Shown one piece after another: positions 1-64,000 of a stretch of 64,000 bases of DNA; positions within the stretch are counted from its first letter, which is position 1; each line of letters begins with the position of its first letter. The position numbers and the translations under genes were made by a program. The notes under the pieces were generated by a model. That model saw only the letters and a list, made by a program, of their open reading frames with translations. It did not search any database and was not told the origin of the DNA. The DNA is from Nitrospinae bacterium CG11_big_fil_rev_8_21_14_0_20_45_15 (GTDB taxonomy: Bacteria > Nitrospinota > Nitrospinia > Nitrospinales > VA-1): positions 412,957 to 476,956 of the forward strand of contig PCWG01000042.1 of the NCBI GenBank assembly GCA_002787235.1, read 5' to 3'.

Positions 1-3
1 TTA

Positions 4-1746
4 TTAAATTTCATTTTCAGCCCCCTTGAATTGGACCTCATAGTATTTTCGATACAGGCCCGAGTGCGCTAAAAGATCTTTGTGAACACCGGTTTCGACA
101 ATCTGTCCTTGATCCATCACGACAATATTATCCGCATGTTTGATTGTCGAAAGTCTGTGGGCGATGACGATATTGGTGCGGTGTTCCATCAAATTGTGGA
201 GAGCTTCTTGTACCAGTTTTTCAGATTCTGAGTCGAGTGAGGAAGTGGCCTCATCCAAAACAAGAATAGGGGCATCACGCAGGATGGCTCGGGCAATAGC
301 GATTCTCTGCTTTTGTCCTCCCGAAAGTTTCACACCTCTCTCACCAATCATGGTTTCATAACCCTCATCCAATTTTTGAACGAAGCTATCTACATGAGCG
401 GCTTTTGCGGCGGCCAATATCTGGTCTGGCGAAGCATTGGGTTCTCCAAAGAGAATATTATTCCAAATCGTGTCATTGAACAAAAAAGTGTCCTGCGTCA
501 CGAGTGCCAGACAACCGCGCAAGGAGTTGATCCGAAAGTCTTTTATATTGGTTCCGTCGATCAGAATTTCTCCACTGCCGACATCAAAAAACCTAAACAG
601 CATATCGACCAGCGTGGTTTTCCCTGCACCACTCATGCCGACAACAGCAACGACTTGAGATTTGCGAATGCTGAGATTGATGTTTTTGAGAACTTCAGTA
701 GAGCGGGTCGGGTAACGAAAAGAAACATTTTTATATTCGATGCGATCATTCAAGCCTGAAAGTTCAAGAGATCCCTCCTGTACTTTTTCTTCTTCCATGT
801 CCAGAATGGCAAACACTCTTTCCGCTCCAGCGAGGGAAATTTGAAAACTTGCAAAAATTTTGAACAACAAGCGGATAGGACCATAAAGCATGAAAAGGGC
901 TACGAGAAAAGCTATGAATGTTCCCTGTGTTACGGTTCCCTTTATAACCTCTGTTCCTCCGTACCATAAAATAATGGTTGCGCTCAAAATTCCTAAAAAC
1001 TCAAGCAATGGAGAAGTGATTTCGACGTATTTAACGTTCTTCTTCATTACGGTAAGGTAGTCATTATTGAATCGATCAAATTTTTCAATTTCTCTTGGTT
1101 CCAGTCCAAAAGAACGAACTATTTTAACGCCAGAAAAAGACTCCAGTATGACCGAGTTCATGTGCCCGAGTATTTCCTGACCGCGATGACTCAATCGCTT
1201 TAATTTGCGGGCAATGTTTGAGACAGGAACCACGACCAGTGGGAAGATGACCATGGATATCAAAGCCCAGTCCCATTTCATGTAAAACAGCCAGCCGAGA
1301 AGGCCGATCAACATGATGCCATTCTGGATGACTTCTTTTAGCAGGCGGGTGACCGTGGACTGCATGACCGATGCGTCATTCATGATGCGGGAGATCAATT
1401 GTCCGACCTGATTTTTCTCAAAAAAACCAAAGGGCAGATGATGGATATGGTTGAACATCTGGCTTCGGACTTGGGAAATCAAATCCCAGGAAAGTCCAAA
1501 AATGATCAGATTTTGCGCGTAGGTCAATACAGCTTTCAAAAGATACAATAAGGCTAGGCCGATAGGTACGGCTTTGAGCATGAAATAATCTTTTTGGACA
1601 AAGATATCATCAAAGACTTTTTGGATAATAGGCACAGGGGATGTTGCGATTGCTCCAACGATAATGGAAAAAAATATCGCAAGGATCAACTTTGGTATGA
1701 AAGGGCGAACAAAACTGAGAACCCTTTTGTAAAGCTGGTAGTCCAT
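4..1746 (-). CDS. msbA: MsbA-type lipid A/lipid ABC exporter (TMD-NBD half-transporter)
   Basis: This is a 580-residue homodimeric ABC exporter that would flip lipid A-core or a similar lipid across the inner membrane. Residues 1-320 form a six-helix ABC transmembrane domain. Residues 335-570 form the ATPase: Walker A GMSGAGKT at 370-377, signature LSGGQ at 474-478, Walker B ILVLDEA at 494-500 and the switch histidine at 530. Length and domain order fit the MsbA family. The stop is doubled (two TAA codons at the window's left edge). No clear Shine-Dalgarno precedes the ATG. Other lipid or multidrug exporters of this fold cannot be excluded, so the substrate is inferred. Confidence 0.85.
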   Translation of the reverse strand: MDYQLYKRVLSFVRPFIPKLILAIFFSIIVGAIATSPVPIIQKVFDDIFVQKDYFMLKAVPIGLALLYLLKAVLTYAQNLIIFGLSWDLISQVRSQMFNHIHHLPFGFFEKNQVGQLISRIMNDASVMQSTVTRLLKEVIQNGIMLIGLLGWLFYMKWDWALISMVIFPLVVVPVSNIARKLKRLSHRGQEILGHMNSVILESFSGVKIVRSFGLEPREIEKFDRFNNDYLTVMKKNVKYVEITSPLLEFLGILSATIILWYGGTEVIKGTVTQGTFIAFLVALFMLYGPIRLLFKIFASFQISLAGAERVFAILDMEEEKVQEGSLELSGLNDRIEYKNVSFRYPTRSTEVLKNINLSIRKSQVVAVVGMSGAGKTTLVDMLFRFFDVGSGEILIDGTNIKDFRINSLRGCLALVTQDTFLFNDTIWNNILFGEPNASPDQILAAAKAAHVDSFVQKLDEGYETMIGERGVKLSGGQKQRIAIARAILRDAPILVLDEATSSLDSESEKLVQEALHNLMEHRTNIVIAHRLSTIKHADNIVVMDQGQIVETGVHKDLLAHSGLYRKYYEVQFKGAENEI

Positions 1747-1870
1747 ATTAATTGGCTATCTGTTTAGGAGACTGCGGCGACATCAAATGTTTTCCAAGTC
1801 AGAATCTAAATGATATCAAGAGTATCAGAACAAAGAATCTATCCTAATACAAATCGAATGGAATAAAATA

Positions 1871-1907
1871 AAAAAACCCGTATTTACGCAGTGAACGTAA
1901 ATACGGG
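1871..1907 (-). terminator. Intrinsic terminator of the Usp-fusion gene
   Basis: A perfect 12-bp stem (1877-1888 pairing with 1896-1907) with a 7-nt loop is followed, on the minus strand, by a run of six T (A-run at 1871-1876). It sits just after the stop of the minus-strand Usp-fusion gene and separates it from the downstream exporter gene. Confidence 0.85.
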
Positions 1908-1961
1908 GCGATGCTATTTTTTATAGGAACAAAATGCAAAGAAATGAATCTTTAAAAACAG

Positions 1962-4037
1962 TTAGGCTGAAACTTCATTTTTTGGAATAAAGTCTTCCAA
2001 GCCTGCGCCTTGAGAGATCGCCTGTTCCATCATTTTGACCGACTCTCGAATTCCTTCTTCACAGGCTTCAAGAGAAATATCCTTGATGTTGTTGTCGGCA
2101 CAATACCCCATGACTCGATTTCGGGTATTGTCTCTCATGAATCCCTTGGGAACACGCTCAAGTCTTTCCAACGCTTCTTTAGACCAATTGAAGTCCTCAG
2201 GGCTATGCTCGGAGCCATAATTCATGTAATTCTTTGCAGGAACTTCTACTTTTTGTTTGACGATCCTGTCATTCAAAAGGCTGTCTGCAAACGCTTTGGA
2301 GATAGTTTTAATGTTTTGTATTCGCGCATTCTTCTCGACACGGGCGCATGCTTTCCGTCGAATATGCCCGATAGGATAGCTTTCGAGTAACGACAAGGCA
2401 TCTTGAGTCCATTGAATTTCGACATCGTCAAAACTCGTAACGGTTGACATGCCTTCTTTTTCTTGATCGTTTGGAACAAACCCTTCTTTCCAGACTGGAG
2501 AGAGAGTCTCACCGGTGGCACCACATACAAAACACTTGATGACGTCAGATTTCATCAAAGTTCCACATTCGCCGCATTTCAAAGTAACATCATGTCCTAC
2601 AGCATCCTTACTGAATGCTACTTCCAGCTCAGGGGTCAGAGGTTCTTCAAACTTTTCAATGACCTCTTTACTCAGACGCGCTTCTTTTTCTTCTTCTGTT
2701 TCGACGATTGCCTGATCGCTCGTTGCCGCATGAGCTTTCATTATTTCATCGCTCACATCATCAAGCAGGGTTCCTTTTAAAGTCTCATCTTCTTCCTTGA
2801 TACGTTGGCCTACAGCTCGCATTGCCTGCATTGCGCCCGCGGGAAGGATGTTTTGTACAGCTTCGGTGATGACGCTGGAAGTGATCATGCTATGACCGCG
2901 TTCCAATGCATATCGCAAAATTGCCGCCGTCGCCATGGGACGAACAAAGCCGGGAATCTTTTTGAGGCGTTCTTTGCCTTCAACGGTCCACTCGATGGTT
3001 TCTTCTGCTTGCATATCAATCGGCGGCTTAAAGACTTTGCTTGAAAGCAAAACGTTACAGGGAACAAGCCGAAGCAGATTCTCTGTATTGCCTCCAATAT
3101 CCATATCGGGAGCACTGTGAACACCAATTCTGCCTAAAATCAGGAGATAAGGATTTTCTTCACGAGCGTATTGCAAAACTTTTTCAAACACTTTTCCGTC
3201 CAGCAGACGAATGGTGCATTCCATTCCTTCTTCTTCTGCAATCTTGCGAGAAATCTCGAGATGAGCCTGATAAATCTTCGCAAGCCCTTTATCGATGATG
3301 TCCTCATGCAATTTTTCTTGCTGTTCAAATTTGAAAACTTTCGACGCTTCTCGCGATAGAACGCCTGTGAGGCTGTTGAACATGGCGTAATGGAAGTAGG
3401 GGTCAAATGTGGAAATGATTTCCAGAGGTTTATTTAAATTTCTGGCGATTTCAATTCCGGTTTTCAGACCACCAAATGAATGTCCGCTACCATCTACCGC
3501 GACAACCACTTTATCGCTGGAGTAGGACTTTTCACCGTGCAAGGCAGGGATGTCTTTTATGACAAGCGTATCGGTTTCGATGCGGCGAATGACGCGTTCC
3601 GCAACCGTTCCCATTTGACTGTCTTTTATAGCACCCAGACCCAGAGCTCCCATAATGACAAGATCATAGTCTGTTTCTTTGATGTCGCGGACCAGTTCGA
3701 TCCAGTTTCGTCCTTCAAGAGATTTGCCCTCAAAAGTGACACCAGCTTCTTTGCATCGATCTTTAGGAACGTCAAGATACGAGTCAGTGATCACTTCCAT
3801 ACCTTTAGTGATCAATTGATCGTGGATGCCTCTTTGTTTTTCGAGCTCTTCTTCGTCTTGATATTCTTCGGGCAGACCACTTTCCATCTGACGAAAACGA
3901 ACGTCATGCATTTTAGCTGCATACACATGACTTGCTGTTATTTTCGTTTCATGGCCTTTGGCCAATTCCAACGCTAGATCAATACAGGTGTTGGAATAAT
4001 CTGAATTATCAACAGGAATATAAATGTGCTTGAACAT
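1962..4037 (-). CDS. Universal stress protein fusion: 2 Usp + 3 PCP_red domains + zinc ribbon
   Basis: A 691-residue multidomain protein. Residues 1-163 and about 176-333 are two UspA-type nucleotide-binding domains, each ending in a glycine-rich loop (GALGLG at 130-135; GRIGVH at 302-307). Three segments, about 349-397, 542-588 and 617-666, match the small PCP_red domain known from the C-terminus of protochlorophyllide reductase BchB: a W-x7-L-x3-P start, then a basic helix and an 'I/IS' helix. A zinc ribbon lies between the first and second copies (C488-C491 and C502-C505). A strong AAGGAGG (4048-4054) fixes the ATG. It is transcribed alone, with a consensus promoter and a terminator. Function is unknown; a stress- or redox-responsive soluble sensor or scaffold is inferred. 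Confidence 0.85.
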   Translation of the reverse strand: MFKHIYIPVDNSDYSNTCIDLALELAKGHETKITASHVYAAKMHDVRFRQMESGLPEEYQDEEELEKQRGIHDQLITKGMEVITDSYLDVPKDRCKEAGVTFEGKSLEGRNWIELVRDIKETDYDLVIMGALGLGAIKDSQMGTVAERVIRRIETDTLVIKDIPALHGEKSYSSDKVVVAVDGSGHSFGGLKTGIEIARNLNKPLEIISTFDPYFHYAMFNSLTGVLSREASKVFKFEQQEKLHEDIIDKGLAKIYQAHLEISRKIAEEEGMECTIRLLDGKVFEKVLQYAREENPYLLILGRIGVHSAPDMDIGGNTENLLRLVPCNVLLSSKVFKPPIDMQAEETIEWTVEGKERLKKIPGFVRPMATAAILRYALERGHSMITSSVITEAVQNILPAGAMQAMRAVGQRIKEEDETLKGTLLDDVSDEIMKAHAATSDQAIVETEEEKEARLSKEVIEKFEEPLTPELEVAFSKDAVGHDVTLKCGECGTLMKSDVIKCFVCGATGETLSPVWKEGFVPNDQEKEGMSTVTSFDDVEIQWTQDALSLLESYPIGHIRRKACARVEKNARIQNIKTISKAFADSLLNDRIVKQKVEVPAKNYMNYGSEHSPEDFNWSKEALERLERVPKGFMRDNTRNRVMGYCADNNIKDISLEACEEGIRESVKMMEQAISQGAGLEDFIPKNEVSA

Positions 4038-4173
4038 TGGCGTGAAACCTCCTTAAAAATCTTTTGCCGCCGGGCTATTGCGATATTAGAAAATATGAGT
4101 TTATTTGAATTTGGGGATGGGCAAAAACAATCACTCTTGTAAATATATCCCCACCACATCATGAGTGAACAAA

Positions 4174-4201
4174 ATTTTAGCAAATTAATCGTTCCTGTCA
4201 A
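4174..4201 (-). promoter_or_regulatory. Sigma70-type promoter of the Usp-fusion gene
   Basis: On the minus strand a perfect -35 TTGACA (4196-4201) is followed after 16 nt by TAAAAT (4174-4179), five of six matches to the -10 consensus. It lies about 135 nt upstream of the ATG at 4037. Confidence 0.6.
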
Positions 4202-4423
4202 CACAAAACCAAATCAGAGAGGGTATTGTATTTTTTACAGTTTATGGTTTGAGTATGAATAGTCGGAAGATTGTTTGGGAATATCAGTCAATTGACTCGT
4301 TTTGAAAATGGTGTACGACTTGAAATAGTGCTTATAGATTTAACTTTATATATTAAATACTTTAATGCAAACTAATATAATTAAATTTGTTTTAAGTAAT
4401 TTGAAAATAATTACTAAAAGCTT

Positions 4424-4452
4424 TTGTTCTCCTTTTGTATTTTTGTTAGAAT
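4424..4452 (+). promoter_or_regulatory. Candidate promoter of the aldolase-TPR operon
   Basis: TTGTTC (4424-4429) and TAGAAT (4447-4452) are separated by 17 nt. The -10 matches consensus at five of six positions, while the -35 keeps only TTG. The predicted leader is about 175 nt. The context is AT-rich, so chance matches are possible. Confidence 0.4.
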
Positions 4453-4635
4453 CTACCAGGTTTTTCCTGAGCGGGATGCATTACATTGGATTGCATACAG
4501 GCGCAGTTTATGCCAGTTGTAAGACAGTCTAATCCGTTAATTTTACTTTAAAGCCCTTTTTCAACCAGTTTCTGATCTTGGGTATTTTCCTCTATTGTCT
4601 TTCATAGAAATATTTTAAAGGAGCTTGTTGAAATA

Positions 4636-6036
4636 ATGTTGTTTGCTTATAAAGAAGATATCAACACGCATTTGAAAGGAATCGTCAACTTCAATGACAA
4701 CAAAGTCAAGGTTGAGGACTCTGTTGCTTTGAGAGATTTTGCTATCGACGATCTTGTGTACAATGCAGTTTTGAATTCTTCTAAAGAAGTTCGCGGGCTG
4801 TCGCGTTTCCTGATTCGATCGATCGCAGAGGAATTGGGAATCATCCTGGCTTCTATTCAAGGCTTGTATGAGGCACGGGGGCGGGGAGAGTGCAAAGGAT
4901 TTACTGTGCCGGCGATTAATATTCGTGGGATGTCCTATGAATTGAGTCGGGCTATTTTTAGAACTGCGGAGAAGAAAAATGCCGGTGCTTATATCTTTGA
5001 AATCGCAAAATCAGAAATTGAATACACACGCCAAATGCCGGCAGAGTTGACCGCTGTAATTCTTGCTGCGGCGATCAAGGAGGGTCATAGAGGTCCTGTG
5101 TTTATTCAGGGCGATCATTTTCAGGTGAATGCCAAAAAATATGCAGAAAATCGAGAGAAGGAAATCGGTGGTTTGAAATTGCTGATCGAGCATGCCATCA
5201 AAGCGGGTTTCTATAATATAGACATTGACACTTCTACTTTGGTTGATTTGAGTTTTGATACGGTCGTAGAGCAACAGCGAGCTAATTTCGAAGTGGGTGT
5301 AGAACTGACCCGTTACATCCGCGAATTGGAACCGGAAGGTGTTGTGATCTCGGTTGGTGGAGAAATTGGCGAAGTAGGAAAAGAAAACAGCACTCAGGAG
5401 GAATTGAGTGCCTACCTTGATAATTTCAATAAGATGCTGGCGCAAGCAATTCCGGGTGCAAAAGGGATCAGTAAGATCTCTATTCAAACGGGAACTTCTC
5501 ATGGCGGCGTTCCTTTACCGGATGGATCGATTGCGGAAGTGAATCTGGATTTCGAAACGCTTGAAACCTTGTCACAGGTTTCGCGTGATGTTTATGGGTT
5601 GGCGGGTGCGGTTCAACATGGTGCCTCGACCTTACCTCAGGATTTATTTGACAAGTTTCCTGAGTTGGAAACGGCAGAAATTCATCTCGCCACGCATTTT
5701 CAGAACCGGATTTATGAAAGTGATCATTTTCCTGAGGCGTTTCGTGAGCAAATATACTCCCATCTGAGAGAAGTTTTTGCGAATGAAAATAAAGCGGGAA
5801 TGACTGACGAACAGTTCATATATAAAACTCGAAAAAAGGGTTTTGGTGAATTTAAGAAAGAGTTTTGGGATCTTTCGCAGGAAATCAAAGACGGAATCGG
5901 TGCGGAACTGGAGGAAGATGTTGTTTTCCTTTTTGATAAGCTGAATATTGGGAATACCCGGAGACTGGTTGAAAAAACGATTTTTCCCTGTCTTGTTCCT
6001 CACACCCTTGCTTCTGAAGTAGAATCCGCCAAATGA
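4636..6036 (+). CDS. Class II fructose-bisphosphate aldolase family protein
   Basis: This 466-residue protein belongs to the zinc-dependent class II aldolase family (fructose- or tagatose-bisphosphate aldolase), which cleaves a ketose bisphosphate to dihydroxyacetone phosphate and an aldehyde. Visible motifs are QGDHFQ (zinc/catalytic Asp-His region), NIDIDTS, VGGEIGEVG and a phosphate-binding TGTSHGG, then GAVQHGAST with another likely zinc His. It is longer than the usual 300-360 residues, with about 80 extra residues before the first barrel motif and a long C-terminal tail, and so belongs to the large subtype often annotated simply as class II aldolase. AAGGAG lies 12 nt before the ATG. 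The next gene overlaps its stop (ATGA) or follows closely. Exact substrate is not determined by sequence. Confidence 0.8.
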   Translation: MLFAYKEDINTHLKGIVNFNDNKVKVEDSVALRDFAIDDLVYNAVLNSSKEVRGLSRFLIRSIAEELGIILASIQGLYEARGRGECKGFTVPAINIRGMSYELSRAIFRTAEKKNAGAYIFEIAKSEIEYTRQMPAELTAVILAAAIKEGHRGPVFIQGDHFQVNAKKYAENREKEIGGLKLLIEHAIKAGFYNIDIDTSTLVDLSFDTVVEQQRANFEVGVELTRYIRELEPEGVVISVGGEIGEVGKENSTQEELSAYLDNFNKMLAQAIPGAKGISKISIQTGTSHGGVPLPDGSIAEVNLDFETLETLSQVSRDVYGLAGAVQHGASTLPQDLFDKFPELETAEIHLATHFQNRIYESDHFPEAFREQIYSHLREVFANENKAGMTDEQFIYKTRKKGFGEFKKEFWDLSQEIKDGIGAELEEDVVFLFDKLNIGNTRRLVEKTIFPCLVPHTLASEVESAK

Positions 6037-6056
6037 GTGACAGGGGAGGGTACTCA

Positions 6057-6800
6057 ATGCGTCCTGAATCGTATGGCGTGATGGAGCCCTCGCTGACTCT
6101 ATGGTTGACCGCTGTTTTGCTTTTTTCTCTCGTGAGTTGTTCTGCGGAAGTAGAAAATCAGAGTAAGTTACCGGAAAATCCTGACGAAGTGATTTTACTC
6201 TCGATTGAAAAGCAAAAAATAGGGGCTTACGAAGAGGCGATTCAATCACTCGATGTTGTTTTTAAAAAGAACCCCCAATATTTGCCGGCCTTTTTGCAAA
6301 AAGCGAAAGTTTTAGAGGAGTGGGGGAAAAGAGAAGAAGCTCTCTCAGCCTACCAAAAGGTTTTAGAAATCGATCCGAACAATGTCCCCGCTCATATGGG
6401 CAGTGGCTCGGTTTATGGCAAGCTGAGTTTGAACGAAAAAGCCATCGAGGAATATGGGAAAGTAGCCGTTCTTAATCCGAACGATCCTGAAATTTATTTC
6501 AAGATTGCACTGGAATATTGGTACATTCAAAAGCTTCCTGAAACGGTGGCATCCTATAAAAAAGTTATCGAAATCAAGCCCGATCACCTGCAAGCCCATC
6601 TCAATCTGGCCAGTGTTTATGAAAAGATGAAAGACTGGGAAATGGCAATGGAAGAACTGGATGTTTCAATCCAACTCGCTCAGAAAAAGCAGGACAAAGA
6701 GGCGATTGCGATTGCTGAAAACAAGAAACTCTTTTTAAAGGGACGCATGAATCAGACTAAAAATGAGTTTGATCGCATCACTCAGCCTCCTTTTAACTGA
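6057..6800 (+). CDS. TPR-repeat lipoprotein
   Basis: A 247-residue exported TPR protein. From the ATG at 6057 there is a hydrophobic signal peptide ending in the lipobox LVSC (Cys28), so it should be a lipid-anchored periplasmic protein. Residues ~45-210 hold about five tetratricopeptide repeats with the usual W/G/Y/A/P spacing, a protein-protein interaction scaffold. I chose 6057 because GGGGAGG sits 7 nt upstream; an in-frame ATG at 6033 overlaps the aldolase stop, and another at 6081 would give a tighter signal peptide. It is probably co-transcribed with the aldolase gene, but the functional link is unclear. Confidence 0.75.
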   Translation: MRPESYGVMEPSLTLWLTAVLLFSLVSCSAEVENQSKLPENPDEVILLSIEKQKIGAYEEAIQSLDVVFKKNPQYLPAFLQKAKVLEEWGKREEALSAYQKVLEIDPNNVPAHMGSGSVYGKLSLNEKAIEEYGKVAVLNPNDPEIYFKIALEYWYIQKLPETVASYKKVIEIKPDHLQAHLNLASVYEKMKDWEMAMEELDVSIQLAQKKQDKEAIAIAENKKLFLKGRMNQTKNEFDRITQPPFN

Positions 6801-7016
6801 TAGAAACTATTTGTAATGTCCGCAAATTTCTTCCCTGAGATCCTCTAAACAAATAATTGTTCGTAAATGTCACAGGTTGAAAGCTTCAGGAATGGATTGT
6901 ATGCCTGATTGCTCTTGCGTTGCAGGGTCTTATTTCGGTACAGTGAGGCTTTTATCAATTTTACGAATTGGAAATGATTAACGAATTCTTCAACCTTCTT
7001 TGCACAAATTGAATCC

Positions 7017-8108
7017 ATGAAAAACGACTATCGTATTGCGCTGTTACCGGGTGATGGCATTGGCCCTGAAGTGGTTGGCGAGGCAAAAAAAATTCTGCAA
7101 GTACTGGAATCAGGCATGGGCCTGAAGCTCACTCTTGAAACGGCACCGGTTGGTGGTTCGGGTTACGAGGCGACGGGACACCCTTTGCCGGAAGATACTT
7201 TGAAGACTGCCATGAATGCGGATGCCATTCTATTGGGAGCGGTAGGCGGTCCCAAATGGGAGAAAATCGACTTTTCTCTTCGTCCCGAGCGGGCTTTACT
7301 GGGTCTTCGTTCGGAATTGAAATTATTTGCCAATCTGCGTCCTGCGAAAATTTTTTCTGCTTTGGTCGATGCTTCAACTTTAAAACGGGAAGTGGTGGAA
7401 GGTCTGGATTTGATGGTGGTGCGCGAGTTGACGGGGGGCATCTATTTTGGCAAGCCGAGAGGGATTGAAACTTTGCCCGATGGAACACGCAGAGGCGTGA
7501 ATACTTTGGTATATACTGAAGCAGAGATCGAACGCATTGTGAAGGTTGCTTTTGAAACCGCACTCAAGCGTAACAAAAAGGTCACATCTGTTGACAAGGC
7601 CAATGTTCTGGAGGCTACAGGATTGTGGCGCGAAATCGCCGAGCAAGTTGCTAAAGGGTACCCGGATGTGACATTGGAACATATTTATGTTGATAACTGC
7701 GCGATGCAGTTGGTGCGTGCACCCAAGCAGTTTGACGTGTTGGTAACGACAAATATGTTTGGCGATATTCTGAGCGATCAAGCTTCCATGCTGACGGGTT
7801 CGATTGGCATGTTGCCTTCAGCCAGCCTCGGCGGAAAGACGGCTATGTACGAGCCCATCCACGGCAGTGCTCCTGATATTGCGGGTAAAGATCTGGCCAA
7901 CCCACTCGCCACGATTCTTTCGGTCGGCATGATGTTCAAACATTCCTTTGATCGGGAAGAACCCAATCTCTGGATAGAGAATGCGGTCGAATCTGTTTTG
8001 GCACAGGGTCTCCGTACCCGTGACATCATGTCAAAAGGGATGAAAGAGGTGGGAACCGTGGAGATGGGGGATTCTGTTGCACGAGAGCTGGAGAAGTTGA
8101 TTCAATGA
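7017..8108 (+). CDS. leuB: 3-isopropylmalate dehydrogenase
   Basis: LeuB oxidatively decarboxylates 3-isopropylmalate to 2-oxoisocaproate (NAD-dependent, Mg2+) in leucine biosynthesis. The 363 residues are full length. Visible hallmarks are the N-terminal [11 protein letters not shown], the substrate region with [13 protein letters not shown], the VDKANVLE helix, and the metal/substrate motif [12 protein letters not shown] followed by [12 protein letters not shown]. It overlaps the next gene by 4 nt (ATGA), so LeuB and aspartate-semialdehyde dehydrogenase are translationally coupled, a common arrangement. No Shine-Dalgarno is obvious before the ATG. Confidence 0.95.
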
Positions 8109-9106
8109 GTGCGAAATATCATGTAGCGATTGCTGGTGCCACCGGTGCTGTGGGTCGGATGATGTTGTCTATTCTGGAAGAGCGCAATTTTCCCGTCGAT
8201 CGTTTGACCCTCCTTGCTTCTGCACGTTCGGCGGGACAATCGTTGACTTTCAAGGGACAACCGATTCAAGTACAGGAATTACGCGAAGATTCGTTTGCAG
8301 GGGTTGATATCGCTTTATTTTCTGCAGGGGCGGGTGTGAGTCTTCAGTTCGCTCCTTGTGCGGTCAAAGCAGGTGCGGTGGTGATCGACAATAGCAGTGC
8401 CTTCCGAATGGATAAAGATGTTCCGCTGGTCGTGCCAGAAGTCAATCCACATGCGATTCGACCGGGGATCATTGCGAATCCCAATTGTTCCACCATTCAG
8501 ATGGTCGTTGCACTCAAGCCGATACACGACAAGTACCGAATCAAACGGATTGTTGTTTCCACTTATCAGGCGGTGTCCGGATCGGGTCAAAAAGCCATCG
8601 CTGAACTGGAACAGCAGAGCCGGGATGTTTTGTCGGGCAAACCTGTCCAGAAAAAGGTATACCCCCATCAAATAGCCTTCAACTGTCTGCCTCATATCGA
8701 TGTGTTTCTGGACAACGGCTACACGAAAGAGGAAATGAAGATGGTCAATGAAACGCGAAAAATTTTAGAGGATGACAGCATTCTGGTATCGCCCACGGCG
8801 GTTCGCGTGTCTACTTTTCATTGCCATTCCGAGTCGGTCAATGTGGAAACTGAAGAAGCGATCTGCGCTGAGGATGTCAAGACACTTTTGAGAGGAAGTC
8901 CAGGAATCACCGTTGTGGACAATCCAAGCCAGAATCAGTATCCCATGGCGATCGATGCTGAAGGCAAAGACAATGTATTTGTCGGCAGAATTCGAGACGA
9001 TTTGTCCAATAAAAAAGCTATTAATTTTTGGGTTGTTTCCGACAATTTAAGAAAAGGTGCGGCTCTGAATGCCGTTCAGATTGCAGAGCAGTTGGGACGT
9101 TCATAA
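8105..9106 (+). CDS. asd: Aspartate-semialdehyde dehydrogenase
   Basis: Asd reduces aspartyl phosphate to aspartate semialdehyde with NADPH, the branch point to lysine/diaminopimelate, threonine and methionine. The 333-residue protein starts with the Rossmann motif [10 protein letters not shown]. The catalytic cysteine is C128 in ANPNCST. The C-terminal domain carries [12 protein letters not shown] and an ending NAVQIAEQL typical of the family. Its ATG overlaps the leuB stop. It ends convergently with the LptF gene. Confidence 0.95.
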
Positions 9107-9160
9107 AAAATATTTCGTTATAAGTTTTGACGCGTGGAAGTGCTAGCGCAAATATTTTTT
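9105..9160. terminator. AT-rich inverted repeat between convergent asd and lptF
   Basis: Eleven-base arms (9105-9115 and 9150-9160) are perfect complements around a 34-nt spacer, with T-runs on both strands. The left arm begins in the asd stop codon and the right arm is inside the last codons of lptF. It could act as a bidirectional terminator; the long loop makes this uncertain. Confidence 0.3.
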
Positions 9161-10354
9161 ATTTTTATCGGTAAACTTTCTTCGGAAAATTTTCTTTAGG
9201 AATTGCCCCAAAGAGTCCAGTAAATAACTGATGCGGTCGATCAAGGTGAATGGGATTTCCTTTTGCATTTTGTAGGCAAAGTAGCTGACAATCGACAGCA
9301 GAATGATATTGGGTATCCACACCGAGAGGTAGGGGTTCAGCTCACCGACTCGGCCCAGGTTCTGTGTGGATATCAAACCGATGTAGTAGAACATTATCAC
9401 AACAATACTGATTGCAAACCCGCCAGATTTTCCCGAACGACTCGATTGCACCCCCAGTGGTGGCCCTAAAAATCCAAACAACAGGCAGGTAAAGGGGATG
9501 GAAAACTTCTTGCTCAATTCCACTTTCGGTCCCCAGGTGGGAAGACCGTCTTTTTCCATCTCTTTGATGCGTTCCTGAATCTGCCCAAAGGACAATTCCC
9601 GGTTTCCAACGAGAGCTTCTTCCTTCAGTCGTTTGGTATCTGGCAAACTGAGAGTCAAATCATAGCGATCAAAATTCAGGGTCTCATATTGGTTGCGATC
9701 TTTTTGAGTGGTGTGAATCGACCCATTATTGAGCTTCAATTGAATTTTTAGTGAACCCTTATTAGAGAAAATAATCCCGTTTTCTGCGGTGATGATTCGA
9801 GGTGCTTCTCTATTGCTCAAATCTGCAAGGAAGATGTCTTGAAGAACGGATTGCTTTTTACCATTCACAACCAAGATCAGGTTTTTAAAATCTTTATTGA
9901 ACACGCGCGGTTTGATATCAAAGTTGGCACGGTTTTGTATGATGTCAAAGATCAGCTTTTTGTATGAAAGATTTCCCCAGGGCAGGGCATAGAACATCAC
10001 AACGTTTGCCATAAAATAGGCTATCAAGGAAAAATAAAGCACGGGCCTCATGATATCCAGATAGCTCCAGGAACAAGCTTTCATCGCAATGTATTCGTTG
10101 AACACTGAAAATTGATTGAATACCGCAACCGAGGCGATGAGCACACCCATGGGAATCGTGAGTGCTAAAAAAGAGGGGGATATATACAGCAGGATACGTA
10201 TCAATTCGTCCAGTTTGATCCCTCGACTGACGATCATTTCTGCGATAAAAAAGAATTTGTCCAGAAAAAGCACCATCGTCAGAGCACCTGCACTGATGAT
10301 AAAAACTTTGAGCAATTCTCTCAGAATGTATCGGTCAATTGTGGATAAAAGCAT
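9143..10354 (-). CDS. lptF: LptF/LptG-family LPS-export permease
   Basis: This inner-membrane protein of the YjgP/YjgQ family pairs with the LptB ATPase to extract lipopolysaccharide from the inner membrane. The 403 residues show the family layout: TM1 at ~10-35 and two more TM segments to ~120, a periplasmic beta-jellyroll at ~140-270, then three TM helices at ~285-375. The family helix with PxGVL is present (IPMGVLIASVAVF). The ATG at 10354 is preferred; a TTG two codons upstream is also open. The gene is alone here, without its usual LptG partner. LptF versus LptG assignment is by overall resemblance only. Confidence 0.8.
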   Translation of the reverse strand: MLLSTIDRYILRELLKVFIISAGALTMVLFLDKFFFIAEMIVSRGIKLDELIRILLYISPSFLALTIPMGVLIASVAVFNQFSVFNEYIAMKACSWSYLDIMRPVLYFSLIAYFMANVVMFYALPWGNLSYKKLIFDIIQNRANFDIKPRVFNKDFKNLILVVNGKKQSVLQDIFLADLSNREAPRIITAENGIIFSNKGSLKIQLKLNNGSIHTTQKDRNQYETLNFDRYDLTLSLPDTKRLKEEALVGNRELSFGQIQERIKEMEKDGLPTWGPKVELSKKFSIPFTCLLFGFLGPPLGVQSSRSGKSGGFAISIVVIMFYYIGLISTQNLGRVGELNPYLSVWIPNIILLSIVSYFAYKMQKEIPFTLIDRISYLLDSLGQFLKKIFRRKFTDKNKKYLR

Positions 10355-10588
10355 GGGCAAGCGGATTTTTCAGTCCGCAGAAAAGTTCAAACAAGAAAGG
10401 GCAGGCCTGATAATTTTAGATAATGTTTCATCAATTGCTCAGATGTTTTGAATTCATCTGTTTCAAAAGAATGCTTATTTTTATGATTTCTGAGACAACA
10501 ACTATTAGACAAGTCGAAGATAAATCATTATACTCTTTTGCCTTAGAGAATACCTGATTTTTTCCAGCACTTTAAGTTTGAGAATCCA

Positions 10589-11470
10589 TTGAAAAACGTA
10601 TTGCACGATCCATTTTCCTATCAACGCAAACCTGAGTGGCTCAGGATCAGTCTGCCGGGTGGAGCCAATTACACACGGCTCAAAGAATCCGTCAAACGCC
10701 ATGGTTTGAACACCGTTTGCGAATCGGCATCCTGCCCCAATATTGGTGAATGTTGGAATATGGGAACGTTGACTTTGATGATTCTTGGTGAATCTTGTTC
10801 GCGAGCCTGTCGTTATTGCGATGTACCCACCGGAAACCTGGCCCCACCCAACAAAGAGGAACCGGAAGAGGTGGCTAAAACGCTCGCACTTTTGAAACTG
10901 CAGTACGCGGTGATCACTTCTGTTGATCGTGATGATTTGGAAGATGCCGGGGCGAGTCATTGGTCTGAAACGATTCGTAAAGTAAAGCACCTTTGCCCTG
11001 ACATGAAAGTGGAGGCATTGATACCGGATTTTCAGGGTAAGGAAAATTTGATCGCAACGGTTTGTGAGGCAAAGCCCCATGTATTGGCTCATAATGTGGA
11101 GACTGTTCCTTCGTTGTACAAAATGGTGCGTCCTCAAGGCCGTTATGAATGGTCATTAAAAGTTTTAGAATTTGCACAAAAGCATTTTGATTTCCCTGTG
11201 AAAAGCTCTCTCATGCTTGGGCTGGGAGAAAGTGCAGACGAAGTAAAAATTGTTATGAAAGATTTGCTATTGTCGGGATGTCGTCTGTTAACACTGGGGC
11301 AGTATTTGAGTCCCAGTAAAAAACATTTGCCTGTAGTGGAGTACATTCATCCGGACAAGTTTGCAGAATTTTATGAGTTTGGAATGTTTTTGGGATTTGA
11401 TCATATTGAATCTGGCCCATTGGTAAGAAGTTCTTATCTTGCCGAACGTCAATTCAGCATGTTGAAATAG
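10589..11470 (+). CDS. lipA: Lipoyl synthase
   Basis: LipA inserts two sulfurs into protein-bound octanoate to make lipoate for 2-oxoacid dehydrogenases and the glycine cleavage system. The 293 residues carry the auxiliary 4Fe-4S cluster cysteines C44/C49/C55 (CESASC...C), the radical SAM cluster C70-x3-C74-x2-C77, and the conserved C-terminal RSSY serine motif. The start appears to be TTG at 10589: an in-frame stop at 10544 lies upstream and no ATG is available between them. It stands alone between lptF (divergent) and a response regulator. Confidence 0.93.
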   Translation: MKNVLHDPFSYQRKPEWLRISLPGGANYTRLKESVKRHGLNTVCESASCPNIGECWNMGTLTLMILGESCSRACRYCDVPTGNLAPPNKEEPEEVAKTLALLKLQYAVITSVDRDDLEDAGASHWSETIRKVKHLCPDMKVEALIPDFQGKENLIATVCEAKPHVLAHNVETVPSLYKMVRPQGRYEWSLKVLEFAQKHFDFPVKSSLMLGLGESADEVKIVMKDLLLSGCRLLTLGQYLSPSKKHLPVVEYIHPDKFAEFYEFGMFLGFDHIESGPLVRSSYLAERQFSMLK

Positions 11471-11618
11471 TTCTGCTCAGGTGAATAGCTGAGTTTGTTG
11501 TTTATCAGGATTTTTAGTTTTTTCGTGTCATGGGGTTTTATTTATTTACTTTAACTGTAAGTAAAATTAGCGATGTGGCTTTGGTATTTTGAGAGCCGGA
11601 AAGGTGAAATCTAAAATT

Positions 11619-12071
11619 ATGATAAGTATATCCAGAAGAACAGACGAATTAGTTGTTCTAATCGCAGAGGATGATGAGGATGATTTTTCTTTTTTAGAAG
11701 AGGCTGTAAAAGAATGCAACAAAGCAACCGACGTGCGATGGGTCAAAGACGGGGAAGAGGCACTGGACTATATTTTTCGTAGAGACGGTTACGCAGACCC
11801 TGAAAGTTCACCCCGTCCGGACCTCATATTTCTGGATATTTGCATGCCCAAAAAATCGGGTTTGGATATCGTTCCAGAGATCAAGGATCATCCAGATGTT
11901 AAAAGGGTTCCTGTCGTGATGGTAACGACTTCAGGGCACTACACAGATGTGAACGAAGCTTATGAAAAAGGGGTCAACTCGTACATAAAAAAACCAGTGG
12001 GTATCAGTCAAATGGATGAGTTTAAAAAGCTGATTTGTTCGTATTGGTCACCGCTTTGTCTTATCCCATGA
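11619..12071 (+). CDS. Single-domain response regulator (Rcp1-like)
   Basis: A stand-alone receiver domain of 150 residues with no output domain. The acidic pocket is in LIAEDDEDD, the phospho-acceptor aspartate in LIFLDICMP, the Thr/Ser switch in VMVTTSGHY and the conserved lysine in YIKKPV. The extended loop between helix 2 and strand 3 resembles the Rcp1 subfamily, which is usually phosphorylated by phytochrome-type or PAS kinases. No kinase is adjacent. I used the ATG at 11619; TTG 11589 and GTG 11604 are open in frame and would add 10 or 5 residues. Confidence 0.8.
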   Translation: MISISRRTDELVVLIAEDDEDDFSFLEEAVKECNKATDVRWVKDGEEALDYIFRRDGYADPESSPRPDLIFLDICMPKKSGLDIVPEIKDHPDVKRVPVVMVTTSGHYTDVNEAYEKGVNSYIKKPVGISQMDEFKKLICSYWSPLCLIP

Positions 12072-12098
12072 ACTGGGAGTTGACGCAGAGATATTATC

Positions 12099-13289
12099 TC
12101 AATTCAATTTCTCAATGATGTGATGTTCGAGTTTCAATGCTTGTTGATCCCAGTTGGTAAATTTCCTGGAGATAGTTGCTAATGCCGCTTGCTCCATGTT
12201 TTTTTTCAGAACAGGATCATTCAGGACCCGGTGAAGTGCCATTTCAATTTCTATTCTGGAATCGGGTTGTATCAATAGTCCATTTTGTTCGTTTGTTATA
12301 ATTTCTGCAACTCCTCCAACATCTGTGGCGATCACAGGAAGGCCGCAGGCCATCGCTTCCAATAGGATATTGGGCGTGCCTTCCAGGTGGCTGGGTAGAA
12401 CAAAAACATCCGCTGCATTCAACCACCAAGGAATGGATGTATGCTCCTGAAAACCCGCCAGAGTGGTTTTGTCTGCCACCCCTTCTTTTACCGCTAAATC
12501 AAGCAGGCTCTGCTTTTCCTCCCCCTCACCAACAATGATCAGGCGTAGATTGCTGTGATTGGTCAAGAGTTGTTTGAAAGCCAGAATAAGGTTTGCATGA
12601 CCTTTGGATTTTGAAAGTCTTCCTACCGCAAGAATGTATTTCTCATCTTGATTGAGGCCAAGTTTTTTTCGAGCTTTTTGCTTCGGGTAAGGCTGGAACA
12701 ATTCGTTGTCCAGTCCATTGGGAATGCAGATGATTTTTTCCTCCGCCACTCCGAGTTGTACCAATGCGGAATAAAATGTTTTGTCCTGACAAACAACTGC
12801 CCGAGTGTGTTTTAAAATCAATTTTATAAAAAATGAGGTAGCGGGGGATTGGATCAGCAAGAGATCCGATCCAGAAAGTCTGGCAACCACAGGTTTTCCT
12901 GTGAACCATTTGACAGCGACACCCACACAGGCACCTGGAAGCCAAAACGAAAAGAACAGATCCGTACGTTTCGCGTTTTTTAAGGCCCGAAGAAAAAAAG
13001 CGAGCATGAAAAACGGGGCCTGCAAAATACGCAATGGATTTTGTTGAATGCGACTGAATACGCCGGCACCGTATGCAAAACTTTGAAATTTAAAAGGCCA
13101 AAAATATCGGAATCTTGATATGTGTAACGTCGCATTGTCTTTGTCAGAGATTACCTCTTTATCATCCGGGGCAATAACGCAAATCTTGTTCCCATTATTA
13201 TAAAAGCCGTGAGCCCAGCGGTGAGCAAAGGCACCTGCAAAATCGCCTTTAAAACGCGGGAATGATGTGGTGAGAATAGTGATGTTCAA
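12099..13289 (-). CDS. Glycosyltransferase family 4 (GT-B fold)
   Basis: A 396-residue GT4 enzyme that would transfer a nucleotide-activated sugar in cell-surface polysaccharide or glycan synthesis. The N-terminal Rossmann half begins NITILTTSFPRFKGD. The C-terminal half has the donor-site signature ILAVGRLSKSKGH, then HLEGTPNILLEAMACGLPVIAT with the EX7E glutamates. The start codon must be TTG at 13289: the frame is closed by TAA a few codons upstream and the nearby ATG is in another frame. It lies 41 nt after the TPR gene, as the apparent last gene of the yej operon. Sugar specificity is unknown. Confidence 0.8.
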   Translation of the reverse strand: MNITILTTSFPRFKGDFAGAFAHRWAHGFYNNGNKICVIAPDDKEVISDKDNATLHISRFRYFWPFKFQSFAYGAGVFSRIQQNPLRILQAPFFMLAFFLRALKNAKRTDLFFSFWLPGACVGVAVKWFTGKPVVARLSGSDLLLIQSPATSFFIKLILKHTRAVVCQDKTFYSALVQLGVAEEKIICIPNGLDNELFQPYPKQKARKKLGLNQDEKYILAVGRLSKSKGHANLILAFKQLLTNHSNLRLIIVGEGEEKQSLLDLAVKEGVADKTTLAGFQEHTSIPWWLNAADVFVLPSHLEGTPNILLEAMACGLPVIATDVGGVAEIITNEQNGLLIQPDSRIEIEMALHRVLNDPVLKKNMEQAALATISRKFTNWDQQALKLEHHIIEKLN

Positions 13290-13330
13290 TTCATTTTTCT
13301 GTTACAGGTTTATCAAGATATTTTCCCACA

Positions 13331-14029
13331 CTATTTTTGAACAGGCTTTGCTACTGAAAGGGTTATATTTTCTTTTGCCAGCACTGGATTTATCTGCAAA
13401 GCTTTTTTAATAGGTTCGATAGATTTCTCGTATTGTCCTGCCAGGATGTAAGCAAGCCCCAAGGTATAACTCGACTCCGCATGATCGGGATTTTGTTTGA
13501 GCTCTTCTTTAAGGGATTCGATTGACTCCAGATATCGGTTGGAAAGAAAATAAGAAAGAGCCAGATAGTAGTGGCCTTTCTCGATGGTGGGATGGAGCTT
13601 CAATGCCGTTTTATAATGTTCGATAGCTTCTTGATGTTGCTCAAGAGCGGCTTGTGCCAGAGCAAAGCGAAACTGTGCTTCAGCTAACTTGGGGTTGAGA
13701 CGAATGGTCTCTTCCAATGCGGTAAATTTTTCAGTGTGTTTTCCCAATCCCGCATAGGCCAGACTCAAAAAATAGTGATACCAGGCTTCTTGGGGTGCAA
13801 TTTCAATGGCCCTATTAAATGGAACCACTGCTTCCGCGTAGTTGCCAGTTTTCAAAAATGCCAAGCCCAGTTCAGAATTCAGCACAGCGTCTTCTGGATT
13901 GATTTGAACTCTTTCCTTGAGAGTTAGAATTTCTTGCTCGATATCGTCGTCTATTGCATAGACGACAGACGATGAAATCCAAAAAAATAATAAAAAACAG
14001 AACAAACGAACACTCACTCTGAATTTCAT
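13331..14029 (-). CDS. Secreted TPR-repeat protein
   Basis: A 232-residue exported protein. A hydrophobic segment at ~7-25 ending in AIDD looks like a cleavable signal peptide. Residues ~30-225 hold about five TPR units with alternating PEDAVLNSELGLAFLKTG-like helices. Its start overlaps the stop of the yejF gene by 4 nt (ATGA), so it is translationally coupled to the peptide importer. A periplasmic scaffold or assembly role is inferred; no specific partner is evident. Confidence 0.75.
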   Translation of the reverse strand: MKFRVSVRLFCFLLFFWISSSVVYAIDDDIEQEILTLKERVQINPEDAVLNSELGLAFLKTGNYAEAVVPFNRAIEIAPQEAWYHYFLSLAYAGLGKHTEKFTALEETIRLNPKLAEAQFRFALAQAALEQHQEAIEHYKTALKLHPTIEKGHYYLALSYFLSNRYLESIESLKEELKQNPDHAESSYTLGLAYILAGQYEKSIEPIKKALQINPVLAKENITLSVAKPVQK

Positions 14030-16059
14030 TTGGGCTTGATCCCCTCAATTTCGATGTCCTGATGGCAGGAAAATTGATGGTTGTCAGATCCTCTGAGTTC
14101 CGGGTAAATCGCACGACATTTGTTCGCTAATTCCGAGTTTTGCGGTTCGGCAAGATAAACCGGACAGCGTGGATGAAACCGGCAACCGGAAGGCGGATTG
14201 ACGGGAGAGGGGACATCCCCCGTTATCGGCATGAAATCTTTGCGTGGACCCAATTGTGGAACGGCTTCGAGCAGGGAACGAGTGTAGGGATGCTTGGGTG
14301 TTTTGAACAGTGCTTCGACAGATGCATGTTCTACAATCCTTCCCAGATACATGATGGCAACTCGATCGGCCATGTATTGCACAACGCTCAGATTATGCGT
14401 GATGAACAAATACGTGAGTTGCCGACGTGACTGAAGCTCGCGCAGTAAATTCAATACTTGCGCTTGAACAGACACATCCAAAGCACTGGTGGGCTCGTCG
14501 AGTACGATGAATTGCGGTTCGAGAATCAAGGTTCGTGCAATGGCGATGCGTTGCCTTTGTCCTCCTGAGAATTCATGCGGGTATCGTTCGGAGATTTGTG
14601 GATCGAGCCCCACTTCATTGAGTACTTTTTTCAAGCGGTTGTTTCGGGTGTCCGCATCCATATCGGGGTGATGGACTCGCAAGCCTTCCTGAACAATTTC
14701 TTCAATCGTCATGCGTGGTGAAAGCGATCCGAAAGGGTCCTGGAAAACGATTTGCATGCTTTTGCGCATTTGTTTGATTTCATCGTTTTTCAACTTCATC
14801 AAATCGACTTCATTGAAGAATATCTGCCCATGGGTTTCACGGTTGAGGCGGAGAATGGATTCGCCCAATGTGGTTTTGCCACAACCCGATTCGCCCACCA
14901 ATGCGAGCGTGGCACCTTTGTTCAAATTGAGATCAATGGAATCCACTGCGCGAATATAATCAGCCACTTTTCTAAACACACCTTTACGGATGGGGAAGTG
15001 TGTTTTAACAGATTGTAGACGCAATAGCGGAGTGGTTTCGATCACACGGGGTGGTACCAGTTGTCTTTTTTTTTCTTGAACGAGATTTTCGTATTCCTGC
15101 CCATCATAAAGATGACAGGCCACCTGATGCCCTTCCTCAAGCCTGATCAGCGGACTTTCGTTCTGTTTGCACACTTCCATCACATGGGGACAGCGGTCGG
15201 CAAATTGGCAGGCGTTTCCATAATGAGTGGCAGGCGGAACCATGCCTTCGATGGCACTGAGGTAGTAGGGCGCGTCACCGGCTTTGGGGATAGACTCAAG
15301 AAGCAGACGAGTGTAAGGGTGCGCGCTCTTTTCAAAAATTTGTTCGCGATTGCCTTGCTCGACAATTTGCCCCGCATACATGATGCCAATGGTATCGGCC
15401 ATTTGATTGACAATACCCATGTCGTGAGTGATCAATAAAATCGCCATTCCGGTTTCTTTTTGTAAATCCGCCATCAACCGCAGTGCCTGAGCCTGAATGG
15501 TCACATCCAAAGCGGTGGTGGGCTCATCCGCGATCAATAGTTTCGGTTCACATGCCAGTGCCATGGCGATCATCACCCTTTGCTTCATGCCGCCGGATAG
15601 TTCGTGCGGAAAACTGTCGATGCGTTTGTGTGGGTCGGGTATGCCGACTTTGGTAAGCAGTTCAATGCCTCTTTCCCGGGTTGAACCTTTCTGCACTTTT
15701 TTGTGCTGAAGCATGGGCTCGGCGAGTTGATTGCCAATCCTGTACAGAGGATTCAGCGAAGACATGGGCTCCTGAAAGATCATGGAAATGTCATTACCAC
15801 GCAAATTTCGAATCTCTTCCGTGTCGAACTGGGAAATATTTTTACCATCAAAAATGATTTCGCCGGAGGGATGAAAACCATTCTCGGCAATGAGGCGGAT
15901 GATTGAAAAAGCCGTCTGCGTTTTTCCGCAACCCGACTCTCCAACAAGCGCAAGGGTCTTGCCGATGGGGATGTCAAAAGAAACTCCATTGACCGCTTTT
16001 GCGATCTGGGTTCTTCCAACTTTAAAGTAGGTTTTTAAGTTCTTTACGGATAAAAGCAT
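14026..16059 (-). CDS. yejF: Fused dual-ATPase subunit of a YejABEF-type oligopeptide/microcin C ABC importer
   Basis: Two complete oligopeptide-type ATPase halves in one 677-residue chain. Each has Walker A GESGCGKT, a signature (LSGGMKQR; FSGGQRQR) and a Walker B with DEPT. Each ends in an oligopeptide-ATPase C-terminal segment with the cysteine pattern seen in DppD/OppF (CQFADRCP and CRFHPRCP). E. coli YejF is about 529 residues; the extra length is explained by both C-terminal segments being full. It energises uptake through YejB/YejE. A 124-nt gap separates it from yejE and holds a TATAAT, so an internal promoter is possible. Confidence 0.88.
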   Translation of the reverse strand: MLLSVKNLKTYFKVGRTQIAKAVNGVSFDIPIGKTLALVGESGCGKTQTAFSIIRLIAENGFHPSGEIIFDGKNISQFDTEEIRNLRGNDISMIFQEPMSSLNPLYRIGNQLAEPMLQHKKVQKGSTRERGIELLTKVGIPDPHKRIDSFPHELSGGMKQRVMIAMALACEPKLLIADEPTTALDVTIQAQALRLMADLQKETGMAILLITHDMGIVNQMADTIGIMYAGQIVEQGNREQIFEKSAHPYTRLLLESIPKAGDAPYYLSAIEGMVPPATHYGNACQFADRCPHVMEVCKQNESPLIRLEEGHQVACHLYDGQEYENLVQEKKRQLVPPRVIETTPLLRLQSVKTHFPIRKGVFRKVADYIRAVDSIDLNLNKGATLALVGESGCGKTTLGESILRLNRETHGQIFFNEVDLMKLKNDEIKQMRKSMQIVFQDPFGSLSPRMTIEEIVQEGLRVHHPDMDADTRNNRLKKVLNEVGLDPQISERYPHEFSGGQRQRIAIARTLILEPQFIVLDEPTSALDVSVQAQVLNLLRELQSRRQLTYLFITHNLSVVQYMADRVAIMYLGRIVEHASVEALFKTPKHPYTRSLLEAVPQLGPRKDFMPITGDVPSPVNPPSGCRFHPRCPVYLAEPQNSELANKCRAIYPELRGSDNHQFSCHQDIEIEGIKPK

Positions 16060-16170
16060 TTTAGTATTGCTTTGAGAAGCATGGGTCCGTTTTTATTATC
16101 TGCTTTTTATAATTCTACTGGAAATCAAATGATCGTTATCCTGAAAGAGGGAAACGGCCAACGCATGCAC

Positions 16171-16176
16171 ATTATA
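16171..16176 (-). promoter_or_regulatory. Possible internal -10 element upstream of yejF
   Basis: A perfect TATAAT on the minus strand lies in the yejE-yejF gap, about 112 nt before the yejF ATG. No good -35 is found 16-18 nt upstream, so this is only suggestive. Confidence 0.25.
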
Positions 16177-16183
16177 TACAGGC

Positions 16184-17491
16184 TCAAACGGTTCGCCTTG
16201 GATCAAAAGCATTTCTTATCCCTTCGCCCACGAAGGTCAACAAGGTGATCGTGATCGTTAAAATTGAAAATGTCGGTAGAATGATCCAAGTCGCTTGCAG
16301 GTTACTTTTCCCCTGTGCGAGCAGTTCCCCCATGCTTGGTGCAGGAGACGGGACCCCCAGATTGAGATAGTCGAGACTCACTAACGCGAGGATGCCTGCC
16401 GTCACTTCAAAAGGGAAAAAGGTGACAACAGGAGTCAATGCATTGGGCAGAATATGGCGTCGCATGATCCCGAAATTGGATACACCCAGAGCCTTTGCGG
16501 CCTTGACGAATTCAAAATTTCTGATTTTAAGGAACTCTGCGCGTATATAGGCGGCAATGCCCATCCACGCGGTCAGGTTGAGGATCAAAAACAATATGAG
16601 GGCCGAAGGTGTCAAAAAGGCACTCAAAATGATTAATATGTAGAGTCGCGGGATGGAGCCCCAAATTTCCGTCAATCGTTGACCGACCAGATCGACCACG
16701 CCTCCGAAAAATCCTTGTGTTCCACCAATCAGGCATCCCAGTACTGTTCCTGTGATCGCCAGCGCAATGCCAAAAACCATGGAGATTCGCATGCCATAAA
16801 TCAGCCGTGCCAGGATGTCACGCCCCCGGTCATCGGTCCCCAGGTAATGACCGTCCTCCCATGACGAAGGTATGGTTTTGCTACCGCCTTCGATCTCGGT
16901 TTGCCAAGGAGCGGCTAGAACCACCTTTCCTGTTTTGCTATTGCTCGGGATGTATTTGTAGTCGTAGCGAATTGGCGGCCAAAGAATCCAGACATTGTGA
17001 ACTGTATTATCTTTGGGAAGAGGGGCCATTTCCTGAACTACAGTCTCACCTTCTTCAAAGTCACTCAATTCCAACGAAAAAACAACAGGGGGAGGCGCGG
17101 AAGTTTCTTCATCAAAATCTCCCAGACTCAAAGACATTCCATCCTCTTCAAAGTCACTCATATCCATTTCAAGGGAATCGGAATTTTTTTCTGCGGGTCT
17201 TTCAAATGTTGCGGTGGTTTCTGGTATCCCATGTAGAATTTTTTGAAAACGTTGCGAGAGGTAGTCGGGTTCACTGGGGAGCGTTCCACCAAAATCTTTT
17301 TCACTGTATTTGACTAAAACCGGGAAATGCGGTGTTCCATCCACAACAATCAACAGCGGGCGCACATTGCAAATCAACTCAGCGGGCAGGGTGACGATAA
17401 ACATCAGCGCAAGGAGAAGAAAGCTGTAATATGCCTTGCGGTCGTGACGAAACTTATCGACCTTGATTTGGAGATCTTTGCTGATTTTCAT
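16184..17491 (-). CDS. yejE: YejE-type peptide ABC permease with acidic periplasmic insertion
   Basis: Inner-membrane permease of the YejABEF importer, 435 residues against about 341 in E. coli. TM1 is at ~22-40. The family landmark WPPIRYDYK (171-179) and the GTDDRGRDILARLIYG motif (218-233) are intact. The binding-protein-dependent transport fold with five TM helices and an EAA loop (AAKALGVSN) follows to the C-terminus. The extra length lies at ~88-165, between the first periplasmic strand region and WPPIRY, and is rich in Asp/Glu with three similar units: MSDFEED (111-117), LGDFDEE (123-129) and LSDFEEG (142-148). It starts 3 nt after yejB ends. Confidence 0.88.
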   Translation of the reverse strand: MKISKDLQIKVDKFRHDRKAYYSFLLLALMFIVTLPAELICNVRPLLIVVDGTPHFPVLVKYSEKDFGGTLPSEPDYLSQRFQKILHGIPETTATFERPAEKNSDSLEMDMSDFEEDGMSLSLGDFDEETSAPPPVVFSLELSDFEEGETVVQEMAPLPKDNTVHNVWILWPPIRYDYKYIPSNSKTGKVVLAAPWQTEIEGGSKTIPSSWEDGHYLGTDDRGRDILARLIYGMRISMVFGIALAITGTVLGCLIGGTQGFFGGVVDLVGQRLTEIWGSIPRLYILIILSAFLTPSALILFLILNLTAWMGIAAYIRAEFLKIRNFEFVKAAKALGVSNFGIMRRHILPNALTPVVTFFPFEVTAGILALVSLDYLNLGVPSPAPSMGELLAQGKSNLQATWIILPTFSILTITITLLTFVGEGIRNAFDPRRTV

Positions 17492-17494
17492 TCC

Positions 17495-18634
17495 TTAACC
17501 TTGCGCCTCGTCAAACGAAATTCTGCGATCAATGAGTACGTATGATAAATCGGTGAGCAGTTGACCGACCAGGGACATGAGTGAGAATAAAAACAGGGAA
17601 CCCATGACAATCGGATAGTCGCGTTGGATAACGGCTTGATAGCCCAAAAGACCCAATCCATCCAATGTGAAAATCTGCTCAATCAATAAAGAACCTGAAA
17701 AAAACATTGCCAGAAACGCTATGGGAAATCCTGTTACGAGCGGGATGAGTGCGTTTTTCAAAATGTGTTTGAAGAGAACCTTCTTTTCCGTGAGGCCCTT
17801 GGCCCGTGCGGTTATCACATACTGCTTGCGCATTTCTTCCAGGATGGCGTTTTTGGTCAACATGGTCAAGGTGGCAAACCCGCCCAGAACGTAACAAAAC
17901 AGAGGCGCGGCCAGATGATGCAGGTAATCGGTGAATTTTCTCCAGTCCGACCAATCTTCGTATCCGGGTGACCCTGCAGAGGTTAATCCTGATAGTGGAA
18001 TCCAATGCGCGATGGCCCCATCACCCGGTCCTAAAAAGACGATGAGCAGGATAGCGAGGACAAAGCCGGGAATGCTGTAGCCAATGAGTACGATCACACT
18101 GGTTGCGGTGTCGAATCGGGAATCGTTCCATACCGCCTTGCCAATTCCGAGGAGTATGCAAACGCTATAGGTCAGAAAAAAACTGATGACACCCAGAGAG
18201 GCAGAAACGGGTAATTTTTCGACGATCAGTTCGAGGACCGATCGGTTGCGGTAGAAGGAATCGCCAAACTGGAAAACCAGAAAACCGTCCCAACTATCGT
18301 GTCTGAAAAAGTTTTCAAGAAAAGGAAGCGAGTGGTCTTTGGGAGAGTACCAGATGAACGTGCGCAGATAACGTTCCCATAAGGGACGGTCAAGATGATA
18401 AATCTTTTTCAATTGTTCCATCTGCGCTGGGTCAAGCTCCCTTTGCTTGAGATCCTGCTTGCCCACCGCACCCCCGCCAGCCTCCGTCATGACCCCTGCG
18501 TGTCCCTTTAGAAGCGACTGGATCTGGTCCATCGGCCCACCCGGAACGTATTGGATGACGATGAAGGTGAGCGTGATGATTCCGACCAAAGTGGGGAACA
18601 TCAATAGCAATCGGCGAATGATATAGCTGGACAT
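17495..18634 (-). CDS. yejB: YejB-type peptide ABC permease
   Basis: Inner-membrane permease partner of YejE, 379 residues. TM1 at ~9-30 with the family N-terminus (IIRRLLLMFPTLVGIITLTF) is followed by QYVPGGPMDQ. A periplasmic stretch of about 120 residues comes next, then five TM helices with the EAA-type cytoplasmic loop ARAKGLTEKKVLFKHILKNA for ATPase docking. The spacing to yejA (29 nt) and yejE (3 nt) marks a single transcript. Confidence 0.9.
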   Translation of the reverse strand: MSSYIIRRLLLMFPTLVGIITLTFIVIQYVPGGPMDQIQSLLKGHAGVMTEAGGGAVGKQDLKQRELDPAQMEQLKKIYHLDRPLWERYLRTFIWYSPKDHSLPFLENFFRHDSWDGFLVFQFGDSFYRNRSVLELIVEKLPVSASLGVISFFLTYSVCILLGIGKAVWNDSRFDTATSVIVLIGYSIPGFVLAILLIVFLGPGDGAIAHWIPLSGLTSAGSPGYEDWSDWRKFTDYLHHLAAPLFCYVLGGFATLTMLTKNAILEEMRKQYVITARAKGLTEKKVLFKHILKNALIPLVTGFPIAFLAMFFSGSLLIEQIFTLDGLGLLGYQAVIQRDYPIVMGSLFLFSLMSLVGQLLTDLSYVLIDRRISFDEAQG

Positions 18635-18663
18635 TTAATGATTTCCAGAAAGTTGAGGTTGTT

Positions 18664-20523
18664 TCATTGCAATGGGATATCCTTGGCTCGGGCCGACTCC
18701 ATTCTCTTTGCAAGAGCTTCGTCATAAGACCACCATTCGATGATATTGCTGATGATGGGCGATTGTGACGGGTTTATTTTTGGATGCGAGAACTTGTTCC
18801 AGTAAGCGGCTCGATCGTAGGCGATGTACCAATGCGGCACCATATAAAATTGATGCGTTAAAATGCGATCCAATGCCTGAATCGCATCAATTAGTTCCTT
18901 GCGCGTGCTGGCTTTGACGATGAGGTCGATCAACTCGTCAACCGCTGGATTTTGGATGCCCATCAAATTACGCGAGCCGGGTGTGACGGCGGCTTCACTC
19001 GACCACATGGAACGTTGTTCGTTGCCCGGTGAACGACTTTGCCCGTAACTTGCAACGATCATGTCAAATTTGAAATCCCTCATGATTTCTTCGTATTGCG
19101 CCACCTGCACGACCTGAATGTCCATGTCCAAACCGATTTTGGCGAGGTTGTTTTTGAAAGGTTCGCTGATGCGCTGGAAAGCCGGGCTGACCAGAATCAA
19201 TTTGAACTTGAAAGGTTTTCCGTCTTTTTGCCGAATGCCATCGGGTCCCATTTTCCAGCCATCCGATTCGAGCAGGGCACTGGCGAGTGCCAGATTTTTT
19301 TCAATGGGCTGTCCTTCACCAGGGGCTCCTACTGGTTTGGTCAAAGCGGTTTTGGGTACAAAATTTTTGTATTTATTGCGCAGATTTTCCAAGAGGGTTT
19401 TGACATTTCCCTCAGGCAAGCCCTGCGGTTTCATCTCCGAATTGTTGTCGAAGTAATTCTCATTGCGGGTGTATTGACCGTAAAACAGATTTTTATTGCT
19501 CCATTCAAAATCGAAGGCTAAAGCAACTGCGGCACGAACTTTTCGAGATTTGAAAAGGTCATTTCTCAAGTTCATCGCAAATCCCTGCATGCCCGCCACC
19601 CTATTGTGCATGAATTTTTCGCGTTTATAATATCCCTTTTTAATGAAATCCCCTTTGTAGTCGAGTGCCCAGTCACGCGAGCTGTTCACTTGAATGACAT
19701 CGTATTCACCACCCTTGAAAGCTTCCCGTTCGGCGACCGGGTCTAGAAAAATTTTCCAGGTGATTTCGTCGAAATTATAACGCCCCTGATTTTTAGCCAG
19801 GTCCTTTGCCCACCAGTTTTTATTACGCTTCAGTGTAATGTATTTGCCAAACTCATATTTTTCGACAATATAAGGTCCGCTACCGACCGCGATTTGATCG
19901 AAATCAGAGCCGAATTTTTTTCCCGGCGCGCCGTAGATATGTTTCGGCAGAATAGTCATTTGGCCTGTTATGAGAGGAAGCTCTTGATTGAAGGTGGAAA
20001 AATGATATTTGACGGTATGTGCGTCGATTTTTTCGACAGATTTGATATCGTGAAAATAGGCTTTGTAGATGGGGTGATATTCTGGATCCTGAATCAAATT
20101 GAAAGAAAATACAAAGTCGTCTGCTGTGACGGGTTTGTCATCAGAGAATTTGGCATTTTTATAAAGATGATAGATCATTGACATCCTGTCATCTGCCAGT
20201 TCGACGGACTCCACCAAGGTGCCGTATTGCGAGAAAGGTTCGTCGTCATCCGCCGAGCTATCCATAGGTGTTTGGAAGACCAGTCCATTCAATCCCGGAG
20301 AGGCTACCCCCTTCAAAGAAAGTGGATTCAGTTTAGTAAAAGCTCCAAAATCGGCGAGAACCAATCTGCCCCCTTTTACAGATTGGGTATCGGCATAAGC
20401 GTAAGGTTCATTGGCCTTGTATTTGAGACCTTCGGCTCCATAGAGCGATAGCCCCGGGAGGGGTTCTGCAAAAGAAGGCACTGCAAACAACAGGGCAATG
20501 AGTAAAGTAAATAATTTATTCAT
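18664..20523 (-). CDS. yejA: Periplasmic peptide-binding protein of the Yej importer
   Basis: A 619-residue SBP family 5 protein that captures peptides (microcin C-type or cell-wall-derived in characterised relatives) for YejBEF. The ATG at 20523 gives a clean signal peptide (MNKLFTLLIALLFAVPSFA). The track of conserved YejA features is present: LPGLSLYGAEGLKY, GGRLVLADFGAFTKLNPLS, VESVELADDRMSMIYHL and ADDFVFSFNL. An in-frame ATG at 20571 would add 16 residues and spoil the signal peptide. A TACAAT at 20582-20587 (minus strand) could be the operon's -10 and would leave a ~50-nt leader to 20523. Confidence 0.88.
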   Translation of the reverse strand: MNKLFTLLIALLFAVPSFAEPLPGLSLYGAEGLKYKANEPYAYADTQSVKGGRLVLADFGAFTKLNPLSLKGVASPGLNGLVFQTPMDSSADDDEPFSQYGTLVESVELADDRMSMIYHLYKNAKFSDDKPVTADDFVFSFNLIQDPEYHPIYKAYFHDIKSVEKIDAHTVKYHFSTFNQELPLITGQMTILPKHIYGAPGKKFGSDFDQIAVGSGPYIVEKYEFGKYITLKRNKNWWAKDLAKNQGRYNFDEITWKIFLDPVAEREAFKGGEYDVIQVNSSRDWALDYKGDFIKKGYYKREKFMHNRVAGMQGFAMNLRNDLFKSRKVRAAVALAFDFEWSNKNLFYGQYTRNENYFDNNSEMKPQGLPEGNVKTLLENLRNKYKNFVPKTALTKPVGAPGEGQPIEKNLALASALLESDGWKMGPDGIRQKDGKPFKFKLILVSPAFQRISEPFKNNLAKIGLDMDIQVVQVAQYEEIMRDFKFDMIVASYGQSRSPGNEQRSMWSSEAAVTPGSRNLMGIQNPAVDELIDLIVKASTRKELIDAIQALDRILTHQFYMVPHWYIAYDRAAYWNKFSHPKINPSQSPIISNIIEWWSYDEALAKRMESARAKDIPLQ

Positions 20524-20650
20524 AATATTGAAGTTTCCAATTTTTTGATAAAGAACGGCAATGTAACGCATGTTATTATTGATTGTATCAGGGCCTGAAT
20601 CAGAACGGGTGATAAATCATTTTAACAAACTTTCGGAGTAGAATTCGATT

Positions 20651-21415
20651 ATGAAATCATCATCGGTTTCCGCTGTTTTTATTTTTTTGTTGCTTGCAAG
20701 CCCTTGTCATGCAGGATTCTTTGATGACCTGGTTGAGAAAGCCCCACAATTAAAAGAACTATCAGGTGGAAGTGGAGCCGGTTCGAACTCAACAGAAATC
20801 TCATCCCTGCTGGACAATGACACCGCAATCGCGGGTCTGAAAGAAGCACTGGAAGTGGGAATAAAGAATGCGGTTGCCGATTCTTCAAAATTGAACGGGT
20901 TTTTGAATAATGAAAATATCAAAATTCCTATTCCAGATTCGCTGAATAAAGTGGTTACCGTTCTTAAAAGTGCGGGTTACGGACAAATGACGGAAGATTT
21001 TGAATTGAGCATGAATCGGGCCGCAGAAGAAGCGGCACCCCAGGCACAGGCCATTTTTATAGATGCGATCAAGGGTGCCAGCATCGAAGATGCGCAAAAA
21101 ATTCTAAAAGGTGGAGACACTGCCGCCACAGAATTTTTGAAAGAGAAAACCTTTCAAAGTTTGTCTGACCTGTTTGAGCCGATCATTTCTTCAAGTCTGG
21201 ACAAGGTGGGGGCGACATTGTATTACAAAGAAATGATGGCCCAATTTGCGAGTCTGCCATTCATGAACGCATTTGCCTTTGATTTGAACCAATACGTTAC
21301 CAAAAACTCTTTGGATGGATTATTTTTTATGGTGGCTGAAGAAGAAAAGAACATTCGCCAAAATCCTACCGCACGCGTGACCGATTTGTTGCAAAAAGTA
21401 TTCGAAACAAAATAA
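20651..21415 (+). CDS. DUF4197 periplasmic protein
   Basis: A 254-residue exported protein with signal peptide 1-21 (ending SPCHA) and a DUF4197 body: [14 protein letters not shown], then [23 protein letters not shown] and a C-terminal [18 protein letters not shown] motif. The family is widespread in Gram-negative bacteria and has no established function. CGGAG lies 11 nt before the ATG. The radical SAM gene follows after 18 nt, so the two are likely co-transcribed. Confidence 0.8.
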
Positions 21416-21433
21416 ACAGAGAGCCTCAAACCC

Positions 21434-22423
21434 GTGGTTTCAGCCTATCTTCAGCTATCGCAAAAAGAACTCGAACGCCGTGCTCTCGAAGCCTATGAGA
21501 TTTATCGGGAGTGCTGTGTTTGCCCGCGCTCATGCGGGGTGGATCGTACTGCCGGGGTGCTTGGCTTTTGCAAATTGAACGACGAATTGAACGTCTCTTC
21601 TGCGACCCTGCATTTTGGTGAAGAACCCCCATTCACTGGGGGAAGTGGAGGGGTGGGGAATATTTTCGTAGCTTCTTGTAATCTTGCCTGCAGTTATTGC
21701 CAGAACTATCAAATTTCTCAGCAGGAACCCCGTGCGGGTTATTCTACGCGTCAGGTTGCAGAAGAAATGGTGAAATTACAAAAGCAGGGAGCCAATTTTA
21801 TCGGCTGGGTGTCTCCCTCGCATGTCGTCCCGGGCCTGTTGCAAAGTCTATGCATTGCGAGAGAATTGGGTTTGACCCTTCCCATTATTTACAATACAAA
21901 CGCTTACGACGCACTGCCAACGCTGAAACTATTGGATGGCATTGTTGATATCTATCTGCCGGATATCAAATATGCGGACGATGAATTGGCTCGAAAGCAC
22001 TCCAAAGGGATTGATTATGGTCTGCATTCGAAAGCTTCTGTTTTGGAGATGTATCGTCAGGTGGGGCCCTTGAAGGTAGGTCACTCTGGCTTGGCCGAAG
22101 GCGGCATACTTGTGCGTCATTTGGTATTGCCCAATGGACTTGCGGGAACCTGGGAGACTTTGTGTTTCATTGCGCTGGAACTTTCAGCCAATGTGCCTGT
22201 GAGTTTGATGAGCCAGTATCGACCGGTCCATAAAGCTCTGGATGTGCCGGAGCTTTCCAGAAAAATCACAGCAGATGAGTACCAGACGGCACTGGATATG
22301 GCAAATGATTTGGGTATCAAAACAATTTTTGCACAGGATCTGAATTCTGAAATACACAATTTGCCTGATTTTGACGATATTATGCGTCCTTTTCCTTTGC
22401 AGAAAGCGACGGTTACAGGATAA
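21434..22423 (+). CDS. COG1313 (PflX-like) radical SAM protein
   Basis: A 329-residue radical SAM enzyme related to pyruvate formate-lyase activases. The cluster motif is C82-x3-C86-x2-C89 (CNLACSYC). A preceding cysteine-rich segment (C27, C28, C30, C34, C46) is typical of the COG1313 family and may hold a second Fe-S site. No glycyl-radical enzyme partner is in the window, so the substrate is unknown. The start is GTG at 21434, 18 nt after the DUF4197 gene, with no strong Shine-Dalgarno. Confidence 0.8.
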   Translation: MVSAYLQLSQKELERRALEAYEIYRECCVCPRSCGVDRTAGVLGFCKLNDELNVSSATLHFGEEPPFTGGSGGVGNIFVASCNLACSYCQNYQISQQEPRAGYSTRQVAEEMVKLQKQGANFIGWVSPSHVVPGLLQSLCIARELGLTLPIIYNTNAYDALPTLKLLDGIVDIYLPDIKYADDELARKHSKGIDYGLHSKASVLEMYRQVGPLKVGHSGLAEGGILVRHLVLPNGLAGTWETLCFIALELSANVPVSLMSQYRPVHKALDVPELSRKITADEYQTALDMANDLGIKTIFAQDLNSEIHNLPDFDDIMRPFPLQKATVTG

Positions 22424-22582
22424 ATGCAATTTACGGTTGCATGCGGTCAGATCAGAAAAAAATGGATGCATAACCCAATGTTTTTTGGTGAGTGGGAATC
22501 ATTTGAGAACAAGCCCGGATTTTGTTAGTCTATACCGCTAAAATGTTACATATATCTATTACCCTCCATTCAATTTTGAATA

Positions 22583-23737
22583 ATGTCTGATAAAACACGA
22601 AAAATTAAAATAGGTAGTTTGACCATAGGTGGTGGTTCTCCAATTGCTGTGCAAAGCATGTCGGCAACACAAACGCAGGATTTGGAAGCCACAGCGCAAC
22701 AGATTGAAGTTCTGCAAGCGGCGGGTGCGGATGTCATTCGTATTGCCGTGGACAGTGAACAGGATGTGGAAGCTTTGCGAATTTTGCGGGCGAAATACCC
22801 GGACCCTGTATTTTCTGTGGATTTACAGGAAAATTTCAAGCTGGCACCTATCGTGGCACCGCTGGTGGATAAGATCCGGTACAATCCGGGCCATCTTTAT
22901 CATCTTGATAAAGATAAAACCATCCGTGAAAAGGTGCAGTTCATTGTCGATGCCGCAAAGGCCAATGATTGTGCGATCCGTATTGGCGTGAATTGTGGCT
23001 CGGTTGATCCTGATTACAAGAGCCGTTTCCCGGATGATTCAGTTTCCGCTATGGTGCAGAGTGCTTTGGATCATTGCACGATGATGGACGAAATGGGATT
23101 TGTCAATTACTGCGTTTCGCTCAAAGACTCTTCCGCTGAAAAAGTGATTGAGGGCAATAAACGATTTTCGCAAGCGCGGCCCGACGTGCCATTGCACCTC
23201 GGTGTGACCGAAGCGGGATTGCCGCCCGAAGGGATCATCAAAACCTGTATCGCTTTTGAACAATTGATCTCTCAGGGCATTGGCGATACGATTCGTGTTT
23301 CGTTGACCCTGCCAAATGAAGACAAAGGCCAGGAAATCACCGTAGGCAGAGAGATTTTGAAAGATATCAGCGAAGGCCGCTTCCGGTCGGTACCTGAAAA
23401 TTTTTCTGAAAAATTAAACATCATCGCCTGCCCGAGTTGCTCCCGAGTGGAAAATGATAAATTTGTTGAGCTGGCGCAGGATGTCCGCAAAATGACGGAA
23501 TATGCAGAGCGTCATAAATTGACGATAGCGGTCATGGGATGCCGGGTCAACGGTCCGGGTGAAACCGACGAAGCCGATTTGGGACTGTGGTGTGGCCCGA
23601 CTCGCGTCAATTTGAAAAAGGGCACAGAAACTTTGGGTTCGTATTCATATGACGAAATTTTAGGCCAGTTGAAAAAAGAAGTGGACCTTATCATTAACGA
23701 AAAATTTGGCGCGCCAGATTCAGCCATTGGCGCATAA
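22583..23737 (+). CDS. ispG: 4-hydroxy-3-methylbut-2-en-1-yl diphosphate synthase
   Basis: IspG (GcpE) reductively converts MEcPP to HMBPP in the methylerythritol phosphate route to isoprenoids. The 384-residue length is that of the short bacterial form. The N-terminal TIM barrel opens [18 protein letters not shown]. The 4Fe-4S ligands are in ACPSCSR and [10 protein letters not shown]. It precedes tig by 47 nt. Confidence 0.95.
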
Positions 23738-23784
23738 AGACTAAATTGCCGGAGTAAAAACGGCGCATAGGAGGGGGAGATTCC

Positions 23785-25161
23785 ATGCAGGTTGAAGTCG
23801 AAAAACTAGAAGGTTTGAAACGTAAGTTGAACATCACCATTCCCGGAGAAACCGTTTCTCAAAGTGTGGAGGGAGCCTATCAGAAACTCAACCAGCAAAT
23901 AACAATGGCCGGATTTCGGCCTGGAAAAATCCCCCGAAAAGTGTTGGAACAACAGGTACCGCTACAATCGCTGACTCAGATGTTTCAGGAATTATTGCAG
24001 GAACACTATGAAAAAGCCCTGGCTGAAACAGGATTGGTTCCCGTAAGTGCGCCAGAAATGGACCACTCACAATTGGCTGATGTTCAAAAGGATGCGCCGT
24101 TGACCTTTTCGGTCACAATCGAAATACGCTCCGAATTTGAATTGGTCGATTACAAGGGCTGGAAGCTCAAGAAAAAGGAAATAAAGGTTAATGATGATCA
24201 GTTAGCCGAAGCAATTCAAATGTTGCGCGACAGACATGGCTATCTGGATCATCATGATGATGGTCATAAAGCCCAAAATGGGGACATCGTTACTCTGGAT
24301 TTTGAAGGCTATCTTGAGGGACATCCACTCGAAGGCGGTTCTGCCAAAGACTATATGGTGCGCTTGGGCGAAAAGAAAATGATCTCTGGATTCGAGGAAC
24401 AGTTGGTCGGGCATGAGGTGAACGACGAGTTTGAGGTGAAAGTTGTTCTTCCGCAAACCTGGAACAATAGAGTGCGCCGTGTCAGCATACCTATCCCCGG
24501 TGCAGAAAGTTCCGAGCCCGATGATCTTGCGTCCTTTCAAGTAAAAATCAAAGAGCTCAAACACGTAGTCCCCGCTGAACTTGACGAAAAATTAGCTCAG
24601 AAAGAGGGATGCCGTGATATCGATGAACTCAAACGCAAGATCAAGACTGAAATGCAGGTCTACGGCGAACAAAATGAAGAGATAAAAATCAAAGAAACCA
24701 TCTTCAATAAGTTGGTCAAGGAACACGATATACAACCTCCTGAGTCGATGGTGGACACGGAATTGAAATTCATGATTGAAGGGATGAAATTTCAAATCCA
24801 ACAGTCCGGTATGACTCTGGAGGACTCAGGGTTTGATCCTGATAATGCAAGGAAGGAGTGGCTGGAGCGTGCGACATTCAACTCCAAAGGATATATGATA
24901 CTTGGTGTGATTGCAGACAAAGAAAAAATCTACGTGACAAAAGAAGATTTGGATTTGGAATATCGCCAACTTGCAGAGCAGACCAAACAAAAAGTTGAAG
25001 ATGTAAGAAAACGGATGATGAGCAACCAGGAAGTCATGGAGCAGACGTCTATCAAGATTCGAGGTCGTAAAGCATTGAATCTGATTTATTCAAACTGTGA
25101 GTTCGAGTATCACCAGGGAGATGGTGATGTTACGAATAAAGAACAAGTAGAATCTGCATAA
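23785..25161 (+). CDS. tig: Trigger factor (ribosome-associated chaperone/PPIase)
   Basis: A 458-residue nascent-chain chaperone. Residues ~1-145 form the ribosome-binding domain with the GFRPGKIPRKVLEQ signature. Residues ~155-260 form the FKBP-type PPIase domain (GDIVTLDFEGYLEG; ISGFEEQLVGHEVND). The remainder is the helical C-terminal arm domain. The PPIase domain has an extra loop, about VRRVSIPIPGAESSEPDD, where most relatives read directly into the last strand. A strong GGAGGGGGA precedes the ATG. Confidence 0.93.
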   Translation: MQVEVEKLEGLKRKLNITIPGETVSQSVEGAYQKLNQQITMAGFRPGKIPRKVLEQQVPLQSLTQMFQELLQEHYEKALAETGLVPVSAPEMDHSQLADVQKDAPLTFSVTIEIRSEFELVDYKGWKLKKKEIKVNDDQLAEAIQMLRDRHGYLDHHDDGHKAQNGDIVTLDFEGYLEGHPLEGGSAKDYMVRLGEKKMISGFEEQLVGHEVNDEFEVKVVLPQTWNNRVRRVSIPIPGAESSEPDDLASFQVKIKELKHVVPAELDEKLAQKEGCRDIDELKRKIKTEMQVYGEQNEEIKIKETIFNKLVKEHDIQPPESMVDTELKFMIEGMKFQIQQSGMTLEDSGFDPDNARKEWLERATFNSKGYMILGVIADKEKIYVTKEDLDLEYRQLAEQTKQKVEDVRKRMMSNQEVMEQTSIKIRGRKALNLIYSNCEFEYHQGDGDVTNKEQVESA

Positions 25162-25293
25162 ACAGATTGCTCAAAGCAGAACCCCATATTGATGTGGATA
25201 GCATTGGCTGTTTTTAGTCTTTTCAAGCTTTAAGAATCCCCGTAAATGACAGCATTGAAATCAAATAATTTTTTATAAAATTATACAAGACTT

Positions 25294-25743
25294 ATGGATT
25301 TAAAAAAACGATTTATCAAAGTAAAAGAATCGGTTGTTGATCTTGAAACGCAATTGATGTGGAAGCATACAGATAGCATGAACGATCTCAAAAAATGGGT
25401 TAACTTTCAAGACAGTGCCGATTACGCGCGCGAGTTGAGAGAGAACAAATTTTTAGGTTTTGACAACTGGAGGTTACCCACAAAAGAGGAAATGGCAACT
25501 CTTTACGATGAGTCTCTGGTCAACACAGACCGTTTTGATAAAACAATTCATATTTCCGATTGTTTTGCACCCGGTGGTGGATTCACCATGATTGCGGGAA
25601 TGGTCAGCGGTCGTTTTCGTACCTGGGTTTTTGATTTGCGCGAAGGTACATTTGAGCAACCCGAAGGACTTTGGACAATTACAGCCGCGGCACGTGCGGT
25701 TCGAACGATTGGCGAAGGCGAATCGTATTCTACTGAAGATTGA
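25294..25743 (+). CDS. DUF1566 (Lcl-type C-lectin-like) protein
   Basis: A 149-residue protein with the DUF1566 signature: an initial ETQLMWKHTD strand, the FDNWRLPTKEEMATLYDES core and a closing AARAVRTI. The family has a C-type-lectin-like fold related to FGE/Lcl, often found in surface or adhesion proteins. Here it lacks a signal peptide or other domain. It ends 18 nt before acs, suggesting co-transcription; the reason for the pairing is unclear. Confidence 0.75.
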   Translation: MDLKKRFIKVKESVVDLETQLMWKHTDSMNDLKKWVNFQDSADYARELRENKFLGFDNWRLPTKEEMATLYDESLVNTDRFDKTIHISDCFAPGGGFTMIAGMVSGRFRTWVFDLREGTFEQPEGLWTITAAARAVRTIGEGESYSTED

Positions 25744-25761
25744 ACAGAAGAGAGATATCCA

Positions 25762-27732
25762 ATGACTGAAATTTATAATCCACCTTCATCTGTTTCTGAT
25801 GGGGCCTGGATAAAAAATATGGATGAGTATCGCGCAATGTACGAGCGATCTGTCAATGATCCCGATGCGTTTTGGGCCGAGCAAGCCGAACAGTTCACCT
25901 GGTATGAAAAGTGGTCTCAAGTACGTGATTATAATTACAACGTCAACAATGGAAAAATTTCTATCGAATGGTTTAAAGGCGGTAAGACCAATATTACGGA
26001 AAACTGTCTGGACCGTCACTTAAAAGATCGCGGTGATCAAACCGCAATCTTGTGGGAGGGCAATGAGCCGGGAGAAAATCGTTCCTTCACTTATCGGGAT
26101 TTGCACGAGAGAGTCTGTAAGTTTGCCAATGTCTTGAAAAAACATGGTGTGAAAAAAGGCGATTGCGTATCGATTTACATGCCGATGGTACCTGAGCTGT
26201 CAGTGGCCATGCTTGCATGTGCGCGAATCGGAGCCGTGCATTCCATTGTGTTTGGTGGATTTTCAGCCTCTGCGTTGTCCGAACGAATTGCAGATTCTGC
26301 CTGTAAAATAGTGATAACCACCGATGGCGCATTTCGAGGTGCGAAGCCCATTCCCTTGAAAACCAGCGTTGATGAAGCGATTGTTTTGGCCGAAAAACTG
26401 GGGACAAAGGTGAATACCTGTATTGTCGCAAAAAGAGTCGGCGATAAAATTCCTGCTCCCATGACACCGGGTCGTGATTTCTGGTGGGAGGATGAAATGG
26501 CCTCGGCTTCGGCTGAATGCTCACCGGAGCCGATGGATGCGGAGGATCCTCTATTCATCCTTTACACTTCAGGATCGACGGGAAAACCAAAAGGTGTTCA
26601 GCATAATGTGGGAGGCTATATGGTTTTTGCCGCTCTCACCTTCAAGTATATTTTTGATTATCACGATGGTGATATCTGGTGGTGTACGGCAGATATCGGG
26701 TGGGTGACAGGACATTCCTACATTATCTATGGACCCTTGGCAAACGGGGCTACGACACTTATGTTTGAAGGTGTGCCCACTTACCCCGATGCCGGTCGAT
26801 TTTGGGATGTGGTGGACCGTCATAAAGTCACACAGTTTTACACGGCTCCAACGGCAATTCGCGCCTTGATGTCGCATGGTGAAGAAATTCCCGCTAAGTA
26901 TGACCTTTCGACTTTAAAAGTTCTGGGTTCGGTCGGAGAACCGATCAACCCGGAGGCATGGCGCTGGTACCATAAAAATGTTGGAAGAGGGCGATGTCCG
27001 ATTGTCGATACCTGGTGGCAAACCGAGACAGGGGGAATCCTGATCACTCCATTGCCCGGTTGCACACCGGAAAAACCCGGTTCGGCGACTTTCCCCTTTT
27101 TCGGAGTCAAGCCTGTCGTAATAGAAGCTGAAACCGGCAAGGTATTAGAGGGCAATGATGTCTCCGGTGTATTGGCTTTGGCAGAGCCATGGCCGGGTCA
27201 GATGCGTACGATCTATGGCGACCATGACCGGTTTGAAGAAACCTATTTCAAGATGTATCCCGGATATTATTTTACCGGTGACGGTTGTAGACGCGACAAA
27301 GATGGCTATTACTGGATCACTGGGCGTGTTGACGATGTGATAAATGTCTCCGGTCATCGTATGGGTACCGCAGAGGTGGAGTCGGCTTTGGTATTGCACA
27401 CAGCAGTTGCAGAAGCGGCTGTCGTCGGTTTCCCACACGATATCAAAGGGCAGGGCATCTATGCTTATGTGACATTGATGGACGGTATTGAGGGCTCTGA
27501 AGAACTCAGAAAAGATTTGGTGAAATTTGTTAGAAATGAGATAGGACCCATTGCGGCACCAGATATTTTGCACTTCACACCCGGATTGCCGAAAACGAGA
27601 TCGGGGAAAATCATGCGTCGGATTTTACGAAAAATTGCGGCCGATGAAGCAGATCAACTGGGCGATGTGTCAACACTGGCCGACCCGACTGTAGTCGATG
27701 CCTTGATTGCAAATCACGAAAAATTGATTTGA
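25762..27732 (+). CDS. acs: Acetyl-CoA synthetase (AMP-forming)
   Basis: Acs activates acetate to acetyl-CoA through acetyl-AMP. The 656-residue length is canonical. Motifs: the P-loop [14 protein letters not shown], the adenylate motif [25 protein letters not shown], the [13 protein letters not shown] hinge and the C-terminal catalytic lysine in TRSGKIMRR, the usual site of regulatory acetylation. No acetyltransferase/deacetylase gene is nearby. It may serve acetate assimilation or CoA recycling. Confidence 0.95.
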
Positions 27733-27803
27733 GTTAAAAGCGAGATTGCTTGGGTAAAAGAACCTTTATTTATTTCTAATAAAATACTCGAGGTCAATAG
27801 GCG

Positions 27804-28232
27804 ATGCACGAGTTGTTCTATTGTAGTTATGCAAAGAAAGATATTTCAGATCAGGATATCCTGGATATTTTAGAAGTCTCTCGGAAAAACAATAGCGAAC
27901 TGGACATTACCGGTCTTCTCCTTTACTGGGATAAGACTCATCAATTTCTTCAAATTTTAGAAGGGGATAAAAAAAGTATTTTCGAACTTTATTCAAAAAT
28001 ATGTGATGATCCTAGACACTCCTCATTGAAATTGATCTATGACGGTGAGATTTCTGAAAGAGGTTTTAAGGGATGGAGTATGGCGTTCAAAGATTTGAAG
28101 GAAGTTGACACATCCAAGATTTGTGGTTTTTCAGACTTTGCAATATCGGGTTTTACTAATGAAAGAACTGAGGCCGAAGCTTCAAGAGCTGTAAACCTCA
28201 TAAAATCTTTTAGAAATTTATTACCTTCATAG
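27804..28232 (+). CDS. BLUF-domain blue-light photoreceptor
   Basis: A 142-residue short BLUF protein (sensor of blue light using FAD). The flavin-contact residues are present: Tyr6 in LFYCS, Asn29/Asn30 in KNNSELDITGLLLY, Gln50 in FLQILEG, and the later W in GWSMAF. About 40 residues follow the core as the C-terminal helices. There is no fused output domain, so it would act through protein contacts, as in PixD/Slr1694-type proteins. It is separated from acs by ~70 nt and from the next gene by ~60 nt. Confidence 0.85.
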   Translation: MHELFYCSYAKKDISDQDILDILEVSRKNNSELDITGLLLYWDKTHQFLQILEGDKKSIFELYSKICDDPRHSSLKLIYDGEISERGFKGWSMAFKDLKEVDTSKICGFSDFAISGFTNERTEAEASRAVNLIKSFRNLLPS

Positions 28233-28290
28233 ATTTATGAATACGAAGTTTAATTTTTTTATCGCGTATAACGGCAAGCGTGTCTGACCC

Positions 28291-28596
28291 ATGTCCATTT
28301 ATATGACCGCCCGCTTCAGGGTCAAACGACATGCCATAGAGAAATGTCGGCAGGCTCTGAAGGATCTGGTTGCACATGTGCGCGATAATGAACCATGTAC
28401 CATTGTCTATTTGGCGCAACAAGAAATAGCCGATCCGACCCGTTTTTTAAGTATACTGATATTCGAAAATGAAACCGGTTTGCTCCTGCATCGCAACTCA
28501 CCTGCCTCTGCGCGCTTTGTCGAAACCGTTTATCCCGAAACATTGGACCCCATTGAATTTACCGAATACAATGTGGTTGCCGACCGCAATGAGTGA
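28291..28596 (+). CDS. ABM-fold (quinol monooxygenase-like) small protein
   Basis: A 101-residue ferredoxin-like alpha/beta protein of the antibiotic biosynthesis monooxygenase (ABM) superfamily: MTARFRVKRHAIEKCRQAL, then EPCTIVYLAQQ, RFLSILIFENETGLLLHRNSP and a C-terminal VTVYPETLDPIEF-like strand. Relatives include YgiN quinol monooxygenase. No cofactor motif is needed for this fold, so function cannot be read from sequence. Its stop is convergent with tyrS. Confidence 0.65.
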   Translation: MSIYMTARFRVKRHAIEKCRQALKDLVAHVRDNEPCTIVYLAQQEIADPTRFLSILIFENETGLLLHRNSPASARFVETVYPETLDPIEFTEYNVVADRNE

Positions 28597-28639
28597 CTGG
28601 CTTGCGTTCTGATTTCGGTACCGTTTATGTAAAGAAAGT

Positions 28640-29872
28640 TCAGGCGGGTTCTATTTTCAGAAACCGTTTTTTCCCAACCTTGATGAGATATTCCTTATTG
28701 CCTTCCAGTTGTAAATTGACGTCGGTGACCTTTTCTCCGTTTATGGTTACCGCACCCTGTGTGATGAGTCTGCGTGCGGCCGAAGCACTGTCTGTCAATT
28801 CATGATCTGCCAGTACGTTGCTTACGCCCCTGGATTCGGATCCCCAAGCCGGTGCCGTTGGAATGTGGTCGGGTAGATTTTTCTTCTTGAATACGTTCTC
28901 AAATTCCTCAACCGCAAGCTCTGCCTGTTCGGAATCGTGGTACTGAGTGACCAACTCCCTGGCAAGCTGAACTTTTGCATCGCGCGGATTCAACTCACCC
29001 GTCTCGGCACGTTTTTTTAAATCCTCCAGTTCTTGATTCGAAATCGAGCTGAGCAACTCAAAATAACGCCACATCAAATCATCCGGTATGGACATGATCT
29101 TACCAAACATTTCATTGGGAGGTGCCGATACACCGATGCTGTTGCCATAGCTTTTGCTCATTTTCCGCACGCCATCCACACCTTCCAGAAGGGGTAGCGT
29201 CAAAACCACTTGCGGTTCTTGCTGATCGCGCCGTTGTAGATCGCGACCTACCAGCAAATTGAACTTTTGATCGGTTCCGCCAAGCTCAATGTCTGATTTC
29301 AACGCAACGGAATCATAGCCCTGCACGAGAGGATACAACAGCTCATGGATGGATACGGGTTGTTTCGCCGCCATGCGATTATGAAAATCATCTCTTTCCA
29401 GCATGCGGGCAACGGTGTAACACCCTGCCAGATTGATCATATCCTGTGAGCTGAATTTTGCCATCCACTCGGTGTTGTAATGGACGATGGTGCGGGCCGG
29501 ATCGAGTATTTTAAAAACTTGATCCAGATACGTTTTTGCATTTTCCATGACTTCCTCAGACGTCAGACTTTTGCGCGTTTCCGAACGTCCTGTTGGATCA
29601 CCGATCATTGCTGTGAAATCACCGATCAAAAAAATGGTGTCGTGTCCCAACTCTTGGAACTGCTTCATCTTTTGCAAAAGAACGGTGTGCCCAAGATGAA
29701 GATCAGGGGCTGTCGGATCAAAGCCTGCCTTGACCCGCAAAGGCGTGCCTGTCTTAAAGGATTTTTCGAGCCGTTGAATGAGTTCTTTCTCGTCAATAAT
29801 TTCTACTGCGCCCCGGCGGATGATTTGAATTTGTTCTGCAACGGGGAGCATGTTAATTTTCTGGTTATTCAT
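28640..29872 (-). CDS. tyrS: Tyrosyl-tRNA synthetase
   Basis: A class I aminoacyl-tRNA synthetase charging tRNA-Tyr. HLGH is at 59-62 and KMSKSYGN near residue 238. The 410-residue protein ends with an S4 RNA-binding domain ([19 protein letters not shown]). The KMSKS form and overall sequence suggest the TyrZ-like clade rather than E. coli TyrS. An in-frame ATG at residue 8 could also be the start. Confidence 0.95.
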
Positions 29873-30110
29873 GAGTTATTTTGAAATACTTTGCGAATTA
29901 ATAATTCATTGATGAAATATCTAGCCGATAGCGACAAGCTTGAAAACTAACACAGGCAGGTAATAACTTCAATGTTTAGCAGTGGTTCGAAGCGTTTGAT
30001 GAATGAATATAAAATAGCACGATCAACGGCCAGACAATATAATTAGTTTCACCTGATTTATTATGAGTCATGGGGGCAGGTTTTTTTAACGTGAGTGGGA
30101 TTGAAAAATT

Positions 30111-30473
30111 ATGAACGAATCAGTGATTCAAGAATTGAATCTCAAAAAATACAGGCAGGCCGGAATCGGATTTTTTATTCTGAATTTGATTTATTTCGGA
30201 TTGGCTGTGGCATTTTTACCCCCCATGGGATTGGGTGGGTCAATTTACATTGGATTGGCTGTTTGTATTTTATTTCTAGGTTGGATGAGTTGGTTGATTG
30301 CTGGTGGAAGAAGAAAGCTAACTTTGATTTGTGCAGTGATCTTTGCCCTCCGGTTTTTTGTGTCGGTCAGACAAATGATGGTAGGAGAAGCATTTCTGGT
30401 GGTTCCTTATTTGCTTCCCTGTCTCATACTTACCTTTTATATGCTGGGACGTGCCGTTTGGGATTGGCCGTAA
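30111..30473 (+). CDS. Small multi-pass membrane protein
   Basis: A 120-residue protein with a short basic N-terminus and about four hydrophobic segments (~16-38, 42-62, 68-84, 92-116). I do not recognise a family. GTGGGA lies about 14 nt before the ATG. A longer overlapping frame (30095-30505) looks like a shadow because its translation has no membrane periodicity. The gene stands alone between tyrS and a methyltransferase. Confidence 0.55.
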   Translation: MNESVIQELNLKKYRQAGIGFFILNLIYFGLAVAFLPPMGLGGSIYIGLAVCILFLGWMSWLIAGGRRKLTLICAVIFALRFFVSVRQMMVGEAFLVVPYLLPCLILTFYMLGRAVWDWP

Positions 30474-30501
30474 CACAGGGTGAGGCAATTTTATTAGCTA
30501 C

Positions 30502-31275
30502 CTAAAACCGTTTCCAGATTTTAGAGGCGAGGGGTCTCAGGGTATCTCGAAGTCCATATTTGTCAGCCAGCTCTTTCCCCATCTCCCAGGCCAGGCGTTT
30601 GAAACGAGCGTATCGAATCGGCAGAATTTCCCCCCTTTCCTCTAATATGAAAGTTTCTATAAAACTTTCCATTTCCGGACGTGAAACCACGATATTTTCT
30701 TCAGCAAGTAACACATCTTCCCAGTAGAGGCAGGTGTAAGCGCGCTTTTCTGTTATCCAGCGTTCTATAAAAGATGAGGGGAAATGAAATCGGCGGGAAG
30801 ACATCAAGAAATGCGGTTTGTATGTGAAACGCAATTCCTTATCCTGAGTTTGAACCAGCCAGCGATGATGAAAGTAGCCCGTCCAACTTGTTCCTTCTTC
30901 GTTGATACCGCGCGTCAGTTCCAGCAGGGGAGACGGGGTTTCAATATAACCTGCCTTTGCGACACGGGAAAGCTCTGAACATACGTGAATGGGATCGCGA
31001 ACATCTTCCAATACATGATCGCATATCGCAAAATCGAAATAATTGTCAGGGAAAGGCCAGGGCGTACGATCACAAATATCCAGCTTGATCCATTGGCCAG
31101 ATGGAAGCTCATTATTTTTAGCATAGAAACCCCATTCTTTCCGGGATTCTTCGTAGGACAAGATATCAATCACATGCGTGGCTGTGGGAAACATATGATG
31201 TGCACCACCCACATCAAGAATTTTTTTGAGCCCCTGAGTTCGACGTAAAAGCTCCTGTTCTGTTTCAGGTCGCAT
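30502..31275 (-). CDS. Class I SAM-dependent methyltransferase
   Basis: A 257-residue protein with a Methyltransf_11-type core: motif I ILDVGGAH, the acidic D/E after strand 2 in VIDI, then WIKLDICDRTPWPFPDNYFDFAICDHVLEDV for motifs II-III. The C-terminal ~110 residues are not typical of small-molecule methyltransferases. It resembles enzymes found in surface-glycan loci, but the target is unknown. It runs convergently into the small membrane-protein gene. Confidence 0.7.
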   Translation of the reverse strand: MRPETEQELLRRTQGLKKILDVGGAHHMFPTATHVIDILSYEESRKEWGFYAKNNELPSGQWIKLDICDRTPWPFPDNYFDFAICDHVLEDVRDPIHVCSELSRVAKAGYIETPSPLLELTRGINEEGTSWTGYFHHRWLVQTQDKELRFTYKPHFLMSSRRFHFPSSFIERWITEKRAYTCLYWEDVLLAEENIVVSRPEMESFIETFILEERGEILPIRYARFKRLAWEMGKELADKYGLRDTLRPLASKIWKRF

Positions 31276-31488
31276 ATGTTACTTGAGTTGTTTTGCTTTT
31301 GGAAAGTTGAGAATCAGGGAACCGTTGTGTTCGCTGGTATTTTAGCATTGAGAACGATTCTAAAACAGATTTAAATCAGGATGTCTTTTGAACGAAATTT
31401 GTAAAGCCGATTGACCTTGGCAGACTCTTGACGTATCTTGCCAATTTCAAATTTTATGTTGTAAACGATTCAACTGTATTTAAAAACC

Positions 31489-32610
31489 ATGACTGAAATC
31501 CAAAAACAATGTTTTGATGTTTTCACTCCCGCCCGAGAAGGCTTGTCTCTTCTCAGTGATAAAGGCAGGGAATATATAGGATTGGAAGGTTCAAAATATC
31601 CTGACATTGCTTACAATGTTCGCAATTTCTTCAAGTTGATGGACGGCAAACTGGGATTTCCTGACACCGCGATTGGACGGGAAGATCGTGAGAGTTTCAA
31701 CTGGCTTTTAAAATTGACCTATCCTGAAATTCTGATTGATCTTGCCGATCTGATTTACGTTCAGCACGAACGACCTGCCGTTTTTTTAAATTTCGATCAC
31801 ATTCACATGAACTTGAGAAGGGAACATCGAGACGCCGATCCTGCCTGGGCAACTGATTTGAGCGTGAAGATGGATCGGATTTTTCGTTTGTTATCAGCCC
31901 GAATCAAATACGATCCGAAACTGTTCAATGACGAAGAAATCATCCATTGTCTGAGCAGTGGTTACTGTCTGTATCTATGGCGTACTGAAAATTTCCCGTG
32001 GGAAAGTCCCGATTTGCCGACCGATGTAAAGGGTCCCGTTGTTGATATTGCCACGGGTCTGTCGGGTTACAGCATGATACATGCCTGGCCTGAAAATGGA
32101 CCGCAATTGATCCTCACGGATAAAATGCCTTTTATCATTCAAGGTTTGACTCTGTACCGGGAAAAACTGGGCAAAAAAAATATAGAAATTATCGATCAGG
32201 ATTTTCCGGGAGGGAAGAGGGAGTGGCGAGCTGAAACGGTGTTGGCGAATAAATTTCTGCATCATCTGCATCGGCCCGAACGTAAGGAAATCCTGGGGCA
32301 GATTTTTGAATGCCTCGAAGCTGGGGGAGAATTGAGCATCCTCGACACCGACCTGGAGTACCAACTTCTTTGCCAGTCCGTAAAGTACCGTGATCGACTG
32401 ATCGAAGGTTACCCGGAAACTCTGGTAGAAATTGAAAGCGGTTTTTGTCAAAACCTTGTGAATGATATGAAAGCAATTGGCTATCAAATTCTTCATTTTG
32501 ATTTTCACGAATACCATGACGAAACGGATGCCTACAGCCAAAAACCCGGCGACAACCTTGCCCTGAAGTTTTTAGGCTTCGAGATCATCGCTAAAAAGCC
32601 AACGGTCTGA
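31489..32610 (+). CDS. Methyltransferase-like protein with long N-terminal domain
   Basis: A 373-residue protein. The first ~170 residues are helical and unrecognised. Residues ~175-300 look like a class I SAM-binding fold (VDIATGLSGYSMI as motif I, LILTDKMPF after strand 2, LHHLHRPERKEIL, FECLEAGGELSILDTD). The glycine-rich loop is ATGLSG rather than the common GxGxG. Catalytic activity is therefore probable but not certain. It is not obviously related to the neighbouring methyltransferase. Confidence 0.6.
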   Translation: MTEIQKQCFDVFTPAREGLSLLSDKGREYIGLEGSKYPDIAYNVRNFFKLMDGKLGFPDTAIGREDRESFNWLLKLTYPEILIDLADLIYVQHERPAVFLNFDHIHMNLRREHRDADPAWATDLSVKMDRIFRLLSARIKYDPKLFNDEEIIHCLSSGYCLYLWRTENFPWESPDLPTDVKGPVVDIATGLSGYSMIHAWPENGPQLILTDKMPFIIQGLTLYREKLGKKNIEIIDQDFPGGKREWRAETVLANKFLHHLHRPERKEILGQIFECLEAGGELSILDTDLEYQLLCQSVKYRDRLIEGYPETLVEIESGFCQNLVNDMKAIGYQILHFDFHEYHDETDAYSQKPGDNLALKFLGFEIIAKKPTV

Positions 32611-32627
32611 ACGGTTGAAGTCCTTTT

Positions 32628-33770
32628 TCAACTGAAGTCATCAAGGATTGAAAAGAAACGTTCGATTTCATCGGATGTATTGTAGAAATGAGGAGATACG
32701 CGCACCAAGCCATTGCGTGCCGTCAAAGTGACCTTGTTTTTCTGCATATACTCGGCTAAAGCGAGAAAGTCCCCTTTGGGAGTGAATGAAATATTTCCAG
32801 AACGCTCTTCAGGCATCGTGGAACTGATGATGCTTAAATCTCGTTTTCTTAGATTTTCAATGATGAGGTCTCCCAACTTGAATATTTTCTGTTGAACATT
32901 TTCCATACCTTCTGTTTCAAATAGCGACAAGGCCGCTCCAAAAGCGTGAATACTGAGAGTATTGCAACTGCCTTCTTCAAACCGTTGTGCGTCGGGACGA
33001 AATTCGAAATTATAATCCATATAGTTGGAAGCATCGACCATGTTGTTCCAGCCAACGGTAACGGGGTAAACTTGATCTAAAACGTTTTTTGAAATGTAAA
33101 AGCCGCCCAAACCTTCGACGCTCAATAACCATTTGTGACCATCAGCGGAGAGGAAATCGATGTGGTCGCGTTTGACATCCATCGGCAAAACACCCAGACT
33201 TTGTATTGCGTCCACGCAAAATAAAATCCCGCGCTCTTTGCAAAAAGCACCGATTCGATTGAGATCATTTCGAAAACCTGAATTGCATTCGACGGAGCTG
33301 ACGGAGATCACACGAGTTCGTGAATCCGTTTGTTTGACTATATCGTCAAACAAAACGCGACCTTCTACGGCATGAACAAAACGGGTTTCAACCCCGTGTC
33401 GGCGGAGATTTTGCCAGGGATACACGTTGGCGGGGAATTCAATGTCTGGAATCACCACATTGTCTCCAGGCTTCCAGTCGAGTCCATTTGCTACAATGGC
33501 AATGCCTTCGGAGGTGTTTTTGACGAAGGCGACTTCATCCAAATCGGCATTTATCAAACGAGCAAAGCGGAGTCGGGTTTTCTCAACCTCCGCAGTCCAG
33601 TCGATATAATTTGCGGTCCCCTGTTCGCAGGCATCGTCCGCAAAATTTGTGATGGCTTGACGGACGCATTGGGGGAGGGGGGCTACCCTTGCGTGATCAA
33701 AGAATATTCGATTTTTAAGAATGGGGAAGTGCTCCTGAGCGGAGAGCAAAGACGGTGAATTTTTATCCAT
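32628..33770 (-). CDS. Class V PLP-dependent aminotransferase (cysteine desulfurase-like)
   Basis: A 380-residue fold-type I PLP enzyme. The cofactor lysine is K213 in SADGHKW, and the PLP-ring Asp/His region is CVDAIQSLGVLPMD. KNTSEGIAIVANGL near 84-97 binds the phosphate. It resembles SufS/CsdA and isopenicillin-N-epimerase-like enzymes. The persulfide cysteine loop expected for a true desulfurase near residue ~340 is not seen (the tail reads LVRVSPHFYNT), so a desulfurase role is doubtful. It ends convergently with the methyltransferase-like gene. Confidence 0.75.
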   Translation of the reverse strand: MDKNSPSLLSAQEHFPILKNRIFFDHARVAPLPQCVRQAITNFADDACEQGTANYIDWTAEVEKTRLRFARLINADLDEVAFVKNTSEGIAIVANGLDWKPGDNVVIPDIEFPANVYPWQNLRRHGVETRFVHAVEGRVLFDDIVKQTDSRTRVISVSSVECNSGFRNDLNRIGAFCKERGILFCVDAIQSLGVLPMDVKRDHIDFLSADGHKWLLSVEGLGGFYISKNVLDQVYPVTVGWNNMVDASNYMDYNFEFRPDAQRFEEGSCNTLSIHAFGAALSLFETEGMENVQQKIFKLGDLIIENLRKRDLSIISSTMPEERSGNISFTPKGDFLALAEYMQKNKVTLTARNGLVRVSPHFYNTSDEIERFFSILDDFS

Positions 33771-33818
33771 GTTTTCGTTTAGAAAATTATTCTGATTAGT
33801 AATTGTTTATTAAATAAA

Positions 33819-33839
33819 CTCTATATATCTATCATAGAG
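33819..33839 (-). terminator. Possible weak terminator after dinB
   Basis: On the minus strand, CTCTAT (33834-33839) pairs with ATAGAG (33819-33824) and is followed by a T-rich stretch, just beyond the dinB stop. The stem is AT-rich and only 6 bp. Confidence 0.3.
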
Positions 33840-33846
33840 GTCGTTG

Positions 33847-35031
33847 TCACTCGGATTGAAAGCTCCTGGCCTTTTTGATGGAACGGAAGCCGTATTTTAC
33901 ACGAATACGATCCAGACTTTTATAGAGTTGATCGTTTTTTTCAGGATTTTCCGAATCAAACAGTGATGTTTGTCGCGTTCGTTCGTGAGTCAGGTTGGAG
34001 AGACACACGCCGATGAGGCGCACATTTTTTGTGCTGGTTGCCAAGGCATTTTGAAAAAGTCCGTCCGCAATATTCAATAACATGCTGTCGTCTGTCGAGG
34101 CGGTGTCCAGGGTTTTTGAACGAGATTCCGTTTTGAAATCAGAATACCGTATTTTCACGGTAATAGATTTTGCGTAAAGATTGGATTGCCGTAACTGGTT
34201 CGTTGCTTTTTCCAACAAATGGCTGAGCAAGGAGAGTAAAAGCTGGCGATCTCTTGAATCGGTCTTTAAAGTGGTTTCGCGACTGATGGAACGGCTGTCT
34301 GATTCGTCGTGTGCGACGGGCCGGTCGCAAAGCCCGCGTGATTTCATAGCGAGGGCAGTGCCCCATTTCCCAAAAAGTTTTTCTAGTTTTTCTTGAGGCA
34401 TGCAGGCTACCTCACCGATCGTTCGTTTGCCTATCCGTAAAAGTTCTTTTTCTGCTTGCGCCCCAACACCGGGGATGCGGCGCACGGGCAATGCTTGTAA
34501 AAAACGCTGTTCTTTTCCTGGAACAATCCATAGCATTCCCGCAGGTTTGCAAAATCCAGAAGCGATCTTTGCAAGTAATTTATTGGAAGCGATTCCCGCT
34601 GATGCTGAAACACCAACGGCGTCTAATATCTCATCACGGATGTGTTGAACCATCGTAAGGGTTGGCCCGTGGAGTCTCTCGCAACCGCTGAGATCGATAT
34701 AAGCTTCATCGACTGATACGGGCTCAACAACGGGGGAGTAGCGACCCAGAATCGCGAATATACGGTGCGAAAATTCGGAATATTGTGACATTGAGCCACG
34801 GAGAAAAATTGCATTGGGGCAAAGTCGGCGGGCCTGCGCTAAAGGCATGGCAGAATGAATGCCATATTGACGCGCTTTATAAGAAGCGGCGGAAACGACT
34901 CCGCGGCCATCTGGATCGCCACCGACGACCACAGGTTTGCCTTTGAGGGAAGGATTGAGTACTTCTTCAACGGAAACGAAAAAGGCGTCCATGTCAATAT
35001 GGGCTATTATTCTTTCCGTGGTTGCGGTCAT
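33847..35031 (-). CDS. dinB: DNA polymerase IV (Y-family translesion polymerase)
   Basis: DinB bypasses DNA lesions without proofreading. Catalytic acidic residues are in HIDMDAFF (Asp13/Asp15 region) and SVDEAYIDLSG. A helix-hairpin-helix RRIPGVGAQAEKELLRIG follows the palm/fingers, then the little-finger domain. The protein has 394 residues, with a clamp-binding-like QTSLFD near the end of the little finger. It lies 84 nt downstream of lexA on the same strand, so SOS co-regulation is likely. Confidence 0.93.
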   Translation of the reverse strand: MTATTERIIAHIDMDAFFVSVEEVLNPSLKGKPVVVGGDPDGRGVVSAASYKARQYGIHSAMPLAQARRLCPNAIFLRGSMSQYSEFSHRIFAILGRYSPVVEPVSVDEAYIDLSGCERLHGPTLTMVQHIRDEILDAVGVSASAGIASNKLLAKIASGFCKPAGMLWIVPGKEQRFLQALPVRRIPGVGAQAEKELLRIGKRTIGEVACMPQEKLEKLFGKWGTALAMKSRGLCDRPVAHDESDSRSISRETTLKTDSRDRQLLLSLLSHLLEKATNQLRQSNLYAKSITVKIRYSDFKTESRSKTLDTASTDDSMLLNIADGLFQNALATSTKNVRLIGVCLSNLTHERTRQTSLFDSENPEKNDQLYKSLDRIRVKYGFRSIKKARSFQSE

Positions 35032-35115
35032 AAATTCAAAGCAGAGGGGGAATCAAAAATAAAAATTAAATGTTTCGTCCATTGGGTCTGCTCCGATATT
35101 TTCAGAGATAGAAAA

Positions 35116-35715
35116 CTAAAATTTGCGTAGGACCCCGATCACGACGCCCTGGATTTTAAAGTCACCTTCTTTGAGAATAAGTGCTTGCATGGTTGTATTG
35201 GCGGGTTGGAGTCGCACATGGTCTTTTTCGCGATAAAATCGTTTCAGCGTTGCACGTTCGTTATCCAATAGTGCCACCACAGTTTCTCCATTATTGGCAC
35301 TGCTTCTTTGCTCGACAATCACAAAATCCCCATCTTTGATATGGTCTTCTATCATGGAATCGCCTTTCACTTTCAGGACATAAACGTCCTTATCCATGGG
35401 ATCAGGGAAAAGCGATGTGACCTCTCTATTTTCTAAAACCTCGATGGGTTTACCGGCGGCTATATACCCCAGGAAAGGGTATTCATTAGAGGAATTTTCA
35501 TTTTCCTCTGATGCAATTTCTATGGACCGACTCAAATTATCCTGTTTGCGAATGAGTCCCTTTTCTTGCAGATGGGACAAATGTTTGTGGATGGTTGCAG
35601 GAGAATTCAATCCGAAGTGTTTACCAATTTCGGCAATGCTTGGAGCGTAACCATTTTTTTGGATCTGTTGCTTTAGAAAATCAAAAATTTCCTTTTGACG
35701 CCTGGTCAAGTGCAT
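35116..35715 (-). CDS. lexA: LexA repressor
   Basis: LexA represses SOS genes and self-cleaves on RecA stimulation. The 199 residues have an N-terminal winged helix (RQKEIFDFLKQQI...PSIAEIGKHFGL). The cleavage site is A87-G88. The catalytic dyad is S120 (KGDSM) and K158 (ATLKRF). A GGAGG precedes the ATG. dinB follows on the same strand. The promoter region carries a direct repeat in the core promoter (see separate entries). Confidence 0.95.
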   Translation of the reverse strand: MHLTRRQKEIFDFLKQQIQKNGYAPSIAEIGKHFGLNSPATIHKHLSHLQEKGLIRKQDNLSRSIEIASEENENSSNEYPFLGYIAAGKPIEVLENREVTSLFPDPMDKDVYVLKVKGDSMIEDHIKDGDFVIVEQRSSANNGETVVALLDNERATLKRFYREKDHVRLQPANTTMQALILKEGDFKIQGVVIGVLRKF

Positions 35716-35754
35716 GTCATTGCCTCCAGTTTCATACAGCCATAGGTAAATTGC

Positions 35755-35783
35755 ATTGTAGGCGAATAAATAGCGAAAGTAAA
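35755..35783 (-). promoter_or_regulatory. lexA promoter
   Basis: On the minus strand, TTTACT (35778-35783) and TACAAT (35755-35760) are separated by exactly 17 nt, with 4/6 and 5/6 matches to consensus, and lie about 40 nt upstream of the lexA ATG. Confidence 0.55.
35762..35777. promoter_or_regulatory. Direct repeat inside the lexA promoter spacer (candidate LexA operator)
   Basis: GCGAA-N6-GCGAA (TTCGC-N6-TTCGC on the lexA strand) fills the -35/-10 spacer. Alphaproteobacterial LexA uses a direct repeat (GTTC-N7-GTTC), so a direct-repeat operator is precedented, but this sequence is not a known SOS box. Neither the E. coli nor the Bacillus box was found here. Confidence 0.35.
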
Positions 35784-35972
35784 GCGCGTTTCTGACCTTA
35801 TATAAAAAACGAGTCTTTTGTTCTTGTATGCATTTGTGAGCAGAAAAGAGGGGCAGAGCGAGAGCCTAGAGGAAAAATGTAGAAGTCTTAAAGGTTTTTA
35901 GCTTTTAGGACGATAAGTCAGGCAACAGTCAGGTGAGAAAATATTGTCAGCCCTAATCCTGGAGTTGCCAAA

Positions 35973-36119
35973 ATGAAAGAAAAAATGGTTATGAGTCAAT
36001 CAATGAAACCGATCATGGACAATGAAGTGCCCTCAGAAGCTCCATTCTTCCTCAAAGCTATTCTAGCGGCTATCAGTGGGGTGTCACTCCCGGCGATGAT
36101 CATCTATTTGTTGATGTAA
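35973..36119 (+). CDS. 48-residue single-pass membrane peptide
   Basis: A short ORF encoding a protein with a polar N-terminal half (MKEKMVMSQS...) and one C-terminal hydrophobic helix (about residues 24-48: FFLKAILAAISG...AMIIYLLM). TGGAG sits 8 nt before the ATG at 35973. It lies in the lexA-dnaJ gap, transcribed toward the convergent dnaJ end. The topology is like small inner-membrane subunits of cytochrome oxidases or regulators, but I recognise no family. Confidence 0.6.
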   Translation: MKEKMVMSQSMKPIMDNEVPSEAPFFLKAILAAISGVSLPAMIIYLLM

Positions 36120-36145
36120 ACATTCCTCTGTTTTCAAAATTTTAC

Positions 36146-36161
36146 ATCCACATTAGTGGAT
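36146..36161 (-). terminator. Possible terminator at the end of dnaJ
   Basis: ATCCAC/GTGGAT forms a 6-bp stem with a 4-nt loop across the dnaJ stop codon. The minus strand continues GTAAAATTTTG. Weak tail, so only suggestive. Confidence 0.3.
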
Positions 36162-37238
36162 CAGACGTTGGAAAAAACCCTTGAGAGGTTCCTTTACAGG
36201 GTTCCCGTCAATTTCAGCAAGTTCATGAAGTAGTTCTTTTTGACGTTTGTTGAGTTTCTTTGGAGTTTCAACAATCAGTTGGATGATTTGATCCCCTCTA
36301 CCGTATCCCCTTACATTTTGAATTCCAGCCCCAGCGATTCGATGAGTTTCACCCGATTGTGTGCCAGCCGGAATGCTTATGACTTTTGTCTGATCATCGA
36401 TCGTTGGCACTTCTATTTCGGCACCGAGAGCGGCCTGTGAAAAGGTGATATTGAGCCTGCTGTAAACGTCGTAACCATCGCGCTGAAAATATTCATGCGG
36501 ACTGACGTGAACAAATACATACAGGTCTCCAGGAGGCAGTCCGTGCGGACCTTTTTCGCCTTCCCCACGCAGACGCAGACGGGAACCATCGTCGACACCA
36601 GCAGGAATGTTTACGTTGACCTTCTTTTTCTGAAGGACGCGACCTTCTCCTCTGCATGGTTTGCAAGGATCCGTGATGATTTGACCGGCACCGTGGCATT
36701 TGGGGCAGGGGGTACTCATTTGAAAAAAACCTTGCGAACGAATCACTTGCCCCGTACCCCGGCAAGTATGGCAAACGTTTGGGGACGTACCCTCCTTGGC
36801 ACCACTGCCTGAACATTTTTTGCAATCTTCATATTTGCTGATTTCTACATCTTTGTGAATTCCAAAAGCAGCGTCGAGAAAGGAGATACTCACGTCGAGT
36901 CGCAGATCGTTTCCGGTTCTTTGGCGACCGCCGCCACCAAAAAAATCACCAAAAATATCGCCAAAAGCAGAAGAGATGTCATCAAATCCTTGAAATCCGT
37001 TGAAGCCCTGACCTTTGAGTCCTTCATGACCAAATTGATCGTAAACCTGTTTTTTCTTGGGATCTTTGAGGACATCATAAGCTTCGGAAGCTTCTTTGAA
37101 TTTTTCTTCAGCGGTATGATCTCCTGGATTTTTATCAGGATGATGCTGCATGGCCAACTTGCGATACGCCTTTTTAAGCTCGGCTTCAGATGCCGACCGG
37201 CTGACACCTAGTACTTCGTAATAATCTCTCTTCGCCAT
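36153..37238 (-). CDS. dnaJ: Chaperone protein DnaJ (type I Hsp40)
   Basis: Co-chaperone that stimulates DnaK ATPase and delivers clients. The 361 residues contain a J-domain with HPD at 33-35, a G/F-rich linker ([16 protein letters not shown]), four CxxCxGxG-type zinc repeats ([32 protein letters not shown]) and the C-terminal substrate domains. It is the last gene of dnaK-grpE-dnaJ, 52 nt after grpE. Confidence 0.96.
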
Positions 37239-37290
37239 TATCTTCTTTCGTTCAAAGTAGTTGAATTTTAGGGCCGCAGAGGGGCGTGAA

Positions 37291-37908
37291 TTAATTTTTT
37301 AAAGTGGCAATTTTTACTCGAGAGGCTTTGATCAATTTATCTTTGAACATATAGCCGGGTTCGAGTTCCTGTAAAATATCGTTGTGTTTCTCAGGATCGC
37401 TGGTTTCTTCTGTGAGCAATGCTTCGTCTATTTTGGGATCGAATTTTCTGCCAACCGTTGATATAACGGTGATCTGATTGTCTTCCAACTCACGCATGAA
37501 CTGACGTGTTACCATATCGATCCCTTTTTTCAGACTATCGAAGTCCTTGCTGGCAGTTGCTGAAGCTTCAGCACGCTTTAGATTATCGAGTATGGGAAGC
37601 AATCTCGAAAATAAATTTGCCTTAAACTGATCGAGGCGGGTTTCATTTTCTTTTTGCAGGCGAATTCTGAATTCATCGTTCTCGGCATTTTTCTCTTTGT
37701 AAGCGGCGATGTATTCTTTTAGTTTTTTATCTTTATTTTCGGCTTCCTGTTTTAGTTTTTCAACATAGGAAGGAAATCTTTCGTCGAGTGCTGAAGGGTC
37801 GGTAGTGGCACCCGTGTCTTCTTCAAGCATGGAGCTTCGTTTATCGACAATCGTTATTTTGGGTTTTTCACCCTTTTCAGTCTCAGCTTGCTTGCTCTTC
37901 TTGTCCAT
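37291..37908 (-). CDS. grpE: GrpE nucleotide exchange factor
   Basis: GrpE releases ADP from DnaK. The 205-residue protein has an N-terminal charged tail, a long coiled-coil helix (~45-110) and a C-terminal beta domain starting near residue 150 ([21 protein letters not shown], ending [19 protein letters not shown]). It lies between dnaK (85 nt upstream) and dnaJ (52 nt downstream). A hairpin occupies the dnaK-grpE gap. Confidence 0.93.
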
Positions 37909-37939
37909 TTTATTCTGGCTTCCGTTAAATGTAAAGACA

Positions 37940-37972
37940 AGCCGCTTTCCCCTATATCAGGGAAAAGCGGCT
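37940..37972 (-). terminator. Hairpin in the dnaK-grpE intercistronic gap
   Basis: A GC-rich stem (37940-37951 with 37960-37972, one bulge) with an 8-nt loop lies just after the dnaK stop. On the minus strand it is followed by TTGTCTTTACATTT, a broken T-run. It could partly terminate or protect the dnaK transcript, giving more DnaK than GrpE/DnaJ. Confidence 0.5.
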
Positions 37973-37993
37973 GATTTGAATCAAAAAAAACAA

Positions 37994-39913
37994 TTATTTT
38001 TTATTACTGATGTCTTCAAACTCGGCGTCGACCACATCGTCATCCTGACCGGCTGAGCCTGACTCAGATCCATCGTTTCCACCGGTATCGGAACCTTCTC
38101 CTGCATCTGCTCCTGTTTGAGCTTTTGCATAGATGGTTTCTGCCAATTTGTGTGCAACTTCATTGAGTTTTTCTGTTTGCGCTTTGAGCACATCGGTTTC
38201 TCCCTCAAGGTGTTTTTTAGCTTCCTCAATGGCAGTTTCCGCGTCTTTAACAGCGTCTTCCGGAAGTTTGTCTTTATTGTCTCTGATGGTTTTTTCTGTG
38301 CTGTAAATCACAGAATCCAATTGGTTTTTCAGATCAATTTTCGCACGTCGTTCCTTATCCGCTTCGGCGTTCGCTTCCGCATCTTTGACCATATTTTCAA
38401 TGTCGCTGTCACTCAAACCGGTAGAATCGGTGATTGTGATTTTCTGCTCTTTATTGGTGCCTTTGTCTTTAGCAGAAACGTTGATGATTCCATTGGCATC
38501 GATATCAAAGGTGACTTCAATCTGTGGCATTCCCCGTGGTGCTGATGGGATTCCATCGAGATGAAATTTACCGAGTGAACGATTGTCTTTGGCCATTTCC
38601 CGCTCACCCTGTATTACGTTAATTTCTACACTGGGCTGATTGTCTGCCGCAGTGGAGAAAGTTTCGCTTTTTCGAGTTGGGATCGTCGTGTTTCGTTCGA
38701 TCAACTTCGTTGTGACTCCGCCAAGGGTTTCAATTCCCAATGAAAGAGGGGTGACGTCGAGTAAAAGAATATCTTTCACATCACCGGAAAGAACACCTGC
38801 CTGCACGGCTGCACCCAGAGCAACAACTTCATCTGGATTAACACCACGATGAGGTTCTTTTTTGAAGAAGTTTTTGACGGTTTCCTGAACAAGAGGAACT
38901 CGAGTCGATCCACCGACCAGTACCGCTTCATTGATATCTTCAGCTTTATGACCTGCATCTGCCAGAGCTTTTTTGCAAGGCTCCATGGATTTCGTGATCA
39001 AATCACTGATCATGGACTCAAATTTGGCTCGGCTCAATTTGACATTCAAATGCTTTGGACCGGTTGCATCCGCTGTGATGAAAGGCAGATTGATATCCGT
39101 TTCAGTTGTGCTTGAAAGCTCCATTTTTGCCTTCTCAGCCGCTTCTTTGAGGCGTTGAAGAGCCATATTATCTTTTGATAAGTCAATTCCCTGATCTTTT
39201 TTGAACTCGTTTATCAACCACACGATAACGAGTTGATCGAGGTTGTCTCCTCCCAAATGGGTATCGCCATTGGTAGACTTTACTTCAACCACATTATTTC
39301 CAACTTCGAGGATGGAAATATCAAAAGTTCCACCACCAAAATCGTAAACGGCGATTGTATGGTCATTGCTTTTGTCAAGGCCGTACGCCAAAGCCGAGGC
39401 TGTAGGCTCATTAATGATTCGTTTGACATCCAGTCCTGCTATTTTACCAGCATCTTTAGTGGCCTGCCGTTGCGCATCATTGAAATAGGCCGGAACCGTG
39501 ATGACGGCTTCTGTTACCGGTTCGCCCAAATAGGCTTCTGCAGATTTTTTAAGTTTCTGAAGAATCATTGCAGAAATTTCAGGCGGAGAATATTGTTTGC
39601 CGTTGATTGCAATTTTTACTTCACCCTTTGGGCCTGCAACAACCTTATAAGGCACCATTTTCTGCTCATCATTGACTTCATCAATGGATCGTCCCATGAA
39701 GCGTTTGACGGAGAAAATTGTATTTTCTGGATTAGCAATGGCTTGTCTTTTGGCTACCTGCCCAACAAGAATTTCGCCATCTTTTGTAAAAGCAACGACA
39801 GAGGGCGTGGTTCGGCTTCCTTCTTCGTTGAGTATAACTTTGGGCTCATTACCTTCCATTACGGCGATGACGGAGTTCGTCGTGCCCAAATCAATTCCAA
39901 CAATTTTTCCCAT
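37994..39913 (-). CDS. dnaK: Chaperone protein DnaK (Hsp70)
   Basis: Main Hsp70 chaperone, 639 residues. Nucleotide-binding domain: [16 protein letters not shown] at the N-terminus, [15 protein letters not shown], and [13 protein letters not shown]. Linker [16 protein letters not shown] follows, then the substrate-binding and lid domains and a Gly/Ser/Asp-rich tail ending [16 protein letters not shown] precedes the ATG and a consensus -35 lies about 110 nt upstream. It is the first gene of a dnaK-grpE-dnaJ cluster; no hrcA is seen. Confidence 0.97.
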
Positions 39914-39998
39914 GATCGAGAGTCCTTTCTTAGCTACAATTTATAATTATTTCATTTGTATATGAATTTGATAGTTTCATAGTGTTCGCGTTGCTTCC

Positions 39999-40027
39999 TA
40001 GATAAGATTGTTGAAAGTGAGTGTCAA
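39999..40027 (-). promoter_or_regulatory. Candidate dnaK promoter
   Basis: On the minus strand a perfect TTGACA (40022-40027) is followed after 17 nt by TATCTA (39999-40004; three of six -10 matches). No CIRCE inverted repeat (TTAGCACTC-N9-GAGTGCTAA) is present nearby, and no clear sigma32 element was recognised. Confidence 0.4.
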
Positions 40028-40205
40028 GCTTAGGAGAAATAAAATCATTTTTTTGCCCATTTAGTTTCGTTGCGCATTGGTAAAATCATTGCTATTTTAT
40101 GCGGGCTTGATCCTGTAAACTCGTATTATGGACCCAAATTCGATTTCATTTTTTTTAAGTGTTCGTTTATAATTCAAGTAAACCTATTAGATAAAAGGCG
40201 GATCA

Positions 40206-40577
40206 ATGGCGGAAGATAGAGAATTTACACGCGTTCCAATTCAGATTGAGGTTCACCTTAGTTCTGACAAAGGCATCGTAAAAACACTTAAAACAAAGGA
40301 TTTAAGTTTAAAAGGTGTTTTTGTTGAAGCCGATGAACAATGGCCCGAATCTACGGAATGTGATGTGTCTCTGACTTTGCAGGCGGCAGAACCTGTTGTT
40401 ATGGAATTCAAAGGTAAAGTTGAACGAAGCCTGAAAACGGGGATGGGGATTGAATTTTTGGAAATGGGTCTTGAAAGTTACGAACATCTGCAACAACTTT
40501 TACGATACAATTCCACTGAAACTGATAAAATTGATAGTGAAATAAGGACGCATGTGGGTTTGAAGAAAAAAGTCTAG
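40206..40577 (+). CDS. PilZ-domain protein
   Basis: A 123-residue stand-alone PilZ domain, a candidate c-di-GMP receptor. The DxSxxG motif is present (D32-x-S34-x2-G37, in KDLSLKGVFVE), with arginines (R5 and R9) where the RxxxR motif is expected. The beta-barrel strands and C-terminal helix are complete. It has AAGGCGG upstream of the ATG. It is separate from the following cytochrome gene by ~100 nt. Confidence 0.75.
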   Translation: MAEDREFTRVPIQIEVHLSSDKGIVKTLKTKDLSLKGVFVEADEQWPESTECDVSLTLQAAEPVVMEFKGKVERSLKTGMGIEFLEMGLESYEHLQQLLRYNSTETDKIDSEIRTHVGLKKKV

Positions 40578-40678
40578 TGTATTTCATGCTTTCATTTGTA
40601 TGGTTCAAATTCTATTTTAGCCTCAGTCAGTCTTTTGGTGACTAAATTAAATTCTTTTCTTTATATTTCTAGATATTA

Positions 40679-41935
40679 ATGGAAATGATTTCTGTAAGAA
40701 AAATTCAGTTTCTTATCCTTTTTGTTTGTCTTTTCAAATTTTCAAATCCGGTTTCTGCCAGCGAAAATTTGTTGCAGGATGGAGAAATTCTGTACCGTGA
40801 TTATTGTTCTCATTGTCATGGCGGAACAGGCGATGGCGATGGATACAATGCAGAGAATCTCGATAAGGAACCTGCTGAACTCTCCGATTTAAAATTCATT
40901 TCCAAAAAGACGAATGTTCAAATTTATCGTGTTATAGAGGGAGGCGGTAGAGGTGTAAAGAAATCTCACCTCATGCCCGCGTTTGGGAAAACTCTTTCTG
41001 AAAAAGAGATTTGGTCCCTTGTCTCATGGGTTCGTCATTTGGCTAAAGACGAATCTCACCCCGTGGAACTACCTGCCAATACTTCATCTAAAAAACCTAA
41101 GCGAATTTTAGTCGGGTCCGCTGACATAGAATTTTTTAGACGGTGGTTTTCAATTGAGGGCAAGAGTAAAAAGGCTAAAGAGTATGGTGAATTACTTTTT
41201 CAACGACAAAAAAGTTGTGTGGCCTGCCATCAGATAGATGAAGAGGGCGGCAAAGTGGGGCCAAACCTGTCTCGCTCTGCCTTTAATTATCCTCCAGAAT
41301 GGATTTACGCCTGGATAAAAAATCCACAAACGTTTCGGGCCGATTCAAAAATGCCCAATCTTAATTTGGATGACAAGCAAGCCTGGGCTCTTGTGGCCTA
41401 TCTCAGTGGACTTCACGAAGAAAATGAAGGGCTTCCTGAGGAATTGAGTGCTTTTTTGAAGATCGAAGGTGATCCTGAGAGAGGTAAGGCTTTGTTTTTC
41501 GATTTGAATGGCAAGGCAACTTGCTCGAAATGTCACACTGTCAAAGGGGTGGGCGGAGACGTTGGCCCCAATCTGAGTTACATCGGTACCAGCCGAAGTC
41601 GCGAATTTTTATTAGAATCGCTTTTGAAACCTGAAGCGGTGATCACATCCGGTTATTCTTCGGTCATGATCTTGACCAAGGATAAAAAGTTTATAACGGG
41701 AATCAAGAAAAACGAGTCGGCAGGGGGTATCGATTTGGTCAATAAGGACGGTGATCGCATTCATGTCCCGCGTGAGCAGATCAAAAAATCAAAAACTCAG
41801 AAAATTTCTATGATGCCTGGAAATTTTAAGGATATTCTCAGTCCCCAGGAAATCGCCGACTGCCTTGCCTTCCTAAAAACCCTCACAGCATCACAAATAA
41901 CATTTCCACCTGCGATCAAGTCAGCCGATAAATAG
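40679..41935 (+). CDS. Periplasmic triheme c-type cytochrome with Pirellula-type haem domain
   Basis: A 418-residue exported cytochrome. The signal peptide is ~1-28 (FLILFVCLFKFSNPVSA). Three CxxCH sites bind haem c: C43-H47, C180-H184 and C282-H286. The third domain, followed by LLESLLKPEAVITSGY and a small beta domain, matches the putative haem-binding domain described in Pirellula/Verrucomicrobium-type proteins. The first domain has the MPAFGKTLSEKEIW methionine-ligand loop. Partner and electron donor are unknown. A DUF2238 gene follows 48 nt downstream. Confidence 0.8.
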   Translation: MEMISVRKIQFLILFVCLFKFSNPVSASENLLQDGEILYRDYCSHCHGGTGDGDGYNAENLDKEPAELSDLKFISKKTNVQIYRVIEGGGRGVKKSHLMPAFGKTLSEKEIWSLVSWVRHLAKDESHPVELPANTSSKKPKRILVGSADIEFFRRWFSIEGKSKKAKEYGELLFQRQKSCVACHQIDEEGGKVGPNLSRSAFNYPPEWIYAWIKNPQTFRADSKMPNLNLDDKQAWALVAYLSGLHEENEGLPEELSAFLKIEGDPERGKALFFDLNGKATCSKCHTVKGVGGDVGPNLSYIGTSRSREFLLESLLKPEAVITSGYSSVMILTKDKKFITGIKKNESAGGIDLVNKDGDRIHVPREQIKKSKTQKISMMPGNFKDILSPQEIADCLAFLKTLTASQITFPPAIKSADK

Positions 41936-41983
41936 TCGTCCCTTAGCAAAAGGTGACTGAGTCAATAATTTTTGGAAATCACT

Positions 41984-42652
41984 ATGACTCATAAGAAGTT
42001 TTTTATCCCTTTATGGGTAAGTCTGGCTCTGGTATTCCTCTGGTCTCTTATTAACCCCCACGATTTATTTACTTGGTTCCTTGAAGTTTTTCCTGTAATC
42101 GCGGGTGTCATAATTCTTGTGTGTACCTATTCCAAATTTAAATTTACCCGGCTCTCCTATTTTCTATTGTGGTGTCATGCCATCATTCTTTTGATCGGCG
42201 GGCATTATACTTACGCTGAGGTTCCCTTTTTTAATTGGTTAAAAGACGTCTTTGAGCTCAGTCGTAATCATTACGATCGTGTGGGCCATCTCGCTCAAGG
42301 TTTTTTCCCTGCGATTGTTGCAAGAGAAATATTGTTGAGGACCTCTCCCTTGCGACCCGGAAAGTGGCTGTTTTTTTTAGTTACCTGTGTCTGTTTGTCT
42401 TTTAGTGCGTTTTATGAACTTATTGAATGGCGGGTAGCCGTCACCACAGGAACTGCCGCGGAGGCTTTTCTTGGTACTCAGGGAGATATTTGGGATACTC
42501 AATGGGATATGGCATTGGCTTTAGCGGGGGCAATCTTTTCGCTGTTGGTACTTGGAAAAATCCACGATACATTTTTGAAAAATATAAAAGGTCAAAGAAC
42601 TGATCAAATTCCTATTTCATTGGAGACTTCAAAGTCATCGGAAAGCACTTGA
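41984..42652 (+). CDS. DUF2238 (YjdF-like) inner-membrane protein
   Basis: A 222-residue polytopic membrane protein with about five to six TM segments. DUF2238 features include NHYDRVGHLAQGFFPAIVARE, FSAFYELIEWRVA and the DTQWDM motif with conserved acidic residues near the membrane face. Function of the family is unknown. The ATG at 41984 is preferred over an in-frame TTG at 41972. It follows the triheme cytochrome gene closely, hinting at co-expression. Confidence 0.75.
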   Translation: MTHKKFFIPLWVSLALVFLWSLINPHDLFTWFLEVFPVIAGVIILVCTYSKFKFTRLSYFLLWCHAIILLIGGHYTYAEVPFFNWLKDVFELSRNHYDRVGHLAQGFFPAIVAREILLRTSPLRPGKWLFFLVTCVCLSFSAFYELIEWRVAVTTGTAAEAFLGTQGDIWDTQWDMALALAGAIFSLLVLGKIHDTFLKNIKGQRTDQIPISLETSKSSEST

Positions 42653-42708
42653 TAAACGCTCTTGTTATAAGGAATTTGAGGAGATTTTGATTTGTTTGGG
42701 TTGCTGAA

Positions 42709-44595
42709 CTATTTCAAAACCATATCAAACCAGGAAGAGATGGCCATCTTCGTTCCTTGTTCACCTTCGGAACCGTTCCACACATTGAACGCAATCGGAG
42801 TGATTTTCCCTGGTTGAAACTGAACATCATTTTTCTTGTCGTCAGTGATCAATTTTCTTTTGATGACCAGATAATAACGTCCGTATTTGTATTGCACCTG
42901 AGATTTCAGGCTTTGGCTATTTTCGGATTGCTCTGCAATTGTTCCCAAGCCTTCTGCATTCATTTCAACAGCTTGATAGGGGGTTGATGTCCAACGCCAT
43001 AAATTTACGGGATGTTTAGGAGCACCGTTGAGAAAATAAGGCGTTTCGCTATTCAGATTTACTGGAAATTGCAGTGCAATGGCGTCGGGGAATTTCTGGC
43101 CTTTTAATTCTTTGGCTTCATGCTCTGCCTCATTCGTTTGCAGTTCTGGTGGCAATGGGGGGGGAGGGGACTCTTTAACTCGTTTGATATTTTCCAATAG
43201 CGGATCGTAGTTTGGATCGTCCCAATGAATATAAAAGGCCACTTCCTGCCCGTTATGAAGGCCCTTGACCACAACGCTGTCGGTTGTTGAGAAATAAGAC
43301 TTCTCCGCTTCCAGTATTTGCCCACCCAAGGGATAAAAATAAGATTCTGCTTGATTCCAGACAGGGTCCATAGGTTCTTCTGGAAGTTCTCCTGAGATAC
43401 GCTGAACTTTGAGCAGAGGCTTAATTTGGGGTTTGGTTTGAGGTGACAATGTAACGACGTAATTTACAATATCCCATATTTGCTCGTCCGTAAAGACACG
43501 CTCGGAAAACCTTGGCATGGCAGAGCTGGTTAGTCCGGTACGTATGGTTTTAAAAATTTGTTCTCTAGCTCCACCGCGCCGAAAGGTCCATGATTTGCTG
43601 AGGTTCCTTGGCCAAATGGCATCTGTTTCAATGTTGACGATTTTGTGAGTGGACATGCCATCACTACGTCCTTTGATTCCGTGACAACCGGAACAATTTT
43701 TAATATACAATTCCTTCCCGTTTGCACGGCTTTCCAGGGTAAAGGGATTCGCATCAGGTACGCTGATGATTTCATGCTCCTTTTTACGATCTATAAATTT
43801 CTGGTGCTTTGGGCTGACCGATTTCATGTACAGGATCAGACTTTCTTTATCACTTTTAGGCAAATGTTTCCAGGAAGGCATTGTTGTGCCGTTCATTCCA
43901 CGATCAAGAGCGGACATAATGTCTTCGTCGATTGGAAGTTTCCCAAAGGCTGTGGACCTTAGCTTGATATGACCTTTTGTCAAGTCTCTCGGCTGTGGAC
44001 TGGAATATGCGGCCGCTATGCCTTGACCATTTGCTTCATCTCCATGGCAAATGGCGCAATGTTCATTAAATAGGCTTTGACCTTTTTCAACGGTTGGAGT
44101 TTCGCTGGTTTGAGAATTCTCAAGTGCCAGCCGGGCTTTGACTTTGGTTTGTAAAAAATGAATCACTTGCCAGATTTGTTGCGGACTCAGTTGGTTTTCC
44201 CAGGCGGGCATTGCCGAATTCCAGGGCTTGAACTCAGGCGGCAAGCCTTTCCCCCCCTTGGCGATGCGCCAGAATATATAGGCATCGGTTTGGGTTAAGG
44301 GTGAGCTTTTGTGGATGAAACTGGCAGGCTTCGGAAAAAATCGGTCCGCCATAACACCATTGCCGTCGAGAAGGTCGCCATGGCATAGGAAACAATTCTG
44401 AAAATAGACTTCTTTTCCCGCTTGAAGGTTGCCAGCGTCAAGTGGGAGAGGATTTCTAAGATTCTTTAGTACAACAGTCTGTCCTTTCAGCACAATCGAG
44501 TCTGGAATCTGCGGGCGCAAAGTCGAAGCGTACGCAAATTGAAGACTCATTGCACCAAAAAAAATTGTACTGGCTATTAAGGCAATTCGGTTCAT
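42709..44595 (-). CDS. Triheme cytochrome c fused to an EB_dh-type haem-b domain
   Basis: A 628-residue exported protein. Signal peptide ~1-23. Three CxxCH haem c sites: C68-H72, C180-H184 and C301-H305, each in a separate cytochrome c domain with a later Met loop (SAMPAW, TTMPSW, SAMPRF). Residues ~395-625 form an ethylbenzene-dehydrogenase-type gamma domain like that of type II DMSO-reductase partners, including NxrC of nitrite oxidisers. The usual Met of the haem-b pocket (in a PYF-x-MG context) reads PYFLNG. No catalytic alpha/beta subunit is nearby. It lies 30 nt downstream of the first cupredoxin-like gene and probably shares its transcript. Confidence 0.8.
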   Translation of the reverse strand: MNRIALIASTIFFGAMSLQFAYASTLRPQIPDSIVLKGQTVVLKNLRNPLPLDAGNLQAGKEVYFQNCFLCHGDLLDGNGVMADRFFPKPASFIHKSSPLTQTDAYIFWRIAKGGKGLPPEFKPWNSAMPAWENQLSPQQIWQVIHFLQTKVKARLALENSQTSETPTVEKGQSLFNEHCAICHGDEANGQGIAAAYSSPQPRDLTKGHIKLRSTAFGKLPIDEDIMSALDRGMNGTTMPSWKHLPKSDKESLILYMKSVSPKHQKFIDRKKEHEIISVPDANPFTLESRANGKELYIKNCSGCHGIKGRSDGMSTHKIVNIETDAIWPRNLSKSWTFRRGGAREQIFKTIRTGLTSSAMPRFSERVFTDEQIWDIVNYVVTLSPQTKPQIKPLLKVQRISGELPEEPMDPVWNQAESYFYPLGGQILEAEKSYFSTTDSVVVKGLHNGQEVAFYIHWDDPNYDPLLENIKRVKESPPPPLPPELQTNEAEHEAKELKGQKFPDAIALQFPVNLNSETPYFLNGAPKHPVNLWRWTSTPYQAVEMNAEGLGTIAEQSENSQSLKSQVQYKYGRYYLVIKRKLITDDKKNDVQFQPGKITPIAFNVWNGSEGEQGTKMAISSWFDMVLK

Positions 44596-44625
44596 CTTTT
44601 AAATTGTATCCAAAGGTGTGTTGAT

Positions 44626-45489
44626 TTATTTTTTGCTCGGTGTGGCTTCATCTTCTTTGGCTGAACCCGGAACAATCGCATCTTTCTTAATTCGCCCTGA
44701 TTTAATGGTTTCATAATGCGGTCGAACCACGCCACCTGCTATAAATTCGATATCGATATTCAGTTTCGCATTGGGTTCAATTTTCACCATTCGTTCCTCT
44801 TTTTTCATCAGATAATGCCAGGCAACCAGTTTGTATTCTCCGGGAGGAATATTTGATAAATTATAAGACCCGTCGTTGCCTGTTAAGTGGTAATAAGGGT
44901 TTTGCACTCGAAAACCCCAGGTTTGCATGAATTCATGCATACCGCAAATCATCTGAAATATTTTGTAGTCTTTCATGAAGGTCACTTTACCTTCGATGAC
45001 TGTTTCTGGGGGAACCGGCAGGTTGGTGATGATTTTGCCACGTTCTTTTTGGTAGACTTGGCTGTTGTGCATTACGGCATCCTGATTGTCTACCTTGAAG
45101 ACCTCATCTTGTCTGACGATATTAACATCAGGAAAGAATTTACAATTCTCAGACAAAATGTTGATGGGTTTTTTATTGAAGGGCTTGCCCGCTTCGACTT
45201 GTTCGAGAGTAACAACCACATCTCGTAGTCCTCTGTTGGAATCGGTCTTAAAGTCTAGAAGCACTCGGTTCATCTCATCGTCGGTATCGACTTCAGCACA
45301 CATGTCTATATTTGGAAATAGAACGAGATGGTACACTCTGGGTTCGGGGGTTTCTCCCTGTAAAGTAACTTTTCCTGCTATGGAACCACCATTTTTTACC
45401 TCAATTTCCTGATAGCTCCAACTATTTTGAGCAAAAGCAAAGGTCATGAGGATACAAAACAAAAAACTGAAAAAATCTCTAATTCTCAT
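44626..45489 (-). CDS. Cupredoxin-like protein with C-terminal carboxypeptidase-regulatory-like domain (copy 1)
   Basis: A 287-residue exported protein (signal peptide ~1-20). An N-terminal beta domain has cysteines C64 and C116. A type-1-copper-like site follows: His141 (VMHNSQVY), then C182-x2-H185-x2-M188 (ICGMHEFM). Residues ~195-250 form a CarboxypepD_reg-like beta sandwich (GSYNLSNIPPGEYKLVAWH). Two paralogs lie at 45539 and 58361. It is 30 nt upstream of the EB_dh cytochrome and 49 nt downstream of copy 2. Copper binding is inferred from the ligand set and not shown; a redox or copper-carrier role is likely. Confidence 0.7.
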   Translation of the reverse strand: MRIRDFFSFLFCILMTFAFAQNSWSYQEIEVKNGGSIAGKVTLQGETPEPRVYHLVLFPNIDMCAEVDTDDEMNRVLLDFKTDSNRGLRDVVVTLEQVEAGKPFNKKPINILSENCKFFPDVNIVRQDEVFKVDNQDAVMHNSQVYQKERGKIITNLPVPPETVIEGKVTFMKDYKIFQMICGMHEFMQTWGFRVQNPYYHLTGNDGSYNLSNIPPGEYKLVAWHYLMKKEERMVKIEPNAKLNIDIEFIAGGVVRPHYETIKSGRIKKDAIVPGSAKEDEATPSKK

Positions 45490-45538
45490 TACTTAAAGCT
45501 CCATCCTGTAGGTTGGTTTTATTTACCGGTAGTTTGAA

Positions 45539-46216
45539 TTATTTTCCGGGGGGCAGATGGGAAAAATCGAAATCGACTGTTGCGCCTTTTTCAGTAACGG
45601 TCAAATCTTTTTCAATGCTTCCTAAACTTTCATGCCAAGCGGTTAGTTGGTATTTTCCGGGAGGAACATTGCCGATTTCAAAGTCCCCGTGCTGGTTTGT
45701 GACCGCATAAAATGAATTTTCTGTAACCACAATCCAGGCTGTCATCCAACTGTGAAGGTCGCATTCTACTTTAATGATCTCAGCTTCTTCCATTTCCTGT
45801 TCCAGTGGTTCCTGATTCGGAACAAACATAACATTGATGGGATCATTTTCAAAAGAGTAGGTATGCATATTGTGATTGATGGGATCCGAGGAGGAAATAA
45901 GCAGGTTGGATTCTTTTTTTATTGCCACAACATGAGGCTCGTATCGACATTTATTCTGGTTTAGTTTGGCGTTTTTATTTTTCCCCTTTAAATTTTTTCC
46001 CGATAGGGTGACAACTACGTTCTTCAGTCTGGATTTATCAACTAGAATGGTTTCCTCGGGTACGGTATCTCCGCAAGCTTTTTTGAACTTACCGGTCTCT
46101 ATAGCCGGTGCAGGTTCAAATTTCACGCTATATTTAGCTGTACCCTTGATGGAACCTGCAGTTGCCAGTCCTGTGAAAAATGGAATTGCCATTAAAATAA
46201 AAAATACGATTCGCAT
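45539..46216 (-). CDS. Cupredoxin-like protein with C-terminal carboxypeptidase-regulatory-like domain (copy 2)
   Basis: A 225-residue exported protein (signal peptide ~1-20), the shortest of the trio. Ligand pattern: cysteines C48 and C90 in the N-terminal beta region, H115 (INHNMHTY), and C152-x2-H155-x2-M158 (ECDLHSWM). A CarboxypepD_reg-like tail follows (GDFEIGNVPPGKYQLTAWHE). I used the ATG at 46216; a TTG two codons upstream is better spaced from AGGAAAGA and may be used. It is the first gene of a three-gene minus-strand set with copy 1 and the EB_dh cytochrome. Confidence 0.7.
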   Translation of the reverse strand: MRIVFFILMAIPFFTGLATAGSIKGTAKYSVKFEPAPAIETGKFKKACGDTVPEETILVDKSRLKNVVVTLSGKNLKGKNKNAKLNQNKCRYEPHVVAIKKESNLLISSSDPINHNMHTYSFENDPINVMFVPNQEPLEQEMEEAEIIKVECDLHSWMTAWIVVTENSFYAVTNQHGDFEIGNVPPGKYQLTAWHESLGSIEKDLTVTEKGATVDFDFSHLPPGK

Positions 46217-46482
46217 GAGCAAAGGGTCTTTCCTGTCTTGAACCTGAGGTTAAATTTTTCTTGGCAGTGAAGGGGGTGGTATTCACCCTCACTTCAAAGT
46301 ATCACACTTAAAACGAATAAAAAAGACTGCCTGTATTTTTTTTAAGATCAAAGATGTCGTTACTTTTTTACTTAACTATACAAGGCTTATAGTTTAGAAT
46401 CGAAGTAGACACGTAGTAATTAATAAGAGGGTTTTAGGCAATTTTTTATTCCTTCCATTTTAGTTTTAGAGGAAATTGAGTC

Positions 46483-46971
46483 ATGCACACAAAAATTATT
46501 TCATCATTCCTCATCTTTTTTTTATTCACCGTTCCCGCTTTTGCTGCGGCTCCGAAAGTGGGCGATGTTGCTCCAGATTTTTCTCTAAGCACCATTGATG
46601 GGAAAAATATTTCTTTAGAAAATTTGAAGGGTAAAGTTGTATTGCTTGGAATGTTCCATATTTGCGTTCCTTGTCGTCAGCAGGCTTTGGAATTTAACAA
46701 GGTGCTGAAAGAATTAAAAAATCCCGATTTCGTTGTGTTGGGTGTCAATACAGCGGGGGATTCATCAAAAGATGTGCAAGAGTATTTGAATGATTTTCCT
46801 GAGCCTGTTGGTTTTCCTTATTTGCTGGACCCCGACAGATCTATGAACAAGGCTTATATACAAAGGGATATGCCTACAGTATTGATCATTGGACGCGATG
46901 GCAAGCTCTTGGCCAGAACACCTTGGGTAAGTGCGGATCAATTGATTCCTTATCTGAAAAAGTTGTTATAG
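46483..46971 (+). CDS. TlpA/ResA-like periplasmic thioredoxin
   Basis: A 162-residue exported thioredoxin-fold protein with signal peptide ~1-21. The redox site is C61-V-P-C64 preceded by GMFHI where thioredoxin has W-C. PDFSLSTIDG and the later cis-Pro region DMPTVLIIG are typical of the TlpA/AhpC-TSA class. In relatives it reduces apocytochrome c cysteines or copper-site thiols, which fits the nearby haem and cupredoxin-like genes. GAGGAAA precedes the ATG. The barrel gene follows after 95 nt. Confidence 0.8.
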   Translation: MHTKIISSFLIFFLFTVPAFAAAPKVGDVAPDFSLSTIDGKNISLENLKGKVVLLGMFHICVPCRQQALEFNKVLKELKNPDFVVLGVNTAGDSSKDVQEYLNDFPEPVGFPYLLDPDRSMNKAYIQRDMPTVLIIGRDGKLLARTPWVSADQLIPYLKKLL

Positions 46972-47066
46972 AAATTTGAATTCCCGGATTTTCAGTAGTT
47001 TTTCAGTACGCTGCCGCCAACCCACTGGATCCATTGTCTGGATTTGGTTCTCTTAATTTCTGTTAA

Positions 47067-48227
47067 ATGCCTCTCCGCAAGTATTCTTCGTTCATTCAAT
47101 TTTTCACATTACTTTTTTTTTTCGTATTGTCCGGTTTGCTAGTTCCGCTACAGTGCATGGGCTTTGACATGGCTTTCGAAGGGCGAATGAAACTGGATTC
47201 GCTGTATTACTTCTCTTCGCCACCGTTTCACAAAGACTTCGACAATGCGTTTGAATTGCGTATGGGAGTTTTGGGCAACGCTTGGGAAAATGACCATCTC
47301 CGTCTGGATTATGAACTGTCGGGCAATGCCATTGAGGTGGATGGTCCTTCGGTGCAGTCTGGTTTGAGACGAGAAACGGATGTGGACTTCTTTCGTGCCT
47401 GGTTGCGTTTGGATGGCGGTAATTTCCAAATTCGCGGAGGTCGTCAGAAAATTCTGTTTGGCGCGGGAAATATTTTTCGGCCTCTTGGATTTTTTGATAC
47501 GCGTGATATTACGGGAGTGGTTCCTCAAACGCGCGGGACTGACAGCATTCGTACGACCTATTTTTTTGATTCTACGAGCTTCCTTCAAACCTGGCTTGTT
47601 CCTGCCAAGCTAGATGATCGTATGATTGTTGGTGCGCGCTGGGAAGGACCGCTGGCAGGTTTGGATGCGGGTGCCGTCGTTCAATATCATCCCGAAACCG
47701 ATCTGAAGGGCTTGCCAAACTTTGCTTCTGAATTGTTCCAATCGGGTTTTCACCTCAAAGGTGAATATGAAATTGGCTATTGGACGGAAGGGCGTGTGGA
47801 TCTTCAGTTGGGCCGACAGAAGCAGGCTTTACGTCTGGATTGGACGGCGGGAGTTGATTATACGTTTAATGTAGGGGAAGGTCTTCATGTTTTACTGGAG
47901 TATTTTCTCTCAGACCGTGGACGAAATTTCATCGCACCCGCATTGGGTAATACCCTGACTGTTCAGGAACTCGGAGTTCTTTTTGACCAGCCGATTGGTA
48001 TTGATATGAAGTGGCAGGTCTTTTCGATTTACGATCTTGGCGATCAAACTTTTCAGATTGTTCCGCAGATAGAATATGCAGTGATACAGGATCTCTATTT
48101 ATACATTCATGGGAGATGGGGCGGGCGTGCGTCTTCGGGTTCTAGAAACGGTCGTTTATTTCAAGATTCTCCTGTATTTTCAGGAAAGGAATCTGCATTT
48201 GGACTTTCATTGGTGAGTTATTTTTAA
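47067..48227 (+). CDS. Outer-membrane beta-barrel protein
   Basis: A 386-residue exported protein with a hydrophobic N-terminal signal (~8-30) and no further TM helix. It shows many alternating amphipathic strands (FEGRMKLDSLYYF; FFRAWLRLDGGNFQIRGGRQKI; LRLDWTAGVDYTFN). The C-terminal residue is Phe (GLSLVSYF), the outer-membrane assembly signature. It resembles DUF1302/porin-like barrels. It begins a tight operon with an ABC exporter (gap 9 nt to the ATPase), suggesting it is that system's outer-membrane part. Confidence 0.7.
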   Translation: MPLRKYSSFIQFFTLLFFFVLSGLLVPLQCMGFDMAFEGRMKLDSLYYFSSPPFHKDFDNAFELRMGVLGNAWENDHLRLDYELSGNAIEVDGPSVQSGLRRETDVDFFRAWLRLDGGNFQIRGGRQKILFGAGNIFRPLGFFDTRDITGVVPQTRGTDSIRTTYFFDSTSFLQTWLVPAKLDDRMIVGARWEGPLAGLDAGAVVQYHPETDLKGLPNFASELFQSGFHLKGEYEIGYWTEGRVDLQLGRQKQALRLDWTAGVDYTFNVGEGLHVLLEYFLSDRGRNFIAPALGNTLTVQELGVLFDQPIGIDMKWQVFSIYDLGDQTFQIVPQIEYAVIQDLYLYIHGRWGGRASSGSRNGRLFQDSPVFSGKESAFGLSLVSYF

Positions 48228-48236
48228 GGATCAGGG

Positions 48237-48938
48237 ATGGATGAAACTGTAATCAGAATTGAAAATGTTGTTAAAACCTATCCTGTTGGGATCGAGGTGT
48301 TTAAAGCCCTGCGTGGTGTTTCGCTTGAGGTGAAAAAGGGTGCCTTCATGTCTATCGTGGGCCCTTCGGGTTCGGGAAAAACCACTCTGTTGAATCTGAT
48401 AGGGGGATTGGATACCCCGACTGAAGGTTCAATTTTTTTCTATGATAAAAAATTGTCGCACATGACACGCAAGGAGATGTCGGCCTATCGCAGGGATAAC
48501 ATTGGATTCATTTTTCAGTCATATAATTTACTGCCAGTCTATACGGTTTATGAAAATGTTTTGTTCCCTCTTTTGGTGATGGGCAAACGTGAAGGCGATG
48601 TCAGGAAAAGCGTTGAGGACATGGTGGCTCGGGTTGGTCTGGCAGAATGCGCCAACAAACGCCCGAATCAGCTTTCCGGGGGGCAGTGTCAACGTGTTGC
48701 TATTGCCCGTGCGTTGGTCAAACGCCCGCCCATCGCTCTGGCAGACGAACCGACCGCCAATCTGGATGCGGAGAACTCCCGACAAATTCTTGAGTTGATG
48801 ACGGAATTGAATCGTGAGATGAAAACGGTTTTTATTTTATCCACTCACGATGAACGGGTTTCTAAATTTGTTACCAGAGAGGTCAAGCTTGAAGATGGGA
48901 TGATTTCTCAGGACAATTTAATGGATGGATTGAAGTGA
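48237..48938 (+). CDS. LolD/MacB-type ABC ATPase
   Basis: A 233-residue ATPase of the LolD/MacB/FtsE class that pairs with FtsX-type permeases. Walker A GPSGSGKTT is near residues 43-51, the signature LSGGQCQR near 143-150, Walker B IALADEPT near 163-170, and the switch histidine in STHDER. The DE-linked Q-loop (FQSYNLLP) is typical. Its stop overlaps the first permease start by 4 nt. Confidence 0.9.
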   Translation: MDETVIRIENVVKTYPVGIEVFKALRGVSLEVKKGAFMSIVGPSGSGKTTLLNLIGGLDTPTEGSIFFYDKKLSHMTRKEMSAYRRDNIGFIFQSYNLLPVYTVYENVLFPLLVMGKREGDVRKSVEDMVARVGLAECANKRPNQLSGGQCQRVAIARALVKRPPIALADEPTANLDAENSRQILELMTELNREMKTVFILSTHDERVSKFVTREVKLEDGMISQDNLMDGLK

Positions 48939-50101
48939 TGATTGCCAAGTTGGCATGGATTCAATTTCTACGTCAGGGAGCGCGTGCATGGCTCAATGTA
49001 GCGGTCACAGGTTTAACACTTGTGACCCTCATTTTCATGACTTCATTATTGAATGGTTTCCAATTACAAGCTTCCAAAAATCTTAAATCGACCGATGTTG
49101 GTGGCGGACATTATCGACTGCCTGATTTTGATATTCTCTCACCGACGGAATGGGAGGATCAAACCTTCAGTCCCCCTCCTTTTTTGAAAAATTTGTCGGA
49201 CACTGAAAAAGCAGAGGTGCTGGTATTGCAAGGGCAATTGTTCCCCAATCGTCGCTTGTATCCGGTTCAACTTCGCGGTATCGACTTAAAGCAAAAACTA
49301 TTGGATCTCCCGCTTGAGCCTTTGTCTCGTCAGGAAAATGGGAATGAATATATTCCCGTTATTATTGGTACCCGTATGTCCGAACGTTCGCGTTTGCAAA
49401 AGGGAGACTCTGCTGTTTTACGCTGGCGCGACCGCTTGGGTGTCATAGACGCGCGTGACGCCAAGGTGATTGAGGTGGCTGATTTTTTAAATCCGCGAGT
49501 TGACGAAGGGGTCGTGTGGTTGTCGCTGGATCGGTTGAGAATAATGACGCGGCGTGAGGGCGAAGTTTCCTGGGTCACAGTGACTCACAACCTGGGGTCG
49601 GATAAACACCTGGAATTTTTGGAACCCGCCACACTGATGTCCGATATTCTCAATCTCCTCAAGCAGGATCGCCGCAATGCCAAGGTTTTATGGGCCATTC
49701 TTCTGTTTCTTGCTGGAACCAGTGTGTACAATTCACAGATTCTGAATGTATTTAAAAGACAAAAAGAAATCGGTGCCATGATGGCATTTGGTATGGAGTC
49801 CAGGACGATCATTGGTCTGTACACTCTGGAAGGAACGATCTCAGGCTTTGGTGCTATTTTTTTTGCTTTTATTTTTGGAGTCCCTTTTTATTACTGGTTC
49901 CAAAGTGTGGGCTTGGACATTTCTCATTTGAGTGCTTCCACAATGCCAGTTCGGGAACGTATTTTTCTCGATTTTCACTTTTCTGAAATGCTTTGGATCA
50001 CGCTCATTATGTTATCTGTGGTCATTTTTTCTGCCTGGCGTCCGGTACAAAAAATTGCAAGGCTGGAACCCACTGTTGCTTTGCGTGGAAAGGGTTTGTG
50101 A
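48935..50101 (+). CDS. FtsX/LolC-type ABC permease (first of pair)
   Basis: A 388-residue inner-membrane protein with TM1 at ~20-42, a large periplasmic (MacB-PCD-like) domain at ~45-250 and three TM helices at ~255-375. The C-terminus (VVIFSAWRPVQKIARLEPTVALRGK) is the typical FtsX ending PxxALR. Overlaps the ATPase by 4 nt and the next permease by 1 nt, so all three are translationally coupled. Confidence 0.85.
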   Translation: MMIAKLAWIQFLRQGARAWLNVAVTGLTLVTLIFMTSLLNGFQLQASKNLKSTDVGGGHYRLPDFDILSPTEWEDQTFSPPPFLKNLSDTEKAEVLVLQGQLFPNRRLYPVQLRGIDLKQKLLDLPLEPLSRQENGNEYIPVIIGTRMSERSRLQKGDSAVLRWRDRLGVIDARDAKVIEVADFLNPRVDEGVVWLSLDRLRIMTRREGEVSWVTVTHNLGSDKHLEFLEPATLMSDILNLLKQDRRNAKVLWAILLFLAGTSVYNSQILNVFKRQKEIGAMMAFGMESRTIIGLYTLEGTISGFGAIFFAFIFGVPFYYWFQSVGLDISHLSASTMPVRERIFLDFHFSEMLWITLIMLSVVIFSAWRPVQKIARLEPTVALRGKGL

Positions 50102-51402
50102 TGTTCAAATGGAATATCCTGGGTGTCCTGAGAGACCGAACCCGATCTGTTTTCCCGTTGACTGTTGTTGCAGTGGGTGTGGCCTTGACTGTGGTTTTGA
50201 TAGGGTTCATGGATGGGATTATTGGTGGTATGATTCAGTCAACGGCGAATCTGGATACTGGAAGTTTGAGGATGGTCAACAAAGCTTATTACGAGGAAGA
50301 GCATCTTTTCCCGATGGATCGGGCACTTGCAGGGCAGACAGAATCTGGCAAATGGCTGAAGTCGCACAGTCCTGAAGAAGTGACATGGAGTGCCAGAATC
50401 CGCTGGGGAGCGTTGCTGGATATCCCCGATAAAGAGGGCATGACCTTGAGTCAAACGCCCATTATAGGAACCGCTCTGGATCTGCTTTCATCTGGTTCAG
50501 AGGAAATCCATCGCTTGCAGTTGACGGAATCGCTGGTGCAAGGGCGTTTGCCAGTGAGTCCCAAAGAAATGCTGGTGGGTTATCAACTCGCAGAGACGCT
50601 GAATTTAAAGCTGGGGCAAAGAGCGACCTTGCTTGGGCAAACCTTTGACGGTGCACTCGCCGCCGATAATTATATCATTGTAGGGTTTGTTAAATTCGGA
50701 CTCACTGCTCTTGATAAAAAAATGGCCCTGATTGATCTGAAAGATGCTCAGGACAGCTTTTATATGGAAGACATTGTCACCGATTGGCTGGGTTGGGTTC
50801 CCCCTGGTTTTGACATTGAAAAACTTGAATTGATAAAAAATGAACTCACGGATTCTGCATCCGATTGGATCAAAACACCTCCTGCATCCTGGTCCCCTGA
50901 TGATCGACCTATATTCCTGACAGTTCTGGATCAGAGGGGTTTGGGAGCGATTTATAAAAAGTTCAAGGCGGTCCGTGCAGTCATCATTGGAGTTTTCATT
51001 TTCCTTATGATTCTGGTGCTTTGGAACGCGGGAATTCTCAACGGGATTCACCGCTATGGGGAATTGGGATTGCGATTGGCGATGGGAGAGTCTCATGCAC
51101 AAATATCTTTTTCTCTGGTCACGGAGGCCTTCGCCATTGGAATTATTGGAGCTGTTATCGGTGCGATTGTTGGCGCGGGCTGTACGCTTTATCTGCAAGT
51201 GAAAGGACTTGATATGGGGAACAATCTGGCGCAAACGGGTTTGATGCTCAACGATGTTGTGCGTGCAAGACTCAGTTGGAGAGGCGTATGGGGAGGAATG
51301 ATTCCGGGGATATTGTCAGGTGTCCTGGGTTCCTGGGTTGCTTCACTTGCTATTTATAAAAGATCCACTTCCAATTTATTTCGAGAGCTCGAAAACGAAT
51401 GA
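50101..51402 (+). CDS. FtsX/LolE-type ABC permease (second of pair)
   Basis: A 433-residue permease with the same layout as its neighbour: TM1 at ~15-37 (FPLTVVAVGVALTVVLIGF), a periplasmic domain to ~285, and three C-terminal TM segments at ~285-425, ending near NLFRELENE. I use the ATG at 50101, which shares one base with the previous stop; a longer upstream frame (ATG 49993) would be cytoplasmic junk overlapping the previous gene. Likely heterodimer partner of the first permease. Confidence 0.85.
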   Translation: MFKWNILGVLRDRTRSVFPLTVVAVGVALTVVLIGFMDGIIGGMIQSTANLDTGSLRMVNKAYYEEEHLFPMDRALAGQTESGKWLKSHSPEEVTWSARIRWGALLDIPDKEGMTLSQTPIIGTALDLLSSGSEEIHRLQLTESLVQGRLPVSPKEMLVGYQLAETLNLKLGQRATLLGQTFDGALAADNYIIVGFVKFGLTALDKKMALIDLKDAQDSFYMEDIVTDWLGWVPPGFDIEKLELIKNELTDSASDWIKTPPASWSPDDRPIFLTVLDQRGLGAIYKKFKAVRAVIIGVFIFLMILVLWNAGILNGIHRYGELGLRLAMGESHAQISFSLVTEAFAIGIIGAVIGAIVGAGCTLYLQVKGLDMGNNLAQTGLMLNDVVRARLSWRGVWGGMIPGILSGVLGSWVASLAIYKRSTSNLFRELENE

Positions 51403-52199
51403 TGCACAGGGCATGCAATCGCAAACTCTACTTCAACTCTAAAAAAATGATGACTCGCCTTTTTTTTCTAGCAATAATTTTTGTCACTTCCTTATCCCCT
51501 GTAAATGCTCAGGAATCTAATATTGATGCAAAGCTTCTCCTGACACAAGTGGATGACAATATCTGGTCTAACACAAAGTTCATTCAGGGTCGCCTTATCA
51601 TTGACAATGGCAGGACGGTTCGAACTTTGTCCGTGGATAACTGGATGGAAGGGGTTGAACGATCTTACAGTCATTACACAGCTCCTGCGCGGGAACGTGG
51701 CACGAAAATGTTGAAAGCGGACAAAAAACTTTGGATGTATACGCCTCGTGCGGATCGAACGATTTTAATTGCAGGTCATTTACTGCGACAGTCTATGATG
51801 GGAAGTGACTTGTCCTATGAAGATATGTCTGAGGACAAGAGGCTGAGTCGTGTTTACGATGCAAAGGTCGAAAAAATGGAAACGCTGGATGGCGTACTTT
51901 GCGCTGTTTTGCTCCTGACTTCTCTTGAAGAAGATACCAATTATCAGACGCGACGTTTGTGGGTTGACCCCGAAAAAAAAATTATTTTAAAACAATATCT
52001 CTACGCAAAAAGTGGGAAATTGTTGAAGACCGTGGAATTTAAAGATTATTTTAAGACCTCGGGACGACTGTTTCCTCGCGAAATGATTTACCGTGACCTG
52101 CTCAAGGAAAATACAAAAACCACCTACAGTTTTGATGAAATCCAGTTTGACGTTGAGATTCCACCAGAATATTTTTCCCAAAGTATCCTGAAACGATGA
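51399..52199 (+). CDS. LolA-like outer-membrane lipoprotein-sorting protein
   Basis: A 266-residue exported protein of the LolA-like PF17131 type: signal region ending PVNAQE, then NIWSNTKFIQGRLIIDNG, the LWMYTPRADRTI core, MMGSDLSYEDM and a C-terminal IPPEYFSQSIL. It would carry a lipid or lipoprotein across the periplasm. ATG 51399 overlaps the permease stop by 4 nt; an in-frame ATG at 51447 would give a tidier signal peptide. It closes the operon that starts with the barrel gene. Confidence 0.8.
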   Translation: MMHRACNRKLYFNSKKMMTRLFFLAIIFVTSLSPVNAQESNIDAKLLLTQVDDNIWSNTKFIQGRLIIDNGRTVRTLSVDNWMEGVERSYSHYTAPARERGTKMLKADKKLWMYTPRADRTILIAGHLLRQSMMGSDLSYEDMSEDKRLSRVYDAKVEKMETLDGVLCAVLLLTSLEEDTNYQTRRLWVDPEKKIILKQYLYAKSGKLLKTVEFKDYFKTSGRLFPREMIYRDLLKENTKTTYSFDEIQFDVEIPPEYFSQSILKR

Positions 52200-52212
52200 A
52201 AGCTTTGATGAT

Positions 52213-53181
52213 CTACTCCATACAATTGGCAAGCCCCACTTCGAGAGCCTCTCTTTCCAGATCTTTGCCAATAAATACGATCTGATTCAGCCTTTCCGCA
52301 TTTTCCCACGGTTTTCCTGTGATGATATCAAATGCCATATAAACGCTTTGGAAGATTCGGCGTTCGTCAGTGTTTTTTACGTTCAATATGCCTTTGGCGC
52401 GTATGATCTCGATCCCATCCATGATCAAAGCCATCTGGAGCCACTGGTTCAATTTTGTTGGATTGATGTAGCCCACTGGATTGAGAGTGATCGCAATGAC
52501 GCGATCGGAGTGGTGATGATGTGTGTCCACACTGGTAAGTTGATCCCAGTCGGCGTTTGGATCCAGGTCGAAGCCACCGATATGGAGTATTTGATCCAGT
52601 TGTGTTTCTGCATTTTGAGTTTTGATAAGTTTAGCTGTGGGGTTGATTTCTCGCAATTGTTTGTGGACCTCGTCGATTTGCTCCCGGCTGGCAAGATCGA
52701 TTTTATTCAATAGGATCAAATGTGCAAAAGCTAATTGCTCACCCGCTACTTCGTATTCATGAACTTGATGGAGGATATGTTGTACGTCTGCCAGTGCCAC
52801 CACACCGTCTAGTTTCAAAGAGTGGTCAACGACGTCTTCTATCAAAAAAGCCTGAACGATGGGGCCGACCGATGCCATGCCGGAGCCCTCGATCAGAATG
52901 TGATCAAATTTATCGCGCTTGTTGAGCAACTGATTCAGCGTCGCGAGAAAATCTTCTTTGACAGAACAACAGATACAGCCATTGCTCATTTCATAAATAT
53001 CATTTTCGTAACCCACAATGAGTTCTCTGTCGATGTTGACGTTGCCGAACTCATTTTCTATCACAGCAATTCTCTTACCGTGATTCGCTTTAAGAATGTG
53101 GTTGAGGAGGGTAGTTTTCCCCGCACCCAGAAAGCCTGTGAGCAATGTGACTGGTATTGTCTTTGTTTGCGTATCCGTCAT
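52213..53181 (-). CDS. COG0523/CobW-family metal-handling GTPase
   Basis: A 322-residue G3E GTPase. Walker A GFLGAGKT at 16-23, IENEFGNVNID switch region, the metal-binding CxCC C69-x-C71-C72 (GCICCSV), and NKIDL for guanine recognition. A short histidine cluster (DTHHHHSDR) lies in the linker to the C-terminal CobW domain. Members deliver zinc, cobalt or iron to targets. The target cannot be read from sequence, but the location near cytochrome and cupredoxin-like genes is suggestive. It converges with the LolA-like gene. Confidence 0.85.
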   Translation of the reverse strand: MTDTQTKTIPVTLLTGFLGAGKTTLLNHILKANHGKRIAVIENEFGNVNIDRELIVGYENDIYEMSNGCICCSVKEDFLATLNQLLNKRDKFDHILIEGSGMASVGPIVQAFLIEDVVDHSLKLDGVVALADVQHILHQVHEYEVAGEQLAFAHLILLNKIDLASREQIDEVHKQLREINPTAKLIKTQNAETQLDQILHIGGFDLDPNADWDQLTSVDTHHHHSDRVIAITLNPVGYINPTKLNQWLQMALIMDGIEIIRAKGILNVKNTDERRIFQSVYMAFDIITGKPWENAERLNQIVFIGKDLEREALEVGLANCME

Positions 53182-53209
53182 CTAAATTGAAGTTACCGTT
53201 GAAGGGTGG

Positions 53210-53998
53210 TTAAAACGTTTCGCCAACTCCAAATTTTTGAGGAGACGCTTTGTAGATTTTAAGAGCGTCTTCCAGTTGACTTTCAAGACTTCGGATTCTG
53301 GTGTCATCGGATGGATGGGTGGACAATAGCTCAGGGGGTTGTTCCTTTTTTTCGTTATTGAAGCGACTCCAGAAGTTGATGGCTTCACTGGGGTCGTAGC
53401 CAGCGCGAGCCATATAGACCAAGCCTATATCGTCCGCTTCAGATTCGTTTGAACGACTGAAGGGCAGTGTGATGCCAATGTTGGCACCCAAACCCAAAGC
53501 GGTCATTATCATGGCACGATTGGAACTGCTTTGTATATTCACAGCGGCGGCTGTCATCGCACCTTGCAGAATCATTTGTTGTGACATGCGTTGGGCTCCG
53601 TGACGGGCAATGGCATGACCGATTTCGTGACCCAGTATGGTTGCCAATCCTGCTTCGTTGAGGGCCACTGGCAAAATTCCGGTGTAAACGGCAACCTTCC
53701 CACCTGGAAGGGCAAAAGCATTTTGTTGTTCCGATTCGATCAGTTTGAATTCCCATTCCAAATCAGGCATGTCACTGACATCGGCAATTCTTTTTCCGAC
53801 CCGATAGACAATTTCTTTCAGACGTGTATTGGTCGATTCTTTTTCATTTTTTTTGATTTCATCAAAAGCCTGAACACCCAATGCGAGTTCCTGCTCAAAA
53901 GGAACGAGAATGAGTGCTGATTTGTTGCTGACAGGAGTTGTGACACAAGATGAGATCAGGGTCGCAAAAATGAATAAAGTGGTTAGTTTTTTTATCAT
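53210..53998 (-). CDS. M48-family metalloprotease lipoprotein
   Basis: A 262-residue periplasmic zinc protease (BepA/LoiP/YcaL-like). The lipobox LISSC puts the lipidated cysteine at C18. Zinc ligands are H124 and H128 (GHEIGH) with a downstream glutamate in NESEADDIGL (about E191). Members degrade misassembled outer-membrane proteins. It begins divergently from the hybrid kinase gene, about 110 nt apart. Confidence 0.88.
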   Translation of the reverse strand: MIKKLTTLFIFATLISSCVTTPVSNKSALILVPFEQELALGVQAFDEIKKNEKESTNTRLKEIVYRVGKRIADVSDMPDLEWEFKLIESEQQNAFALPGGKVAVYTGILPVALNEAGLATILGHEIGHAIARHGAQRMSQQMILQGAMTAAAVNIQSSSNRAMIMTALGLGANIGITLPFSRSNESEADDIGLVYMARAGYDPSEAINFWSRFNNEKKEQPPELLSTHPSDDTRIRSLESQLEDALKIYKASPQKFGVGETF

Positions 53999-54107
53999 GA
54001 TAGTCTGTTCTGTATAATTTGAAGTTGCGCTATGGATACTACAATTATAACCTTTAGTTAGAAATTAAATAGTACTTTTATTGCTTCTACAGACATTGTA
54101 ACTATCG

Positions 54108-56624
54108 ATGATAAGTCCTCGAAAAAATATGCTTTTTAGTTTGTCCTGGCAGGCATTCGTCATCTTACTTTGCGGCCTGATACTTTCTATTTCGGCAGTT
54201 GTTTTTACTCTGGAGGAGCAAAGTGATGAGTGGGCTGAACAACTCCGCCAGGAAGCACTCGAAGACACTCTTATTCTCGTTGGGAAGTTGGAGGTGGCGG
54301 AAGGGGAGGTGATGGGAATTCTGGCCATGTTTCGATCCATGGGGACGGTGAGTCAAAATGGATTCAAGACTTATGTGACCCCGATTCTATCGCGCTCCAA
54401 ATTCATCGAAAAATTTGAGTGGGCCCCCCGAATTTCACACGAAATGATTTCTCTTTTCACTATGAGAGCGCGGCGTACAGGAAGTGAGGATCTGAAAATT
54501 CTTGAAAAGAATCCTGCGGGACAGTGGGTAACTTCAGCACCTCAAAATGAATACTTCCCCGTTCACTTTTCAGTTTCCAAGCAAATAGAACCTATACTTT
54601 ACGGCCGGGATTTGAATTCCATTCCACAATGGAAGTCTGCAATGCTCAATGCACGTGATCTGGGTGGCCTGACTTCAGATGCGGAGTTGAGTGACAAGGG
54701 TGATGGAACTTTGATTCATCTGTTTGCTCCGCATTACGATTCTGATTCCGTCCCAAAGGACATAGAGGATAGACGGAAACGTTTTCAGGGTGTGATCTAT
54801 GGTGTTTACCGCATGAATAATATGATGAATGAAATGGTCTTGCCTTATCTGGCAAAGGGGATGAACCTTGCGGTGGTTCAAGGCAATGAGGTTGACCAGA
54901 ATAAAATTTATTATGGCTCATTGTGGGAAGATGCTGAACTTGAAATCAAAATTCCGGTTGTTTTCGCCAATAAACGTTGGTTACTGATCTGGCAGGCAAA
55001 TAAAAAATTCCTTGGAGGCCCCGATCGTTCGCAGGCTTATTGGTATGGTGGCACTTTATTTGGAGCCACTTGCTTTATTGTTACCATTTTTCAAATACTC
55101 GCCACTCGTACACGGCAGGTAGAAAATCTGGTTGAAGTCAGAACGGATGAATTGATGCGATCGAATCAGGAATTGAAGCAGGAAGTGTTTGCGAGAAAAC
55201 GCGCCGAAGCAGACCTTGTTGCCGCCAGAGATGGTGCAGAAGCGGCAAATCGAGCCAAATCTTCTTTTCTGGCCAATATGAGTCATGAAATTCGCACCCC
55301 GATGAATGCCATTCTGGGGTATGCGCAACTCCTTCTTAGCGCAGGTTCGGAACCCAGCAAAGTCAAATCTTATGTCACCTATATTCTAAAGAGTGGGGAT
55401 CATTTACTACAAATCATCAATGATATTTTGGATCTTTCAAAAATTGAAGCTGGCAAGATGGAGTTGAATGTTCACAGCTTCGATTTGAATCGCTTATTGG
55501 ATGATGTGGAGTCAATCATTTTGCCGAAGGCCAGAAAAAAAAATCTGGAATGGAACAAAGAGGGGATCAAAAGTGAATCGTGTTTTGTTTTTGGTGATGA
55601 GACCAAATTGAAACAGACTCTGATCAATCTACTCGATAATGCGGTCAAGTTCACTGAGTCTGGGAAGGTTTCCGTGCGCGTGGAAGCTGTTGAAGGCAAT
55701 CATTACAGGTTTGAAGTCGAGGATACAGGGCGAGGTATTGAAAAATCGTTTTTAGATAAAATTTTCCAACCCTTTCAGCAGGAGCCTGGGCCTTCTCATA
55801 AAGGAGGAACAGGATTGGGGCTGTCAATCGCCCAGAAGCAAACAATACTGATGGGAGGCAAACTTTTATGCGAATCCAGTCCGGGGCAGGGGACCTGTTT
55901 CAGTTTCACTTTGCATCTTGTACCGGGCAGTGAAGGTGAATCGTTTGTACCGATGGGCGAAGAGATTCTTTTAAAATCGGTGGATTCTGATGCTGTTGAA
56001 ATACTTGTGGTGGATGACGATGCCATGAGCCGCGACGTTCTTGAAAAGATTTTGGAATCCTCGGGGGCATGTGTTGCCTCGGCTAAGGATGGGTTTTGTG
56101 CTTTGGAATATCTGGAAAAACACTCACCCCAAATAGTCTTCATGGACATGCGCATGCCTGGTATGAGTGGTCTCGAAACGATCAGTAAAGTTCGTGAAAA
56201 TTTCCCCGCCCTGCAGGCAAAGTTCATCGGAGTTTCAGCATCGGCTCTGGACAATGAGAGGCTTTATTATCTTGAGAACGGGTGCGACGCTTTTATCCCA
56301 AAGCCTTTTCGCGCTCAGGAAATATTATCCTGTGCGCGTCGCTTGCTCGGTATGGAAAAAAATTCTTTGAATCAACGGGAATCTAATGAGACGCCAACAA
56401 GTATTTGTTGCGATGACTTGCCAAAGGGATTTCTTGAAAAGATCATTCATTCTGCCGAGCTACATAATATTACAGAGTTGAAACAGTTGTGTGGGGAGCT
56501 TGAAGAATATGGTGAGTCGGGGAATGACCTTAAAAAGCTCTTAACTCCTTTGGTAGCACATTACGCTATGAAGGAGATTGTGACGATCATTCAAAATTTA
56601 CAAAATAAATCTGAAAAATTATAA
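54108..56624 (+). CDS. CHASE-domain hybrid sensor histidine kinase
   Basis: An 838-residue membrane sensor. TM1 ~13-35, periplasmic CHASE domain ~60-280 (ILVGKLEVAEGEVMGILAMFRSMG), TM2 ~312-332, then a coiled coil. HisKA follows with H393 (MSHEIRTP), HATPase_c at ~500-605 (N box NLLDNAVKF, G boxes DTGRGI and GTGLGLSI). A receiver follows at ~632-745 with D680 (FMDMRMPG) and K732. The last ~65 residues are helical, lack a clear Hpt histidine, and are not assigned. The next gene starts 11 nt later. Confidence 0.88.
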   Translation: MISPRKNMLFSLSWQAFVILLCGLILSISAVVFTLEEQSDEWAEQLRQEALEDTLILVGKLEVAEGEVMGILAMFRSMGTVSQNGFKTYVTPILSRSKFIEKFEWAPRISHEMISLFTMRARRTGSEDLKILEKNPAGQWVTSAPQNEYFPVHFSVSKQIEPILYGRDLNSIPQWKSAMLNARDLGGLTSDAELSDKGDGTLIHLFAPHYDSDSVPKDIEDRRKRFQGVIYGVYRMNNMMNEMVLPYLAKGMNLAVVQGNEVDQNKIYYGSLWEDAELEIKIPVVFANKRWLLIWQANKKFLGGPDRSQAYWYGGTLFGATCFIVTIFQILATRTRQVENLVEVRTDELMRSNQELKQEVFARKRAEADLVAARDGAEAANRAKSSFLANMSHEIRTPMNAILGYAQLLLSAGSEPSKVKSYVTYILKSGDHLLQIINDILDLSKIEAGKMELNVHSFDLNRLLDDVESIILPKARKKNLEWNKEGIKSESCFVFGDETKLKQTLINLLDNAVKFTESGKVSVRVEAVEGNHYRFEVEDTGRGIEKSFLDKIFQPFQQEPGPSHKGGTGLGLSIAQKQTILMGGKLLCESSPGQGTCFSFTLHLVPGSEGESFVPMGEEILLKSVDSDAVEILVVDDDAMSRDVLEKILESSGACVASAKDGFCALEYLEKHSPQIVFMDMRMPGMSGLETISKVRENFPALQAKFIGVSASALDNERLYYLENGCDAFIPKPFRAQEILSCARRLLGMEKNSLNQRESNETPTSICCDDLPKGFLEKIIHSAELHNITELKQLCGELEEYGESGNDLKKLLTPLVAHYAMKEIVTIIQNLQNKSEKL

Positions 56625-56634
56625 AACGATCGCT

Positions 56635-57732
56635 ATGAAAATTTTGGTGGTGGATGATTCTCCAACGAATATAGACCTCTTGTGTGAAGTTTTAGAAGGT
56701 GAGGGCTACGAATTTTTTTTCGCTGTCAATGGTGAGGAAGCCATTCGATTGACTCCGAAAGTGATTCCCGATTTGATTTTGATGGACGTGATGATGCCGG
56801 GCATCGATGGTTTTGAAACCGCAAAAAAAATCAAACAAATTCCTGAATCGGCAGATATTCCGATTCTTTTTCTCACAGCAAAAATTGAGATGGAGGATAT
56901 GCTCAAGGGTTTTGCCTCTGGCGGTGCTGATTATATCGTGAAACCCTTTTGCAAAGAGGAAGTGTGTGCACGCATCCATGTTCATCTCGAGCTGAGACGA
57001 CTCAATCAATTGTTGACAAAGAAAAATGAACAATTGGAAATATTGAACGATACCAAGAATAAATTACTGGGGATGGCGGCCCATGATTTACGCAATCCAT
57101 TATCAGCAATAGAGGGTTTTGCCCGATTTATGCTCAAAAAAGGGGATGATATGGATCCGGAAGTACGGCAGGACTTTTTGCAAACCATTTGCGATAGCAG
57201 TTCCGACCTGATTTTTCTTTTGAACGATTTGCTGGATGTTTCTGCTATCGAGAGTGGAAGCATTCGAATGAATTATGAAAAGGGGGAATTCGATGCATTG
57301 GTGGAAAAGAAGGTCTCAACCTATAGAATTTTGGTTGCTGAGAAGGAGATACAGTTACGATTGAAAATGGACCCTATTCCTTCGTTTGTGTTTAGTTGTG
57401 AGCGCATTGGGCAGGTATTGGACAATCTCTTGAGCAATGCGGTCAAGTATTCACCAAAAGGTGGGGAAGTTTTTGTGACTTTGGTAGAGAAGGACGATAA
57501 TGTTCGATTTACCATTCGCGATCAAGGCGTTGGAATTTTAGCAGAAGATCGGGATCAATTGTTCAAGCCTTTTGGTAAATTAAAGGCACGTCCTACCGGA
57601 GGCGAAAGCAGTTCGGGCTTGGGTCTGGCGATTGCGGCGAATTTGATTCGTGCCCATGGCGGGAAAATTTGGGAAGAAGGTCAGGCGGGGCAAGGTGCTG
57701 TTTTTATTTTTGAGATTCCTATGCAACGGTAA
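56635..57732 (+). CDS. Receiver-histidine kinase protein
   Basis: A 365-residue soluble protein with an N-terminal receiver (D51 in LILMDVMMPG; K103 in VKPF) linked by a coiled coil to HisKA with H150 (AAHDLRNP) and HATPase_c (ending GESSSGLGLAIAANLI). It follows the hybrid kinase by 11 nt and may relay its phosphate. No DNA-binding domain is present. Confidence 0.87.
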   Translation: MKILVVDDSPTNIDLLCEVLEGEGYEFFFAVNGEEAIRLTPKVIPDLILMDVMMPGIDGFETAKKIKQIPESADIPILFLTAKIEMEDMLKGFASGGADYIVKPFCKEEVCARIHVHLELRRLNQLLTKKNEQLEILNDTKNKLLGMAAHDLRNPLSAIEGFARFMLKKGDDMDPEVRQDFLQTICDSSSDLIFLLNDLLDVSAIESGSIRMNYEKGEFDALVEKKVSTYRILVAEKEIQLRLKMDPIPSFVFSCERIGQVLDNLLSNAVKYSPKGGEVFVTLVEKDDNVRFTIRDQGVGILAEDRDQLFKPFGKLKARPTGGESSSGLGLAIAANLIRAHGGKIWEEGQAGQGAVFIFEIPMQR

Positions 57733-57766
57733 AAAATCAACAAGATTGTGTGCGTATAAATTAGAA

Positions 57767-57795
57767 AGGACCGATCGGGGGTACCGATCGGTCCT
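57767..57795 (-). terminator. Perfect 12-bp hairpin, probable terminator of the cytochrome c gene
   Basis: Arms at 57767-57778 and 57784-57795 pair perfectly around a 5-nt loop. The minus strand continues TTCTAATTTAT, so it should terminate the minus-strand cytochrome transcript; it may also stop the plus-strand kinase transcript. A second 6-bp stem (57805-57810 with 57818-57823) lies just beside it. Confidence 0.6.
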
Positions 57796-57890
57796 CAGGA
57801 GGTAGCGACTTGCCGGGAGTCGCCAGGGAGTTGTGCTCTTTACTTCTGCCGCCTATTTATTTCCAAGATAGCTTTGCATGATTGCCTGAG

Positions 57891-58319
57891 TTATTTGACC
57901 CAGCTCTCGCGGATGTATTTCACAACATCCCATATTTCTTTGTCTTTCAGTTTTTGCGCTAGCATGGGAGTTCCAGCCGAACCGTTTTTAATGATCCAGT
58001 ACATTTGGCCTGCGGATACATTTTGCATCGTTTCAGAGCAGGTAAAATTTCGTGGTTTGGGTTTCAAGCCTGCTCCCAATTTCCCATTTCCGTCCCCTTT
58101 ATTTCCGTGACACATCGCGCATGCCATTGGTTTGGCAGATTTCTGGAATAACTTTTCACCATTGCTGGCGTTTCCTGTTGAGGTTTCATCCATTTTGGCA
58201 ATGTCCGCCGGTGCGGATTTTGTCTTTCTTGGTTGCGGGCAGGGTGCTTCGGCTGATGCCAGGTTAGCGGTTGTGATTAAGAGTCCCAGGCTTAAGGTGA
58301 TGGCTATGAGGCGTTTCAT
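57891..58319 (-). CDS. Monohaem cytochrome c
   Basis: A 142-residue exported cytochrome. Signal peptide ~1-24. One haem site, C67-AMC-H71, in a Gly-rich class I setting (GNKGDGNGKLGAGLKPKPRNF); the Met ligand is probably in AGTPML. GGAGAG precedes the ATG. It lies 41 nt downstream of the third cupredoxin-like gene on the same strand and is followed by a terminator-like hairpin. Confidence 0.85.
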   Translation of the reverse strand: MKRLIAITLSLGLLITTANLASAEAPCPQPRKTKSAPADIAKMDETSTGNASNGEKLFQKSAKPMACAMCHGNKGDGNGKLGAGLKPKPRNFTCSETMQNVSAGQMYWIIKNGSAGTPMLAQKLKDKEIWDVVKYIRESWVK

Positions 58320-58360
58320 GATATCTCTCCGTGATTAAAGTTTATGCATTCAATGATGTT

Positions 58361-59170
58361 TTATTTACTTGCCAGGTTAAAATCCTGAACAGAATCTTTA
58401 CCTGCAGTTACGGTGACTTCTTGAGTCGTTTCTCCTACATAGGGATGCCAGACAGTCACTTTGTAATTTCCTGCAGGAATATTGTCTATTTTGAAGCTTC
58501 CTTTATCGTCAGTCACTGCATAGTATGGATTCCAAACTATTTTGGCGTCAGCTTCCATGAAGTTATGCTGATCGCATTGCAGGAAGAAATGCGAGTCTTT
58601 TGCTTTTTTCAAACGCTTGAGAGTCTTGGTGACATCTGCAACATCTCCTTTGGATGGAAGTGGTTTGTTGAATAAAGTTTTTCGATTCGCTCCGTCTACA
58701 GAGTACCCGTGTGGATTGTGAAGAATATTGGGATCCTGATTTTCAATTTTAACCAATCCATCATTAGTACCTTTGTCCGGTTTGTGTACGACTGAAACCT
58801 TTGGGAAAATGTCACAGTTTTTGAAATCAAAAGTTGTGGGAGTTGTGCTCCAGGCTTTCCCAGTTTCTATTTCTTCAACGTAGACCACAGCGTCCAGTAA
58901 TTTTCCATCTTGCACTCTCACGTGGTATCGAGGGCGGATTTTGTCGGCATTGGTATCAGGATGATTCGCGCAGAAATCGGTATTTTTACCCTTTTTCAAA
59001 TCTTCCATGATAGGTGCTGGGACATTCCCCGTGAAGAGAACACTGCCTGACAAACTTCCTCCTTCTTTAACTTCTGTTTCTACGTAGTCGCTTTTTTTGG
59101 CTTGAGCAGTGGCTACGGTCAAGATCAAAGCCATTGCTATTGCGCTGGTGCTTGCTATTTTGCGTTTCAT
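58361..59170 (-). CDS. Cupredoxin-like protein with C-terminal carboxypeptidase-regulatory-like domain (copy 3)
   Basis: A 269-residue exported paralog of the proteins at 44626 and 45539. From the ATG at 59170, preceded by AAGGAGC, it has signal peptide ~1-24 (ending VATAQA). N-terminal cysteines are C67 and C119. The copper-type ligands are H151 (ILHNPHGY) and C199-x2-H202-x2-M205 (QCDQHNFM). The CarboxypepD_reg-like tail reads GSFKIDNIPAGNYKVTVWHP. A longer frame to 59248 has no signal peptide and is rejected. The monohaem cytochrome follows 41 nt downstream. Function unknown. Confidence 0.75.
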   Translation of the reverse strand: MKRKIASTSAIAMALILTVATAQAKKSDYVETEVKEGGSLSGSVLFTGNVPAPIMEDLKKGKNTDFCANHPDTNADKIRPRYHVRVQDGKLLDAVVYVEEIETGKAWSTTPTTFDFKNCDIFPKVSVVHKPDKGTNDGLVKIENQDPNILHNPHGYSVDGANRKTLFNKPLPSKGDVADVTKTLKRLKKAKDSHFFLQCDQHNFMEADAKIVWNPYYAVTDDKGSFKIDNIPAGNYKVTVWHPYVGETTQEVTVTAGKDSVQDFNLASK

Positions 59171-59201
59171 GATTTGCTCCTTCGTAGTTAGTTTTTTTAA
59201 T

Positions 59202-59231
59202 GGGCGGGAGAGGGGAGACCTTCTCCCGCCC
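59202..59231. repeat. GC-rich hairpin in the leader of cupredoxin-like copy 3
   Basis: Perfect 10-bp arms (59202-59211 and 59222-59231) with a 10-nt loop lie about 30 nt upstream of the copy 3 ATG. No T-run follows on the minus strand, so it is not a standard terminator of the upstream gene; a leader structure or processing site is possible. Confidence 0.45.
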
Positions 59232-59232
59232 C

Positions 59233-59277
59233 AAGGCGGCGTTTTCATGAGAGGGCAAGTTATTTAAATGCCGCCTT
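59233..59277 (+). terminator. Inverted repeat with plus-strand T-run
   Basis: AAGGCGGC (59233-59240) and GCCGCCTT (59270-59277) are complementary and followed on the plus strand by TTGTTTTTTG. No plus-strand gene precedes it, and the 29-nt loop is long, so a terminator or a minus-strand leader structure are both possible. Confidence 0.3.
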
Positions 59278-59309
59278 GTTTTTTGTTTTATATCTAAACT
59301 GTGAACTCA

Positions 59310-59510
59310 TTAATCATTGTGATATGTGGGTTCGTAATAAATGTCGGTTGTCTTATTTTTTCGTTTCAATGCGCCATACTCGTTAAAACAATTTGTTTCT
59401 TGTCCTGATTTTTCCCAAAATCCTTTCCAATGTCTTTCGTTCAAGGATTGGCTACTGATCCATTTTTTGATCTTTCCTTTTGCGTCTAAAATTTTTACGG
59501 GGTAGAACAT
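59310..59510 (-). CDS. Small basic protein of unknown function
   Basis: A 66-residue soluble-looking protein starting MFYPVKILDAKGKIKKWIS. It has a strong AAAGGGAGAA 7 nt before the ATG and lies about 140 nt upstream of cupredoxin-like copy 3, same strand. It is rich in Lys, Trp and Tyr, and the first 20 residues look like a beta hairpin. I do not recognise the family and assign no function. Confidence 0.6.
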   Translation of the reverse strand: MFYPVKILDAKGKIKKWISSQSLNERHWKGFWEKSGQETNCFNEYGALKRKNKTTDIYYEPTYHND

Positions 59511-59696
59511 GGCATTTTCTCCCTTTAAATCGGGTTGGCCTTGTCAAAGGCTTTTGCCCTTATAGAGCAAGACAGATGCCAAACATGCGACCCATAAATA
59601 GAAATCGCTTGTGGTCCAGTAAAGACAGGGGATATTGCTATTCATCTTTTTGGGCAATGATTTTTCAGGAATGATTTGACAAGGCGAGGTGTTGCG

Positions 59697-59747
59697 GTTC
59701 TGGGAAAATTACATGCCGATAATGGGACGTTTTCCCAAAAGTGGAAC
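59697..59747. repeat. Extended inverted repeat just after the NtrC-type gene
   Basis: TGGGAAAA (59701-59708) pairs with TTTTCCCA (59730-59737), with an outer GTTC (59697-59700)/GAAC (59744-59747). It lies 4 nt beyond the NtrC-type gene's stop on its downstream side. It could be a termination hairpin without a T-tail, or a protein-binding dyad; unresolved. Confidence 0.3.
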
Positions 59748-59750
59748 GAT

Positions 59751-61115
59751 TCAGCGAATGTCGTATTTTTTGAGCAAACGATAAAAAGCACTGCGGCTCA
59801 ATCCCAAAATTTCTCCCGCAAGATGGGCTTTCCCATTGCTGGCTGTAAGAGCATTCTGGATAGCCGATTTGATTGCCTCGTCGAGTGACAGAACCTTTGT
59901 ATCGGTTTGATTCGTCTGAGGAGGTGCTGGGAGGGTTGTGGAAATATTTTGGGGAATAAAGTGAAAGTCTTCTAGTTGAAGTATTTCTCCGGTAGCCAGA
60001 ATCATGGCTTGAAAAATAGCATTTTCTAACTCCCGTATATTACCCGGCCAGGAATAATCCATCAATGCCTGTAAGGCTTGTGGGTGAATTCCGGTGTGGT
60101 GCTTTCGGATCTGTGTTTTGTATTTGGTTAAAAAATGTTGGCACAGCAAGGGGATGTCCTGTTTGCGCTCTCTCAAAGGGGGGGCGGTTACAGGGAAGAC
60201 GGCAAGTCGGTAATAAAGGTCTTCACGAAAACTGCCTTGAGCAACGGCTTCTTTCAGATCCTTGTTGGTGGCAGATACGATCTGACATTCGACCTGAATT
60301 TTCCTGTGTTCTCCGATGCGTTCAAAAGTTTTTTCTTGCAGGAATCGGAGCAGTTTAGCCTGTGTGGCCAGTGTCATTTCTCCAATTTCATCGAGAAACA
60401 GCGTGCCATGATGCGCTAGTTCCAGCTTTCCCTTTTGCATTTCGGTTGCCCCGGTAAAAGCTCCCTTTTTATGGCCGAATAATTCACTCTCTTGCAATGT
60501 GTCGGGAATGGCACCACAATTGATGTCTACAAAAAGTCCGTTCGACCAAGGGCTGTTTTCATGAACCGTACGCGCCAGCAACTCCTTACCCGTTCCACTT
60601 TCTCCCTGAATCAATATTGCGGCACCGCTTTCAGCACCCAGTTTTGCTTTTGTCAGCACTTCCAGAATAACCGGACTATTTCCCACAATGCCTTGCGGGG
60701 TTTTGAGTTTATTGATCTCGGTTTTCAGGAAGTGAACATGTGTGTTGAGTGCGTCTTGCTGCAGAGCCTTTTCTAACGAAGCGATGAGGCGTGTTTCATC
60801 GTAGGGCTTGACGAGATAGTCATAGGCTCCCAGTTTCATTGCTGAGACTGCCGTATCGGTCTTATTGATGCTGGTAACGAGGATGACGGGAGTTGTTGGT
60901 GATTTAAGTTTGATTTGCTCTAATGTCTCCAGACCATTCATTCCAGGGAGCATCATATCGAGTAGTATTGCCGAGGGACGCTCATCCAGTGCACGGATAC
61001 AATCTTCCCCCGTTTCAAAGGCTTGGGTGACGTAGGAGCGGTCTTCGAGTAAAATCGAGGTCAGCTTGCGCAGGGCAGGGTCATCATCGACTATAAATAT
61101 AAGATCGTTGGGCAT
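59751..61115 (-). CDS. NtrC-family sigma54-dependent response regulator
   Basis: A 454-residue regulator. Receiver domain with D53 (LLDMMLPG), AAA+ domain with Walker A GESGTGKE at 171-178 and the sigma54-contact loop GAFTGA at 218-223, and a C-terminal Fis-type HTH (HLAGEILGLSRSAFYRLLKKY). It would activate sigma54 promoters when phosphorylated. No dedicated kinase overlaps it; the two kinases upstream (54-57.7 kb) are candidates. Confidence 0.93.
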   Translation of the reverse strand: MPNDLIFIVDDDPALRKLTSILLEDRSYVTQAFETGEDCIRALDERPSAILLDMMLPGMNGLETLEQIKLKSPTTPVILVTSINKTDTAVSAMKLGAYDYLVKPYDETRLIASLEKALQQDALNTHVHFLKTEINKLKTPQGIVGNSPVILEVLTKAKLGAESGAAILIQGESGTGKELLARTVHENSPWSNGLFVDINCGAIPDTLQESELFGHKKGAFTGATEMQKGKLELAHHGTLFLDEIGEMTLATQAKLLRFLQEKTFERIGEHRKIQVECQIVSATNKDLKEAVAQGSFREDLYYRLAVFPVTAPPLRERKQDIPLLCQHFLTKYKTQIRKHHTGIHPQALQALMDYSWPGNIRELENAIFQAMILATGEILQLEDFHFIPQNISTTLPAPPQTNQTDTKVLSLDEAIKSAIQNALTASNGKAHLAGEILGLSRSAFYRLLKKYDIR

Positions 61116-61228
61116 GATTTAGAATTCAGAAATTTGAATGTTCTTGACAGCATAGAAACTACAGTGAAATTCTGCAACTTTTATCCATCGATAAAGCTCT
61201 ATTTTTTGAATGTATTTGGAGTCCGGCG

Positions 61229-61257
61229 TTGACAATGATGAGCTGGGATTTTATGTA
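61229..61257 (+). promoter_or_regulatory. Candidate promoter of the zinc-ribbon gene
   Basis: TTGACA (61229-61234) and TATGTA (61252-61257) are 17 nt apart, about 40 nt before the ATG. The -35 is perfect; the -10 matches three of six. Confidence 0.4.
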
Positions 61258-61297
61258 ATAGGTATAGGGAGTAAACTTTTACCGAGAGGAGAACATC

Positions 61298-61594
61298 ATG
61301 CCCGCTAACTGGTCAAAAAAAATGAGGGTTGTTGGCTTGCACTGCAATGCCTGTGGCGTGATCAAGCCAGAAGGCCATTTGAATGAGGGAATGTTCTTAT
61401 GTGAGTCTTGCTATATAGACAAATTTGTCCCTATGAAAAATTTGAAGCCCATGCCTCACCGTTCTTTGCGAACACAGGATTATCCAGATCATTGGCAAAA
61501 GCTTGATCGCGGAGTGTTTTTAATAAAACGGCTGTTTTTGCAATTGAAAAAATGGTTCTATCAAAAATGGAATCTTTTTCATCTGGTTGGTTAG
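61298..61594 (+). CDS. Small zinc-ribbon protein
   Basis: A 98-residue protein with a Cys4 zinc ribbon: C16-x2-C19 and C35-x2-C38 (CNACG...CESCY). The C-terminal half is basic and aromatic (KKWFYQKWNLFH). GAGAGGAGA gives a strong ribosome site before the ATG at 61298. I know no specific family. It ends convergently with the lipoprotein gene 8 nt away. Confidence 0.65.
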   Translation: MPANWSKKMRVVGLHCNACGVIKPEGHLNEGMFLCESCYIDKFVPMKNLKPMPHRSLRTQDYPDHWQKLDRGVFLIKRLFLQLKKWFYQKWNLFHLVG

Positions 61595-61602
61595 ATATTC
61601 TG

Positions 61603-62691
61603 CTACTTACCTAAATCAATGGTAAACAGAGGGCTTGGCGTTTTTATGCCGCCCGCAAGCAGATTGAACATCTCGGTCAGCAAATGAAAGGTTGCTTTGG
61701 ATTCCAAATCTGAATCGCTGATGTAAAACCAGTTGTGTCGGTAGTAAGTGGTTATGGTTGCATCCGCAGGTTCAAAGTAATCGTGATGTACTTTCAGTAA
61801 ATCCCCTGTCACTTCATTCCAGTCAAAAGGGTTGCCTGATTCATCCACGGTATGGGTGACAAATCCTTTTTTAATATCCTCTTCCGGCACGGAAGTTGCG
61901 TGTGTGAGATAGTATAAAATTCCCCTCAATGGCCGGGTTCTGATGACAATGGCACGTGGATCGTCGATAAACTGTGTTGTTAGAAAGAATGAAACGTTGT
62001 CTGCTGGCAAGCCTAAAATTTCATTGACGATTTTTAAATTGCCCTCGGCTTTGTCAGGGGCAATGTTTATATATAAAACATTTTGTTTTTCTTTCGTAAC
62101 GAGTGCAGTGTCCAAGGCTTTGTTGAGTTGCAGTTTTCTCAAGGAATCGGTTAGCTTCAAAAAGGTTTTATATTCTGGCACCCGAGTGGGAGTGGGACCA
62201 GAGGCAGATTCGGCATTGATCAATTTCCCCATTCGTTCGATACAAATGCGAAAAATTCTATCGACTTTCCATCCCGATTCTAAAAGTATGAACAGCGTTT
62301 CGAGGTCGACACGGGATAAAAAACGTTTTCCCAGATTTTCACCGGTGAGTGGAGAGTAAGATATGGTTGGATTGGCAGAAACGGCAGTATTGCCTCCAAG
62401 ACCAAAGACATTTTTCCCTGATATGGGGAGAGATGCACTGGCATTTGCTCCCAGGCTATAGGAAAAACGATCGACCACATTGCTGACTTCTAAAAAGTAG
62501 GGGTTGTCCCGGTATTTGAGGCGAACGAGATTCAAAAGCATTTGCTGGTCGTTGGATTCTTGAATCGCTACATTGTAACTTCTTCTATCCTCTGGCAGTC
62601 CTTTAGAGCCAATTCCAGCGCAATTGACGATCCCCAATAAACTAGTAAAGAGGATCACATAACCCAGATTTTTAGAACTTGAGACAAGCAT
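61603..62691 (-). CDS. Conserved hypothetical lipoprotein
   Basis: A 362-residue protein with a signal peptide and a lipobox ending GIVNC (Cys24). The body includes RSYNVAIQESNDQQMLLNLVRLKYRDNPYFLEVSNV near the N-terminus, a pattern I recognise from conserved uncharacterised bacterial proteins, but no named domain. It is followed downstream by the convergent zinc-ribbon gene and lies 45 nt from the mechanosensitive-channel gene, which is upstream on the same strand, suggesting an operon. Confidence 0.6.
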   Translation of the reverse strand: MLVSSSKNLGYVILFTSLLGIVNCAGIGSKGLPEDRRSYNVAIQESNDQQMLLNLVRLKYRDNPYFLEVSNVVDRFSYSLGANASASLPISGKNVFGLGGNTAVSANPTISYSPLTGENLGKRFLSRVDLETLFILLESGWKVDRIFRICIERMGKLINAESASGPTPTRVPEYKTFLKLTDSLRKLQLNKALDTALVTKEKQNVLYINIAPDKAEGNLKIVNEILGLPADNVSFFLTTQFIDDPRAIVIRTRPLRGILYYLTHATSVPEEDIKKGFVTHTVDESGNPFDWNEVTGDLLKVHHDYFEPADATITTYYRHNWFYISDSDLESKATFHLLTEMFNLLAGGIKTPSPLFTIDLGK

Positions 62692-62736
62692 ATTTAAAAC
62701 CTTTCAATGAACCTGATATTTTTTAAGTCGCTATGG

Positions 62737-64000
62737 CTACTGCTTTAAAACAGGAACTTGATCTCCAGAAAAAGACACTGTCATCTGATTGAATGGGATG
62801 GTGAAACCATTTTCATTGCAAATCATTACCAAAGATTTAGTGATGTCCCTCTTTATTGAAAAATAATTTTCAGCGTGCATGCCATTGATACCTGCAATGA
62901 CGATGATCTCAAGTGCGCTGGCCGCGGCACTACTAAATTTTGTCTTTATATAATCCATCGCAGGTGGTTGACTGTTTAGACTTGCTTTGAAAATCTCTTC
63001 CAGACGAGCTTGAAATAAATCTGGTATTTCATCACAAATCTTGCTCTGTATTGAATAATCCAGACCAAAAACTACCACCACAACAAAACCAGACGAGAGG
63101 TTCATTGGTTTCAGGGTCAAAAATTCGGTCGTTAAATAATTCATTTTTGATTCTTTGTATTTGACCACGACCTGTTCGGGTGTTTGGCTTAGCACCTGAC
63201 AACAGGAGTCTCCTATTAAAACCCAATCACCGACTTTGGTTGGGAACCAGTCCTCTTCCTTGACAAATTGCCTGGAGGAAAGCCCCACCAATTTACCCAC
63301 AGGAATGCGAATGATCCCCCCCTGCAAGCGTGGATTGTGCAGGATGCCGTGAAAACCAATTTCCTTAATGAGCCAGGGAATTCCTTCAAAGAAAATTCTT
63401 TCTCCTTCACGAACCGTTCCCATATTTAAAATCATATGCAATTCTTTAATGAATCGGGGAATGAACTGACGAGAACTCCAGCCGATTGCGGCAAGCACCA
63501 AAAAAAGCAAACTCAGTAAGAGCCAGTCATCAAGTAAATACAGGCTGACCAAACTTGAGGTGAAAGATATTAGAAAAATGACTAAAGAGTAAACCGCTTT
63601 GATGAATTTTCGGGTTGAACGGCTGATTTTATTCAGATATTGAGTTCTTGTTTCAATGATCTTATAGATACGGTTAAGAATCCACCAGACTCCAAACAAC
63701 AGGCCTATGGCTACCGCCAGATTTCGTCCCCGGACAGCCATAAACTCTGTAAATGAGTCTCTGATCATTAGAAATAAGCCTTTGTCACTGACCTTGTAGC
63801 TTTGTAATGTTCGTTCGGCTTCATCCAATTCTAATAAAATGATTTCCGGGTTATAGTTATTTTTTAATTTTGATAAATCTTCTTCGAATTTTTTTTGAAT
63901 CGCCTGTGAAGAGATGGAGTCCTTTTTGTCAGCTTTAATGATATCCGAAGCTTTAGTGCTTAAAGCTTGCAGATCTAAAATATTTTTCTGTGCTTGCCTG
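62737..64000 (-). CDS. MscS-family mechanosensitive channel, 5' part missing at window edge
   Basis: The reading frame stays open to base 64000, so at least 420 residues are seen and the N-terminus is cut off. The visible N-terminal part is a charged alpha-helical/coiled segment, followed by about four TM segments (RNLAVAIGLLFGVWWIL; KAVYSLVIFLISFTSSLVSLYLL; LLLSLLFLVLAAIGW). An MscS-like beta/alpha-beta domain follows, where the pore helix is degenerate and EGERIFFEGIPWLIKEIGFHG marks the beta domain. Likely a large KefA/MscK-like osmotic channel. A TTG at 63828 is an internal codon, not a start. Confidence 0.7.
   Translation of the reverse strand, partial: RQAQKNILDLQALSTKASDIIKADKKDSISSQAIQKKFEEDLSKLKNNYNPEIILLELDEAERTLQSYKVSDKGLFLMIRDSFTEFMAVRGRNLAVAIGLLFGVWWILNRIYKIIETRTQYLNKISRSTRKFIKAVYSLVIFLISFTSSLVSLYLLDDWLLLSLLFLVLAAIGWSSRQFIPRFIKELHMILNMGTVREGERIFFEGIPWLIKEIGFHGILHNPRLQGGIIRIPVGKLVGLSSRQFVKEEDWFPTKVGDWVLIGDSCCQVLSQTPEQVVVKYKESKMNYLTTEFLTLKPMNLSSGFVVVVVFGLDYSIQSKICDEIPDLFQARLEEIFKASLNSQPPAMDYIKTKFSSAAASALEIIVIAGINGMHAENYFSIKRDITKSLVMICNENGFTIPFNQMTVSFSGDQVPVLKQ

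Follow-up and report, generated by a model that had tools for sequence, protein, structure and literature searches.

A conserved five-gene operon in Nitrospinota combines a LolCDE-like ABC engine with a LolA-like carrier and an outer-membrane barrel, and may export lipids alongside a separate Lol system

The window, a stretch of 64,000 nucleotides from a Nitrospinota genome, holds five open reading frames on the same strand between positions 47067 and 52199, with spacings of 9, -4, -1 and -4 nt between successive genes:

47067-48227, + strand: outer-membrane beta-barrel, 386 aa, with a signal peptide, 18 predicted strands and a conserved long loop at residues 128-157
48237-48938, + strand: LolD-like ABC ATPase, 233 aa, with intact motifs
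48935-50101, + strand: FtsX-type permease 1, 388 aa, with a GTG start and a profile nearest to LolE
50101-51402, + strand: FtsX/MacB-type permease 2, 433 aa
51399-52199, + strand: LolA-like periplasmic carrier (PF17131), 266 aa

The first-pass annotation had taken these gaps to mean that the five genes form one unit, a proposal with which the ORF coordinates agree and which is strengthened by the recurrence of both order and tight spacing in relatives, as described below. A redoxin gene lies ∼95 nt ahead of the barrel gene, and a CobW-type gene on the opposite strand ends 13 nt past the carrier gene.

Each protein was compared with family profiles. The ATPase matches PF00005, and its best NCBIfam match is LolD at 236.7 bits, under the cut-off of 307.75; its Walker A (GPSGSGKTT), signature (LSGGQ) and H-loop (STHD) motifs are intact. 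FtsX (PF02687) was matched in both permeases, with an additional weak Pfam match to MacB_PCD in permease 2. Permease 1 comes closest to LolE and LolF and permease 2 to MacB, and the two permeases score 40.3 and 23.6 bits with the lolCE model TIGR02212, under its cut-off of 362.45. In both, a remote alignment (16–19% identity) places a loop ∼5 residues shorter than the SPAPRITPVGLIPKMKF segment of the genome's own LolCE, a segment that is probably the Hook loop. The alignment is suggestive of permeases that would lack a full-length LolC-type Hook, the element of LolC/LolF that enters LolA and is essential for binding it (PMC10865981).

The carrier matches PF17131 (LolA_like) with 170.5 bits against a cut-off of 30, gives no match to the LolA models PF03548 and TIGR00547, and is the sole PF17131 protein in this genome. 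No lipobox was seen in its leader. The predicted structure (pLDDT 89.5) aligns at TM 0.68–0.72 to the LolA-superfamily structures of its own group, 3buu, 3bk5, 4z48 and 9tp6, which rank before LolB and LolA. Structure 9tp6 is LolA3 of P. gingivalis, a protein that interacts weakly with its LolB (PMC13103446), and deletion of lolA3 in F. johnsoniae has no phenotype in lipoprotein-dependent gliding or secretion (PMC11885536).

The barrel protein has no family match in Pfam or NCBIfam and no sequence relatives in the PDB, even at an E-value of 10. AlphaFold2 models it as an 18-strand beta-barrel with a pLDDT of 90.4. A Foldseek search with this model brought up no close structure; its best matches were to porins, AlgE and Occ channels (TM 0.44–0.58 of query length), and the 50 that were listed include no Omp85 protein. 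Conservation is highest at residues 120-157, a strand followed by the long loop, with the pattern RxGRQxIxFG...RPLxxFD, and similar motifs are present in other barrel groups too. Membership in DUF1302 (PF06980) or Alginate_exp was considered and dropped, as Pfam gives no match to either and what is left is remote kinship; no DUF1302 protein was found in this genome.

One alternative is that this LolCDE-like pump and LolA-like carrier are nothing more than the core Lol machinery, encoded at an odd place in the genome. The operon resembles LolCDE-LolA-LolB in its ATPase, FtsX-type permeases and LolA-fold carrier, both in family and in the proposed order of steps, and this resemblance of components is what the alternative has in its favor. 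The operon differs from that system in its sub-cut-off LolD and LolCE scores, in a carrier of PF17131 and not PF03548, in a dedicated barrel within the operon, and in the shorter Hook loop of the remote alignment. More decisively, the same genome (a 3.37 Mb assembly, 97% complete) encodes one canonical LolCE away from the operon (427.9 bits against a cut-off of 362.45), adjoined by a LolD-like ATPase whose best NCBIfam match is LolD (269.6 bits, under the 307.75 cut-off), and elsewhere a single canonical LolA, which scores 145.5 bits where 112 is the cut-off. Across the phylum, LolCE scores over the cut-off in 65 of 77 Nitrospinota genomes. Since these parts are encoded separately from the operon, and since LolCE is so general in the phylum, the operon is an extra machine, additional to core Lol; the initial suggestion of a system distinct from core Lol therefore holds, the operon's pump not being the only LolCDE in the genome, and the odd-locus explanation is refuted for practical purposes. 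No match to the LolB family was found in this genome, as is often the case in bacteria other than beta- and gammaproteobacteria.

Relatives of the barrel occur in 47 of the 77 Nitrospinota genomes (26 of the 31 good ones), all from one order and mostly at 44–61% identity. In the 20 barrel loci that were read, the order was constant wherever all genes were present, and the genes usually overlap. Barrel and close carrier occur together in 44 of the 77 genomes, with three having the barrel only and three the carrier only, a co-occurrence with a Fisher P of ∼3e-14 that carries no correction for kinship and is inflated through shared ancestry. Cut contigs account for some of the exceptions, and at two loci that lack an adjacent carrier (G048 and G049) an orthologue is encoded elsewhere in the genome (361–362 bits). 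Two types of upstream gene were tried as pointers to the cargo and rejected: among the 25 Nitrospinota loci with enough upstream sequence, a glycosyltransferase is found at 7 and a SPOR/Cds6_C protein at 10, so they mark part of the Nitrospinota only, and both are absent upstream of the window's barrel, with none noticed in other phyla.

Outside the phylum, a plasmid search found all five genes in the same order in Persicobacter (Bacteroidota). When genomes at large were scanned with a profile of permease 2, 69 loci came up, of which 25 belong, by record title, to groups other than Nitrospinota: Muiribacteriota, Cloacimonadota, Calditrichota, Bacteroidota, Neomarinimicrobiota, KSB1, Desulfobacterium, Bdellovibrionaceae and a few others. 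The five-gene block in the window's order is present in Nitrospinales, Cloacimonadota, Bacteroidota and Neomarinimicrobiota, and so ranges from the nitrite-oxidising Nitrospinota to phyla unrelated to them. Among the 46 five-gene loci of the scan, 43 share this order, and in the remaining three the barrel lies behind the carrier. The five-gene arrangement is therefore not due to chance, given that its order and comparably tight spacing recur in the Nitrospinota loci examined and that its order prevails in the scan. Four architectures are seen around the PF17131 carrier:

Architecture A (the window): barrel, ATPase, permease 1, permease 2, carrier
Architecture B (Bacteroidales, Desulfobacterium): carrier, permease, permease, ATPase, barrel
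Architecture C: MMPL pump, carrier, barrel; the large pump protein matches PF03176 MMPL at all five loci checked for it, and the barrel matches DUF1302 at three of three
Architecture D (Vibrio, Plesiomonas, one Muiribacteriota locus): ATPase, one permease, carrier, next gene

Profile comparison ties the barrels of architectures A, B and C together. The profile of window-type barrels aligns with that of the reversed-order barrels of architecture B (Bacteroidales/Desulfobacterium) with an hhalign probability of 99.1% (E 7e-19), and with a DUF1302 set made up of three MMPL-locus barrels and one from Bdellovibrionaceae at 97.3% (E 1.9e-11). Matches of the window-type profile to single barrel sequences from Bdellovibrionaceae, Desulfobacterium and Vibrio were too weak to be decisive; with alignments in their place, the result was clear for two of these groups. 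On the evidence of these profiles, the barrels of the ABC and MMPL versions are homologous. A likeness to MMPL/DUF1302-type systems, raised in the first-pass annotation, is borne out in this sense: PF17131 carriers and DUF1302 barrels do occur with MMPL elsewhere, the barrel there being a remote homologue of the window's, whereas the engine is an RND/MMPL pump in place of an ABC ATPase with two FtsX permeases. From the four architectures and the barrel profile matches it follows that the carrier is conserved as a pair with the barrel, and that the inner-membrane engine varies. Sharing of this pair across the ABC and MMPL versions suggests a system whose specificity lies in its periplasmic and outer-membrane half and whose engine is replaceable.

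The reading we lean towards is that the operon encodes a self-contained exporter that takes a lipid or another strongly hydrophobic molecule out of the inner membrane and delivers it to the outer one, with the barrel as acceptor. An ATPase dimer would power the two permeases, paired as a heterodimer of the MacB/LolCDE type, and these would extract the cargo from the inner membrane's outer leaflet. The LolA-like carrier would then hold the cargo in its hydrophobic groove across the periplasm. The dedicated 18-strand barrel would accept it at the outer membrane and release it into or through that membrane, filling the position that LolB has in the Lol route. We infer the barrel's role as acceptor from its linkage, and the direction, the cargo and all contacts between the parts are likewise put forward as a model. 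The strongest argument is that the same carrier, paired with a related barrel, occurs with either an ABC or an MMPL engine, which points to a shared and probably lipidic kind of cargo. In characterised cases the MMPL family exports lipids or other hydrophobic compounds, and to our knowledge MMPL pumps are not lipoprotein extractors. Further support comes from the separate canonical Lol system, from the retention of the block across phyla, from the co-occurrence of carrier and barrel, from the suggestively shorter loop at the Hook position of both permeases, and from the missing LolB family match together with the weak LolB binding of LolA3 and the lack of a lolA3 phenotype. Some points count against the lipid exporter, besides the remoteness of the Hook alignment and the kinship behind the co-occurrence. 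There is no cargo or biosynthetic gene inside the operon, nor any biosynthetic gene fixed beside it, and the glycosyltransferase of some relatives is absent here; also, permease 1 is nearest to LolE, which in E. coli is the lipoprotein-binding subunit.

This last point bears on a second reading, in which the operon is a specialised route that runs beside core Lol and exports a single lipoprotein or a small number of them, perhaps to the cell surface by way of the barrel. The engine parts are all nearest to LolCDE or MacB and the carrier has the LolA/LolB fold, as would be expected. On the other hand, a non-systematic reading of the loci turned up no lipoprotein gene that regularly accompanies the operon, the permeases appear to have the shorter Hook loop, the carrier pairs with MMPL pumps too, and the LolA3 evidence from Bacteroidota (PMC13103446, PMC11885536) does not point to lipoproteins. 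On balance we favour lipid over lipoprotein as the cargo and regard the lipoprotein route as unlikely. The authors of an in silico study from 2026 hold such an option possible for Borrelia BBJ23-29, an ABC/LolA-like/Omp85 export cluster with an unknown non-polar ligand (PMC13078400). That cluster, like the window's operon, groups an ABC ATPase, a MacB/LolE-like FtsX permease, a LolA-like carrier and a barrel, and its host likewise has a separate LolA, there chromosomal. It is unlike the window's operon in having one permease (as a homodimer), an Omp85-type barrel in place of the 18-strand one, and two extra TPR proteins.

Regulation of related loci brings in two other readings. A TetR-type gene lies ahead of the operon or the barrel at many Bacteroidota loci and one Neomarinimicrobiota locus, and at two of these loci Pfam confirms the assignment. 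The PG1175-PG1181 genes of P. gingivalis (TetR, MMPL, lipoprotein-sorting, hypothetical) are up 13- to 136-fold without iron (PMC10434189), and a set of TetR, lipoprotein-sorting, hypothetical and MMPL genes tops the list of hemin-repressed genes (PMC10470040). Within the PG1175-PG1181 region, PG1178-PG1181 shares with the window's operon a carrier of the lipoprotein-sorting type and an adjacent hypothetical protein, and has a TetR gene (PMC10434189, PMC10470040). TetR regulators and iron/hemin control of this MMPL cousin would fit acquisition. The barrel, whose fold is similar in size to those of the Occ and AlgE channels, would then take up a hydrophobic molecule from the surroundings or out of the outer membrane, and the system would bring it back inside. 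Such uptake or retrograde transport is improbable, since the characterised ABC transporters of the MacB/LolCDE type (type VII) move substrates outward and AlgE itself is an exporter. The TetR genes directly before the operon, as well as the weak MacB_PCD match of permease 2, would also suit efflux of toxic hydrophobic compounds such as detergents or metabolites, comparable to MacAB-TolC. However, the operon and its direct neighbours include no MacA-type adaptor or TolC, the conserved partner is instead a LolA-fold carrier, and most members of a whole order carry the operon, which is more like an envelope function than resistance; we consider efflux quite improbable.

The Vibrio/Plesiomonas cassette of architecture D (ATPase, permease, PF17131, hypothetical, LytTR) has the same modules in one operon, with one permease, two-component regulators at its end and, in the barrel's place, a hypothetical protein weakly similar to the window's barrel. 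The general kind of system is known from sequence and uncharacterised, and the window's version, with its ABC engine and 18-strand barrel, is a new variant. In the open-licence literature, we found neither a functional study of an ABC-type PF17131/COG2834 system nor a paper on the window's version. Taking the architectures together, we tentatively suggest a widespread lipid export route of diderms that would run alongside Lol, Lpt and Mla. In it, a carrier–barrel pair might be served by exchangeable engines, either MMPL or an ABC transporter whose permeases number one or two, and the barrel might replace LolB by acting directly as the outer-membrane acceptor. It has long been asked how non-LPS lipids are transported to the outer membrane, and a compact conserved operon of engine, carrier and proposed outer-membrane acceptor, clean and widespread over several phyla, makes one route directly testable in named strains. 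Among those that carry the operon are Proteiniphilum acetatigenes DSM 18083, Persicobacter and Petrimonas sp. IBARAKI.

Most Nitrospinota loci carry a redoxin gene ahead of the barrel, and the window has one as well:

window 46483-46971, redoxin gene, preceding the barrel

At several Nitrospinota loci, a SPOR/Cds6_C protein and a glycosyltransferase are placed between the redoxin gene and the barrel; in the window, neither of the two is found in that interval. The permease content of the operon also varies, with permease 1 doubled in tandem at two loci (L117:3783-6223 and L124:7101-9414) where permease 2 is also present, giving three permeases in the operon.

In G057, a Nitrospinota MAG consisting of a single contig, the operon seems to be divided between two sites (see also locus L115):

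G057, ∼948 kb (locus L061), barrel, ATPase and truncated permease 1
G057, ∼414 kb (G057:C1:414363), carrier

This split could be attributed to a rearrangement or to an assembly error. Additional distant PF17131-type carriers (∼53–175 bits) are encoded outside the operon in many Nitrospinota, such as genomes G016, G018 and G019.

Other ABC/FtsX and putative pump loci were also observed. Outside the operon in the window's own genome, L013:4478-9979 encodes what may be a MacA-like protein, together with an ABC ATPase and a pair of FtsX permeases, the first of which is separated from the ATPase by ∼1.1 kb. At a further locus, L016:1454-7293, an 808-aa putative RND/MMPL-like pump is followed by an ABC ATPase and then by an 891-aa open frame, which has two LolCE-type matches.
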